Source: Pseudocercospora fijiensis CIRAD86 (Eukaryota; Ascomycota; Dothideomycetes; Mycosphaerellales; Mycosphaerellaceae). From it: 64,000 nt of DNA. Position numbers and translations under genes: made by a program. Location of the stretch: contig NW_006921538.1 in the NCBI RefSeq assembly GCF_000340215.1, positions 2,108,001-2,172,000 on the forward strand, read 5' to 3'. Below are positions 1-64,000 of the stretch, piece after piece. Each line of letters starts with the position of its first letter. Position 1 is the stretch's first letter. The notes below the pieces were generated by a model that was given only the letters and a program-made list of their open reading frames with translations, did not search any database and was not told where the DNA came from.

Positions 1-3000
1 GGTATAGTAACAGCCCTGCTAGTGCACCTATCCTATTCGTACTAAAGAAGGATAGTAGCCTACGCCTATATATCGACTATCGAGGGCTTAATGCTATTAC
101 TATTAAAGACCGCTGTCTACTCCCTCTTATTAATAAGACCCTCGATCGCCTTTCTAGGGCCTACTTCTATACTATACTAGATATTAAGGATGCGTACTAT
201 CGTATCTGCATTCGTAAGGGCGACAAATAGAAGACGGCCTTCTGTACTCGCTATAGCTGTTTCGAGTACTTAGTTATGCTATTCGGCTTAGCTAATGCCC
301 CTATAACATTCTAGTTCTATATTAATCGGGCCCTTTCGGGCCTATTAGACTATCTCTATATAGTTTACCTAGATAATATCCTAGTTTACACACATTTACC
401 TAATATTGCAGAATACTAGGCCGTAGTACGTAAGGTCCTCGACCGCCTACGAGCCTATAGACTATATTGCAAACCTTCTAAATATACCTTTACTGCTAAA
501 GAGGTATTATTCCTTAGCTTCCTCGTGTTAACCGAGGGTATTAAGGCTAATCCTAACCGGATTAAAACAATTACTAAATAGCCTGTTCCTACGTCTATTA
601 AGGAGCTTTAATTATTCCTAGGTTTTGCTAACTTCTACCGTCGGTTTATTAAGGGTTATTCGAGGCATGTAATACTACTAACTAAGCTTACTAAAACTAA
701 GGCTAACCCGACTAGAGAGTTTAGATAGACTAATAAAACACAAGCCGCTTTTAACGGTCTAAAGTAACGCTTTACTAAAGTCCCCTTATTATACTATTTT
801 ATACTAAGCAAGCAGATCCGTATTAAGACTAACGCTTTACAGTTCGCTATATCGGCTATTATGTTATAGCAATTAGATAAGGACAATTACTAATTTACTA
901 GCACCTAATTGCCTTCTTTTTACGGAAGATAATCGATATAGAGCGTCGATACGAGACCTACGAGCAAGAGCTCTTAGCAATCGTAGAAGCCTTTAAGTAT
1001 TAGCGCTACTATCTCGATAGTGCTTAGTATACGATTTAGGTCTATACGGACTATAACAACCTACGTAGAATTACGAAGGTTACTAGGGTTATAGGTCGAT
1101 AGGCTAGATAGGCCGTCTACCTCGCTAGGTTCGATTTTAATATACTATATCGGCTAGGCGTAAGTAACCCTACTAATAGCCTATCGAGGCGACCTAATTA
1201 CGATAGCAAGACTTAGTATATTAATTTATTATTTCTAACCCTATAGTATAAGATTACTATAGCCTGTATTGTTAATAAGCAAGCGTAGGATAAGCGGACT
1301 TCTAGACCCTGTAGTAGTAACAAATACTATAGCGGAGTTGTCGTTCTTCTAGTGCGCGTTAGAAAGGACGTAGATCGCTCGAGCTATAATAACTCGATTA
1401 AAGACATTGCTATCTATAGTAATAGCCTATATAGCGACAGCACTATAGAAGAGGTTATAGTAGTTCCGGCTACTAGTACTATTAGATATATATAATGCGT
1501 ACCTCGTTCGATAGTACGGGTGCTATTAAATAACCTTGCAAATAGGGATAGTTAATCGTTTATAGATAAGCTATTGCGTGCTTAGTAGAGGGACGCCTTT
1601 GCTATCGAGCGTATTAATAGGCTTGTAAGTAGACGGGCGACTCGATCTAGTAAGAGTAACAATAATTAGTCGATCGACGACAAGGGTTACTTAAAGTTTA
1701 AGGGCAGATACTATGTCCCCGCTAAACAATCGATTAGACAAGAGCTTTTAAAGAGGCACTATAATAGTAAGCTCGATAGTTACTATAGTATAGAGAGGTC
1801 GCACGAGCTACTATCGCGTATATACTACTAGCTAAATAGTAAGCGGTATATAAAGGAGTATATATAGACCTATACAGTATGCTAGCGAGTTAAAGCACCG
1901 AAGCACTTGCCGTTCGGCGAGTTGTCTTCGCTCCCGGTTCTAAAGAAGCTATTTGCTAAGCTAATAATAGACTTTATTATAGACCTTCCTCCTACTAAGC
2001 GTAGGGGCAGCAAGGATGTATATAATGCTATCCTTATTATAGTAGATCGATTTACTAAAGGCGCTCGATATATCCCGGTACGCAAGGATTGGACTACTAT
2101 TAATATAGCAGAGGCGCTATAGACTAACATCTTCTATACCTATTAGGGAACCCCTAAGGGGATAGTATCCGATCGTAGATCGATACTAACATCTTACTAT
2201 TAGAGCGAGATTTGCTTATAGCTAAGACTAAAGCATCGGCTATCGATAGCCTTCTATCTATAGACTAACGGTCAAATAGAGAGGCAGAATGCTACCCTAT
2301 AGCAGTACCTGCGCAGCTATATTAATAAGAACCCCGAGGATTAGGTCAATCTCCTATAGCCTATAGAATTCGTATATAATAATAGCGTACACTTATCTAC
2401 TAAGGTTTTACTATATATAGCTATAATAGGCTAAAACGCTACTCTACTACAAGATCTATTTACCTCGCTCGAGGCCGAGCGTAAGGAAAGGGAAGCGCGT
2501 TAAGTACTAGAGATACTAGCGGCAATAGAACGTATCTAGAAGATACGGGAGATCTATACTAAGATAGTTAAGAAGCTAACAAAGGCTTAAGAGTACTAAA
2601 AGACCTACTACGATAAGCGCTATATACTAATAACCTTTAAACAAGGCGATATAGTTATGCTAAGCACTAAGAACCTCTATATCCGCAAACACCTATTACC
2701 TAATAGTAAAACAAGGCCTAAGCTCGCACTAAGATACATTAGCCTATTTCGCATCCGAGAACCGAAGAGTAATAGCTAGGCCTACTAGTTATAGCTTCTA
2801 CCCTATTACACTATCTATAACACCTTCTATATCTCCCTCCTTAAACTATACTACTAGCGCGAAGGCGATAAAGCGCCTGCTAAGTTAGAAGAAGTCTTAG
2901 CTAATAGTAAAGAGCTATAGTCTATAGAACGTATTCTAAAGTATTAGACTAGGTAGGGCGAGAAGGAGTACCTATTAAGATAGCAAGGCTATCTACCTAA

Positions 3001-3102
3001 ATAGGACTTATAGGAAGCTAAAGCCTCTTTTAAAGACATAACTGAGTTATTAGATAAGTATTGGACTAGCGTAAAGAACAAGAAGAAGGCTAAAAGCTCG
3101 TA
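1..3102 (+). mobile_element. RIP-inactivated Ty3/gypsy retrotransposon, pol region (5' end cut by window)
   Basis: A degenerate pol is readable on the plus strand. The reverse transcriptase starts in the frame of base 3 (VLKKD, LYIDYRGLNAI, LDIKDAYYRI, YLDN at the catalytic box) and runs to about 880. After a frame change, RNase H follows (YEQELLAIVEAFK, about 950-1,010), then integrase (zinc-binding part about 1,750-1,860, core about 1,907-2,330 with FIIDLPPTKR and VDRFTKGARYIP). Near 2,880-3,060 there is a chromodomain-like tail. Dozens of in-frame TAG codons sit where family members have Trp or Gln, as CpA to TpA mutation on either strand predicts. TpA is extremely common and CpA/TpG scarce, while CpG survives. 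The second Asp of the RT box reads Asn. It cannot encode a working protein. No LTR pair was found, and the 5' part lies outside the window. Confidence 0.9.
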
Positions 3103-4400
3103 ATGTTACTAAGGCCTAGAACTAATGCTACCCCCGGGGTGCTATTAGCTAACTAATTAGAGGCCGGCAAACTAGGACAATAAGACTATACTACTATAGT
3201 AAACGCGCACCGAGCATTAACAAACGCGCTATAATGCGTTAACTAATCGCCTACTCTTTTAAGGACTCTACCTCTTTACTAACGCACCCTATAGGTCCCC
3301 CTCTTATTCCTTTATTCTGTCGAGGCCTCGAGGCCTAGGCAATCGGCGAGGGCGGCGCGGCCGGCGCGGCTATGTTAGTAACAGTGTTGCGGAGTGTGTT
3401 ATTAGTTAAAGAAGAAGATTGAAAGCGAGGTAAAGTTAGCGCTAAGACGACTAGCGCCGCTATTATTAATACTACTTGCTATTGTCGCTGCACTTGCGAA
3501 GACAACCTTACCTATACTACGGCCTAAGGCCGGAAGCGCGCTATACTAATCAAGTTAAAAGAATAGCTATATCAAAGGTTTAATTAAAACTTTAAGGCTA
3601 AGTTAAAACTTTAAGCCGCTTAAAAGATTGAGCGACTAATAGACTAATTAAAGGCAAAACTATAGAGCTAAGCTAGCCGGGGTCGATCTTACGGACAATA
3701 GGTTACTCCTCGATCTATCTAACCCTTTAAGCGAGGCGAACCTCTACTACTGCACTTATAATAGCCTTTACCTATAGAAACTAGACAAGCTGTGTTTTTT
3801 AAAAGATAAGATAAGATTAACAATTAAAGGCTACTAAACCTAACTAATTAGGGCTAGCGAAACTACGAACAATAATAGCCCTCGTAATAATAAGAACAAC
3901 CCTCGGAAGCGGACATAGCTAGGTCTTTTAAGAGTAGACGCAAAGAACTCGGTACGACATTACTTAGAGCGGAGGCAGTGCTACAATACCTCGTATACCT
4001 ATCTATTATAGTAGGGAAGGTGCGCTCGTATTGTAATTAGTCGATAGTCCTTAATTCTTATAGCTTTATGCCCCTTTACTTTATTGTATATAAGGATATC
4101 GCAGTTAGAGTTAGACATTGTATTGTATTAGAGGTAAGGTTTGATATAGTTACATAATTAGGTAGTTAAGTGTTTAATTTAGCGCAGGCTAAGCAGCTTA
4201 TTAGACTTGCTAAGTTAGCGGCAATAGAGGTCGTAGAATATAGACAGGCTACGAGGGCGCGGCCTTTAGAAGGGAAGCGTATATTAGAGGCTATACGTAA
4301 TTGGTATGTAACTAGCTCGAGTAAAGCTAGGGTCTTAGTGCCTTAGGCAGGGCTTGGCGCTTGGCGTTGGGCTAACTAGCCTGCCTTCCTCCTTCTCCTC
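3103..4400. repeat. RIP-mutated repeat DNA, family not assigned
   Basis: The same TpA-rich, CpA-poor composition continues with no open frame. Short protein-like runs can be read on the plus strand (about 3,930-4,140), but I cannot assign them to a family. A GC-rich island at about 3,317-3,375 stands out; it contains a perfect 14-bp palindrome (3,323-3,336) and has almost no CpA, so RIP had little to mutate there. This stretch may be the 3' part or LTR of the upstream gypsy element, or a separate nested insertion. Confidence 0.6.
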
Positions 4401-6050
4401 CTAGTTCTCTATCGAATACTACTCGTACCTACTACTACCCTATCTACCTGCTAATATACCCTTCTCATACAAAGGTCTAAAGGGTAATCGAGCGCTTCCG
4501 AGCTAGCGAATACTAGTCTAAACTCGCCTACTATTAGAACTTTAAAATCTCCTATATAACCTTTAATAACTAAGTCCGTAGCCTCTATAGTAGCTTAGTA
4601 TAGTATAGAGAGGGCTAGAAGGGACTAAATAGTATATAAAGAGCTACTCTAAAAGAGATAGTGCTAAGAACAATCGGAATAGGGTTTCTACTAAAGTATA
4701 AGACTATTTAAGGGTAGGTAGAGTAGATACTTACTATAGACCTAGATTATAACCCTCTTATAATACCTCTTATAGGCGTCTACTAGTAACTAGCTAGCTC
4801 GTTTTATTAGGTAAAACGATAACCTACGACTTTAGTAGACTACTATAGTAGACTACTACCGCCGTAGCGTTACTAATAATCTAGAGATATTAATTAAATA
4901 CTTTAAGAAGCTAGAGAATACGACAAAAGAGTATAATATTATAGTTAAAGATATAGCTAACCCTAAAGAAGCCGGATACCTTACTAGTTACTACGAGCGT
5001 TACGCGTAACTTCTATATCGTTATTTATACGCGTAAAACTAAGTCTACCTTTATATAATAACCTAGCGGTCGTAAGTAGATAATAACTATTAAAGCTACC
5101 TAAGCCGATAGTTATTATATACCTCTATTCTTTGTATTTAAGGCGAGATAGGTTACTAAAGCGTTATAACGGCAATTCTAGCGCTAATTCTAGTATATAG
5201 GTACTAGCTTTGCTATAAATAATAATAGCTAGTCTAATGCTAAGTTTGCCGCTTAATAGATATAGTATTATAATATCCGTTACCCTCTAAGTAAAGAAGG
5301 CAAATAGCGGTTACTAATAATAGACGGTTACGATAGTTACAAGTTATTTAGTTTCCTATAGTATGCCTTAGCTAATCGTATACAATACTTATACCTTCTA
5401 AGCTATTTAACCGCTTGCTACTAACCGTTAGATTATAGCGTATTTAGACCTTACAAACTAGCCTATTTAAGCTAGTTAATATAGCGCTATACTGATTGTA
5501 GCCTAGTAGCCGTTACTAGGACTAGCTTCTTAGAAATCTGCTCTAGCCTATACGAAGAAGTCTTTATACCTAAGATTATAGCGAAAGCCTTTATAGGGAT
5601 AGGTATAGTGCCAGTTAACGTAGAGCGAGTAGTTAGTAAGCTTCTACGGTCCTTTCGGCCTATAATACCTCTACTACTACGATAGTAAGAAGGGGTAGAA
5701 TCGTTACTAGTTAATATACTACTAGTAGTAAGAGACTAAGAATACTAGTTATAGGTCTACTACTAACGCTACGAAGGCTACTACTATAAGAACTCTACTA
5801 GCAACCGGTTATACTAGTAAAGCGCCTCCTATTTAGTAGCAATCCTTCTATACTAATAAGCTATAAGCGACTAGGGACAATAGCTAAGAAGGTAGACTTC
5901 TAGGGCTTGCAATCTACCTCTAGCAACCTCGGGTATACTTACCTACCTTATACCTACGGCCTACGGCTAGCTATCTATAGTACTAGCAAACGAGTAGCTA
6001 ATAAGTTTAAGAAGACAGCTAAGGCGGCTTAGGTACTCGTACTACTCGAA
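4400..6050 (+). mobile_element. RIP-inactivated pogo/Fot1-type DNA transposon (DDE transposase remnant)
   Basis: One plus-strand frame, interrupted by many stops, keeps the signature of a DDE_1 transposase. Around 5,310-5,345 it reads LLIIDGYDSY, where the family has a conserved DGH-S motif. Near 5,430-5,460 it reads PLDYSVFRPYKLAY, matching the family's proline-leucine-aspartate and FxPxK block. Helical sequence like the family C-terminus follows to about 5,680. The region before, about 5,030-5,140, fits the segment around the first catalytic Asp. Stops are again mostly TAG. Terminal inverted repeats were not identified, so the ends are approximate. Confidence 0.7.
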
Positions 6051-6418
6051 GTCCTCCTTATATAGGCTAAGTCGAAGTGTAGGCAAACCTAGTTATAAGT
6101 AGCCGGCTAGTAGAGCTATAATAATACTTATAATCCGATATTACTTAGAGTTAGGCTTAGCTAGCCCCTATCTAGGCTTGAAGTAACTTAGAAATTAGAA
6201 TAGGTATTATTCCCCGGCCTCCTTTGTCTCTTTTCGGAAGAAGAAGCCCTTAAATATCTTAGATAGGTACTTCCGGATAAGTAATCGTATAATATAAAGG
6301 GCTAGATATTCTAGACAATTACTAACTTATAGTATACTATCTAAAAAGCGTTAAATATCGAGATTCTTTACTTATAGCCCGATATTGCTTATTCGGAACT
6401 TGCCTATACCCGGGTTTG
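6051..6418. repeat. End of the RIP-mutated block
   Basis: TpA-rich sequence with no gene. Composition changes abruptly at about 6,418, where normal-looking DNA with ordinary CpA/TpG frequency begins, so this is the edge of the transposon cluster. No inverted repeat or target duplication could be placed at the boundary. Confidence 0.6.
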
Positions 6419-7801
6419 ACTGTAGAGTGTAGGGCTCATCAAGAAGAGAAAGAAAATCCGGCGAAATGGGTTGATCGCCGAAAAAGCCCGAATCCTGCTA
6501 AAAATAGACGCCCAGAACACCTTGTGATGTCGAGTGCTTCTTGGCCTTTGACCGTCTCTCTCTCTCTCCATTTTTTCACTTGGACACTCGCCCCACTGCT
6601 GCGCGCAGCTCCATTCCATCATCTGTAATCACCGGCTCCACGGTCGATCAGCGCCGGATGGCATCATCTTCGTATCGAGCATATCCTGAGCAGGTCACCA
6701 GGGAATGGCTTTCTGCATTGCGAGCCTGTGCTCCTCAGAGTACCTAAGCGCGACAACACAAAAGCGACCGGGTGTACGGAGAGCGAGATTGATGACGAGT
6801 TTCCCTCCCATTCCTGTCGATTCGCGAACGTGAACTCGGCGCGGCGCGGCGGATGTTGCGATGGCAGGCTATAGAGCAAATCAAGGCCTAGATGGTTAGA
6901 CTGTCCGGGAGGATATCCTGATGCTCTCATCAGAACTCGAGCAGAAGATATGGGCGATGTTGAAAAGTCCGGGCGGAAATACTGCGTCCGGCATTGTTGT
7001 CGTGGGTTCAAGAGCACGGCGAGGACTGGCCCTTGACCCGCGACGTGTCGGTGTTCATGGAAACCACAAGCTCGATCTCTTTGAATGACATGAGGATAAC
7101 ACTACTGGGTGTCCGTCTTCGACCAACAGGAATGGGCATGCCGTGACGGTGTGACCTCTTTCAGGACCTGCACACGGTCAAGCTTTCGCGCAGATGCCTT
7201 TGAAATGTGCCGCCGCCGAAGCTGTGTGGCGTTCCTCATGTCTCACGATGTTCTCTGCCCGATTCTTTAAGCACAAAATCTCACATTGCGGGCTTTTGGA
7301 TGCTTGGATCTTGTTTGCTCCTTGTCTGGGCCACGCGGCAGTATATATCGGCCCAACCATGGCACCAAGTAGGCTCTCAGCTTTCCCAGCCGCGCTTCAG
7401 CTCTTGCCAAGATATTCACTGAATCTTATTATTCCCTTTGCACAATATCGATTAAGGCGACTGCCTGTTCAGGAGCACCAACAGGAAGCCATCATCATCA
7501 GGAGCTGAGCTTGCGGATCATGTGGCATACGAAAACGAACACAGTGAAGATTCGATCACGGCGATCTCAGACCCGAAGGCGCCAACGGCACAACGGTCGG
7601 TAAGAATAGCAACATGGCTTGAAGTGGTATGATTGTGGACTTGCCTGCGATCTCCCATTCCTTCTCAGCAGGCTGTACCCGTATCTTGAACTTCAAGTCT
7701 AAAAGGAGCGATTGTGATCCGAGGAGAATCATCATCGCTATATATTAGGTGTAGAAATCTCTTGGTCACGGTCATCGCCTTCAAATCTCCATTCCACCAT
7801 C
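6419..7801. other. Intergenic, no supported gene
   Basis: Normal-composition DNA between the transposon block and the first gene. Several short open frames exist, but they either start at GTG/TTG or show no conserved features, signal peptide or splice structure. The 3' part is the promoter of the gene starting at 7,802. Confidence 0.6.
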
Positions 7802-8445
7802 ATGCTCGGGCTCACTTTCTTCTTGGTGTCTGTCACCAGCATCGTTGCAGCGTACTCGACGGCGCCGAAAGGTTATATGGGAACACAATACGCATCGGCC
7901 GTGGAAGGGCTCACGCAAGCCGGATACAAGGCATCATGGACCATTGACAGCAAGAACTGGACGGCACTTGGGGAAGTCATGAGTAAGTGTCACACAAGAA
8001 TACGTTCGCCCGAAACCTCTGCTGACCTCGACCCTCCAACTTGCAGCAAAAGACATCTACTACGACAGCTCAAGCCTGGGAGCCTACGGAGGGAAATCAG
8101 TCGGTCTAGACGAAGTCACAGCTGCTATCAGCGCCGCCGGTAAAAACGCGAAGACCGAACACCTCGTCACAAACCTCTATGTCAAAGAGCTGCAGACTCC
8201 GACCAAGGCTAGAGTCATCACATAGTAAGCTGAATGGATCTGCGTGAATGGCTGCAAGTGCTAATTCTTGGACCAGCATTACATGGTCGCATTGGGTGGA
8301 AAGTGCATTGAAAGACATCACCAAGACTTTTAGGATCTATTACATGTGTGATGACATTTGGGTGATTCAGGATGGAGCTTGGAAAATGCAGCATAGTATT
8401 GTGCAGAATATGGGGTATAAGGCTGAGGCTCCGTACTTTGGTTGA
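7802..8445 (+). CDS. Small secreted protein, unknown function
   Basis: Three exons: 7,802-7,982, 8,047-8,224 and 8,277-8,445, giving about 175 residues. Intron 1 runs from gtaagt to ttgcag. Intron 2 (52 nt) runs from gtaagc to ccag with a gctaattc branch-like site, and both joints keep frame. The N-terminus (MLGLTFFLVSVTSIVAAYS) is a clear signal peptide, and no membrane segment follows. The mature part is fairly hydrophilic with several Trp and Tyr and a single Cys, so it is not a typical cysteine-rich effector. I do not recognise a domain. It is the gene nearest the transposon block. A role outside the cell, possibly at the host interface, is inference only. Confidence 0.7.
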
Positions 8446-9428
8446 GATATTTGCTCCTCTTGGTGTTGAAAACGAGTATGTCATAATGGACGACCATGTT
8501 ACAGACAGACAGACAACATGTGTTGACCGCCGTATCGTAATCATAACAAGCCGCTTCCTTCGATCCAGCAACCGGAAGACCGACCTAAGCACAAGCCGTT
8601 ACAGGTTAATTATTGGGGTTGGGGTTGGTGTCGTAAAATGTGCAGTGTATCGCTGTGCGAGCAATCCAAGCATCATGAAGCGGCTGCTCGTGTATTATAC
8701 TGCGTGTTATTCTCGTGACCGGTCCATTCGTGGTGTACTTATCGGCGTGAGTATTGTGAGGTCAAAATTCAGGCCTCTTGTTGGAGCCTCAGGTGTCCAA
8801 AGACCTTTACAAAGCTAAATTTGGCCAGCCAATCAGAACGCCTTCTCAGGCGCTCTACCTTCAAGCTCAAACAGCTTCACCTCCCTCCCAAAACTTCTAC
8901 ACTGACAGCGAACCGTTCGCCGCGAGACCAGGATGCGTGATGCGAGACACGCCCGTACTACACGATATGCGCCCACACACCCTTCACCACAAAAACCATT
9001 GGACGCCAGTCATGCCGACCTACAGGCGACATACGTTGGCAACATCCACGACGCAGGCTCTCATAGCATACTGCACCTTTCGTGAATTGACCTGACATCC
9101 TCCATTCACTCGTCCACGATACGTAGTTTTGCCTTCTTTCAACATTCACTTGTCCATCTCTTCACACAAGACCTTTGTTAATACTGCTTTGCTGGACAAG
9201 CACTTTCGTTAAGACAACAGACAACGCCTTTGTTTGAGCCGTTGCTTTTAATGAGACATAAAGCGCTGCGCGCACTCGAGAAATATTAAACCGTGTTTGC
9301 ACTCCACCTCTTTGACGGCAGACATTCAAAGCAGTTGCAGGCAATTGCTCACGACACTTACGACTTGACGGCCGATCACCATATTTCAACATCTATCGAC
9401 CGTTGGAGAAAACTCTTCATCCCTCCAC
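8446..9428. other. Intergenic, nothing recognised
   Basis: About 980 bp between two plus-strand genes. It holds no conserved open frame, repeat or RNA gene that I can support. The part next to 9,429 is pyrimidine-rich, as usual for a fungal promoter or leader. Confidence 0.5.
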
Positions 9429-10256
9429 ATGCACTTCCAAGAAATTTTCGAAAAAAGTCTCAACGACAACATGTACGAGACCGACGACTGCCAACCAGGC
9501 CGAGCGCCACCAGCAGAAGCCATCGACGCCAACATGGATCTCAAAAAGAAAGGCTGCCCGTCACCTCAGCCACACGTCCAAGACCATGAGCTGAGCGAGA
9601 AGAAAGACCACCCACCACGCTTCTCAACACTCTTCGGCTCGAGCCCAGCTCCAGCACCCCAGCCACCACCACGCGAATACGTTCGAGAATACTACCCCGA
9701 ACCAAAGCGACAATCCGGAGTCTTCATCCCAATGCCCCTCTTCATAATCTTCGCAATCATCCTCTTCTTCGAAAGCACGATCCTCTTCGCCTACACAGTC
9801 ATAGGTCTCTACAACAACGCTCCAAGCCGACTCTTCCCATGGGCCGGGGCTGGAATCGCAACGACTTCTGCTGTATGCGAACACAACCAAGCACCATCGA
9901 TCATCAACGCTCCAAATTTCATCGTGCCAGGACAAGGACCAGCTCATCAAGGAACGGAAATCATGACACAATTCGTCACCTTTCCTCCAACACAGAGAAG
10001 CAGCAGCACATCTTCCTCCTCGGCCGACACAGCAGCAGCCATCACGGATATCGCTGCTATCCTCGGATCTCTTGCATCGTCAACCACTTCTTCCGAGTCT
10101 CAAAGCATCGCGATCGTAACCGTGGCGCCAGAACGTAGCACCGCTACATCGATAAAATTCATCACAGAGGATGCTTCGGGTAATGTCGTTTCTGCTCAGC
10201 CGACGCCTACTGTCACTCAAACCACGTTCGTCGACCCACCGAAGTCTACTGCATAA
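9429..10256 (+). CDS. Single-pass membrane protein with Ser/Thr-rich tail, unknown
   Basis: An intronless open frame of 275 residues starting at an ATG; a second ATG at 9,471 would remove only 14 residues. Residues about 1-95 are polar and proline-rich. Residues about 98-127 (FIPMPLFIIFAIILFFESTI and following) form one strong hydrophobic segment. The last 150 residues are Ser/Thr-rich, as in glycosylated cell-surface stalks. There is no N-terminal signal peptide, so a type II orientation is possible. I recognise no domain. It converges with the membrane protein gene at 10,582. Confidence 0.65.
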   Translation: MHFQEIFEKSLNDNMYETDDCQPGRAPPAEAIDANMDLKKKGCPSPQPHVQDHELSEKKDHPPRFSTLFGSSPAPAPQPPPREYVREYYPEPKRQSGVFIPMPLFIIFAIILFFESTILFAYTVIGLYNNAPSRLFPWAGAGIATTSAVCEHNQAPSIINAPNFIVPGQGPAHQGTEIMTQFVTFPPTQRSSSTSSSSADTAAAITDIAAILGSLASSTTSSESQSIAIVTVAPERSTATSIKFITEDASGNVVSAQPTPTVTQTTFVDPPKSTA

Positions 10257-10581
10257 GATGCGAGAAATGGAGCTAATTGAAATGTACAGAGCTTGAGTCG
10301 GAACATGTAGATGGCTCAGCGATGGAGTTGGAGGGTATAGGATAGTTCCAGCGGACAGACTTGCAGCTAGCCCGGCCAATATCACGGCTTGCACAATCAT
10401 CCATTCTTCCCGTCATGCTTGTCCTTCGCATCTCTTCCACCTTCTACGGCTCACATCTAGCACATATATCTCTTTCCCTACACTCCTTCCAGAACTACTA
10501 CCTCCCCATACCCAGCCATCCACTTTCCCACATGCAATTATTTTCCCTCAACCAACATAGCTCATTCCATTTCTCACCTCC
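10257..10581. other. Convergent intergenic spacer
   Basis: 325 bp between two convergent genes, which should contain both 3' ends. The part after 10,440 is markedly C/T-rich on the plus strand, continuing the skew of the 3' end of the minus-strand gene. No terminator structure was recognised. Confidence 0.5.
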
Positions 10582-11553
10582 TCACCCAGGTAGCTCCCTA
10601 ACCTCATCCCTCCCCCCAGGCATCTCACTAACCTCCCCTCTCATCAAAAATTTCCTCTCACCAGCACGACTCCCCGCCATCTCCCCAACCTCCCTCGTAC
10701 CTTCCATTTCCGCAACCTCATATTGTGGCGCAGGACTTTGGAAACCACCAGAGCCCGGGAACTGATCACGTTTCTCAGCAGCTGTAGGAGAAGACAGATC
10801 TTGGTTCTTAGATTTCGATTTCGCCTTTTTCGATCTTCTGAGGAAGAACCATATCGCACCCCCGATAATTGCGAGCCCGGCAACTCCACCCACGACGCCG
10901 CCGGCGATGGCTCCTGTGGCTATTGGGGTCCCGCGCGGGGCTGCGGCGGCGGATACAGGGCTAGCTGTGGATGAGGTTGAGGAAACGGATGCTGTTGATG
11001 TTGTAGCGATTGAAGAAGAGGAGGAGGATGTGGCTAGTGCGACGAGCGATGTGACATCCACCGAGTATGTGGTCGCAGAAGGGTTTGCAGCAGTAAGGCT
11101 CGAATAAGTCTCATTCATCAAAAGTTGTGAAACATCAGCAATGAGATTGTCTTGTGTTGCGACGCAGACGTTGATTTGACCTATGACCTTGTCAATATTT
11201 CCCGCGTGCCTAGTATTCTTGGATTGTCGTGTAGATTAGATATATTCCTTACCACTCCGACTCGTACACCTCTCCCCACTAGTCTCACTCAAACAACACC
11301 AGCTTCCATCGCCACAAGTCTGCGTGCTTGCGGAGTCGGTACAAGAAGTAGAAAACGCGCGACATGCGTTATAATATTCTCCAGAACAACAGTAGTATTT
11401 GTCTTTTACGCTATCGTAAGCGCACATGGAGAAAGGTGCTTCGCAGCCGAAAGCGAGACCGTCGCAGCCATTGCTGGAGTTGAAGTAGAATTGTGTGTAA
11501 TCGGCGGATGTGAAGCTGACGAAGATTGTGCCTGCAATTGCTGAGAGCAGCAT
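10582..11553 (-). CDS. Cysteine-rich surface receptor-like protein, one transmembrane segment
   Basis: Two exons (11,553-11,253 and 11,180-10,582) separated by a 72-nt intron from gtaagg to catag. The splice yields SGQINVC, which keeps the cysteine pattern intact. The product is about 299 residues. It has a signal peptide (MLLSAIAGTIFVSFTSA), a cysteine-rich ectodomain (residues about 18-115) with two CC pairs (YYCCSG, WCCLS), a Ser/Thr-rich stalk, a Gly-rich transmembrane helix (AGGVVGGVAGLAIIGGAIWF), a basic stop-transfer RRSKKAKSKSK, and a charged cytoplasmic tail of about 85 residues. This layout is that of fungal Mid2/WSC-like cell-wall sensors. The specific function is not known. It lies 365 bp downstream of CYP51, in the same orientation. 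Confidence 0.75.
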
Positions 11554-11918
11554 CGTAGACTGCGACGAAAATTGGTGTTTCCCTGTTCAGGCGGAGTTCG
11601 TCGACATTTCTTCTGTTCAGCTCAACACGGACCCATACTCAGCCCTGACAAAGGATTTCTTAGCGTGTCGAGCTAAAGTGAATTGGCCAGGCGACACTGC
11701 ATATTTCGAGATTGCTTGGCACAATCCAAGCGCTTGGGAGTTGAATTGACTGGCTTAACCGCGGTGCCTTTACCGAGACAAAGGGATGCCTGTGGCTGCG
11801 TTGGTAGTGCGCTGCAGGTTGGTTCTTCTTATAGAATGTTATCGTGTGACAGATGGAGGGAAGCTGCAGATATGGATATAGTTGTCTGATTAGCATTAAC
11901 ATACTCTTACTGTGAAAT
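11554..11918. other. Spacer between CYP51 3' end and the surface-protein promoter
   Basis: 365 bp lying after the CYP51 stop and before the start of the next minus-strand gene. It must hold the CYP51 3' UTR and the promoter of the surface protein. No further gene or repeat is visible. Confidence 0.5.
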
Positions 11919-14321
<2,403 letters not shown>

Positions 14322-14960
14322 ATGCTCCGCATCCTACCCATTTCCAGAATTAGCAAAAGACCATTCACCACAACTGCAGTACCCAAAATGCGCATCCCCT
14401 ACGCCTCCTCAACCCCTCCGACAGACGCCTCCCAAGAGACCCAAGACATCTACAACCGCATCGCAGAACGCCGCAAACCCCGCCCTCTGATCCCCCTCGA
14501 CCTGGCCCTCCTCCACAACCCCCAAATCGCAGACGGCTACAACACCTTGCTGGGCGCAATCCGCACCAAATCTTCCTTCCCTTTACATGTCGCCGAACTA
14601 GCAATCTGCTACATCGCAGTCCTCAACACCGCAGTCTACGAGTGGAAAGCTCACGCTCCAATCGCATTGAAAGCTGGAGCTAGTCGGCCGGCCCTTCAAG
14701 CTGTTCTTGATAAAGATGTGAAGAATGAGGAGGTACTGAGTGAGGAGGAGAGGGAGGTTCTGGAGTTTACGTATCAGAGTACGAAAGAAATAAAAGTTGC
14801 GGAAGATGTGATGAGTAAATTGAAGAAGAGGTGGAATGATAAGCAGGTTATGGAGTTGACGATTACGGTTGCGGGTTATAATATGGTTAGTAGGTTTCTG
14901 GTTGCGCTGGATGTTACTGAGAGTAATGGTGAAGATATGGTGATGCCGAAGGAGGATTGA
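14322..14960 (+). CDS. Carboxymuconolactone decarboxylase/AhpD-like protein
   Basis: An intronless frame of 212 residues. The first 25 residues (MLRILPISRISKRPFTTTA) are basic and Ser/Thr-rich, like a mitochondrial presequence; a downstream ATG at 14,388 would give the cytosolic form. The body resembles the CMD/AhpD fold: a helical segment with NTLLGAIRTKSSFP followed by HVAELAICYIAVLN and EWKAHAPIALKAG, where bacterial relatives bind a lactone or carry the CxxC peroxidase motif. The two AhpD cysteines are not present as a CxxC, so the reaction is uncertain. The first half is strikingly C-rich and the second half G-rich on the coding strand. Confidence 0.8.
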   Translation: MLRILPISRISKRPFTTTAVPKMRIPYASSTPPTDASQETQDIYNRIAERRKPRPLIPLDLALLHNPQIADGYNTLLGAIRTKSSFPLHVAELAICYIAVLNTAVYEWKAHAPIALKAGASRPALQAVLDKDVKNEEVLSEEEREVLEFTYQSTKEIKVAEDVMSKLKKRWNDKQVMELTITVAGYNMVSRFLVALDVTESNGEDMVMPKED

Positions 14961-16111
14961 GGATTGTATACATGTGGCTATGGGTTCGCTTCTTGACCGT
15001 CCTGATGACTGTTTACGGTTGCATCGGAAAAGATGGGTGGATGTCAGACTCGGAAAATGTGTACGACGAACCGGCAGGTCTGTGAGAGGCTGATTGGTTC
15101 TGCGGTATGAGGGATATTCGGAAGGCGTCTTCGGGGAGAGTATGGGTCAGAGGAGATGAAGAGACGTTACGGATTGGTACATGACCGAGGCTATGAAGAC
15201 CAATGCCTCTCGTGGCATTGACGAACAAAAAATATTTGCTCTCAAATGCTCATTCATGTCCTGGATCTTGGGGAGCATTCGAGGCTAGGAGAATGTGAAG
15301 AGAAACGGACTCCAATTTTATATTTCACGCACATATCTGTACACATCTTCACTTCACTCAACCCATTCTATCGCTCCAAACTACAATCGATTTCGCTTTC
15401 ACCGATCTTTCACTTGATATCTTACGCATCTAAATGCACACATCTTCACTTAATCTGTTCTATCGCTCCAAACTACAATCGATCACGCTTTCACCTATCG
15501 TTCACTCTACCGCCTTGGTCTACAAAGCATCTTTGAGCGACTTTCCAGCCCAAAAGCAGCGAGCACCAACCAGCGGTGGGAATCCTCTCTGGTGATTATG
15601 GAAGAAGAAGAAGAACTGTTTCGTTGGTCGAAGAGCAATGTTTTACAGAGCTTGAAACGTTCGGAACAGACCACACTCACATGTTTGCAAATTGGAATGT
15701 GAATTCAGCGGATATGTGTCATTGCATGTGACGACAAGCCTTGTGACATTCACAATGTGTTGGCAGCGCCGCCAGTTGGCTCATGCATGCATCATTCATT
15801 TATACTCGTCGTGGGGCCACCTAGATGGGAGCCTTGTCTTCAACATATGTTCATATGAAAGTCCCTATGCTTTTTATATAATGCTTGACTGAGGTCCGGA
15901 ACACCAGCCGGTGAATTCGACCGTGTAATAATGAATCAATTGAATGATGTTTGATGTCGCGAGCATTCAGGAACAAAACACCAACAGCGAAGTCGCTCGG
16001 AAGCCGCGCACAGACCGCTGAAGTGGAACTGTGGAAAGCTGCTTGAGCTCTCCTTCACATCGCCCTCCTTCGTCGTACTCCATCACGCATCAAACGCTTC
16101 GATAACATACG
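14961..16111. other. Intergenic, with a local tandem duplication
   Basis: 1.15 kb between two plus-strand genes without a supported gene. Apart from the duplication at 15,341-15,512, I see nothing conserved. Confidence 0.55.
15341..15512. repeat. Imperfect tandem duplication, about 97-bp period, two copies
   Basis: Two copies start with ACACATCTTCACTT at 15,341 and 15,438. Both contain the block TTCTATCGCTCCAAACTACA followed by ATCGAT, and then CGCTTTCACC. A few substitutions and a 4-nt gap separate them. There is no coding potential. It is probably a local duplication in untranscribed DNA. Confidence 0.8.
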
Positions 16112-16456
16112 ATGCTGCGAAAGACAGCTCTGCGGCCTTTCCGGCCACCACGATCATCACGCTCTTTCACAACGCGTCCTGCTCTGCGCCAAGAACAACA
16201 ACCTCAGTACCAAGCACCATCTCTCTCTCCTGAACCAGCGCAACGTCCAAACCCGCATCGAGAGGTGTACACAAGCGGTGGCGCAGGACGAGCAGTGGCT
16301 TACAATTTCCTGATTGCGATGGTTACCTTTCAAGCGCTATACTGGAGCTGGCTTAAGCTGGAAACCATCGAGGTCAAGAAGGAGAAGCAGGATGAGATCA
16401 AATCTCTGGAAGGCGAGATTAAGAACTTGACGGGGATTGAGATGAAGAGGCGATGA
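16112..16456 (+). CDS. Small mitochondrial single-span membrane protein, unknown
   Basis: An intronless 114-residue frame. The N-terminus (MLRKTALRPFRPPRSSRSFT) is rich in Arg and Ser with no acidic residue, a textbook mitochondrial presequence. Residues about 60-80 (AVAYNFLIAMVTFQALYWSW) form one membrane helix, followed by a charged helix (KKEKQDEIKSLEGEIKNL) likely to be a short coiled coil. This architecture suggests a small inner-membrane or assembly protein. I cannot name a family. Confidence 0.7.
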   Translation: MLRKTALRPFRPPRSSRSFTTRPALRQEQQPQYQAPSLSPEPAQRPNPHREVYTSGGAGRAVAYNFLIAMVTFQALYWSWLKLETIEVKKEKQDEIKSLEGEIKNLTGIEMKRR

Positions 16457-17666
16457 GTATTACAAGGTGTTGGCTCAGCATAGCATGAGCTGCGAGATGG
16501 GTGCTGCTGCTCTGTCATGGGACAACAGGCAGCGATCTGCGATATCTTCACACGCCGCCGTGGAAATAACGTATTGAGAGTGAAGGCCGGAGACGGCTTG
16601 TATTCACGAATATTTCGGCAAGAGATAGCAATGGCCGGTCAAGTAGAATCCGGATTCGCAAAGGCATTGGATCATTTCTGAGAGCCCTCCGCCCGAAACA
16701 GTGGGTCTTGGCGTCGCAGCTGCCTGGTTGTTGCCTTGTCATCGAAGGCAATATATCAACGCTTCAGACCGATCACACTCGCTCGCCACCCACAACAAGC
16801 GCTGGCTCATATGGCTCGAACAACACGACAGAAGCGCAAGGAGATGGGGCCTCCAGAAGGTACTCGACCAGATGATACCAAAGAGATGGCATCTTTCAAC
16901 ACACTTCGAGCAGTGGGGCGACAGGTCGCAGACAGCAGTCTTGTCTCGAGCATTTGATGCAGAGCGCAGGAGTGGCAATCAAGATACCGTTACGTACATC
17001 TCCATCTCCACCAATTCAATCCACTTCCTCTCCGCGTATTCTGGCCTTCTGAGTCCCATCGCATCCCGAACAACGTGATACTTGGGTCTAATTGTTGCTT
17101 TCACCTGCTTCCTCGCAAGAAACTCGAAATAGAGTTCAACCAGGCGAAGACGTGATAGTCGTGGCGAGCACAAAGCATTCCCATCTCACGCTTTCTTCTG
17201 CACGATTAAATAATGTGTTGCTAAGCACGAGAATAGCGCTACAAAACAAGTCTGGAGCCAAGCCACTGCTAGAGAAGAAGCCGCGGATGAGGTTCGTAGC
17301 TTGTGCGTGCTTGATATCCTGCATCACGCCATTCTGCGCTCCATGTCGAACTAGGATCAACGACTGGATCTCACGAAGCGCCTCCACAGACAAACTTCCC
17401 CCAGGTCGGCAATTCCATGCCACGCTTCAAAGCCACATGGAAGCGACTGCCGCGAACACCCTTCTCCACGCACAATCCTTCAATGTTGCAATGGATAAGG
17501 TTTTGTTGTGCCCAAACGTGCGGGATCGCACAAGCGACCACCCGGTTTTGTCGTTCAGGTCTGCGGACATGGACTGCTTTAAGATGATGCTAGAGTCTGG
17601 CCGTGAAGTTTTGTCGACATTCGTGCCTGGAAACAATCCTTGGAAGGACACAATCATCTGCCAAAC
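16457..17666. other. Intergenic, no supported gene
   Basis: 1.2 kb upstream of the urea symporter. Open frames here (the longest about 200 codons, 17,092-17,694) begin at TTG, overlap the symporter start and show no conserved features, so they are not annotated. The 3' part is the symporter promoter and leader. Confidence 0.5.
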
Positions 17667-19937
17667 ATGGCCGCAGGAGAGGTCGCACTCGTGAGCCAAG
17701 GCACCGGCTATGGAATCATCATTGGACTGGGAGCGCTGTTTGCCATCCTGATCCTCATCTCGGTCCGGGTCCAGAAGCGGTACCTGCTGGAGGACTCTGA
17801 TCGCTCGGAAATGTTCATGGTGGCCAATCGAACGATTGGTACTGGACTGACAGCAAGCGCAGTCTTCAGTTCGTAAGTGAACGCAATCGACACAATTTAT
17901 GGGGCTATGCCGCTGATAGATGCACGTTCAAGATGGATGTGGATCAACGAAAGCATGTATTCGACAGTATTCGCTTACTCATGGGGCATTGCCGCGCCAG
18001 TATGGTTCGCCAGTGGCCTGACCTTTCAGATCGCTTTGATGGCAGTATTGGGTATGCACAAGCTAGCGTCGACATGGCATGCGAGACATCTGCTGATCAT
18101 CTACATGGTCATGTAGGGATTGTGGCAAAGCTTCGAGTACCATACGCGCATACATCCATGGAGTTCGTTCGCATACGATATGGGAATATCGGACACATCG
18201 TCTTCATCTTTCTCAACCTGATCAACAATGTCTTCGGTTGCTCGGCCATGGTCATCACTGCGGCACAGCTCGTCACTGGCATTACTGGAATGCACATCGT
18301 TGCAGCGACAGTTCTTATTCCTGCTGGAGGTGAGTGCTGGCATCGGAATGGACACCGACAACCATATTCTAACTTTTCTCAGTCGTCGTCTACACTGCTG
18401 TCGGCGGTATCAAGGCCACTTTCCTCACAGACTTTCTCCACACAGCTATCGCTTTGAGCATCATGATCTACCTGACCCTCAAGGTCCTCACGAACGAACA
18501 TGTCGGCGGACTTGGCGGTCTCTACGACAAGCTACGAGCCAATGAGGACCGGGTTCACGTAGAAGGCAACTACATGGGCAGCCTGCTGACCTTCAAGTCC
18601 TACAAAGCCGCAATCTTCGGAGTCGTGCTCAAGGTCTGCAATCTTGCTCTGGTCACCATGGACACGGCTTTCTGGCAGAAGAGCTTTGCGTCTGACGTGC
18701 GCTCAACTGTGCCCGGATACGACCTGGCTTCGGCGGCCATTATCGCCGTCCCTTGGGGTATTGGTACCGTGATCGGACTTTCAGCGAGAGCCATTGAGAA
18801 CACACCTGTCTTTGTCACCTATCCGGAAGTCATGACTTCAGCTCAAATCAATTCGGGCCTAGTCATGCCTTACGTGATCAAGTCGCTCTTCGGAGGCTCG
18901 GCTGTCGTTGCGATTTTGGTTCTGATTTTCATGGACATTACCAGTACAGTCAGCAGTTCTCTCATCGCTGTTAGCAGTATTGTATCCTTCGACTTCTACA
19001 GGACATACGTCAATCGAGATGCAACAGATCGCCAAATCCTGACCGTCAGCCATGCCGGTGTTATAGGATACGGGTTTGTCATCGCCGGCTGGACATTGGC
19101 AATGAATTACGCAGGTATGCATACCCTCACGCCAAAAATCTCTGCACTCACTGACACCCTATAGGCGCCAACGGCAATTGGATCCTCTACTTCCTCCCCG
19201 TAACCACAAGTTCCGGCATCTTCCCCGTAATCTTCACCCTCCTCTGGTCGCGTCAAACCCGCGAAGCCGCCATCATCTCTCCACTCATCGGCCTGGCTGC
19301 AGGAATAGCAGTCTGGATCGGCCTTTCCTACTCCATGTTCGGCGAAGTCTCCATCGCAAGCACCAGCGAACAAATGCCCGCACTATACGGTTCTCTCACC
19401 TCACTCTTCACCCCGGCCATCCTCTCAATCCTAATCTCATTCATTCGTCCCCGGAAATTCGATTTCCGAGAATTCTTGAGAATTGATTTGATCGAGGATA
19501 AGAGCCAACCGGCTTCGAGTCAGGCCAGTCAGATTATCGGCGAGGATGCGGAAAAGACAAATCCCGCCTCCTCCGTTTCAAAAGAACCTCCACAAACAAT
19601 CGACCTCACAACCCATCCCTCCCGCACCTCTTCAGTGGAACATCTCGTCCATCCATTCGACGAAGCCACACTTCGACACATCAAATCCTGGCTTAAAATC
19701 GCCATTGCCTTCCTCATTGTCAATATTCTCGTCACCATCATCGTGTGGCCTTTACCCCTCTACAGGAACTATATCTTTGGTCGCACCTTTTTCAAGAGCT
19801 GGGTTACGATGAGTATTGTGTGGCAGTTTTTCGCGCTTTTTGCCGTGGTGATTTATCCCTTGTATGATGGAAGACATGCGATTGCGAAAGGGGTTCGGGG
19901 TGTTTGGGGGGATTTGGGGAGGAAGAAGGATCAGTGA
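17667..19937 (+). CDS. DUR3: Urea active transporter, sodium:solute symporter family (DUR3-like)
   Basis: Five exons: 17,667-17,872, 17,933-18,051, 18,117-18,329, 18,383-19,114 and 19,165-19,937, about 680 residues. All four introns (50-65 nt) have GT-AG ends, and every joint restores family sequence: SAVFSSWMW, MAVLGIVAKLRVPYAHT, IPAGVVVYTAVGGIKATF, NYAGANGNWILYF. The start is the first ATG in frame (MAAGEVALVSQGTGYGIIIG); the open frame extends upstream only from a TTG. It has about 15 hydrophobic segments, a GGIKATFLTDF block typical of fungal DUR3, and a polar loop before the last helices. It should import urea at the plasma membrane under nitrogen limitation. It could be a related polyamine/urea permease paralogue. 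Confidence 0.92.
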
Positions 19938-20128
19938 TGAGGTATGGTAGATGGCGAGGGGAGTGGATGGTGGATTGGGGCGAGACATGAATGAGGTCGA
20001 TCATCGGATGAAAGGTTGGCATGATAGATGGGATAGAATTTCATTGGAATTGAGGTGTGTGGCGAAATGCGGAATTCGCATGGCGAACATGTCTCTGCTA
20101 TTGGATTCCATGATCTCCTAATGCCATT

Positions 20129-22094
20129 TCATCGCGACGGCTTATGTCGATGCTTAAGCATAGATGCAGCTCTCGATCGACGAGGAACTGCTTTCTCTGC
20201 TTCTGGATCATCGGCGAAAAATGAGCTTCGCATATTTTGCATCGTGCCGAAGCGTCCTATGAGTCTTCTTCGCTTCACGATAATCCGAGCTACGAAGAGG
20301 GCTACGGCTAAAAGTGCGGTGATTGCAAAGTACCGTGTCGTGAAGGTGAGCTTGGAGTGGGCTGCTGGATCGGCATGCTCCAGAATTTCGTCCTCGAGGA
20401 TCTTGGCGGCTGGAGTCGGAGGCACGTTTTTGATCAGGTCGTCGTCGGTGCCCGCTGCAGGAGCTCCTTCATCGTTCTTGTGTTGATGCGTATGCGTGGG
20501 CTTCTCGTTAGCATTCTGGTTCTCTGGAGGCGTAGTATAAGTCACCTTCGATACTCCGAGACTTTTCCCTGCCACATCGAACGCTTCAAGCACCACATAC
20601 GCCGCGAATCCGCTAGCCAAGATTTGAGTCTCAAAGCTAGTCCTCGCTGCCAGGTTCAAGACTTGTCTCTTGCCTTCTTCCTCACTTGCATCATACAGGT
20701 TCCAGGATGCAACTTCTGTAGCACCATTCCAGCTCACAAACACTTCCGTGGTGACCTCTCCATCAATAAAATGTGCTGCTGAGACCACAGCGATCTCCTC
20801 CTGCTTTGGCTGTCCGATAAATGGGAATTTGTAGTTCCGGTATGAGCCAAGCCAATCCGGTTTCAGTTGAGCATCCATGATCAAGGTGCCGTTCGATAGA
20901 TGTTCACTGAGAGTGGCCTGCTCGGACCAGCCGATGAAAACGTTGCCGTTCTCCAGCGCTTGCAGGTTGCCACGAGCTTTGGCATAGCCTCCCGGCCCAT
21001 ACGGATGAGAGTATTCACTGACGAGTGACACAGTCATCGGACTGGTTGTAGTGTCCAGAGCTAGGAGTAGTCCTCGCGAGTACTGGTGAGTAGGAGGCAG
21101 GTCATCGATTTTAGCATTGTCCAAGATCGTGATGAGAGTGTGCGTTTCGTTCTCGCTGACATAACGGACCGAATGTTGACCTGTGAAGTTAAGATCTCCC
21201 ATTTCAAAGTCAGATTCCACACCGCCCAGCCGCCAGATGATAGAACCATCCAATTTCGAAATTTTGTAGATGGCATTGGTGAACCGAGCAGAAACGAAGA
21301 AGTCTCCGTCTCTGCTCTTGTCGACTGAATTGGCATGCAAAAAGTCCCAACCCTCTTCACATCGCTCCCTGATGGTACGAGAGTCCTGCCAAGTGCTTTC
21401 GCTCAAGGCAATACGACCAAAGGAGCTCCATTGGAAAGTCCTTTCCCACGTCGTTGTGTCAAACTCCTCAAAGCCATCGAACTCGGCCATGCAGGAAGTC
21501 TCCTCATCAAATCCCACAGCCTTCGCATCCTCAGCTCCAGCCTTCTTCCTGTTACCGCGCAGAATGATAGCCCTCCTCCCATCGTCCACGAAATGAAATT
21601 CATGCATGTTGATCAGATGTGGTCTCGTGAATTCTCGTGCCTTCACGATCTCATACGAAGAATTCATCATGACGCCAGCGCCATGTTCGTCCCAGATCAT
21701 GGTCATGAGTAATTCTCCTGCTACATGGCTGATGCGGAAGTCATCGACCCTGGTTTTGAGGAATGTCGAGGCACCACTCCAGACGAGTTCTCCAGCGTTG
21801 TCGTAGATGGTTGGTCCAATCCAGCCTCCCATCTGTTCATTTGCACCCAGAGGCTCGCGTGGAGCAACGAACCAGTAGCCGGGAGAAACGAGGTCTGGAT
21901 GGTGGATGTTGACGTTCCATTTTGGAGCACGGATTTCAGGGCGCTGGAATAGGTCAGAGAGGGGTTTTCTTGATGTATTGCAGCAGACCTACAGTCACAA
22001 ATTTATACAACCCGCTTCGATCGACGCGTTTTTGTATTGTCTCTGAGGCTGCGGAGAGTAATAACAGGAAATTCAGGAATGAGCGACTAGGCAT
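20129..22094 (-). CDS. Arylsulfotransferase-like (ASST) secreted or membrane protein
   Basis: Two exons: 22,094-21,993 and 21,943-20,129, with a 49-nt intron from gtaggt to ttccag. The joint reads YKFVTRPEIRAP, as in other fungal members. The product is about 638 residues. It has a signal peptide (MPSRSFLNFLLLLSAAS) and a beta-propeller-like body of the Arylsulfotran_2 type (LVSPGYWFVAP, GPTIYDNAGELVWSG, GWDFLHANSVDKSRDGDFF, GSIIWRLGG, GQHSVRY, ALENGNVFIGWSEQ). It ends with a Pro/His-rich linker, a transmembrane helix (YFAITALLAVALFVARIIV) and a basic tail. The family is common in Dothideomycetes. Sulfotransfer has not been shown for the fungal proteins, so the activity is only family-level. 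Confidence 0.85.
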
Positions 22095-22843
22095 GTCGCC
22101 AAGAAATCAAGAGCACGCAATGGTCGAGAGGACCAAAGAAGTGAGAGCTACGAGGCATGACTGTTGTAATAATGTGAGACATCTTGCGCGATGTCGATGT
22201 CGGTAGAGAAAAGGGGGTGGAGGCGAAAGTCCAAGCTTGTCTTGTGATATGCAATTGATCGTCGTTCAACGCTCGCTACGCATCACGGAGTAAAGTTTCT
22301 CCGACTGTCACGTCTGATGGTCATTGGAAATACATTTCTATCAATCTATACTCCATGCCACTCGTCACGTTTCCAAGTTACTGCACAGAGCTCATATTTC
22401 TGCAAAGCCCTCCTAGCGAATGAGTTCCCCTTGCTCCTACGGCACCTGCAGCTCGGTGGCTTCGTGGACGGACTTGAGATGTTATGCTGCGGTTGAGTGA
22501 GAAGATATCAGAAGCAACGTTTTGATGCGAGCACGAGTGAGCCAGAGCGGGAGCCACAGATGTTTGCCAGGATCAGGACCATGGCGATTCATTCGCATAA
22601 TTTTCCCTGGTGACGAGTTTGTAGGCGTACTGACGATAGCTGCGCGAGCAAAGCCGAATGGAAGTGAATGTTGCTATACGTAAAACCTGCGCCACCGCTC
22701 AAGTAGTCGCAGCTCATGCTTGTTGTAGTATACATACTCAGACGTCTCTATGCCAGAGCCACATCGCGGCTATCACGCGAGCTCATATAGGTCTTCGTGG
22801 TTTCCTCATCCATCTTGCGCAACCCACTACTCGCTCATTTATC
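22095..22843. other. Intergenic, nothing recognised
   Basis: 750 bp between the PRE4 stop and the ASST-like gene start, both on the minus strand. It should hold the PRE4 3' UTR and the ASST promoter. No gene or repeat seen. Confidence 0.5.
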
Positions 22844-23723
22844 TTACACTGTCTGCGTACCATAGCCTCTGATCCGATCTGCAAAGTCCCAGCTCTGGTT
22901 CTCCAACTTCTCGTCCTCGTGCAACTCTACTCCCTTCTCGTCGATGACTGCGATAGAGTACTCGTTCATGCTCCTCGCATCTCTGTAGAACAACACCTTC
23001 ATGCAATCCTTGATGGCCTTGACCGCAGTTTCCCGATCGAGGTTCTTGCTCGCCTCCTCATCCGGTACCGATTTCCGCAGGATGGGCTGCGCAAGATGAG
23101 CACCAAAGCCTGTAGCCATAGTTGGTGCGCTAAATGTCGTGCCGAGCAAGTCTGCTGATGCCAGGAATGGTGTGCCCTTCTCGTCCAGACCCGCCACAAG
23201 CAGCGCATTCCAGAGAGGATTGAAGTCGGAGCGACGCTTGTACATGACTTTGCCGAGGTAGGTGTGCAAGTTCTTCGCGCTCATCATGTCCGCATCTCCC
23301 TTCTCCTCAGTATGCGAGCCGGTGCTGTAGTTCTCCTCCACATCTAAGCTCTTGAGCAGGCGGTCAATGTACTGCATGTCCGACACGTCGCCACCGAAGC
23401 CGACTACTGCCTTCTTGTTGAACGGCTTCAGTCTGTGGACATCAGTAAAGCGTGCGAGTGAGCCATACGAAGCGAGGTTGTCGGCGGCAATGACAACTCC
23501 GGACTTGAACTTGAGGGCGATGACGGATGTACCGGTCACGATGGGCGACTGAGTGTGGGTGATGGGTTGTTGGGTGCCGCCATGCGATTGTGGGAGGTAT
23601 GCGGAGTTGTAGTGGCCATAGATGTCGTCTCGCGGTCTGCCCCAGGCCTGGTCTCATGTCAGATGGGTTAAAGCATTTGGTGATGGCTGGTTGCTATAAA
23701 GGTACCTGCGGGAAGTGGTTCAT
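22844..23723 (-). CDS. PRE4: 20S proteasome subunit beta-7 (PSMB4/Pre4 type)
   Basis: Two exons: 23,723-23,706 (only 18 nt, encoding MNHFPQ) and 23,647-22,844, with a 58-nt intron from gtacct to accag, giving about 273 residues. After a propeptide (AWGRPRDDIYGHY) the mature part starts TGTSVIALKFKSGVVIAADN, followed by GSLARFTDVHRL, VGFGGDVSDMQ, MYKRRSDFNPLWNALLVAG and TMATGFGAHLAQPILRK. These are all hallmarks of the non-catalytic beta subunit called Pre4 in yeast. It is a core particle subunit acting in cytosol and nucleus. The start lies 266 bp from the divergent SAP30BP-like gene. Confidence 0.95.
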
Positions 23724-23989
23724 CTTGATCGTTGATCAGGTGAGACCGGAATGTGTGTGTCGGACGTATGGAGCTTCGGCGGGAGTTGCGATGCGGTCAG
23801 AGAGATGGTGTGGTGTTTGTGGTGATGTTTCTGTGTGTCGATCGAGCTTGATGAGTACGTCGGAGGCAGCTCAAGTTGACGCGGTCGCGGTCGCTAGCGT
23901 CGGGAGCAGCCGAGATTCATCATATGCATCAAGATTTCTACAAAATTGCCAAGTCAACATTTTGACTACATTCAGTTACTTTTGCCAAG
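23724..23989. promoter_or_regulatory. Short bidirectional promoter, PRE4 and SAP30BP-like genes
   Basis: Only 266 bp separate two divergent start codons, so the region must drive both genes. I looked for the yeast proteasome element (GGTGGCAAA) and did not find it. Confidence 0.65.
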
Positions 23990-24853
23990 ATGAATGGACT
24001 GGTCGCGTACGGCAGCAGCGATGAAGAAGACGATATTCAGCCAGAGAAGCCGGCCAAGGTAGGCGACTGCTATATGCATCAGACTCAAAGGCACGGATAC
24101 CTACTAACGATGCACAAATGCCAGATAGCCAAGATTGACCCCGGAGCAGCACCGACAGCATCGCAAGAGGACGGTGTGTAATCTGTAGAGTGGCACCTAT
24201 TGAAAAGGTACTGACTGCCAGCAGCAACGCATCCTATGCATACCATCGCACCAGCAAACCATCAGCCAGCTGCAATCAATACACCTACTGCCGATATCTC
24301 GCCATCAGGACCAGCACCAGGACCTTCAGCGCCACCAGATGCGTCAAATATAGCAGAGCACGACTCGGAGCCACCGCTGTCACCATACACATACGAGCGC
24401 CAACGACTCCGGGAGCTGACTATGCCCACTGTACCGAATTTTGACATTCCCAATTCACCACTGCCTCCTGCTCGCAATAGTGAAGAAGCTGCAGCATTGG
24501 CAGCAACGACTAAGAAGTTTGAAAAGTTCTTGGAACTGAAGAAGAAAGGGTTGCACTTCAACGAGCGTTTGCAGAACTCAAGCAGCCTGCGCAACCCAAG
24601 TCTGCTACCAAAGCTCATGAAATTTGCGGGCATAAGTCAGGAGGATAGCCATCGATCCTCGCTTCCAGAAGGGCTAGGAGTAGCAGTACGCTGGCCAGAA
24701 GAATGCTATGTCGAGACCCTCATGAAACAGAACGAGCGAAGGGAAAAGAAACAGGCCCGGGCACCTGGGGACAAGATCGATTTCGTGCCTGCAAAGAGCA
24801 CTGGCTCGACTCCTGGCGATGCTCCGAGAAAGAGCAAATTTGACAAGCGTTAA
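23990..24853 (+). CDS. SAP30-binding protein/HCNGP-like transcriptional regulator
   Basis: Three exons: 23,990-24,058, 24,125-24,173 and 24,225-24,853, about 248 residues. Intron 1 (66 nt) has a ctactaac branch point, and intron 2 is 51 nt. The N-terminus MNGLVAYGSSDEEDD is the usual start of this family. A proline-rich disordered stretch follows, then the HCNGP domain (residues about 150-215: LHFNERLQNSSSLRNPSLLP and KLMKFAGI) and a basic tail. Members act in nuclear transcription and pre-mRNA splicing complexes. The fungal role is inferred from family membership. Confidence 0.88.
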
Positions 24854-25264
24854 GCGGTTCTGGATGCTCTTGATACTACACGATCTCTGGCCTTGCGGCA
24901 CAGCCAAGGGGCAGCCTTGGGCAGCCTTCCAATCTCCAAATTCACAGCGAACGCTGGTTGTTGTTGCCCTGAAAAAAGCGCTTCGGGGCACGGAGATACA
25001 CAGCGCAGCGAACGGTTGGCCGTAGCAGCGTAGCTTGAGAAGGAGAAAAGAGAATTGACATGGTCCAGGGTACTTGTCCTGGAATGGACATCGCTCAATG
25101 ACTCGCTCGTTCGTTCTCCAAGTGCCTCAACCAGAGTCTAGACCAGGACCTTGGATCGAGCAGCTCGTCACAACTCACAAGTCACAACATGCAAAAGGCT
25201 CCACTTTGCAGTCAACTGGCGCAAACACTTTTGTTAACCTCATCTGTGCTACGACACCGTCGCA
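24854..25264. other. Intergenic, nothing recognised
   Basis: 411 bp between two plus-strand genes. No conserved open frame or repeat visible. Confidence 0.5.
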
Positions 25265-26032
25265 ATGGTTACGAGACGTCGAGGTAGTTCTGACTCTTCG
25301 CTGAATCCACGCAAACGACTCTGCGGGCCAATCGGCCCAGACGGCTACCGGACCTACGACGATGAACAAATGACGACAGCTAGGAGCAAGTCTGAAGCAT
25401 GCCAAAACCGCGGCAAAGAACGCAATGGTGCAGACCACGAGCCTCACCCACGTCGCATAAGATCATATACACACCACGATACAGGTCATCCCTATTCTGC
25501 TTCAACAGGCTGGCAATGCTCCATCTACGCCGAGAACACCACCTTACCTACGTTAGCTCAGGCGCTGGCGTCGACCCGTGAACTGCTCCCTTGGCCTGAT
25601 ACTGAGAAGGCAAACGTTGGAAGTCAACATTATCTTGCACCACTTCCTATCGCGGGGGTAGCGGGTTTTGCGCAAACTGGAATGAAGCTGTCACACGATG
25701 CTTTCGACAATGCTATTGACGATGAACCCAAAAGCTCCATCGAAAGTCCCGCCAGCGACCGTCCCCGGAGCCGGACGCATAGTCCAATGATGACATACAG
25801 CTCTCTCTCACTTGAGAGCAGTGTGACGCCAGATCCGGGATCCTTTATGACTGTCGTAGCTGACAATGAGGTCCCATCTGCATACGTCGACTTCGCTTTA
25901 TTCATGATGGAAAGAGGGACAGCTCTGTACCGATGGGTCCAGGATGCGAAGGCGAGGTTGCAAGCTATGCAAGCAAGGATTTCAGTTCTCGAAACTCAAG
26001 AAGCGAGAGCCATGGCTTTATATCCTACTTGA
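25265..26032 (+). CDS. Hypothetical protein, largely disordered
   Basis: An intronless frame of 255 residues starting at an ATG (MVTRRRGSSDSSLNPRKRL). The N-terminus carries basic clusters that could be a nuclear signal. The middle is Ser/Pro-rich, and the last 45 residues (RWVQDAKARLQAMQARISVL) are predicted to form a short coiled coil. I recognise no domain. Support comes from the length of the uninterrupted frame and its protein-like C-terminus, so this is a moderate-confidence gene. Confidence 0.5.
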   Translation: MVTRRRGSSDSSLNPRKRLCGPIGPDGYRTYDDEQMTTARSKSEACQNRGKERNGADHEPHPRRIRSYTHHDTGHPYSASTGWQCSIYAENTTLPTLAQALASTRELLPWPDTEKANVGSQHYLAPLPIAGVAGFAQTGMKLSHDAFDNAIDDEPKSSIESPASDRPRSRTHSPMMTYSSLSLESSVTPDPGSFMTVVADNEVPSAYVDFALFMMERGTALYRWVQDAKARLQAMQARISVLETQEARAMALYPT

Positions 26033-26608
26033 TTCAGATGTTTCTTCCCGCGAAAGACGGCACCACCTAGGTAGCAGCTCGATTGCCCTTCTTTCCTCAA
26101 GCCGAATTCCCTCCTGGAGATGCAATGGTGCATCTTTGAGTCTGTTAATCGCAACAAATGCATAGCACACCATGAGGCTGATGACAAGCTTTCGCGGGCG
26201 CACTATCCGAATTGACCTGTCCCAAAGTATACGTGAGAAGTATACTGGCCGCTATCCTAGTCGGGATTTGATGAACAGCATGGATATGCTGCACGAGCTC
26301 ACCTCGCCCTGCCAGAGCTGTTGGACGCGTAGAGACGTGTCACTTTCCCGTCCATCGATGGACCGACCTGCTTCATCTGAACTCGATTTCGCATCTGAAC
26401 GCGACATCAAAGAGACGCTATCACTGACTTGAAGTCCGAGCACATTTCACACACGCTGCAAAGTGGGCGGCACGAAAGCCCAAAGACTGACACTTGTGCT
26501 TCTCCACCAACATTCCGTGCACAGTCTTATCCACTCGTCTCCTTCGCCATCGCAGAGTACCACAGGAACCTCAATTTACATCTCTCGCCTAGGGTTACTT
26601 CAACAGCA
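26033..26608. other. Intergenic or leader of the 26,609 gene
   Basis: 576 bp before the ATG at 26,609. The long open frame of the next gene reaches back to 26,429 without an ATG, so part of this may be its leader or an unrecognised upstream exon. An 86-codon ATG frame at 26,172-26,432 has no supporting feature. Confidence 0.4.
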
Positions 26609-29230
26609 ATGTCGAAATCTCGTCTGAGATTTCCTTCTACATTCAGGGAACGAACTTGGGCGCAATCTCCGGTAGGCACGCCAGAACTGGAGGAGCGCGT
26701 ACTGGAAACACCCGACCTTGTCAAGTCTTCACAATTCATCGCCAACGATGAGGAGATCGAACAGGCTTTAAGTGAACCACTTTCAACGCTTGACTTCGAT
26801 CTGGAAGGCATTGGCGCTGCCGCACCATCTATCGCACCTAAGACGCTGGAGCAGCGGCCTCCACCACGTTTCCAGGTTCCATCGTCAGACAGCGGGGAGG
26901 ACTCAGTTCTCCCTACGCCAGAAAAGCCCTGTGGTGTGCCAGTCTCATCACCTCCAGTTCCGAAGTCTACGAGCTCCCACGATAGCGGGATAGAGATACC
27001 ATCATCCCCTATGCTTAAAGCGACAACTGCTCCCAGATCTTCACCCCACCATGACACGGCGATACCAGTACGATCAAAAGCAGAATATCCGGGCTTTGTC
27101 GGAGACATTGAAGCACAGACTGAAGCTGTGATAAGCAACGCAGAGGCTCAGAAGAGCGCAAAGCCCGTCAGTGACAACACAAGGGCAGCAGCTAAGCTCG
27201 ATTCCGTCACGCTACTACGCATGCTTGCAGCAGCAGCTTTTCTGGTGCCAGAAATGGAAGAATCGCATTTGGCAGCTGCAGTCAAGCAAGTGCAGACTTG
27301 GTCCATGGAAAGAGCGGGTCTGAATATTCTCATCAAAACAATTCTGGCGAAAGCCGCGAATGCTGAGGAGACGGACTTGTTCCAAAGCTTCGTAAGAGAC
27401 GCCGAGACATACCTCATAGCTCAGGGCAAACTTGAAAAGACAGGCACTGGAGCGAATTCTGTTGCGGCGGAGCATGACGCAGTGGTGGATGATCGTATGA
27501 AGAGCAACCAAGACCACAGTATAGGCACGTGCTCTCCAACTTGGAGGCATGAGGAGGGGGCGAAAGAGACGAAAGGCACTGCTACTCCCAACAGCACAGA
27601 ACTTCCCGCCAGCTCGCAGCCACGGTCACTACAGGAGCAAGTCGACAAAAGCATTAGCCATATTCTGGAGCGCAAACAGCTCGACAAAGCGCTTGCTATC
27701 TGGCAAGTACACCAGGAGGCAATCTACGATCGCGATGTCAAAGACTTGCTCGAGAAGTTTCTGCAAAGCCGCGCTTCTCGGGACGAAAGCCAACGATTCA
27801 GAACACTTTTGAAAGTCAAGCAAGACAGGTTCAAGATTCATAAGAAGAGCCCGAACCGCAAGATACGCATGGTCTCGAGGGCGATCCAGACGGATTTCAG
27901 CGCTGTTGACGAGCCTCGGAACTGCACAGGAAGGGAAATCATATCCACGGCCACACAAACCGATGAAGTCGGCCTCCAGGTCCTCACACGGTCTTCAGAC
28001 AGCCTTAAAAGGCCACCTGCCGAGTCAGAAGAGGATGTGCCTGTGGAAGAAACAAATAACGGCAATGACAGATCTACTCATGTTATGGACGATGGTCAGC
28101 AAAACTCTCGCGAAAACAGTCAGATCCCAAAGAAGCGCGAGTGTGAACCTGATCCACAGCCTGACCTCATATCAACGCCAGCAGAAGGTCCATTCAGAAG
28201 TCTTCAGAACTTGCAGCGGAAACGACAGAAGCGGGAGGACGCGAGAAAATTTGCCAAGTTCCTTATGCAGACCGAAGACGGCAGGGACAGCCAGCTCTAT
28301 CTGGATCTCCTCGAGCGCAGTGAACAAGGCAGGAAGCGAAGAGACAGCAATGCTGCTAAGACTGCTTCGCGGAGACTGCATGCAGCACTCAGTGATTCGA
28401 GCTCTGTCTGTGAAGGCGTGAGCACTCCTCGCTCGACGCCAAATACGATCTATAGCAGCAACTCGTTGACTCAGAGCGGCATGAGATTTGCTGCCGACAC
28501 GAATGTTGGTGCGATTCGAGTAGTCGATGCACCGGTAAGCAGCTCTAAGCCATCTTCTGATAAGACTGCGAGTCCAGACGCAGTGTCACCAGATCTGCAA
28601 GCGAGCAAGCGCAGTGTGCGCTACCCTGAGGCGAGTCCAGCAGACTCTGGAGCTACCACTGCCCAAGCTTGCAAGAGCGAGGATCGGGAGGAAAGTCTTG
28701 GTGGAGCAGAAACCAGCTCTGTCGCACAACCATCGTTGACGGACCGCGATAGTGCCCCATGCGGGAGCACACCTGATACCAGCGAGACCACTTCTGACCG
28801 TTCCAAGACCAATACTAAGGAGCCGCCCGAGAGTACTGGACCTCAAGTCGATAGAACACCCAAACCTTCCGAAGTCACCTTTGCAGCGCTCAAGCCGCCT
28901 GCTCCATCGCCCCCGAACATCGCGTCTCCGCCTCGATCACCACAGCTACTGCATTGCAAACGTTGTGATTATCATGCATATGGAAGTGGTGATCACTCCC
29001 GATACTGCCATGGGTACAGAGCGCTACGCAAAGCGAACAAAGCTGCTCGAAGGCTTGAACACAGGTTAAGGAAGCAAGCGCAGGCTACAGCTGCAGCTCA
29101 AGACATGCCGAAGGCGTGCAAGAAGAGTGGTGTTGTGGAGACTGAAGAAGAAACGTATCGTATCGCAACTGGGAATCCGGGGAGATGGAATGTGAGAAGA
29201 GGTAGTTTGGCTTACAAGTCTTGGCGTTAG
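26609..29230 (+). CDS. Large disordered protein with C-terminal C2HC-like zinc-finger motif, unknown
   Basis: A single open frame, about 873 residues from the first in-frame ATG (MSKSRLRFPSTFRERTW). Most of it is low-complexity Ser/Pro/Glu sequence. A helical core near residues 200-280 (RMLAAAAFLVPEMEESHLAA) and a Lys/Arg-rich helix near 540-600 (LQRKRQKREDARKFAKFL) are the structured parts. Close to the C-terminus, CKRCDYHAYGSGDHSRYC has Cys and His spaced like a C2HC zinc finger, followed by a basic helix. A nuclear or nucleic-acid-binding role is inference. It converges with the RRM-like gene, leaving 207 bp between stops. Confidence 0.7.
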   Translation: MSKSRLRFPSTFRERTWAQSPVGTPELEERVLETPDLVKSSQFIANDEEIEQALSEPLSTLDFDLEGIGAAAPSIAPKTLEQRPPPRFQVPSSDSGEDSVLPTPEKPCGVPVSSPPVPKSTSSHDSGIEIPSSPMLKATTAPRSSPHHDTAIPVRSKAEYPGFVGDIEAQTEAVISNAEAQKSAKPVSDNTRAAAKLDSVTLLRMLAAAAFLVPEMEESHLAAAVKQVQTWSMERAGLNILIKTILAKAANAEETDLFQSFVRDAETYLIAQGKLEKTGTGANSVAAEHDAVVDDRMKSNQDHSIGTCSPTWRHEEGAKETKGTATPNSTELPASSQPRSLQEQVDKSISHILERKQLDKALAIWQVHQEAIYDRDVKDLLEKFLQSRASRDESQRFRTLLKVKQDRFKIHKKSPNRKIRMVSRAIQTDFSAVDEPRNCTGREIISTATQTDEVGLQVLTRSSDSLKRPPAESEEDVPVEETNNGNDRSTHVMDDGQQNSRENSQIPKKRECEPDPQPDLISTPAEGPFRSLQNLQRKRQKREDARKFAKFLMQTEDGRDSQLYLDLLERSEQGRKRRDSNAAKTASRRLHAALSDSSSVCEGVSTPRSTPNTIYSSNSLTQSGMRFAADTNVGAIRVVDAPVSSSKPSSDKTASPDAVSPDLQASKRSVRYPEASPADSGATTAQACKSEDREESLGGAETSSVAQPSLTDRDSAPCGSTPDTSETTSDRSKTNTKEPPESTGPQVDRTPKPSEVTFAALKPPAPSPPNIASPPRSPQLLHCKRCDYHAYGSGDHSRYCHGYRALRKANKAARRLEHRLRKQAQATAAAQDMPKACKKSGVVETEEETYRIATGNPGRWNVRRGSLAYKSWR

Positions 29231-29437
29231 GTGTGTGATGGAGATGTGAGGGTGTGTATGTGTATATTCAAAGTATCGTATGCATCTACTAATCTCAGCA
29301 CAATTGACATGTGCGGTGCAGAGTCTTGGCTTCTGCTGATGCTCGGAGAGCCACAGTGAATCCAAAAATGAATACTCGCTTTCCCTGTCCGACCCCTCAA
29401 GTCTCAATAGCATATCCTTCGCGCAAATTTTTTTCCC

Positions 29438-31516
29438 TTATCCCTCCACCATCTCCACTTCTCCCTCCCCCTTAATTCCACATTCCATAAGTAACTCCTC
29501 TCCTCCCCCTCCAGCCTCGACCGCCTCCTCCCCAAGTCCGACTCCACCCTCCCTCGACCCCTTAGCCTTCTCACAAGGATCCGTCGAAAATCCACGACCA
29601 ATCTTTCCAAAGAAATTGAAATTCTTCTCCATAGCTCTACGCGCGTCGACAGCCTCTTGAAGGCTCGCGAACTCGAAGAGCATCAGGCCTGGGACTTCTG
29701 CATCGAAGCTCTCCTTCAGAGGCTTTCTAGCTCCTCCACGCATCATCTCCTCGACGACTCGATCGAGCGGGAACGTCTTTTCCGGATCGTGGATGTAGAG
29801 GACTCGGCTAAGGTTTTCGAGTTTCATTTTTGAGATAATCCAGGGTGGGAGAGGACGGGTGATTGTTGGGATTAAAGCTACAGCGGCTTCGAAAGTCGCG
29901 TGAGTAGTTGGGAGAGTGAAGGTTGAGTTTGTTTCGCAGGATTTGAGGAAGTCTTTCGTGTCTTTTCCTGATGTAAATGTGACGGTGACTACATTTGTCT
30001 CCATCGGTGGGTTGGTGCGGAAGCCAGCTGTGTCGTGGAGGATGGCTGAGAAGATTCTGCCGCATCGGATGTTGGAGAGGACGTCGTGGAGTGTGGCTGA
30101 CTTTGGGATGTTGGAGATTGTAACTGCTCGGTAGGTATGAATGTTCTCCGGAGGCGAGGTTGCGAACAGCTCTTCGAGTTCCTGTGGGCCCCTTGGAATG
30201 AATCGAGGACGCTGACCGAGTGCGCGATCTCGATGCTGGAAGCGAGGAGGTGCCTCAGCCGTGTCATGCTGTAATGGAAGCTGCAAATCAGAGTCTACGG
30301 CACGTTGAACTTCTTGTGGTGCCTTTTGCTCCGCGTGCGTCGACAGCGCAAGCTGGTGTGGCACTTCAAGCACGACTTGTGGAGATGTGTCTGCATCGAT
30401 GCCGACTGATTTCGGTGGCAAGTCCTCCTTCGCAGTGATCACGGTGAGATGATCGAACGAGGCTGGATCTGCTGGCTTTGGGGAAACAGAATCCACCTCA
30501 GATGGCTGTGTCTCGTTGCCTTTCGCCTCCATCGTCTCATCAGAAGCTTCCAATTCTTGATCGATGGGTTCGCCCTTCTCTCGCTCCGGCTCATGGTCAA
30601 CCTCAGCCTGTGGAGATGCCGTGGCTAAGCGAGCGTTTCCCTGTGCTTGCCCTCGAGCTTTCATTTTCTCCAAGTACGCTGGCCGAATCACTTCCTCATA
30701 GTATTGGATGTATTCATAGCCATTGTGACGGGGATGGTTCACAGCATGTCGATGCCAAGCTCGATCACGCTCTTCAGGCGTCTGATCTTCCAGAAAGCAA
30801 GCCATCCCCATCATGCGCATATGCTCTGCATTGTGGAACGGAAGAGGAGCCACAGGCTCAATTGGTGCGGTAATCGGGGTAGGGACGAATGCTGATGTAC
30901 CATCGCCGTACTTGATCTCGAAGCCGTGCAGCTTCTGGCGATGAGAAGTTGGAGGATGGTCTTGGTCGAAAAGATCGTCATTCGTGTCGGCGGAGAAAGA
31001 GTGGGCAATGCCCAGTCCGAAAGTGTCTCTCTTCTTCTCTGGTTTCTTAGGAGTCAGAGTAGTGACGGTGTCGTGTGAAACAGGCTGGAGGAGTGTAGTC
31101 TCAAGTGCTGACGTATCGTCCTCCTCAAAGCTAAGGAGCTCATCTACAGTAGCTTGTGTGCCTTCACGAGATGCTTCGGATATTGAAGCGACACTGTCTC
31201 TGCGTCGATGATAAGAGGGCCGAATGCCGATTCGACCCTTGAGAGCAACACTCGGCGCGAGACCAAGTTGGGCTTTGAGTCGGACGTTCTCGTGGATTGC
31301 ACGCTCGTACTTCTGCTGGAGGCTAGCATTGATTTTGCTTTCGGAGTAGGTATCGCTCGATGGCGCAGAGAGTCTTGCAAGGAGGAATTGGTTGGCATTC
31401 CGAGCCTCGGCCAGCTGCTCCTTGACGTAGCGAAGCTCTGCCTCGAGCTCTCCGCTACGGTAAAGCAGATTGTGGAGAGTATTCGTATCCATGTTGTTGA
31501 AGTTGTTGATGTCCAT
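29438..31516 (-). CDS. Coiled-coil protein with RRM-like C-terminal folds, unknown
   Basis: An intronless frame of 692 residues starting at ATG (MDINNFNNMDTNTLHNLLYR). Residues about 14-50 form a coiled coil (ELRYVKEQLAEARNANQFLL). The middle is acidic and disordered. From about residue 450, a beta-alpha-beta pattern (YRAVTISNIPKSATLHDVLS) resembles an RNA recognition motif, and a second one follows (LSRVLYIHDPEKTFPLDRVV). Residues about 650-690 are Gly/Glu-rich. The RNP aromatic residues are weak, so RNA binding is only suggested. The gene faces CDC6 across about 1 kb. Confidence 0.75.
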   Translation of the reverse strand: MDINNFNNMDTNTLHNLLYRSGELEAELRYVKEQLAEARNANQFLLARLSAPSSDTYSESKINASLQQKYERAIHENVRLKAQLGLAPSVALKGRIGIRPSYHRRRDSVASISEASREGTQATVDELLSFEEDDTSALETTLLQPVSHDTVTTLTPKKPEKKRDTFGLGIAHSFSADTNDDLFDQDHPPTSHRQKLHGFEIKYGDGTSAFVPTPITAPIEPVAPLPFHNAEHMRMMGMACFLEDQTPEERDRAWHRHAVNHPRHNGYEYIQYYEEVIRPAYLEKMKARGQAQGNARLATASPQAEVDHEPEREKGEPIDQELEASDETMEAKGNETQPSEVDSVSPKPADPASFDHLTVITAKEDLPPKSVGIDADTSPQVVLEVPHQLALSTHAEQKAPQEVQRAVDSDLQLPLQHDTAEAPPRFQHRDRALGQRPRFIPRGPQELEELFATSPPENIHTYRAVTISNIPKSATLHDVLSNIRCGRIFSAILHDTAGFRTNPPMETNVVTVTFTSGKDTKDFLKSCETNSTFTLPTTHATFEAAVALIPTITRPLPPWIISKMKLENLSRVLYIHDPEKTFPLDRVVEEMMRGGARKPLKESFDAEVPGLMLFEFASLQEAVDARRAMEKNFNFFGKIGRGFSTDPCEKAKGSREGGVGLGEEAVEAGGGGEELLMECGIKGEGEVEMVEG

Positions 31517-32544
31517 GATGGATGTTTGTGTGAAGGTGGTTTGGTGTCGAGATGTGGTTTGAGATGGTGTGCAGAAGTCTGGATGCAGACTGAAATACCA
31601 GTTGGCAAAATGGAGTGAAATGGATCTGTGCTTGTGCTCAGTACTGAAGTGAGTAGCATGTGAGAGTGGTGTCCATATTGGGCCATTGACCGGTCAACCA
31701 GGCATGTGAGCTCTGCGGAAGCGTGTGAGCTCTGCGAAAAAGTGATGGCGCGTCAAGACCAAGTTCCATGTGGACAAGATGACCTGCTACTTTCTCGAAT
31801 CCTGAGAGAAGATGCCCATCTCTCAATGTTCGACTACAGTGCTAGCCGAGATCTCAGTCTCATCGAAGAAGCATCTTCTTGCACACCGAGCGAGGTATAG
31901 TGTCAAGCATCAAGGCTCTTTCGAACTCTCCAACCGAAAGGCCAGCCGAAGCAGAGATATTGTGTTTCCTCTCCACCTTGAGCGATTCGATACATCATTT
32001 TTCTTGACCTGCGGCCACCTTGACTCTTTATGTCGATCTACACACGCCTACAGCGTTACCTTGCCGCCAACGATGTCAGCAGCGATTACAGGAGCAAGCA
32101 AGATGTTGCTCTTTGATTCTGCATGGGTAAGCGGCCTTTCCAGCCGCCTGAGACCATCCATACTGGGTGTCAAGATATGAAGACAACGCGGGCAGCGTTG
32201 ATTCTTTTTCGCGGTAAGAAGCGTGCTCGCAGGTCCTACCAGCCATATGTAGGAGTTGTTTCGAGATCGAGACAGGCCCTGCGAATTCCATCCGCTTCGA
32301 CTTGCCATGTTCTCTGATGATGGCGTTGTTTGAAGTTGATGAACAAGAGTGATGGTCGAGGCGCGTGTGAAGGAGAAGGTGGCTGGGCGTGAATTGCTTG
32401 GCACCACTTTATCGCTAGCGCGTTTGTACGCGACGCGACGCGTAAAGAAAGGCCGAGTCTCGTCGATCCCACCTTCTCCCACCACACATACACTGCATTG
32501 CGATTGCTTCCCGCCCACACACGCATACACCAGCAGTTGCGACT
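31517..32544. promoter_or_regulatory. Divergent upstream region of the RRM-like gene and CDC6
   Basis: 1.03 kb between two divergent starts, with no supported gene. The CDC6-proximal end carries an MCB cluster, listed separately. Confidence 0.55.
32428..32443. promoter_or_regulatory. MluI cell-cycle box (MCB) cluster upstream of CDC6
   Basis: The sequence ACGCGACGCGACGCGT ends in a perfect ACGCGT (32,438-32,443) and contains two further overlapping ACGCG cores, about 100 bp before the CDC6 ATG. ACGCGT is the established binding site of MBF (Mbp1/Swi6 in budding yeast, Cdc10-Res in fission yeast), which drives G1/S genes including cdc18/CDC6. Function here is inferred from sequence and position. 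Confidence 0.75.
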
Positions 32545-34497
32545 ATGTCAGTACTCGGCAAGCGCACCAGAAGTGCCGCTGCGCCTACACCAGCAGCAGC
32601 GACGCCGTCAACGCGCAAGACGGGAAAGCGCATTGGCCTCGAGATCTCGCATGAAGATGCAGCAACCACATCATCCCGCGCAAAGCGAAGAATAGCAATC
32701 AACGAGCCGAATGATGAGAACCAGAATCCATTCGTTGTCAAGCGACAAGATGGAGGCGAATCGGGCGACGAGATGGAGGTCGATGTGGTCGAGCCACCGA
32801 AGAAGAAGACGCGTCAGTCTCCGAGAACAGCGCCTGCTAAGCACGGCGCGCTCGAATCTCGTGCAGAAGTCTCGCCTGTCAAACTCGGAAGCCACTTTAA
32901 AGTGACCAAGTCGGCAATTGGCGTATATCAGGACGGCAAGGACGACCGAGGGAAGGAGAATACACCAAAGACGCCGAGACATCGCGACGCGCTGTCTAAG
33001 AAAGTGCCCATCACTCCACGGCACAGAGTTCTCGCCAGTCAAGCTACTCCGAGATCCGCCAGAGCACCGGTCACGCCTTCCAATGCCTCAGTCTACAACA
33101 AAGCAAGGCAGTTGTTCTCGCGATGCTCAGATCCTGGCAAGCTCATCGGACGCGACAGCGAAAGAGCAGAACTTTCTACATTCATCCAGTCCGCCATCGA
33201 GTCGAAGTCGACGGGATGCCTCTATATCTCAGGACCGCCTGGCACAGGCAAGAGCGCGCTTCTGAACGAGGTGATCGAGGAGCACGTCAAAGACGGCAGC
33301 ATACCCACTTCTGTCGTCAACTGCATGAGCGTACGAAACACAAAGGATCTCAGCCAGAAGCTGTCCGACGACCTCGACTTGCGAGAAGATGCAGGATTTG
33401 ACTATCTCAAATCGGCGTTTGTGCGAGGGAAAGCGAAGGATAAGAAGAAGTATTTGGTGGTGCTAGACGAGGTGGATGTGCTTGTGGATTTGGACCTCTC
33501 ACTCCTCTACGGCCTTTTTGAATGGTCGATGCACCCGAATTCCCGCCTGATCTTGATTGGCATTGCCAACGCGCTGGATCTCACAGATCGCTTCCTCCCA
33601 CGGCTAAAGGCGCGAAATTTGAAGCCTGAGCTCCTCCCGTTCATGCCATACAGCGCGGCACAAATCGCGGAAGTCATCACTTCAAAGCTCAAGGGTCTTG
33701 CAGGCGGAGAAGCGCAGGTCGTGCCTTTCCTGCACCCAGCAGCGATTCAGTTCTGCGCGAAGAAGGTCGCGGCTCAAACTGGGGACCTGCGAAAAGCTTT
33801 CGATATTTGCAAACGAGCGGTGGATCAGGTGGATCAAGAGACACGCGAAAGAGACTTAAAGGCAGTTGCGGAGAACAGTCCTTCGAAGACGCCACTGATG
33901 GAGAATGTGAATCTCTCATCTCCAGTCTCGCCGAGCAAGAAAGCTGCATACACCATGGAGACTGCTCCAAAAGCAACGATCGCACACATGGCGAAGGTCA
34001 CCGCCCAGGTGTTCAGCAATGGAGCAACACAACGTCTCACCAGCCTCAACTTGCAGCAAAAGGCAGTCCTTTGCGCGCTTGCAGCGCTCGAGAAGCAAAA
34101 GCGCGAAACACAGATCGACCGAATCATGTTCGCTACACCATCAAAGAAAGAAACTTCTGCGCCTTCGGTCAAGCAGCTCTTCGAAGCCTACACGAAGCTT
34201 TGTAAGCGAGACAACGTCTTCCACGCACTTTCAAGCGTAGAATTCAGAGATGTGTTGGCAGGCCTCGAGACACTGAGTCTGCTTTCGGCAGTCGATGGCA
34301 AGAATGGCAGCTTTGCTACGCCCATGACACCGAGCAGAACACCTGGCAGACCGAAGAAGAATGCATTTGCTGGCGAGCGAATCGGCGACGAAAGGAGAGT
34401 TGCGAGTGCTGTGGGTATGAAGGAATTGAATGCGAGTCTGGAAGGACCTGGAGGGGAACTGTTGAAGGAGATGTTGGAGGATGGAGTTCTCGCTTGA
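32545..34497 (+). CDS. CDC6: DNA replication licensing ATPase Cdc6/Cdc18
   Basis: An intronless 650-residue AAA+ protein that loads MCM2-7 onto ORC-bound origins in G1. The N-terminal 180 residues are disordered and basic, with many CDK consensus sites (TPRH twice, SPVK, TPSN-like) and bipartite basic clusters, fitting cell-cycle-regulated degradation and nuclear import. The AAA+ core shows Walker A GPPGTGKS (residues 230-237), Walker B YLVVLDEVD (about 303-311), sensor 1 LILIGIAN and a sensor 2 region TGDLRKAFDICKRA. A winged-helix domain follows (LNLQQKAVLCALAALEKQ to about 600). The C-terminus has more SP/TP sites. An MCB cluster lies in its promoter. Confidence 0.96.
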   Translation: MSVLGKRTRSAAAPTPAAATPSTRKTGKRIGLEISHEDAATTSSRAKRRIAINEPNDENQNPFVVKRQDGGESGDEMEVDVVEPPKKKTRQSPRTAPAKHGALESRAEVSPVKLGSHFKVTKSAIGVYQDGKDDRGKENTPKTPRHRDALSKKVPITPRHRVLASQATPRSARAPVTPSNASVYNKARQLFSRCSDPGKLIGRDSERAELSTFIQSAIESKSTGCLYISGPPGTGKSALLNEVIEEHVKDGSIPTSVVNCMSVRNTKDLSQKLSDDLDLREDAGFDYLKSAFVRGKAKDKKKYLVVLDEVDVLVDLDLSLLYGLFEWSMHPNSRLILIGIANALDLTDRFLPRLKARNLKPELLPFMPYSAAQIAEVITSKLKGLAGGEAQVVPFLHPAAIQFCAKKVAAQTGDLRKAFDICKRAVDQVDQETRERDLKAVAENSPSKTPLMENVNLSSPVSPSKKAAYTMETAPKATIAHMAKVTAQVFSNGATQRLTSLNLQQKAVLCALAALEKQKRETQIDRIMFATPSKKETSAPSVKQLFEAYTKLCKRDNVFHALSSVEFRDVLAGLETLSLLSAVDGKNGSFATPMTPSRTPGRPKKNAFAGERIGDERRVASAVGMKELNASLEGPGGELLKEMLEDGVLA

Positions 34498-35477
34498 TTC
34501 ATTGCCCGTGTGTAAGCGACATGGCGGCATTTTGAGCGTTCTCGCGTGGAAGGGGACTTTACTGTTTAGCGAGGCGTTGTGGGCATTGCATGGCATGGCA
34601 CGGAATTGCATAGCGCTGCATTTGGATATTATGATTGAGGGAGGGCTTTAAGCCTGTAGAATATAGAGATGATCAAAGCGAGATTGAATTGACGACGATG
34701 CATCAGGAAGTCGCATGTCCTATCCCATCACACATATAAGACCTTGACTGCAAGCTGCCAAGCTGGTTGTTTTTCCCCTTCATCTCAGCAGCTGATTCTC
34801 GTGATTCTCAATACGACCATTACAAGGCCATCTCGAGCCCTCTCCCCTGTTCCGCCTCCATTCCAATTTCCGGTCCCACCTGCTTCTCCAGCGACAAGGA
34901 TTCATTCACTCGCGTTACGCGTATCGCGTCTTCCTTGCTACCGACTTTTGCCGTTTGTCTGTCACTCATTGCAAGAATTGGGAATCGGGAGCCGCAATGC
35001 TGCAATTCAGACGGATCCTGCTCCGTCAGTGGCATGCGAGAGCAGCACGCCGTCGGCAAAATCGTATACTCCTAGTAAGTATTAGCCATAGATCTGTTTA
35101 CTCATTCGTATTGCTTTCTTTGCTACTTCTTGATATTGACCCATGCGAAACACATTACGAAGGTGCGGGTCCAGGTCGATATGGGCCAGAACTACGAAGC
35201 AGACCCACGAACACAACTCATGACCCAACGACCAAGGAATCCCACGAAAAAAAAGAACCTTCGCTTTTGAAAGTCCTGTGCTTCAGAACTTATGGACAGG
35301 ACACTACTGCGGTTTGGCTATGATACATTACAGTTTTCCAAAAAAAAAACAAAAAAAAAGACAAAGAAACATGTTTCATCGTCGTGGTGCTGCTTCCTCC
35401 AATGCTTATTCTTCTTCTTCGGCCCTGTACGCAAGGATTGAGATTGCGATCCCAGAGACATCCCACCACAACTTTTC
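34498..35477. other. Convergent intergenic region
   Basis: 980 bp between the CDC6 stop and the LysM gene stop. It contains an A-rich tract at about 35,340-35,360. No gene, RNA or inverted repeat could be supported. Confidence 0.5.
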
Positions 35478-36084
35478 TTAAGCCTTCGGAGTGGTGGCAT
35501 TGCGGCAGTTCTGCGGGAGAATGATCAAGTCACCAGGGGCAGTCTTGCTGGGGTCAACGGTAGGGTTGAGAGCCTTGATCTGTCCAACAGTGGCTTTGTA
35601 TTTCGTGGCCAAGTCGACGAATAGGTCACCAGACTTGATGATGTAAGAGCCAACCGAGTCGCACCGGCTGTTTGGGCAAACTGTGATTTTGAGTTGCTGG
35701 CCGACTTGGATGAGATCTGGGTTTGTGATGTTGGGGTTGGCGGCGAGGATGGAGGCGAGGGTGATGTTGAAGTCCTTGGCGATGGCGGTCAGAGTGTCAC
35801 CGGAGCGGATATTGTAGGCGTTTGGAAGACCAGCGACGCACGTCGCGGTTGCGTTTGGTGATGGTGGGGGAAGGCAAGTCGTGTTGTCTGGCTTGGTGCA
35901 GTTGAGTGGGATCTGCAGGGCCTGGCCATTAAGGATGAAGTTCGGGTTCGTGATCTTGTTGTACGCAGCAATGTCACAAATTCCGGAGCTGAAGTTCTTG
36001 GCGATGGTCGTGAGACTGTCGCCGGACTTGACGGTGTAGTTGGTGAAGCCGGTAGCGCCGCAGATGGTCTTGGTCACTGGAGAG

Positions 36085-36115
<31 letters not shown>

Positions 36116-36168
36116 CGGAGCCGGAGCCGGAGCCAGAGCCAGAGCTGGAGCTGGAGCCAGAGCTGGAG

Positions 36169-36205
<37 letters not shown>

Positions 36206-36767
36206 TGGAGCCGGAGCCAGAGCCAGAGCCAGAGCCAGAGCCAGTAGAGCCGTATGGATTTGGCGAGCCGTAGCCAGAGCCAGTAGAGCCGTATGGATTT
36301 GGTGAGCCGTAGCCAGCTGGACTTGAAGGCACTGTTGGTGTTATTGGGCTCGGTGGAGTTCCGCCACTAGAGCCGTAGCTAGCGGGACTGGGAGGCAATG
36401 ATGGGTTCACTGGGGTCGATGGAGTATCTCCATAGCCAAGTGGAATGGCAGGCTTTGATGGGCTTACTGGAGTAAGATTGGGTGGTGATGATGAACCATA
36501 GCCAGCTGGACTGTCAGGGATTGACGGGCTTGCTGGGCTCGGTGGAGTTCCGCCGTAGGTAGAGGGGCCGGATGGGCTTGCTGGGCTCGGTGGAGTTCCG
36601 CCGTATGTAGAGGGGCCGGATGGGCTTACTGGGCTCGGTGGAGTTCCGCCGTATGTAGAGGGGCCGGATGGGCTTTTTGGATTCCCGTTATCATCACGGA
36701 CCTTGACAACTGGGCCCGCGAAGACTGAGGCGCTGAAGAGCGCGGCGATCAAAGTTGCAGTGTGCAT
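35478..36767 (-). CDS. Secreted protein with three LysM domains and a repeat-rich stalk
   Basis: An intronless frame of 429 residues with a signal peptide ([18 protein letters not shown]). Residues about 30-235 are low complexity: three tandem 16-residue units ([16 protein letters not shown] type), two [13 protein letters not shown] units and a long Ser-Gly run. Three LysM domains follow: [16 protein letters not shown] with [12 protein letters not shown] (about 247-293), [16 protein letters not shown] (about 316-363) and [16 protein letters not shown] (about 374-420), each with flanking Cys. LysM domains bind chitin. Three-LysM secreted proteins such as Ecp6 and Mg3LysM shield chitin from plant recognition. 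The long stalk is not typical of those effectors, so a wall-associated or surface role is also possible. Confidence 0.88.
36080..36690. repeat. Coding mini- and microsatellites in the LysM gene
   Basis: On the plus strand, a 6-nt period of gccaga/gccgga type runs about 36,080-36,245 (encoding Ser-Gly). Two near-identical 39-nt units lie around 36,246-36,325. Three 48-nt units lie around 36,530-36,680. All keep frame. Confidence 0.85.
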
Positions 36768-38125
36768 GGTGATGAAGGTGAGCTCCGCTCGATCGAAAGA
36801 ATATGCCGATATGCCGGCAAGGATTTATTGCTGGTTGTCTTGTGCGATTTTGCGTGAATGAAGTGTGTTGTTGGTTAATGAGTGACAGGTAACGAATGAC
36901 TAGAAAAACAGAACGTGTAAGCAGAGGCGGAGCAAGAGTCAGGTTTGACTGCGTACCTGGATTTAATTATATATCGCACGTCTACAATTCCAGCGATCTT
37001 TCGAAGCTAACAGATCTCCTGCGTCGGCCCTACAGGTTAGCCCATGCGTTCTAACAACCTCCTCACTAGGTCTCTCCTGCCGTACCTTCCGGTTCCGGAT
37101 TAATGTCGCCAAATACCAAAAATGGTCGTTCTTGGCCGCGCCGTCGGACGTTCAGTAGGCGCTTGTCAGGTATGATCGAAACTGAGCGAGTTTGCCAAAG
37201 GAGAGCGTTAGCTTGTCGCAAGCTTGCGGCGTGTTTGAAGACAATAATCTATATTAGAAGGAAGAGGAGATTCAGAAAGGCGGAAGTGGAAAGGGTGCAC
37301 TGTTAGCAGCCTAGCGCTGGCTAATCTCGGGATTAGTGAAGTTCATGGGATAATGGACTGGGGCACCTGGAGAGTGACCGGGTTTAGATGACCGTATTTC
37401 AGCACGGTGCAGCACAACACGTGCCTCTTTCGACGCTCGAGCACTCCAAATGAACTTCTATTTGATGCTGCAGAACACTCCTGGGAACTCACATCTCAGC
37501 ATCGTTGTTTTGCTGCGTAGAGAAACATGGGATGCGCTTGAATACGATCCTACGCGGGACTTATCTACCAGATGGCCACGCAAGCGTATCCTCGATTTGG
37601 CTTGTCTCCTCGTTCTATCCATGCTTGGGATTGTTCTTGACAGATATATAACAGCTCATTCAGTTTCACTGCTTAAGATAGACACCATTCTGTCACTACT
37701 AAGAACTAGGAAGAACACCGAACCTCGTCAAAACGGAATGTCGGGGGTGAGAGAGGCACACGGGGAGGAACACTGTTTGATCCACTCGCAATGTCCCACC
37801 GCCGCAATGTCTTGACATCTAACCTCTCAAAAGCAAACAATGAAGCCACCTGAATACAACTTACATGAGACCTAGATGCGTTTGACTCTGTGATCCAGCC
37901 AGCTGGAAGATTCACCACCGTAGAAAGGGGTTAGAGTGCCCATGGACTCATTACTGTTTTGATCAACCTATCAACAACCAGGGAGGCGTACCGACGAGGA
38001 CAGGGCCGATACTGATAGGCTTACGTTGCGAGCGAGTGATTTCAAGGACAGGCTTGGAAGTTGGATACGCATAGACTGGCATAGTTGCATTATTACCTAG
38101 CCTCACTCGCAGGGGCAAGACCATA
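36768..38125. other. Intergenic, no supported gene
   Basis: 1.36 kb upstream of the LysM gene, whose promoter it contains. The open frames here (37,103-37,306 and 37,450-37,815) lack conserved features. A MITE starts immediately after. Confidence 0.5.
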
Positions 38126-38305
38126 CACCCTGATTAAGCGAGATAGCGGACGGGGGTAATCCCCGTAAGCGGCAGTTAGCTCAAAAACGTTAGATGTAAA
38201 CTTGTTAAAGGTGCGGATAGCTCCTTTAGGTAGTACACTAGCTTCTATCAGTTAGATCCTATTCTTAGAAACTACCCCCTTCCGCTATCACGCTTAATCA
38301 GGGTG
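38126..38305. mobile_element. MITE with 33-bp terminal inverted repeats and TA target duplication
   Basis: A 180-bp element flanked by TA on each side (38,124-38,125 and 38,306-38,307). Its ends are inverted repeats of 33 bp (38,126-38,158 and 38,273-38,305) starting CACCCTGATTAAGCG, with 2 mismatches. The interior has no coding capacity. The TA duplication and perfect termini fit a non-autonomous Tc1/mariner or pogo superfamily element. It is not visibly RIP-mutated, unlike the block at 1-6.4 kb. Confidence 0.88.
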
Positions 38306-38307
38306 TA

Positions 38308-38774
38308 TTTCATTTCCACTCTAAGTTCTTCTTCTTGATAATTTAGTTCGACGGTCAGCAGTTCTGATTCCTGAACGTTCGGCGCTCGCGTAGAGGTGAT
38401 TGTTGAAAACTTAACCTTTGAGATACGAGCTGGTTGGGCTTGCGTCTTATTTACAGCTTCGGCTCGAATTGCCCCTGAGTGATGCTCGTATATTGCTTGT
38501 AGTGGTGGAGGGACCTGGCCCTACCGTATAATTATATCAGCTGCCTCGTTTCCAAACAAGTCTATACGATGGTTGGGAGGTCGCTTGTCCGTTGATGGAA
38601 TATCGAATCTTGAACTGCTGAGCAACGCACTTGAACTTACAAACAAGCTACAGAGGTTCTCGAAGCTGGCTGATAATACGAATTGCGGATTTGCATATGT
38701 TCTCTTGTAATAGCTTCTTGCTGGGCGAGATCAAGCCCTCGAGCGCTGACCTCTTGCATCCACCATTTAGAAGC
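38308..38774. other. Intergenic, nothing recognised
   Basis: About 470 bp between the MITE and the SDR stop codon. No gene or repeat visible. Confidence 0.5.
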
Positions 38775-39593
38775 CTATGCGGCGACAGGCAGCATCGACA
38801 AAGTACCACCATCAATAATGATCTCATGGCCAGTCAAGAACTTGCTCCTCATAGCAAACAAATACGCCTCCGCACAATCGTTAGGAGCACCAAGTTCACC
38901 AACAAGCGTCGACCTCGCGAATTTCTCCCTGACTTCCTTCCATCGAGCGTCCAACATCTCCGTATTGATAGCACCAGGCGTGACAAGATTGACTCTGATA
39001 GGTTTCAGATCGATAGCCAAACATCGGCTCAGCCCCTCGACGCCAGCGCCAACCAGTATAAGAGAGCTCATTCCGGGCTGAGGCCGCTTGACGAGAATGC
39101 CCGATGTCATCGTTAAGGAGCTCTTTGTCGAGACACTGATGTATTGTCCCGGATACTTGGCGATATGCTTGGCGACCATGAGTGGCATGATCAGTCTCAA
39201 AGTCTGTGCTGATGGGTCGATGGCTGTGGTAGCTGTCACTTCGTCGAGCTTGACGGGATCCCATCGTGCTCCGGCAGTGCTGACGATGTGGTCCAAAGGT
39301 CCGCCTGTGAACTTGACGGCTTCGTCAAGGACAAGTTTGATATTGGCCTCGACGGTATCGGCGGATGAGAGATCTGCAGATATGCCGGATACCTTGCTAT
39401 CGGGATAGAGGGACTGCAGTCGTGAGATTGCTTTCGAGACCTTGTCTTGAGACGAGGATGTAACAAAGACTTGGCTGTTGACTGCGATCGCTCCAGAAGC
39501 TACTGCAAATCCAATGCCTGAAGTGCCACCAATCACCAGGATTCGTGATGAAGCAAGCGCCTCCATGTGCGGAGTGTCGATGCGTTTGGTCAT
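38775..39593 (-). CDS. Short-chain dehydrogenase/reductase-like protein lacking the Tyr-x3-Lys pair
   Basis: About 272 residues from the ATG at 39,593; the frame extends upstream only from a GTG. The N-terminal Rossmann motif is clear (ILVIGGTSGIGFAVASG). The middle has the NAG-like STAGARWDP, and the C-terminal half has IRVNLVTPGAINTEM and LTGHEIIIDGG as in classical SDRs. Where active enzymes have Tyr-x3-Lys before the helix xxVEGL, this protein reads LILVGAGVEGL, so both catalytic residues are replaced. A set of fungal SDRs shares this trait, and they may bind NAD(P) without classical catalysis. Substrate unknown. Confidence 0.82.
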   Translation of the reverse strand: MTKRIDTPHMEALASSRILVIGGTSGIGFAVASGAIAVNSQVFVTSSSQDKVSKAISRLQSLYPDSKVSGISADLSSADTVEANIKLVLDEAVKFTGGPLDHIVSTAGARWDPVKLDEVTATTAIDPSAQTLRLIMPLMVAKHIAKYPGQYISVSTKSSLTMTSGILVKRPQPGMSSLILVGAGVEGLSRCLAIDLKPIRVNLVTPGAINTEMLDARWKEVREKFARSTLVGELGAPNDCAEAYLFAMRSKFLTGHEIIIDGGTLSMLPVAA

Positions 39594-40091
39594 GGTAGGA
39601 TAGATCGTGTCCAATTGATGAAGTGTGGCCGCATCTCGACTTCGTGGCACAAGACATCCTGCCTTTATGTGTCTGGCTTTTCATTTTGAAACGTGCGGTG
39701 TATAGCTGCTCGTCGTTGTTCCTTCATATGCAGTCGGAACGGCAATAGGACATTGTGGCTCCTGTCCCGACTGAACTTTGTAAGCTGACCGATGGAAGTG
39801 TGCGAAGGATTACTATTCTCCACATTAAGGGCGTAGAAGTGGTATCTTCAACGACCACCGGCAATCCACGAGACGGCACAAACATGTCGCCGTTCGCCGA
39901 TGTATCGTTTGTGAGAGCTACGTTCAGCTGGTTCAGCTGCAAGTTTGGGCTGTCTTCGCGGGCAAGATCCGGCCCAGTATTCCTCCTGGCGCAGTACGTG
40001 GTTTCAGCTGGCGAAGCAAACGAAGATTGGTCGACATGGAGCCGGCTGCGGGAATATAAAAGCGTTGCACGTTCTATCAAGAAAAGCACTT
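39594..40091. other. Intergenic between IDO 3' end and SDR promoter
   Basis: 498 bp between two minus-strand genes. No gene or repeat visible. Confidence 0.5.
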
Positions 40092-41642
40092 TCAATGAAC
40101 AAAGATCCTCTTCCTATCCCAGTCGCGATCTTGACACCACTTTTCCACCTCTTTGTCAAGCTTCTCATAGCTGTCGTACACATTGTTCATCATCTCGTTG
40201 ACACTTTTACCTTGCGCCTCCCTATCTGGTCCATCGACTGTCTCCCAGATAGATCTCATGAGCTCCATGACCGCGAATAATTGATTAGGTAGCCATGTGA
40301 CAATCGGACTCCCTCCAGTAGCAGTCGGATGGGAACTGCGCCTGATGATGTACTCGCGCGCAAAGAGCCAATGCCGCCAGCGAAAGCTTCGCACATGTTC
40401 CAACAGACGCAGATACAAGACCTTGGTCTGAAGATCTTTCAAGCAGTACTCTTTGACACCGATCTCCTCCGCACGAGATCGCACATAGGCAAGGAAGTCT
40501 CGGTGTGGTTTCGGCCTGTATCCGCGGAAGTCTTTCAGAATCTCGGTGAGTGGATTTTGAGGCATTGGGATTTGAAGCAGCGAGTCCAGCAATGGAATGA
40601 TGGCATCATTTGCACCAGACTCGCCACGAAAGTACTGTGGTTTATTTCCGTCGACACCTTCGTACACGACACCATTGGGAAAGAACGGCTGGTTTGTGAT
40701 GCCAAAAATGAAAGTCCGATAGCTGATGTAGTCCTTTGGTCGTGACTGGTTCCACATGCCCTCCATGGAGTCTTCGATTACGCGCATGGTGTTGAGGAGA
40801 AGCTCGAAGGCGTCATTGACAGTGGAGCTGCCGGTATCTGCCGCCACGGCATCAAGCATCTGCACAGCGCCCTGTATGAGCGGTCCGGTGTGCTTGACCA
40901 TATCAACGTGAGTTAAGATGAAGCCAGCCTCCGAAGAGCTTGGGTCAAGGCCCTTTTCAAATGCTCTGATCAGACGTAGGTTGCTATATTCGGATGCGCC
41001 GATGGCAGAGTTGGAAAAGCGATAATTGAATAAAGCATAGCCGGCAGCGTACGCCAAGAACGCTGGCACATCGAGGCTGTTACGCTGTTAGTTGATGCAT
41101 CCGAGCTAGATTTCTGCCGATACCTACAGCTTGGCACACTTGACAAGCGGACCAGCGATTTCTTTGGGAAGCAGCTCACGGCCAGTTCCGTATGTGCCAT
41201 CGATGTTCCACTGCTTCCAACAAGGCTCAAGTAGATAGGCGGATGCCAGAAAAGAGTAGTCTCTAAAGGCGGCAGAGACGGCAGTCAGGTCAGGCTTGCC
41301 ATCCGAGGCAATGAGGTTGTCAATCTCATGGTTCAAGTCAGGCAATGCTTTCTGCTCGTCGATCATGGGGCCAAGCTTGTATGTAGCCAGCAGTCCAGGG
41401 GTGCCATCAAGTTTTTCAATTGGCATATCGTCGCATAGTTTCTGGAGTGGAGCAAAAACGGAAGGAAGCTCGACCTTTGGCGTCTGCAAAGGTAAGAAGC
41501 CATTCTGTGTTGTGATGGTGAAAGGATCCAGAGAAGGCGGGAGAGTAGCCGGATCAGCATGGATATGCTGAAATACCGTGGCAGTATTGGTCACCTTGAC
41601 CTTATCATCATGGTCGGTGCCACCGCTGAGGTAAGGACTCAT
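40092..41642 (-). CDS. BNA2: Indoleamine 2,3-dioxygenase
   Basis: Heme enzyme that opens the indole ring of tryptophan to N-formylkynurenine, the first step of the kynurenine route to NAD. Two exons: 41,642-41,128 and 41,076-40,092, with a 51-nt intron from gtaggt to aacag containing ctaac. The joint reads CAKLLDVPAFLAYA, as in the family. The product is about 499 residues. Diagnostic blocks are FRDYSFLASAYLLEP, NYRFSNSA, FIFGITNQPFFPNGVVYEGV, YFRGESGANDAIIPLLDSLL and SFRWRHWLFAREYI, whose RHW region holds the proximal heme His, then THPTATGG-like HPTATGGSPI. The frame upstream of the chosen ATG starts only at a TTG but is rich in Arg/Ser, so a longer targeted form cannot be excluded. Confidence 0.95.
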
Positions 41643-42428
41643 GTTGCTAAGGGAACGAAGGGCGGGTGGGGAGAAGTGAGATGAAGTTGAAAAGGCTTGG
41701 CGAAAGCCACGTGAGACAAAGAACAATATCAGATGGCCTTGCGAAAGGGCTCCAGATCTGTGTTTTGAGGGAAAAGAAAGAGAGTGAAATCTGGAGAAAA
41801 GCTGCCCTTATGTATCTGGTGGCCGGAATTTGCGCCTGAAGTCTGGCATTTCCATTATCGCAGGTTTGCAAGATAACGTTTCCTATTGGTCTGGCCGGAA
41901 CATATGCGCGGTGGGGAGAGAGCGATAGCAGCGCGGATTGACCGCCTGATCACAATCCAAGGGATTAGGATGATGATTAACACCAAGACAGAGATGGAGA
42001 AGTGTTGAACTGCATCCAAGGTGGGTGTGAAAGGCCAGGACGTTGTTGTGAACGACGACCTGAGCACAACTGGCGCAGCGACAGCGAGTCTCATCCGGAA
42101 TGGGAGGCGGCGGTGGCGGCGGCGGCGGCGGTCAGGCCTGCGTATGACGGGGTGTACAGTTTCAGGTAGCCACAAGCATGTGCCAGCAATCCGAGGCAGC
42201 TTGCCTTCTTGAACATCGGAATGAGGTTGAGATGTAGAGTTTGCAAGGTGTGGCATCACGGTCACGTGACCCAAGACGGAATCGAAGGAATCATTGGGGC
42301 GTGGTCCAGGATATGTCGTATAGTAGTGATGCATATCGTAATTGGATGTCTCTCAGCCTGATCACGGGACGTCCCGGTATGTTGAACGGGTCTGCATGAT
42401 ACTCCAAACACGCTCGAAGAATCGAGCC
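41643..42428. other. Upstream region of IDO; GGC repeat and E-box palindrome
   Basis: Contains the IDO promoter. Other visible items are a GGC-rich trinucleotide run at about 42,105-42,131, a 12-bp E-box palindrome at 42,260-42,271 and a palindrome CGGGACGTCCCG at about 42,365-42,376. No coding gene is supported. Confidence 0.6.
42260..42271. promoter_or_regulatory. CACGTG E-box in a 12-bp palindrome
   Basis: GGTCACGTGACC is a perfect palindrome around CACGTG, the site of fungal bHLH factors such as Cbf1 and Pho4. The flanks (GTCACGTGAC) match the Cbf1-type preference. It lies about 620 bp upstream of IDO. Binding is inference. Confidence 0.45.
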
Positions 42429-42456
42429 TGGACGAGCGCACTTCCGAACTCGTCTA
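42429..42456 (+). other. Hairpin 1 of array
   Basis: Stem GACGAG/CTCGTC, extended by a G-T and a T-A pair, around apical CGCACTTCCGAA (42,437-42,448). Confidence 0.75.
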
Positions 42457-42482
42457 AGGCAGCCAATGGTAATGAGCAAGAC

Positions 42483-42513
42483 TGAGTAGCGAACACTTCC
42501 GGACGCTGGCTCA
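42483..42513 (+). other. Hairpin 2 of array
   Basis: Inner stem AGCG/CGCT plus a T-G pair. Past a bulged G comes TGAG/CTCA. Apical sequence AACACTTCCGGA (42,492-42,503). Confidence 0.7.
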
Positions 42514-42580
42514 AGTATGCTCGGGACGCAGAGGTATAACTCAGGGAATAGCTCTAAAAGCGTTCTTCGCAGTAAGGGAA

Positions 42581-42611
42581 GATTTGGCCAACTCTTCCGG
42601 AGGCACAAATC
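42581..42611 (+). other. Hairpin 3 of array
   Basis: Stem GATTTG-GCC / GGC-A-CAAATC: nine pairs with one bulged A. Apical sequence AACTCTTCCGGA (42,590-42,601). Confidence 0.75.
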
Positions 42612-42623
42612 CGATCATATCAG

Positions 42624-42651
42624 CTGACAGCAACACTTCCGGAGCTGCCAG
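42624..42651 (+). other. Hairpin 4 of array
   Basis: Stem CTGACAGC / GCTGCCAG, seven pairs and one A-C mismatch. Apical sequence AACACTTCCGGA (42,632-42,643). Shares its stem core with hairpin 7. Confidence 0.75.
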
Positions 42652-42704
42652 GCTTGTGAGAGGCGAAGCACAGCAAGAAGCATCATCGTTCAGGTACGGA
42701 ACCA

Positions 42705-42734
42705 TTGGTAGCCAACACTTCCGGAGGCATCCAA
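42705..42734 (+). other. Hairpin 5 of array
   Basis: Stem TTGG-TA-GCC / GGC-AT-CCAA: seven pairs with a 2x2 internal loop. Apical sequence AACACTTCCGGA (42,714-42,725). Confidence 0.7.
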
Positions 42735-42839
42735 ATTATCCGCATCGGGGTACTGTGACCTGGCAGAGACAGGTACGCAGTGTAAAGGGCGGAGGTACGC
42801 GCTGGGTGCGGATGGTCGTTTCCGCCTTGGAGATGGGTT

Positions 42840-42865
42840 TGAGGTGAGCACTTCCGAACACCTCA
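42840..42865 (+). other. Hairpin 6 of array
   Basis: Perfect 7-bp stem TGAGGTG/CACCTCA around apical AGCACTTCCGAA (42,847-42,858). Confidence 0.8.
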
Positions 42866-42915
42866 CCCTTGGCCGCCTGCGACGTTCATGGCGACGGAAC
42901 CAGATCCAAGCATGT

Positions 42916-42947
42916 TTCTGACAGCAACACTTCCGGAGCTGTCAGAA
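42916..42947 (+). other. Hairpin 7 of array
   Basis: Perfect 10-bp stem TTCTGACAGC/GCTGTCAGAA around apical AACACTTCCGGA (42,926-42,937), the longest stem of the set. Confidence 0.85.
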
Positions 42948-43602
42948 TGGGTGTTGGGTTGACAAAAATGTGCTCTTTGCGAACAGAAGATGCTATCCTC
43001 TACACTGATAAGAGTTTTCACCGACCATCACGGTGGTCTGGGCTAGCATGGACCACCTCTTTTCTCCGCAGAACATCTTCTGCACTTGATTAAGCCCGTC
43101 CTCTCGTCGACTTCATGCCTCTGCTTTCGAATGAACGCCGTCGCCGTCGCCGTCGCCGTTGCGCATAATGCGTTGGAGCGGCCTTTTCGGGCGAGTGGCT
43201 CGTCGCATGGAACCTCGAGATACGCAGCCTTCGCAAGCGTCGGATAGGGAATGAGGAGCCATAGTCGAAAGATGTAAGTCCAGAAGTCCGTAGAAGATTA
43301 GTAATGAGTTTGACGACGACAAGATGAACAATAAGTTATCGGCGTCGATGTCGTGTGCAAAACGAGGAGAAGAAGCTGAGCCGTCAGCTTCAGCCTCGGC
43401 AAACTTCTCCACTCACTCCCTCCCATTGCCAAGAACATCCCAGGCTTCATGACAACACCTCCTCTCACAGTCACCAGTCTCAAGCCACCTATCAATGACA
43501 AGAGCCATTCTCAAGATCCAGAAACACAGAACCGTCATCACAACTCCCCTGAAAAAGTCCTTCTTCACTCCCTCACAAATCAGGAACAACAGCACAACAA
43601 TG
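42948..43602. other. Region between hairpin array and GFA gene
   Basis: Holds a GCAGAA-CATC-TTCTGC hairpin near 43,069-43,085 that lacks the shared 12-mer, and a GCCGTC repeat at about 43,135-43,160. The last part is the promoter or leader of the GFA-domain gene. A 99-codon minus frame (43,113-43,412) begins at GTG and has no supporting feature. Confidence 0.5.
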
Positions 43603-44087
43603 GCAACCAAAGCCCCGCCGATCATCGCAACCAGAACATCCCAATGTCTCTGCAAATCGATCAGAATCGAAGTCACAGGACAAGACAAAGGCTCCGTGCT
43701 ATGCCATTGCAATAACTGCAAGCAAACCTCCGGAAGCTCATTCATGCACAATCACAGATTCACGAAATCCGAGGTTAAAGTCCTCGAGGGCAAGAATCTT
43801 TTGAAAGCGTACAAGGACTCTGACACGAAGAGTGGGAATACGCTATCGCGGTACTTTTGTGGGAATTGTGTAAAGTCGCATTTTGACTCGTTTGTCTGGT
43901 TCTTCGGGTGCTGATTTTGCATGTGTAGGGATCGTCGCTTTATTTGACGAATTCTGCGATCAAGGGCTTTGTGGCTTTACACTGTGGGAATCTTGAAGGG
44001 ATGAAAATGAGGCCTATAATGGAGTTGTTTCCGGAAGACAAACCGAGCTGGATTGGAAATGTCTTGGAGGAGAAGGCCAGGCTATGA
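43603..44087 (+). CDS. GFA/CENP-V domain protein (glutathione-dependent formaldehyde-activating family)
   Basis: Two exons: 43,603-43,869 and 43,929-44,087. The 59-nt intron runs from gtaaag to tgtag, and the joint CGNCGSSLY rebuilds a family motif, giving about 141 residues. Zinc-binding cysteines are visible in CLCKSI, CHCNNC and CGNC, with the C-terminal KGFVALHCGNLEG. Relatives either condense formaldehyde with glutathione or have unknown substrates. The frame is open back to an ATG at 43,495, which would add 36 residues rich in Lys, Arg, Ser and Thr with no acidic ones (a possible mitochondrial presequence). I prefer 43,603 for its strong start context (acaATGGC). Confidence 0.88.
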
Positions 44088-44651
44088 GATAGCGGTCCAG
44101 TACATGATGAGCATGACGGCAGTGATAGAAGCACTTCATCGTCGAATCCGAGATCTGAGTGTCCATCACGTGCACTTGTTGGTAGACACGCTCGCGATGC
44201 GAGGCTGCGATATGGATGTAGAGTTTGATGAAGCTGATATGAGCTTGGCTTGGCACGGTCAACGTCACTTCTTCAGGCATCAAAGCATCACAGCGATCCA
44301 AGTCGGGATGACAACATGCAAGAAGTAGACAAACAGTCCGATCAAAAATCGTTCGAGGAAGAGAAAATGAAGTGGCTGGTCAATGGTATTTTGTTCCGAA
44401 GCCAAAGGTATGCATGTGGGGAGTCCCACAATGAACGGGACGAAGCAATGATCTTTTCTAGTTACACCACCAAGAATATAACGCTAACTCCAGACCACCA
44501 TCTACAATCGCCGCCGATGCCCGTTCCGTATTTTGATCATGCCGACAATCTCAACTTCAGCCTGGGATGCAGTGGTCAGCAAGAAGAACAGTGATACACC
44601 CGTTCTCAGAAAGTCTTACTTACCATCATGTCATTCTTTTTCAAAGGCCGT
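44088..44651. other. Convergent intergenic spacer
   Basis: 564 bp between the GFA gene and the next minus-strand gene's stop. No supported gene or repeat. Confidence 0.5.
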
Positions 44652-44927
44652 TCACCCCTTCTTTGGAGTCTTCCACCCCAACTTCTCACATGCCGCACAA
44701 TCTTGCTGCGTCTTCGGGTCCCAAATCTTGCCACCCCAGCATTTCTTGAGAGCACAACCAGCCTTGTTCTTGGTCTCCTCGGTCGCGTCTTTCGCCATCG
44801 CTCCAGAGTTTTGCCAGGCGACCATACAGGCGTCAGTTACGTCAACGCCGTTGGGTGTGTGGGCTGCGTTCTCGAAAGCAAACGCAGTTGCAGCAAGAGT
44901 GAGGAGGGCAAGGAACTTGAATTGCAT
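44652..44927 (-). CDS. Small secreted cysteine-containing protein (effector candidate)
   Basis: An intronless frame of 91 residues. Signal peptide MQFKFLALLTLAATAFAF, mature chain of about 73 residues with five Cys (DACMVAW, AGCALKKCWGG, QQDCAACEK) and a basic end. Small size, secretion and cysteines fit a fungal effector, and the odd number of cysteines leaves one unpaired or dimer-forming. There is no recognised family. The function is inference from these features. Confidence 0.75.
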   Translation of the reverse strand: MQFKFLALLTLAATAFAFENAAHTPNGVDVTDACMVAWQNSGAMAKDATEETKNKAGCALKKCWGGKIWDPKTQQDCAACEKLGWKTPKKG

Positions 44928-45845
44928 CTTGACTTTATGTGTTGATTAAGGATTATTGATGTTGAATACGATAAGCGAGCGTCGTGGGATTGTGTTGCTG
45001 TACTGTTGCAATCTTTGGTGTTCTGTGGTCTCTGCTCCAGAACAGGAGGCAGTGCAGTCTGCTTATATCTTTGTGTCATTTTGATGACTCTCCTGATGTC
45101 TTGTCCTTGGAAACTTCACGAAGATGTTCGTGCTGTTGCCATACTTGTTAGCATTGACGTCTGTTTCATCAAAGAGACTCAAGTAGAGCCTGGTGGAACA
45201 TCCCAGCTCGCTGTCAGGGCATTCCTTTTCGGGCAAGAGGCTCTCAGCCGATCTCAGCTCAGTGGTGCAAGGGCCTTCAGACACGAGAATCGAGGAAAGA
45301 TTACACGCACTTCTCGTGAGAATGGTGACTTACTTGCTGTTATTCGTTGGCTGCAAACTTGGCCACGTTTCAAGCGACATCAGCCTCTTGCAAAGTTTCG
45401 GTAGTATCATTATACTTTGTGGAAGAGCCTCCGAGCCCTGGAAGCAGATGATGCCTGTATTGAGTCATCGAACCACGCCGGAGTCACCATCTACCATAAA
45501 AAGCTATGCCATCCATTCGGGCTGTGATTGCGACTTGTTATCACGCACAGCGCAGTGGATTACTTACGTTATACTGCCTTGCCAGCGGTTCAATTATCAA
45601 TATGACTTCGTTGATTGCCTATGTTCTGCTATTCTATGGTCTAAAATACAGTGTGAAAATCCTTCTCCTGCCAAGAAGTCATGTGATAGTCATGTGACTG
45701 AGCTGACGCGTCACACTTGTTGGTAGCAGGAGCTCGATTCACCAAGTTATTGATCAGACTTCTCCAACGACAAAAGATCGACGAGTCAACTGACATTTAA
45801 GAAAGACTGCCTGCAAGTTGTCTCCGCGAAGGACTTGGAGAAGAT
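44928..45845. other. Intergenic, nothing recognised
   Basis: 918 bp between two small secreted protein genes on the minus strand. No conserved frame, repeat or RNA gene visible. Confidence 0.5.
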
Positions 45846-46250
45846 CTATTCATCCCCTGGTAGATCATTCCAGTTGTTGTTCTGGAGTCTGACACAGTAT
45901 GCTCCCACATTTGCAAACCAATCTATACCTAAACAGTGAATCAATTCACAACCACACTTGTTCTCCAGCTGATTGGTGTTGTATGTCTTGCTAGGATTCT
46001 CGCATGTCCTGTGCTGATTGATGCACTCTGAGCGCTTTGGTTCAGGTATGTTGTTTGGAACTGGAAAGGATTTCACTCCAGATCGGCGCCTGAGTTTTAC
46101 ATCTTGATGGATCCAATAGTTATTCTTGACCTTGTCGCGATTCTCTTCATTTTTAGCGTTGTCTTCGCACGTGTCGTAGGAGGGCACAGAAGTCGGTTTG
46201 GCGATGGCTATGGATGCTAATAAGCCGAGGATCAACTGAGTAGCCTTCAT
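45846..46250 (-). CDS. Small secreted cysteine-rich protein (effector candidate)
   Basis: An intronless frame of 134 residues. Signal peptide MKATQLILGLLASIAIAKP, then a mature chain with seven Cys (YDTCED, SECINQHRTC, KCGCELIHC, AYCVRL), a basic patch (KLRRRSG) and an acidic C-terminus. No domain is recognised. It lies about 210 bp from a probable solo LTR, the kind of neighbourhood in which fungal effector genes are often found. An effector role is inference. Confidence 0.72.
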   Translation of the reverse strand: MKATQLILGLLASIAIAKPTSVPSYDTCEDNAKNEENRDKVKNNYWIHQDVKLRRRSGVKSFPVPNNIPEPKRSECINQHRTCENPSKTYNTNQLENKCGCELIHCLGIDWFANVGAYCVRLQNNNWNDLPGDE

Positions 46251-47254
46251 GGTGCTTTGTTGTGGCGGCGCTTTCCAGCGGGTGCTTAAGAATTTTGCTG
46301 ACCGAGAGTGCTGATTGCTTTCCAGTCGGTTGTCGATGCTTATTTAATCTTCCTATTGTATATAACGGGAGGGAGGCACGCTCGAATATAACGCCTATCG
46401 AATGTAGGTCTGTACATTTGCCTAATTGGATGCCCTGGTGGATGTTTCTGGGCACGAGTTGGTGTGTTGGGAATAAGAAACCTCGTATCGATACGCCTAG
46501 ACCTCTATCTAGGCGCTTCGTACAGCTATTATTAGTGCGATTCGAATATAACTTTAAGCCAAAGTACCTAGTTAGTAAGCTATTTATAAGGCAGAGTACA
46601 CATACAACACTCATCCATGTTAAGGACAGAATAGCCAGTTTGCGATATTTGTCCTTAGTCTCTTCGATAAAGCCATCTTCAGGTCGCTAAACCCAATGAG
46701 TGTAAAGTAATAAGAGAGGTAGACCGTAGAAGGTGCATAGGACGGCACAGAGGCTAGCAGGATGTCATGCATTTAGTCTAGAAAAGACGGATCTCAAATT
46801 CTCGAGAGCTAGATGGGAAGCGCTTCGTTCTTATTAACGTTGCCGAGGGAATCTGTAGGCGCGGTCTTTGGTGACGAAGAAGAAAGATCCTAGGTAGTGA
46901 AGATTGGCGGGAAAGACCGCGTCTAGACCTATTCTCGACTAGGGTAAGGAGTATGCCTAACTACACCCTAGACATTACTTCATCAACCATTCATCGTTTT
47001 CAACATTCGCTACAGGTGGCGACGTGTCTGCTGAAGAATAGGCATTGACAGATTCAGACTGTTTTAGGGACACAGCGCAGCGTAAGTATGTTTATTACAG
47101 TTGCCACGCCTTCCTTTCGCCGTATCTCCAAGCATCATCCCGAACATCACCAAATTGCTCTGATAAATCGAAGTATACAGCAAGCTCACAGAAGCAGTCA
47201 CAAAGCCAGAACGCCTCTATACCCCAAGATCCACTCCCAGACATCTAACAAAAA
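46251..47254. other. Intergenic with TE relics
   Basis: About 1 kb. It contains the candidate solo LTR at 46,465-46,609. The rest is moderately TpA-rich, including an inverted repeat around CTAGGGT/ACCCTAG at about 46,937-46,974. The last 250 bp are the promoter of the methyltransferase gene. Confidence 0.5.
46465..46609. mobile_element. Candidate solo LTR (copia-like ends), RIP-like composition
   Basis: The 145-bp segment starts TGTTGGGAATAAG and ends ATACAACA, the TGTTG...CAACA termini typical of Ty1/copia LTRs. It has a TATA-like TATTTATAAGG about 25 bp before the end. The interior is TpA-rich with little CpA. No matching 5-bp target duplication was found, so confidence is limited. Confidence 0.4.
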
Positions 47255-48130
47255 ATGGCATCCAAGACCAACCCCGCTTCCCTCGAACATTCCAAACCAT
47301 CCCATCCCCAACCCTACACAATCGGCTACAAAAAATCCCACATCCAAAACCACACCTGGCGAACCGCCGAAAACTCTTCCGCCTTCTTAATCCCCCATCT
47401 CCTCGCCGCCTCAAACTCCAACCCCACCCTAAAACTCCTAGACTGCGGCGCCGGACCGGGAACCATAACCGCATCGTTCAGCAAATACATGCCTTCAGGG
47501 CAAATCACAGCCACAGATCTCTCGGAAGAAGTAATGACGCAAGCCCGAGCCCACGCGGAAAGCGCAGGAGTAAAGAACATGACGTGTCAAGCGGCTTCGA
47601 TCTACGAATTACCGTTCCCAGACGAAGAATTCGATATCGTGCATGCGCAACAAGTTCTCGTGCATCTCGAAAATCCTGTCAAAGCGATTCGGGAGATGGT
47701 CAGGGTTTGTAAATCTGAGGGGGGGATTGTGGCGTTGAGGGAGAGTGATATGAGGATGTGGAGTTTTTATCCTGAGACGCAGGAATTGAGCGCTTTTCAC
47801 CGACTTATTCGGCGGGTTATGGAATCTTCGGGTGGAGCGCCGGATACGGGTGTTAGGCTTGTTTCTTTGGTTATGCAAGCGGGTATCGAGAGGGAAAGGA
47901 TTGAGGCGAGTATGGGGACTTGGTGTTATTCGACGCCTGAGGAGAGAGCGGTTTGGGGCGGGACTTTTGTCAGTAGATTGCGAGGGGAGGATATGAGGGC
48001 TAAGGCGCAAAAGTTGGGGTATGAGGAGAGGGATTTGGAGAGTATGGCGAAGGGGTGGGAGGAGTGGATTGAGACGGAAGATGCGAATTTTGGGTGTCTG
48101 CATGGGGAGGTTATTGTGAGGAAGCCTTGA
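47255..48130 (+). CDS. SAM-dependent methyltransferase, UbiE/class I type
   Basis: An intronless frame of 291 residues. The SAM-binding motif I is LKLLDCGAGPGTITASF. It is followed by ITATDLSEEVMTQARAHA (motif II acidic residue), the region ASIYELPFPDEEFDIVHAQQ and VRVCKSEGGIVALRE (motif post III). This is the Methyltransf_11/25 pattern of small-molecule methyltransferases such as those acting on quinones, sterols or secondary metabolites. The substrate cannot be told. The coding strand is extremely C-rich in the first 450 bp and G/T-rich in the last 450 bp. Confidence 0.85.
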   Translation: MASKTNPASLEHSKPSHPQPYTIGYKKSHIQNHTWRTAENSSAFLIPHLLAASNSNPTLKLLDCGAGPGTITASFSKYMPSGQITATDLSEEVMTQARAHAESAGVKNMTCQAASIYELPFPDEEFDIVHAQQVLVHLENPVKAIREMVRVCKSEGGIVALRESDMRMWSFYPETQELSAFHRLIRRVMESSGGAPDTGVRLVSLVMQAGIERERIEASMGTWCYSTPEERAVWGGTFVSRLRGEDMRAKAQKLGYEERDLESMAKGWEEWIETEDANFGCLHGEVIVRKP

Positions 48131-48555
48131 GAGGTAGTGGAGCGGCGAATTGGGTGCCAGAGATGGCAGCAGAAGGGAATTATCTCCTCCGCCACTCAAT
48201 CCAACAGTACAGAAAGGGCAGGATTTGTTAGTTCCCGTAGATTCGTTCGCATTGATGTTCTGCTGACGGTGAGCATGTATTCAAAGCGAAGGGTCGAAGG
48301 AAAAAGCAATGGTTCTGCGAAACGCCATGGCCAAGCATGCCTTGCATATTGACGCATATACGGATCCTGTTCGAGTTGATGTCTGCGAACGTCAGATGAG
48401 CCGGAGGTTCAGAAACCATGCACGTTTGGAACTCTCTGATGTGTATTGTGAAACTCTTGTTACACGACGAAAGCACGCTAGAAAAGGTCTGTACATGCCA
48501 ACTTCCTCTTGTTTGTCCTCTATTTATCTTTCTCCCCAACTTCATACACCCATGT
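48131..48555. other. Convergent spacer
   Basis: 425 bp between the methyltransferase stop and the cytochrome c1 stop. No gene or repeat seen. Confidence 0.5.
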
Positions 48556-49789
48556 CTATCGTCGGAAAATGGAACCAGGTTGCTTTGGTTGAGGGGTCTT
48601 TGGTGGGTTATATGCGATCTTGCGAGTCTTGATGGTCGACCACTTGTATCTGCGATGAGCGTATTAGTAAAGGGGCTATTCGATAGGTCGCAGATCTGGT
48701 CCTCATACCTCTTCACCCAGACGGACATAACAAAAAGAGTGGTTCCAATGGCCATAACCTTCCATCCCATGCGCTTGCGGTCGTCCATTTCTGGCTCTGC
48801 AGCCCAGTTCAAGAACTCAACAACATCCTTGGCCATTTGGGAGGCTGTCGCAGGAGTGCCGTCCTCATACTCGACAAGACCATCGTAAAGGACACGAGCC
48901 ATTGCAATGCCGGTACCGGGGAAGTATGGGTTGAAGTTCAAGCCAGACTGTACGACTGCACCAGCCGGTGGCTCTTCAGGATATCCCGTGAGGAGAGAGA
49001 AAATGTAGTTGCATCCACCGTGACGACCCTTGACAATCAGTGAAAGATCTGGTGGCAGAGCACCATTGTTGGCGGCACGACCGGCCTCATCGTTTTTGTA
49101 TGGGGATGGAATGTAGTCGGAGAGCTTTCCCGGTCGCATTTCGATCTCACCCTCATCATTCGGCTCGCCTGGGTACTCGTTCTCCTCGGCCATCACCTTG
49201 GCCTCATCCACAGTCATGATGTTTCCGACAAGCTTTCGGTACGGAATTCGGCTGAGAGAATGGCAGGAGGCGCAGACTTCGCGGTAGACCTGGAAACCTC
49301 GGCGAAGTGCGGCGTGGTCGAATGTCTTGATGAGCTTCTCGTGTTCCCAAGGGTACTGTGTTGCGTGAAGACTGTGCGGGATGCCCTGTCAGTTCCGATG
49401 CCTCAATGCGCCACCTCATAACCATTTCTTACCCTTCTTCGGCCGGTGTCATGGCGTGTGCCGGACGGCCGAATTGATAGTAGTACCATGCCACGGAACC
49501 AACACCGAGTGCTGTAGACGATGCGAGGAGGGTGTTGTTTACCCACTGCGAGCCGGCGGATTCGGAAGAGCTTTGCGAGGAGGCATTGCGCTGTGAGGAG
49601 ATGTCCGTCAGCCCTCATATCTCTCGTATGTATACCGTATATCCCTCGCCACGATATGTCGATGTCGTTTTCCGCTGTCGCGTCGCCCGGGTGCTGGTGT
49701 CGGCGTCAACATACCGTGGCAGTCTTGGTGGCAGCGTTCTTGCCAGCGCCCACCGCGCGGCCTGCGCGAAGTGCTGACCGGCTCAGCAT
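48556..49789 (-). CDS. CYT1: Cytochrome c1, heme protein of respiratory complex III
   Basis: Four exons: 49,789-49,715, 49,590-49,433, 49,371-48,709 and 48,649-48,556, about 329 residues. The introns are 124, 61 and 59 nt, and the joints give TKTATRNASS, AEEGLHATQYPWEHE and WVKRYKWSTIKTRK. The N-terminus (MLSRSALRAGRAVG) is a mitochondrial presequence, followed by a sorting hydrophobic segment. The heme site is CASCH in VCASCHSLSRIPYR. The axial Met lies in GTGIAMARVL, and the C-terminal anchor is WKVMAIGTTLFVMSVWV. It passes electrons from the Rieske protein to cytochrome c at the inner membrane. Confidence 0.96.
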
Positions 49790-50284
49790 GATTCTAGCAG
49801 CAGCCTCAGCACTTGAGGCTCGCTACGAGATGTCGGATGGAGGATTGGAGCACTGTGGTGTCGTTATTCGTCGTTGTCGCTGCGTCCTGATGTCTCCGAT
49901 GAACAGCTCCTTCCACAAAAACGAACACGGGCTGGTCCGCATGATTCAGCTCCACATGATTGGTCAACTGATATCCGCTCTTTGCTGGAGCGAATTGCAG
50001 GGAAGATACGTAGCGCATCTCTGACTTCACCATTTTCCACTATGTATTCATCCTGTGCAAGTGTCGGAAATGCTCTCACTATTTCTTGCTGCCAGACTCA
50101 AGCGAGGAAACACGTCGATGGAAGCGGAGACGCGTATGGCAAAGAGATGGACATCGAAGACAGGGCCGTGCTGGACAAGAAATGGTCGTGAAACGTCTAC
50201 TTCGCATACATATCGCTTCTCAAAAGATGCGAATGAAGCATTTCGCGGGAACATTGTCAAACACTGCGATGATTGAGATTGCCA
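49790..50284. other. Spacer between monooxygenase 3' end and CYT1 promoter
   Basis: 495 bp between two minus-strand genes. No further feature recognised. Confidence 0.5.
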
Positions 50285-51667
50285 TTAAACCCTCGCATAA
50301 ATGCTATCAAACTCTTCATCGGCAATCTTCATCACATCTTGCCCATAAATCATCTTCTGCACATCGGCATCAGCCCATTTGTCAGGTACCGGCCCCTTAC
50401 CCGCCTTCAAAGCTGCGAATTGCTTATCTCTTTCCTCCTTCGCAGCACCTTCGCCCAAATGCAAAGCTCGTCCAGAAGCCGCAGCCAGCTCCACGAGCTT
50501 ATATGCTCGATCGCGTCTCACCTCTTCGTAGACCTTCAAAGCTTTATGAATCGCCTGGGGATCCGTCGATGGCAACTTCGAAAGCACGACCGACAGCACT
50601 GCTCCGTCCTCGATCGCCTGTGCAGCACCCTGAGCAAGATGGGGAAGAGTCGGATGACAAGCGTCTCCGACCAAAGCAGTCTGATTCTCCACCCACGTCG
50701 GGAGCGGTTCGTGAACACGTAATTTCCATTCGCAGACCTCTCCGTCCGGCACAAGATCCAGCATCTTACGAATCTTGGGGCAGAAATCTGAGAATACTTT
50801 CATCATCTCCGGTTTGCTTCCTTTCGTGGTATAGGTGGCTGATGGCGCAGAAGCAAAATGGGTATCTGGTTGTACGGTCGACATGTTGTAGATCTGGTTT
50901 GACGAAACCGGGTAGGCGATGATGTGACGCTTCTCTCCTATCCATCTCGTCACAGCTTCTGAGTCAAGGAGTTCGAGGAGTTCCGGGTCGTTTTTCATTT
51001 GGTCTCGAGTGAGCATGATTCTGTATGCTGCTTGGCCGGTATCGATGATCTTGGCGTCGATTTTCTTGAGGCGGAGTAATTGGTCCCGAATTGTTGATTT
51101 GACGCCATCTGAAGCCAACAAGATATCGCATTGGATCTCATACGGTTCTCCTTCTCGTGGAATGGCAGTAAAAGTAGGGTTTGGGCCGTACGACTTCACT
51201 TCCCCTGCCGCAGTCTTGAAGATGAACTTGATGGCCTTCTCTCGCTTGCAGCCTTCGTACATTGATCCCGCAAGTGATGATCGATGACCGACCATATGTG
51301 GGTATGTGTAAGCTGATCGCACGTATGTGAGGTCGACATGGCCAAGTTCCTGGTCCGTTGAGCCCTGGCGAATGCTGGTCTCTTTGAGGTCTACTGCTTC
51401 CTTTTCGATATCCGCCCATACGCCCAGTCTGTCCAGTATTCGGGCCATGTTGGGCGCAAGCTGAATTCCTGCACCGACGAAGCCGAGATTCGAAGCTGTC
51501 TCGTAAACTTCGATTCGTTTGAAGCCTTTCTTTGCTAATGCGAGCGCGGTGGCCAGGCCGCCCATTCCTGGTGTTCGTGAGCATTTGGAGAATGTGCAGT
51601 ACTTTCTTTACGACCCACCTGCTCCGATGATACATATGTGAAGGTCTAGAACATCTTTGACTGCCAT
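50285..51667 (-). CDS. FAD-dependent monooxygenase, salicylate hydroxylase-like
   Basis: Two exons: 51,667-51,619 and 51,567-50,285. The 51-nt intron runs from gtgggt to accag and splits the FAD motif, which reads CIIGAGMGGLATALAL after splicing. The product is about 443 residues. The DG motif LLASDGVKSTIRDQ and the GD motif ALVGDACHPTLPHLAQGA are both present, as in class A flavoprotein hydroxylases. Relatives decarboxylate and hydroxylate salicylate or modify other aromatic compounds using NAD(P)H. The exact substrate cannot be assigned. It is divergent from the NADH dehydrogenase gene. Confidence 0.9.
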
Positions 51668-52346
51668 CTTGGCGTTGCTGTACTGTGTTGTGTGCTGTTT
51701 GGGTATAAAAACTCGTAGAATATGGGGGCTGTGACCTACACGAGAGACACTCTTATGTATACTACCACAAAGGCTCAAGTACCGTCTTGTCAGGGGACCG
51801 AATTCCGTGAATGTGTTGTTCGGCAAAAGTGGTCGGAACCCTTTCTCCACCTTGATTGAGTAGACCAAGTCGCAACCAGAGTCCTTGTTCAAACAGTTGG
51901 TCGTGCCCAGTCTTACGAAGACCACGCATCCCGACTTCGCTGCGCCGAACGGCCGAAATCATGTCGGATTTGGACGTGATGGTGCGCGCGAGTTTGGTTG
52001 CAAGAGGACCGAAGACGAAGGGGGTCGGATCTCGGCCAACGGCGGCGGCATTTGAAGATTGAAGATTACTTAGCAGAGAGCTGCACGCGTAGCGATGGTG
52101 TTCAGTGGAGGTCTTCTGCTTTTCGACGAACAGAGTGTTCGCAAAGACGTCCGAAAGACTCAAGAGGCTCCGTGAAGGCGAATGCTCCCTTCCGTTGGCT
52201 CCCGGCATCGTGCTGCGCGCGGGCAGCTGTGATGTCAGAGCAGAGCAGAGCATCATTACCTACACGTACCTCTCGTGTGCTTTCCTCGCGACTATGATTG
52301 ACTCTGCAGTGAATAGTCCTCTGGGTATTGCAAGCTCCTATTGACA
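51668..52346. promoter_or_regulatory. Divergent promoter region
   Basis: 679 bp between the monooxygenase start (minus) and the NADH dehydrogenase start (plus). No gene is supported, and no specific motif is assigned. Confidence 0.5.
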
Positions 52347-53858
52347 ATGCAGTGTTTACGGCGGCGTGCTCTGACCAGAGTTACGCCTCAATGGCTGACA
52401 GCCAGCGCAAACTCCTTCCCGAACCCGCGACGATTCCTCTCGATCGAAGAACTGAACGACCAACGACAAGGAAAAGAGCGGGTGGTAATTCTTGGATCAG
52501 GATGGGCAGGCTTCACCCTTTCAAGAGCGTTGGACCCCAAGAAATATCAGATCGTGATCGTCAGCCCGAGATCGTACTTCGTCTTTACTCCTCTGCTGGC
52601 AGGAACGTCTGTTGGCACTCTTGAATTTCGAACAACATTAGAGCCGGTAAGATCGTTTCGTGGGAGAGGCGTAGGTGCAGAATACTTTCAAGCATGGGCG
52701 GACAAGGTGGATTTTGAGAGCAAGACTTTGGCGGTGGAAGAGGCGGTCGAAGATGATGTGCCCTCGCGAGCACTCACGCCGGGCCTAAAGGAGGAGAATC
52801 CGACGCAGCAGAAGAGCGCAGCAAAGAAGGGGGAGCTGTTTGAGATGGGATACGACAAGCTCATCATATCAGTTGGCTGTTATGCTCAGACATTCAACAC
52901 GCCAGGCGTCAGAGAGAATGCATATTTCTTGAAAGATGTTGGGGATGCGCGACGGATCCGTAATCGCTTGCTTTCTTGCTTCGAGATTGCAGCTCTGCCG
53001 ACCACATCGGTGGAAACCAAGAAGATGCTCTTGAATTTTGCAGTAGTTGGAGGCGGACCGACGGGAATTGAGTGGTCTGCGGAGCTCTATGATATGGTCT
53101 ACGAGGATATCAAACGGCTTTACCCAGAGCTGGTCCAGTACGTGAAGATCACGGTGTACGATGTGGCGCCGACTGTTCTCGGCATGTTCGACAAGCGCTT
53201 GTCTGACTATGCCATGAAGACTTTTGGTCGCCAGGGCATTGACATCAAGACGAGTCACCACATCCAAGAGCTTCGCCTAGATGTGCCAGAAGGCAAGCAG
53301 CCGCCGCCAGGAGTGAGAGATGGAGGCTCGCTGTACACTTTGAAGATCGAAGAAGAGGGAGAAATCGGGTGTGGTATGGTTGTATGGAGTACCGGCTTGA
53401 TGATGAATCCATTCGTCGAGAGCGCTTTGAAAGGAAAGGTCAAGCAGCATGAGAAGAGTCACGGAATTCTCACCAATGAGCGGCTGCAAGTGAAAGACGC
53501 GACTGATAAGCCGATTCCAGACGTGTATGCTTTGGGTGACTGCGCCATACTCGAAGGCACCTCGTACCCAGCCACGGCACAAGTAGCATCGCAGAAGGCA
53601 TACTGGCTTGCCAAGCGACTGAACAAGGGTGACATCGAGCAGAACAAGTTCAATTATCGAAACCTGGGCGTTATGGCGTACATTGGCAACCGAAAAGCAA
53701 TTTTGCAGAGCGGAGGCGGCGACATTTCTGGACGCATTGCTTGGATGATCTGGAGAGGTGCATACCTCACAAAGACTGTGAGCTGGAGAAACAGGATTTT
53801 GATTCCCATATACTGGACCATCAATTGGATCTTTGGACGGGACATCAGCAGGTTTTAA
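52347..53858 (+). CDS. Type II (alternative) NADH dehydrogenase, mitochondrial
   Basis: An intronless frame of about 503 residues from the ATG at 52,347; the frame opens two codons earlier at a TTG. The presequence is basic (MQCLRRRALTRVTPQWL). Two nucleotide-binding folds are clear: VVILGSGWAGFTLSRAL for FAD and LNFAVVGGGPTGIEWSAEL for NADH. Further blocks are FVFTPLLAGTSVGTLEFRT, YALGDCAILEG and ATAQVASQKAYWLAKRL, and the C-terminus IYWTINWIFGRDISRF is the usual membrane-binding end. It oxidises NADH and reduces ubiquinone without pumping protons. No EF-hand is visible. Internal or external facing cannot be decided from sequence. Confidence 0.94.
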   Translation: MQCLRRRALTRVTPQWLTASANSFPNPRRFLSIEELNDQRQGKERVVILGSGWAGFTLSRALDPKKYQIVIVSPRSYFVFTPLLAGTSVGTLEFRTTLEPVRSFRGRGVGAEYFQAWADKVDFESKTLAVEEAVEDDVPSRALTPGLKEENPTQQKSAAKKGELFEMGYDKLIISVGCYAQTFNTPGVRENAYFLKDVGDARRIRNRLLSCFEIAALPTTSVETKKMLLNFAVVGGGPTGIEWSAELYDMVYEDIKRLYPELVQYVKITVYDVAPTVLGMFDKRLSDYAMKTFGRQGIDIKTSHHIQELRLDVPEGKQPPPGVRDGGSLYTLKIEEEGEIGCGMVVWSTGLMMNPFVESALKGKVKQHEKSHGILTNERLQVKDATDKPIPDVYALGDCAILEGTSYPATAQVASQKAYWLAKRLNKGDIEQNKFNYRNLGVMAYIGNRKAILQSGGGDISGRIAWMIWRGAYLTKTVSWRNRILIPIYWTINWIFGRDISRF

Positions 53859-54202
53859 GAGATACAGAGCCATTTTTGCCATCTGCCCTCAGCGACTGGC
53901 CATCCAAATGATGATTTCTTTCACAACGTCGAAATTGGCTGAGGCCCTGGGCTCGTCATACAACCTGAGACAATGGCTTCGTATCCTACTTGGGTTGTCT
54001 CCACCTACCCGTCTCTTTGTCTTCGTCTGCATCCCCAGTGGCAGTTATTGTGCCTTGCGCACTGCTCGCGTGGCTCAAGAACCCCGGATGCGGACATCTC
54101 TATCATACGACAAAGAATACGCGACATGTCGTGGAATTTTGCGAGACCAATTCTAACATACTGCCTGAAAATCCCACCCAACATCAAGCTAGGCAGTCGA
54201 AA
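53859..54202. other. Intergenic or leader
   Basis: 344 bp between the NADH dehydrogenase stop and the first ATG of the next gene. The next gene's open frame reaches back to 53,990 from a TTG, so part may be leader. Confidence 0.45.
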
Positions 54203-57040
54203 ATGGAGGACATTGGGCAAAGCGCCAACCCGAAAGATCTGCTGTCAAATTCGGAGCTGATCAGGCTTGCACTCCAAGAGGGTCGCGATCCGCGAGAAGA
54301 AGATCTCAAAGTCTGGGACAGAAAAGAGAACTGCACTTCCGATGTATGCTGGACTTGTCAGCTCCAGTTCCCAGACCGGAAGCAGCAAGGGTTGATCAAT
54401 CCTCATTATAATTACTCGAACATCGTTAACGAGGAAGAGGCGGCATCCAAACTTCGCCCCACCACCGAAGCACTCCTGAACAACTGGAACGAGTTGTCTG
54501 TTCTTCGGAAGAAATGGGGCAATGCAATTCTCAAGCGGTGGACACGCTGGGACAAGACTCGGCGTCACAACACTCTGCGTGAAGCATCCCCAAAAATTGC
54601 CAGCCACCGATGGGCACATGTCGATCATTGGTTTAATGCATCGTGGGGTCAATGTCCGGACCCAGAAGCTCGCAACTCTCCGGCTGTGCGGCAGGCCATG
54701 CTCCTTCCGTGGCTCAACCTTCGGGACCTTGGAGACGACAACACGAACTTGCTAGCGCTTATACATCACCGTGTCCTCGACAAGCCTGAGGAATGGATCG
54801 TCTTTGATACTGAGCAGATACGCTTTGGACGAGATAGCGGCTTGCTCGAGACCGAATTCAGTCCCTTGTGCGTCTCAGTCTGCCATGTCGATTACGGCAG
54901 ATCTCGCCCGTTCAAAATTGATGAGCTCCATCGCGGCAACATTTATGGGTATCCGATTGCCGCGCTGGTTTTCGAGGCCCAAGCTCTTTTGTATACCTTT
55001 CTGCGAAACGTAGTCGAAATTATCGTGCGTCCCCAAGGTGCTTTAGAGGGCGCCGACAAATGGGACGAGGCGGCCAGTAAATCGTTCCCTGGCTCCAGCT
55101 CTGCTCTTGAGGGACCTTCACGGCCTGCGCAGTTTTCCAAATCGCCGACATGGAGTACGGAAGAATCCTTAGCTATCGCGCACCGAGGCATGGAAGATGC
55201 TGAGGCCGAATTACTCCAATTTCAGACCGACCCAATACATGCTCAGACGGAAGTCGATGAGATGATTCAATCGAAATTCTGGCAAGATCTGCAAAGCGAT
55301 GAGCTGACCAAATGGGATACTGCAGCTCTGGCGGTCTTCGAGCCTGCGCTACGCCGCGCTGTAATGTGAGTCGATCAAGCCCGAGGAAATGCCTTCAGCC
55401 AGATGTGGAAGACCAAGACAGTATTCTCTGAAGTGGCAGCATTGCCTCACAACTCTGATCAGGAGTGGTCAGTCTTCAGAACATTGCTAATTTCTACGCT
55501 CGTCGCTTTTAGGTGGGACGCCATAGGAGTACACATCCAGATTATTCAGCATTTCGAGGAGCGTAGGTTATTCCCTGCACTCGTCGAGGAATCCTTGCAG
55601 GCTTTGTCAGTCTATCTCGAAAAATGTGCCCCCATGGTCGTTCAGTTGGACATCAACAGAGTTCTGTCCACAAGTCTCGCCTTTGAGGCAAGATTTGCTC
55701 AGCGCATCTCGAAGGGAGACGGGAGGCCTCCCACGTACAAAGACCGGATGAATCTCCTCAACAAGTACCGAGAGGCTAACTGTATGAAAAAGTCGGATTG
55801 GGACAAGGATAAACTCTTCTGGGCCGTCTCTCAATTATGTCGATGGGAGCAACCACTGTCGCCGCTAATGCGAGCAGCAAGTGAGTACCTCATTGAGTCA
55901 ACATTCGGCGCAGACATTGTTCCTGAACTGGATGACACTCCTCTCTTGAGAGTTGCGGAAACATTGGAAGCTCTGCAGAAGCTCAGAGTCATGCTTTTGG
56001 GCCGTCGCCCTGGTTTTCATCAAGAGAGAACATTATATAATCGCATGCGTTTCTCTGAAAAGCCGCATCATGTCATGACGACTATGATGGCGAGAGATTC
56101 TCACTACACGAGTGGCTGCCCAGCCTTCAACAGTCTGTCGGAAGATTACGGTCAATGGAGTGAAGGCCATTCAAATCAGATCAAGGATGCACTTGGCAAA
56201 TTTGCAGCTTTAAAATATCCCGGTAGTCGTGCCAAGCTTTCGGAGCCTGCCCTGGAGAAGGCCATTGAGTGTCGAAAGGCTATGAAGAAGTTCTGGGAAG
56301 TGGTACGCGAAGCACAAATCGATCGTTTGCTTGCCACGAACACGGCCGTCTCGCCTGAGGAAGTCGAGTCAAGCAAAGAAGTCTCGATTCTGCAGCTGTA
56401 CAAACAGGCCGACGAGGAGATAGACAAGCTACAGCATCGACTCGATATGACCCGAGCGAACAAAGCCTCCGCCGCAGCCGCGCGCGGTGCTAAGCGTGAT
56501 GCTGCCGCTGCGGAGGTGACAGAGATCGAGAAGCAAGGCCGGTTTCCCAACTCGGACCTGCCGTCGCCACCAAAGCGGCGAAACACGAAGAAAGATAAAA
56601 AGGCAATGAAAGGTGCGAAGAAGGTCAACGCGGGTATCCTGCAGAATGAGCTGCCCGAGCCTCCTGCTCTCGAAGCAGATGAAGACGACGATGCGCCAGA
56701 AGAAGCACCACAGACCGAGCCCGAAGCAATCCCCGTTGGCAAGGATAGTTATAAAGTGTTTGCAAAGCTCTGGCCGTTTCAAAGCATGACGCATGATGGC
56801 GGATCTTGCACTTTTCGAGATGTTCGTGCGGCTATGGAAGATGCTGGAATGGATGTCGTCAAAGTCGATGGCTCGCATTTCCATTTGAAAGGCGAGCGTG
56901 GTGAAGTCACTCTCGTGGCTCCGCATGGCCAAGATTCCATTTCCAAGGCGTTGGTTCGATGGAGGCGCATTCGGTATGGACAGATACTGCGAAGATGTCT
57001 GGGTTGGACTTTTGAGTCGTTTGTGGAGGTGAAGAGGTGA
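54203..57040 (+). CDS. Long fungal-specific protein with C-terminal HicA-like domain; in-frame TGA or 33-nt intron
   Basis: Two long frames in the same phase, 54,203-55,369 and 55,403-57,040, are separated only by a TGA. The TGA lies inside a possible 33-nt GT-AG intron (55,366-55,398, gtgagt to ttcag) whose removal keeps frame and gives about 934 residues. The start is ATG (MEDIGQSANPKDLL). The N-terminal part has a Cys pair (CTSDVCWTCQLQFPD) and conserved Trp-rich text (SHRWAHVDHWFNASWG). The second half is helical with a Lys/Ala-rich linker. The last 85 residues (residues after GGSCTFRDVRAAMEDAGMDV, with GSHFHLKG and VTLVAPHG) resemble the HicA dsRBD-like fold. It looks like an 'Ipa'-type fungal family. 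Function unknown. It could instead be a gene broken by a stop. Confidence 0.7.
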
Positions 57041-57449
57041 TTCCAAGGGCTCTTTGAAGGAGGGGAGTAGTCGTGTTAGAGGATGAGGAATTACTACGTG
57101 TATAGTAGCTTAAACATTGAATTTATTAGCGGGCAACAGGTGAATGAAGTGAACCTGACCGCGGTAAACTTGCCTCATTTGGGCAGTTGTCGCCAAGCCC
57201 GAGAGAGGACTTCTGCATTACTAGCCGTCTCATTTGTGATCCACCAAACGGCAACACCATCACTGATCTTCAGAGAGGACATCAGCCTGATGCAGCGGCA
57301 ACAAAGCTGAACGCTTTTGGGGGGGATTCTCTTCGATGGATCGGCCGAGGAAGTCGGAATGCTACCAGGTGTTGTTCCTCCAAAGCAATCTGACCATGGA
57401 TCACCACATGCTCATCACGGCCAGTCACCTGCACCGCAACGCGTTCAAG
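57041..57449. other. Intergenic, nothing recognised
   Basis: 409 bp upstream of the phosphoesterase. The phosphoesterase frame is open back to an ATG at 57,336, so the leader boundary is uncertain. Confidence 0.45.
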
Positions 57450-58944
57450 ATGCTGAGCTTCTTCCTCATCGCAGCTGTCTGGTCGTTCCTCGCCTTCGCC
57501 TTCGCCTTCACTTGCGCCAGCCCGACAGATGCCCGGTGGAAGTGGAGAAAACCGCTCCGATTCACCCAGGAAGGCACTTTCCAGATCGCCGTATTCGCCG
57601 ACCTGCATTTCGGCGAGAGTATGTACCTCCTCCAGACATGCTTGCGTGGACGTCGAGCTGAGCTGACCTGACGCGGATGCTTGGGACCCTTGGGGGCCGG
57701 AGCAAGATGCCAACTCGGTCGTCGCCATGAATCGCGTGCTTGATGCCGAAGACCAGCAACTGGTGGTGCTGAATGGGGACTTGATCACCGGGGAGAATGC
57801 CTACCGGTTCAACAGCACGGCAACGATTGATCAGATCGTGGGCCCCATCGTCAGAAGAGGACTGCCTTTTGCGACCACCTACGGCAATCACGACAGCCAA
57901 TACAATCTTTCACGTGATGCAATCTTCGCCCACGAGCATCGCTACCGGAACTCCAGGACGAATCCGATGATTCGAGGTGGCAACGCTGGTGTGACTAATT
58001 ACTACCTTCCAGTCTATCCTTCGCACGGCGGGCGAGAACCTTGCCTGATTCTTTGGTTTTTCGATTCCCGAGGCGGCCTCTACTTCCAAGAGCAAGATGA
58101 AAATGGCGATGGAGTGGGCCAACCGGACTGGGTCGACCAGAGCGTGGTGGAGTGGTTCCAGGAATCCAATGCTTTACTCACTCGGCGATATCAACGGACG
58201 ATACCATCGCTCGCATTCGTTCACATCCCGACCAACGCAAGTGCGGCACTGCAAACTGAAGTTGGAGTCGACCCAAACACCGAGCCTGGCGTCAATGACG
58301 ACTACCCGTTGGCGTCGCAAGCACAGGGCTGGTGTCCGAACGGCACGGATTCTGGCTGTGATTACGGAGGGCAAGACACTCCGTTTATGCAAGCCATAAC
58401 TACAACACCTGGCCTAATGGCTCTCTTTTCTGGTCACGATCATGGTAACACCTGGTGCTACAAGTGGGATCAACTTGTGCCTGGCATGGTGGTGGCAGGC
58501 AATGGCCTCAGTGAGTGTACGAGCTGTATTGTGATAGACCTTGGACTGATCGTTTCAGATCTGTGCTTCAATCAGCATTCAGGATACGGTGGCTACGGCA
58601 CTTGGACGAGGGGTGCCAGAGAGATTCTCATCACAGCAGGAAAGCTCGCGAATTGCGAAATCGATACCTGGATTCGTCTAGAAACGGGCGAAGTCGTCGG
58701 ATCTGTCACATTGAATTCGACATATGGCAGGGACTTCTACCCAGCTACTCCAAACGCCAATAGCAGCTGTCCGACTTGCAATTACACTATCGTAACGCCC
58801 ATGGCAGGCTCCGAGGACGATATGCCTCAGAATAGGGCAAAGTCCGTTTTGGGTATGCGAAATGCGATCTGGAATAAGATTGAGCAGTGGATTGAGATAT
58901 GCAGAAAAGCTGGAAGACGTCCATCGCACGCGGGACTCAGGTAG
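57450..58944 (+). CDS. Secreted calcineurin-like metallophosphoesterase (DCR2/purple acid phosphatase type), odd splice acceptor
   Basis: Exons 57,450-57,618, 57,677-58,510 and 58,559-58,944, about 462 residues. From ATG 57,450 it has a signal peptide (MLSFFLIAAVWSFLAFAFAF); an upstream ATG at 57,336 is possible. The metal-binding motifs are all present: FADLHFGE, NGDLITGEN, TYGNHD, FVHIP and FSGHDHGN. Intron 2 (58,511-58,558, 48 nt, gtgagt to ttcag) contains no stop and is recognised because splicing yields GNGLNLCFNQHSGYGGYGTW as in relatives. Intron 1 has a good donor (gtatgt) and branch region (gctgacctgac), but the position needed to give HFGENAWDPWGPEQD ends in gcgg instead of cag. A cryptic cag-like aag 30 nt further on is also in frame. 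It probably hydrolyses phosphate esters outside the cell or in the secretory pathway. Confidence 0.8.
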
Positions 58945-59054
58945 CCACTGCTGTGAGGTATTCGACGCTGACACGTATGGCTGGTCCCGTTGAACAATCC
59001 ATGTGCATTGGATACGACCATCAAAGTCTACCCGAGAAATTACCATCGACGATG

Positions 59055-60725
59055 TCAGCCCATCCACCCAACCGCCTTCATCAGCACTCGTTTCTGGTCG
59101 TACTTCTTCCCATCAGCGTCGCCAGCGAGCATCACAGCGGGCCGGGTGAGCATGAAAATCTCCTTTCCACGCATTGCCAACGGGTCGGCCTGCAACACTT
59201 TTCTGTGTTGCGAATGAGCTTCCAAGGTGCTTGAATTGGCATGGTAAATGATCTTTTCCTCCTCGGTCAGCAAGGGCCAGCCAGCCATCTCGACACGACT
59301 CTTGCGAGTCAGTAGGCTCCACGAAAGCTTTGCGGCCTCTCTCATCAGCATCATCAGATCATGCTCTGCCTCCCAAAGCGCTTTTTCCAAAACGAGATAT
59401 TTGACAATGCTTCGCGACATTTGGCTTGCTGCCAACTCGGCACTATGATTCCGGCTTGCCTGGGCCATTGTTTTCAGAGAATTGATCCCTGGAGTTGCCC
59501 TGTGTCCTGGAGGGTCCAGCAGTCGCAACAGCTGACACCTCCAAGCCTCTGCGTCTTCGGAACTTCCTGCATCATGCTGTCAGTAGGCACTCCAGACTGT
59601 CCTTCGCATCTACATCTACTTACCCCGACGGATCAATTCGCAAATCGACTGCGCGGCATCACCATCGGCATGTTGCAACAATTCGTGCTGCTGGCCACAC
59701 GTTCCGGCAAATGCAAAGAACGGACTGCAGAAGACGGTGCCAAACACTTCAAAAGACACTATGGTCGAGAGCATCAGAGCAGATGCTCGTCCCGGTTGGC
59801 GAAGGTCCTCATTTGCGACGATTGCCTCTTCCAATTTCCCGAGAGACCCAATACAGCCGCTTCGTTTCAGATGCGTCTCAACCCGCCCGAAGCGCTCGTG
59901 CTCCAGGAGTATTTCGAGAGGTAGCAAGGAAAACCGCTCAGCCCAGTCCTCAATGTCCAGCATGAGATCTTTCATCTGTCTCTGGATATTCTCCGCCGAA
60001 TCCGGTGCCCAATATGCCGCTTCTAGGGATTTCATCGCACTGGCCTGCAGGTCTCGGATCGCTTCTTGCTGTGACTGCACTCGGGTTTCGTACTCAACAA
60101 TCTGGGTATCGCGAGCGGCCACGGTATCCTCCAGTCGTACAGCAAGATTGTGCAGCTTCCCGATCTCTGTGTCACGCTTGCGGATGACCTCGTTCTTGCG
60201 TGCCATCTCGGCCTCATGCTGCTTCTGCAATGTGGCCATGCGACTCTCGGTCAACGACGCTTGCTCTCTGCGCTCTTGCTGGAGCCTATCATGGCATTGC
60301 TCGCGCAGGTATTGAGTCTCCTGTCGCACGCGGCCATCAAACTCCTGCCTCAAGTTGGTGTTTTCTTGCTGCAAATGCCTTATGCCATTTTCGTAATTCA
60401 TGATGCCTTGATAGAGGCGTTGATCATCAGCGAACAACTGGTCGATGGCGGGCTCTTGAGCATTCGCATCAAAGTGATTACGCACCCAAGCTATCAGATC
60501 CGTCAGCCACCCAAACGATGCTGTTACTGCAGATTGCAGCTGGAAGCGAGACGCAGCTTTCTTGTGGCGTCCTATTATTACGGACTGAGACTCTGGACAC
60601 CTCGTTCCTATGCTCGGCTCGGCTGTGAAGATCCCAAAGGTAGAGTGTGATGCAGACGACGAAAGGGGCACTGCGGCGTGGCTGTTGACCTGAGTCGAAC
60701 AGGTTGTTTGCGGAGCATCCGTCAT
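59055..60725 (-). CDS. Coiled-coil protein, unknown
   Basis: Two exons: 60,725-59,624 and 59,566-59,055. The 57-nt intron runs from gtaagt to atgcag, giving about 537 residues. The N-terminus is Ser/Thr-rich. Residues about 95-235 are a long coiled coil (RQETQYLREQCHDRLQQERR, KQHEAEMARKNEVIRKRDTE). A globular C-terminal half of alternating hydrophobic helices follows (AERFSLLPLEILLEHERFG, LSTIVSFEVFGTVFCSPFF, SRSIVKYLVLEKALWEAEHD). No catalytic motif is visible. Such proteins are common and lineage-specific in Dothideomycetes. It ends 110 bp from the convergent phosphoesterase gene. Confidence 0.78.
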
Positions 60726-61448
60726 CGCTATGTCTCGCTTATGGAAGTTCGATATGACTGGCTTGCTGCTATTCCGACTGTCCGTGATGAGTCTGAGAAG
60801 GCTTCGCTGATAGCGCTAATCTGAAGGCTGTAGAATACTGTAAGTGCTTGCTCTTGACTTTGGATCTACGGGATCTCACGGTTCTGGATTAAATACAGTT
60901 CCCACAACGGATGCTTCCAGTCGCGCTTTGTCTTGCCGAAGCTCTTTCTGAGACCATGCGGCTCACTGCATGTCGGAGTCGTCATTTATATCTTGCTGAG
61001 ACACAAACGACAGAACTTCGGATACACGCACGGAGTGTACTAGCCTGTTCTACCGCATTGCTTTTACGGAATGAGTCGCTTTCGGCAAGCCCCACGGTGC
61101 ATCAGTTGGTCAGGTTTTGATCCTCTTGCGTGAATCTTAGCCCACGCCAGAAATATGCACAACACGGGATGGTCTCAATCGGAGTCTCAGATCGGAATCA
61201 TACATCGCAGCGGATCCGGACAGATGCGAACTGCTACTAGCGTGCGAAATCTCAGTAAACATGGCATAGCAAAGCAGCCTCACAATCGCTGTGTCCGAAT
61301 GAGGAATGTGATAAGACACGGAGCTCTGATCGGGAAGAGAGTCTCTAGCAAATATAATTGGCAAGCTTGCGGTATGGGTTCGTCTTTGTTGCCTCTCAAT
61401 CTCGTTGTGTTCTGAGATACCGGTCTACCAGTTATCAGAAGCGATCAA
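60726..61448. promoter_or_regulatory. Divergent upstream region
   Basis: 723 bp between two divergent starts. No supported gene, and no motif assigned. Confidence 0.5.
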
Positions 61449-63776
61449 ATGCCTCCAACGGAGAATCCACCGCCATATTCAGCAATGAACCGTCAGCACA
61501 CCCAAGGTACAAACGAGCGACGCGACAATGAGAGATACCGCTTGGTCGTGGGTATCGACTTTGGCACAACGTACAGTGGTGTCAGTTTTGTCGGTACAGA
61601 AGGTCGTCATGTAAAGATTCTGGAAGATGTGCTGTGTGTTCGAGAATGGTAAGATTTCCTCCTGACAAAATCCTGCTCTGTTAACAATGATAGGCCTGGA
61701 CCAGGTAGGCAAGGCGACTACTCGTGGAAAACACCATCCCGCCTTGCATACGGCTACGAGAACCCTTCCGAAGACAGCGAGCATGATGATAACGACGATG
61801 CTCTTGATAACTGTTACGGCTTCGAAGTTACTCCCAACATGAAATCCTACTCATGGATGAAGCTTTTACTGGATCCGCTGCAGCACTCCAAATACGATGA
61901 TCCTGCCTTGTCACAATTCGTGGGCAACGGTGTACTCACCCTTCCACCAAACAGGAAGCCAGTTGATCTGTGCGCGGACTATTTGACTGAAATTGCCAGA
62001 TTCGCATACAGAGAGATGGTCAAAAAGCTTGGCGAAGAGATTGTTAAGCAGACTCCCATGGACTTCTGGATCACCGTGCCAGCGGTCTGGAGTGACAAGG
62101 CTAAGAGCGACACGCTTCGTGCTGTGCGCAAAGCCGCACAACAAGCAAAGGTGCAATTACACTACGATAGCCAATGCTTCCTCATTTGCGAGCCAGAAGC
62201 AGCTGCAGTAGCAGCGATATCTTCACTTGCACAAGGCGACTCCCAGACTCAGGTCAAGGCGGGAGACGTGATTCTCGTTTGCGATTGTGGTGGAGGCACT
62301 GTCGATGTCACGACCTACGAGCTTGCGGCTCTCACTCCAAAGCTACAGTTTCACGAGCTTCAGACTGGAACTGGTAAGGCGGACATTGTTCTCTCATGTG
62401 GTTCCGCACTGACAATCATGCAGGTGGCAAATGTGGCTCGACCTGGATCGATCGAAATTTCATGATTTGGATGGAACAGAAGTTCGGCACAGCTTACACG
62501 GACCTCAGCCTGGAAACAAGAGGCCCGACCAGTCGCTTCATGAAGGACTTCGAGGGCTTCAAACGTGATTTTGGCAAGTCGTCCAATCCGACAAAGCGGT
62601 ACAAGCTGCCTCTCAGTCTTCCCGGTGTTCCACGCTCCAAACATTACGATGATACGAACTCCTATGTCATACTCTACAAGTCAGTTGAACCTTTGCTCGA
62701 TTTTTGTAATGAATGTACTGACGTTTTCCGCAGTGAGGACCTGAAGTCGATGTTCGATCCTGTGGTCGCGCAGATCTTCGATTTGCTCGAACAACAATGC
62801 AGCATCGCCACAAAGCAGCCGCAGAGCAAGCCCATTGATGTAGGTACCGCAGAGAACTTCTTCGAATCTGCTAAACTAATCTGCACTCCAGTTGCTACTG
62901 CTTGTGGGCGGGTTTGGCGAGTCGTTCTTCCTCAACGATCAGCTGAGAGCATGGTGCCAACAGCACGGAACGAGACTCATCTGCCCAGAGCACGCGTGAG
63001 CAAACATGAAATCTCCAGCTGGCCACCAATGTTCGCTAACTTCAAATAGTCAATCCGCAATCGTCCGTGGGGCAGCACTCAGTGGCTTGCATGAAATTCA
63101 GCCCGTTTCTCGACGTTCTCGTCGACACTATGGCTTTGAACTGTGCGAGGCATTCGACCGACGCCGTCACAAGGCCGAAAATGCTTATGTGGACGATTGG
63201 GACGGCCGTAAGATGGCATCTGGCAACATGCACTGGAAGCTCAACAAGGTACGACAACGCCTCGCTGCCAGAGCCTGAACTACTGACCCAAGCATTGCAT
63301 TGTATAGGGAGACATGGTGGACGAGACCACGAGCATTGAGTTCAGTTTCGTGAGCCAAGTCCGACATCACCAACCCGGCAAAATCGCTGTCTATGCTTGT
63401 GATCTTGACGAAGCTCCCGATCACGTTCGAGACCAAGGTAAAGCCATCGGTGATCGCCATCCCCACACAAGAGCTGACCCGTGATACAGGAGTGTACAAA
63501 CTCGCTGATGTCCGTGTCGCCTTTGAGGAGCTCGACCTCAGCCAAGAGCCTACCAGAATCGTCAACGGAGTTGTATTGAACCAGATTGAGACGGACTACT
63601 CCATCCATTTTGGTCATCGTCGTGGAGTCCTTGACTTCACGTGCTCTTCCAAGGGCCGCAAGATCGGAGACACGACCGTTCTATTCGATGGCCAGAACTT
63701 TCAGGATGCTGCAGAAGGTGCAGGTGCAGGTGCTGCGAGTGGCGATGTTCATGCTCCACACTGCGCGATGCAGTGA
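61449..63776 (+). CDS. Hsp70-like ATPase (actin-like ATPase domain protein)
   Basis: Eight exons: 61,449-61,648, 61,694-62,373, 62,424-62,679, 62,734-62,839, 62,892-62,995, 63,050-63,248, 63,308-63,437 and 63,490-63,776, about 653 residues. Introns are 45-59 nt. The one at 62,680-62,733 (54 nt) has no stop but has clear donor, branch (gtactgac) and acceptor. Phosphate-binding motifs are VVGIDFGTTYSGVSFV (residues about 33-48), ILVCDCGGGTVDVTTYE and LLLLVGGFGESFFLN. The N-terminus is Pro-rich and disordered, and the C-terminus is Gly/Ala-rich. Unlike true Hsp70, no peptide-binding domain or EEVD end is visible. The family is expanded in filamentous fungi, with unknown clients. Confidence 0.88.
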
Positions 63777-64000
63777 TCCAGATCCAGCCGTGCAATGCTC
63801 GCCCGTCTCGATCGAGCATCGAGCATCGAGCATCGAATGCCCTGCACGAGGCGCGACAATGTCTGGAGCGTGGCGAGCCTCAAGACCGGGCGCGAGAATG
63901 GCTGCGGAGTGGCAGCTCCATACTGGCCATGTATATGGAGCTCTTGTCTCTTGGCCTGAGAAGCAAGTGACCAGGCCACACAGAGCGCGCTCGTGGCTCT
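63777..64000. other. Window end, with a CGAGCAT heptamer repeat
   Basis: 224 bp after the Hsp70-like gene. About three CGAGCAT units are present near 63,813-63,835. No gene is supported before the window ends. Confidence 0.6.

Follow-up and report, generated by a model that had tools for sequence, protein, structure and literature searches.

A seven-hairpin array with a near-constant apex and variable paired stems at a single locus of Pseudocercospora fijiensis, putatively a multivalent protein-binding RNA

We found an array of seven hairpins in the intergenic DNA between the gene for indoleamine 2,3-dioxygenase (IDO) and a frame with a glutathione-dependent formaldehyde-activating enzyme (GFA) domain in Pseudocercospora fijiensis CIRAD86 (Table 1). 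The array lies within the window that was analysed, a stretch of 64,000 nucleotides (contig NW_006921538.1, positions 2,108,001 to 2,172,000), and positions below are those of the window. The seven copies of the apex conform to [AC][AG]C[AT]CTTCCG[GA]A, are all on the plus strand within 42430-42947 (518 bp), and each tips an inverted repeat; the 12-mers start at 42437, 42492, 42590, 42632, 42714, 42847, and 42926. The array is real and, as a structured element confined to a single locus, unusual; it is probably RNA.

Table 1 Features of the array, its flanking genes, and the U1-like genes. Bit scores are those of the covariance model built from the seven copies. Positions are those of the window, except for the U1-like genes, whose positions carry the handle of their own sequence.
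Feature	Left arm / apex / right arm	Position	Strand	Remarks
Hairpin 1 (H1)	GGACGAG / CGCACTTCCGAA / CTCGTCT	42430..42455	+	Outermost pair G-U on the plus strand; 30.7 bits
Hairpin 2 (H2)	TGAGTAGCG / AACACTTCCGGA / CGCTGGCTCA	42483..42513	+	A single G bulge in the 3' arm and a U-G pair on the plus strand; 33.0 bits
Hairpin 3 (H3)	GATTTGGCC / AACTCTTCCGGA / GGCACAAATC	42581..42611	+	A single A bulge in the 3' arm; 31.9 bits
Hairpin 4 (H4)	CTGACAGC / AACACTTCCGGA / GCTGCCAG	42624..42651	+	One A-C mismatch on the plus strand (G-U on the minus strand); 34.8 bits
Hairpin 5 (H5)	TTGGTAGCC / AACACTTCCGGA / GGCATCCAA	42705..42734	+	2x2 mismatch within the stem; 37.7 bits
Hairpin 6 (H6)	TGAGGTG / AGCACTTCCGAA / CACCTCA	42840..42865	+	36.1 bits
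Hairpin 7 (H7)	TTCTGACAGC / AACACTTCCGGA / GCTGTCAGAA	42916..42947	+	Perfect 10-bp stem; 38.6 bits
IDO gene		40092..41726	-	Frame 40092-41069 matches Pfam IDO (PF01231, 1.5e-25)
Frame with GFA domain		43495..43914	+	PF04828, 1.8e-19
U1-like L111		C5:437211-437366	-	
U1-like L112		C4:3258538-3258687	-	
U1-like L113		C3:2834976-2835107	+	
U1-like L116		C2:5043100-5043261	-	
U1-like L117		C10:1660385-1660540	-	

The earlier note on this DNA had described seven plus-strand copies of a 12-mer within 520 bp, and all of them are present. The five copies of its core 8-mer, CTTCCGGA, were likewise recovered in the array; they belong to nine occurrences on both strands of the window, where 2.04 are expected and none of 100 shuffles reached nine. 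The hexamer CTTCCG is present in all seven apices. A paired stem, which the note had reported at each copy, was observed at all seven, with corrections for four of them: a one-base bulge in H2 and in H3, an A-C mismatch in H4, and a 2x2 mismatch in H5. H4 and H7 had been regarded as recent duplicates; this is true of the hairpin itself (28 nt, 96% identical), and the flanks look unrelated by eye. By eye, the units fall into three related groups, H1/H6, H2/H3/H5, and H4/H7, and the independent changes are accordingly fewer than seven. A further strong hairpin without the common apex, GCTCGA-AGAA-TCGAGC, lies just 5' of hairpin 1 at 42412-42427 on the plus strand. Between the hairpins, AGGTACG occurs three times on the plus strand (42692, 42771, and 42793), against 0.04 expected.

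Subsequently, the pairing of the stems was compared with chance. When bulges were allowed, 59 opposed stem positions comprised 54 Watson-Crick pairs, two G-U pairs on the plus strand, one A-C (G-U on the minus strand), and two other mismatches; thus 56 of the 59 are Watson-Crick or G-U, in addition to two single-base bulges. The stem scores were 9, 7.5, 7.5, 7, 5, 7.5, and 10 in the order of the 12-mers, and 20,400 other positions in the window gave a mean of 1.6 (sd 1.5). The single-site tail fractions ranged from 0.0001 to 0.04, with H5 as the weakest, and their product was about 1e-19, which is a rough value because related copies are not independent. When the right arms were exchanged among the copies, the true matching of arms ranked best of all 5040 permutations. 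In an ungapped alignment, both sides had changed in seven of eight modelled pairs, a count matched by 10 of 500 shuffles; the pair-type count of the array was reached by 4 of 500, and its percentage of paired positions by none. The covariation score was 0.744 against a shuffled mean of 0.215 (reached by 0 of 500), and it was at most 0.19 when the partners were slid, a control that favours the unslid version since the structure was drawn from the same seven sequences. By arm permutation, tail fractions, and covariation, the variable stem with a constant apex, as the note had proposed it, is far beyond chance.

Furthermore, a covariance model built from the seven copies gave 30.7-38.6 bits in the array, where a match arises by construction, and 14.4 bits at the best other place in the window, in agreement with the remark in the note that the stem-plus-12-mer combination is confined to the array there. 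Of the seven-mers on the plus strand of the window, 46 recur at least four times within 600 bp, and seven of these belong to the array. For six of these seven, the best mean stem score was 7.4-7.7 for some loop frame, and for the seventh (TCCGGAG) it was 5.0; the best mean stem score among the other 39 clustered seven-mers was 5.6.

Pairwise identity between the copies was 87% in the apex, 31-38% in the arms, and 24-26% in the outer flanks. These values bear on a neutral origin, in which small duplications together with quasi-palindrome correction by template switching would keep the arms paired without selection on RNA. Such an origin agrees with the grouping of the units by eye, and one mutational mechanism could restore pairing. 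However, it could explain the arms and not the far higher identity of the apex, and bulges or mismatches remain in four of the seven stems (H2-H5); we therefore regard a neutral origin as improbable.

The letters at apex positions 2 and 11 change together: H1 and H6 have G..A and the other five copies A..G, as would be expected of a non-canonical A-G pair. Because these positions co-vary and a C-G pair is available at positions 3 and 10, the apex is suggested to be not an open loop of 12 bases but a small structured element (A-G pair, C-G pair, and six-base loop), in a comparison of two states alone, for which a single evolutionary event could account. Kissing-loop regulators act by loop base pairing, and the array might similarly be a multi-loop antisense regulator whose loops pair with an RNA containing a CGGAAG-like sequence, as the CTTCCG within every apex would allow. 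The co-varying positions speak instead for a structured apex rather than a free loop. Moreover, five exact copies of the 12-mer were counted in the genome of 73.9 Mb, four in the array and one elsewhere (L031); the reversed control has three, more than this one other perfect site. The probability of an antisense regulator is consequently considered small.

The degenerate apex MRCWCTTCCGRA was found 192 times in the genome (seven in the array and 185 outside it) against 183 times for the reversed control, so that a genome-wide DNA motif is unsupported. Of the 39 sites in the genome at which the apex stands between G/C letters, SMRCWCTTCCGRAS, seven belong to the array, with stem scores of 5-10; the remaining 32 did not exceed a stem score of 4.5. 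Among 65 distinct apex sites examined after repeated 40-mers were dropped, a score of at least 5 was observed in all seven of the array and in two of the 58 others (L019, 7.5; L030, 6.0), both of which are closed by T and A. We also searched 57 of 76 loci from the same genome with cmsearch, leaving out 12 loci that cover the array and seven that resemble further copies of included repeats. With E values up to 10 allowed, 50 matches resulted, and the best of them (L048, 20.0 bits, E 0.0032) was below every copy in the array. When the genome was searched at the DNA level with 561 bp, the array found itself alone, in a search that skips very common words; with one copy, a dispersed repeat, MITE, or transposon was rejected. 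The earlier note had named a random genome-wide distribution of the 12-mer without flanking inverted repeats as evidence against its reading; this describes the genome outside the array and not the array itself. As far as searched, the one-copy result and the weak stems at other apex sites speak against a mobile element, as well as against a common regulatory hairpin that carries this exact apex, and leave the array as a dedicated locus.

The same counts bear on two explanations at the level of DNA. On the minus strand, the apex reads CGGAAG and contains an ETS-type, GGAA-like sequence, with GGAA in all seven copies, and seven sites of the same orientation between two divergent genes could form a cluster of transcription-factor sites in a divergent promoter, the stems being incidental. 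To our knowledge, ETS factors are animal-specific. Such a cluster leaves the paired arms unexplained, given the product of their tail fractions, and the degenerate apex is hardly enriched in the genome; we consider it very unlikely. Alternatively, cruciforms or single-stranded folds might be read at their constant tip by a recombinase, a replication initiator, or a DNA-binding protein, for which hairpin-recognising Y1 transposases and attC-type sites are precedents. A constant tip on a varying stem equally suits recognition of single-stranded DNA, and H4 and H7 are near-duplicates of the hairpin alone. However, the array is single-copy by DNA search, no comparable stem was present at the 32 other G/C-flanked apex sites, and the Pfam scan of nine neighbouring frames revealed no mobile-element domain. 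Integron attC boxes read RYYYAAC / GTTRRRY, and these boxes matched on neither strand of the array, which is thus not attC-like. We accordingly assign folded DNA a very low probability.

Rfam gave no match in the window at the gathering threshold. At a relaxed threshold, one match was obtained in 42250-43200 (E 1.7), and its 17.8 bits fall short of the gathering score of 46. The covariance model gave nothing above 15.1 bits on 34 viral stretches with double-apex patterns at varied spacings. In prokaryotes, such patterns occurred in at least 119 stretches, and the best among the 80 examined with the model reached 19.1 bits. One of these prokaryote stretches, on a Cyanothece contig (L129, 1340-1700), contains a constant repeat with unique spacers and looks by eye like a CRISPR array. 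Among the literature matches listed for the letters of the apex, none describes a fungal RNA in its title or the start of its abstract.

The array is positioned 5' of both divergent neighbours: one end is 548 nt short of the first ATG in the GFA frame, and the other is 704 nt from the start of the upstream IDO frame. This upstream open frame (41124-41726) has no Pfam match and is likely the N-terminal exon of IDO. It is possible that the array is the leader of either neighbour. No Pfam domain was detected in three open frames from the interval. Simple pattern scans detected no TATA[AT]A on either strand, no Pol III A box on either strand, and no B box on the plus strand; one B-box-like site lies outside the array at 42010 on the minus strand. 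No tRNA was found with the bacterial code setting. Elsewhere in the window, tandem-like repeats around GGCTCGGTGGAGTTCCGCC occupy 36100-36670 on the plus strand, partly in 48-bp steps, and perhaps encode a repetitive protein. The 561-nt stretch folded better than 40 shuffles, with z of -3.1 on the plus strand and -2.4 on the minus strand; for several 120-nt segments within the array, shuffles folded equally well or better (z up to +0.9 for the plus strand). The strand-diagnostic pairs are two G-U on the plus strand versus one on the minus strand, and the hairpin energies are similar for both strands.

There is good support for selection on a folded strand. The earlier note had read the array as selection on RNA structure; the structural part of that reading is the best one, and we infer the remainder, namely that the plus strand is transcribed, that the structure is one of RNA and not of DNA, that a protein binds it, and that it works as a decoy or scaffold. 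We tentatively favour, at somewhat less than an even chance, a single-locus transcribed RNA in which the hairpins are putative repeated binding sites. The 518-bp stretch would be all or part of this RNA, which would be either independent and noncoding or the long leader of one of the neighbours. Each hairpin would present [AC][AG]C[AU]CUUCCG[GA]A on a stem of free sequence, so that the reader would recognise the tip with the stem as mere support. The presence of seven copies within 518 nt suggests that one RNA-binding protein, or less likely a partner RNA, would be gathered at the apices in several copies, and the RNA would act as a multivalent decoy or scaffold. A repeated structured motif, a constant recognition part, and a variable support are all present in the array, as in multivalent protein-binding RNAs, which are a functional class and not a homologous family. 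The other sites examined yielded no clear hairpin of this type, and hence there is no obvious structured target for decoy competition. The function is putative and is proposed by analogy only.

Sponge RNAs of the CsrB/RsmZ type, which act in bacteria with CsrA/RsmE, carry ANGGA in apical loops. The array would resemble them in holding many copies of a short protein-binding motif in one RNA, its own binding being putative, and differs in that its near-constant part is 12 nt. CsrB is described as having 22 GGA sequences, with the high-affinity CsrA sites in single-stranded hairpin loops (PMC5027483). In the array, ANGGA was present in none of the seven apices on either strand and four times elsewhere on the plus strand; bare GGA was present in five apices on the plus strand and in all seven on the minus strand. 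A six-frame search of the genome gave no match to CsrA (PF02599), and matches were obtained in 3 of 14 control genomes. With no CsrA in the genome and ANGGA in no apex, membership in the CsrB/CsrA system fails. In fission yeast, meiRNA contains its protein-binding motif in numerous copies and has been suggested as a lure for Mmi1; the part of the source available gives the motif as the hexanucleotide UNAAAC and mentions no stem (PMC6789587). The likeness would be that of a fungal noncoding RNA with a repeated protein-binding motif, the transcription and binding of the array being putative, whereas the constant part of the array is an apex on a stem and that of meiRNA, as described there, a hexanucleotide. 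TNAAAC was present in none of the seven apices. CsrB and meiRNA are thus working analogies only, and neither implies family membership for the array.

The iron-responsive element, with its CAGUGN apical loop, has a constant loop on a variable stem in untranslated RNA. The earlier note had invoked its general logic, and the likeness holds for that logic alone and not for membership: CAGTG (CAGUG) was found in none of the seven apices on either strand and once elsewhere in the array on the plus strand, and the array has seven copies, where iron-responsive elements number one or a few. The recognition hairpin of Vts1/Smaug has CNGG at the loop. This motif was present in five of the seven apices and missing from H1 and H6, which end in GAA, and the assignment was rejected. 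The U1A-binding hairpin has an AUUGCAC loop, and mimicry of it was also rejected, since AUUGCAC was present in none of the seven apices; it is present in seven U1-like genes of the same genome. The candidates of PMC5640933 and PMC8216456 are similar in being structured fungal noncoding RNAs found by covariation. The table of 17 in PMC8216456, as far as available, names no array of like hairpins, and the available text of PMC5640933 contains no mention of tandem, repeat, multiple hairpin, loop sequence, Mycosphaerella, or Dothideo (0 occurrences).

As a separate observation, the seven U1 snRNA-like genes scored 40-50 bits, all below the Rfam gathering score of 69.5. Three of them (L111, L112, and L113) contain a stretch of 58-59 nt of the spliceosomal-intron type (GTAAGC or GTGAGT ... 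CTAAC or CTGAC ... ACAG). It sits within the end that recognises the 5' splice site, as ATACTT / intron / ACCTTG (ACCTTA in L113). By eye, a fourth gene, L116, has the same stretch with a GC-AG start; L117 looks degenerate, and L114 and L115 are without an intron-like stretch. Introns in snRNA genes are known from other fungi. Among the literature matches listed, no title concerned a U1 intron. If these introns are real, the production of U1 would itself require splicing by U1.

Returning to the transcribed RNA that we favour, a more specific form is possible but doubtful: the array would be a fungal regulatory RNA whose seven hairpins, with their near-constant 12-nt apex, serve an RNA-binding protein as a multivalent decoy or as a condensate scaffold. 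Such an RNA would be a eukaryotic counterpart of the CsrB-type sponge RNAs, by design and not by descent. Covariation is normally read between species; here it was read between seven copies in one locus, which provides structural evidence from a single genome. If transcribed, the array would be a ready bait with which to find the partner and the rule by which it recognises the apex. For fungi, a motif presented on a stem would broaden the kind of decoy RNA that meiRNA, with its motif described as a hexanucleotide, represents.
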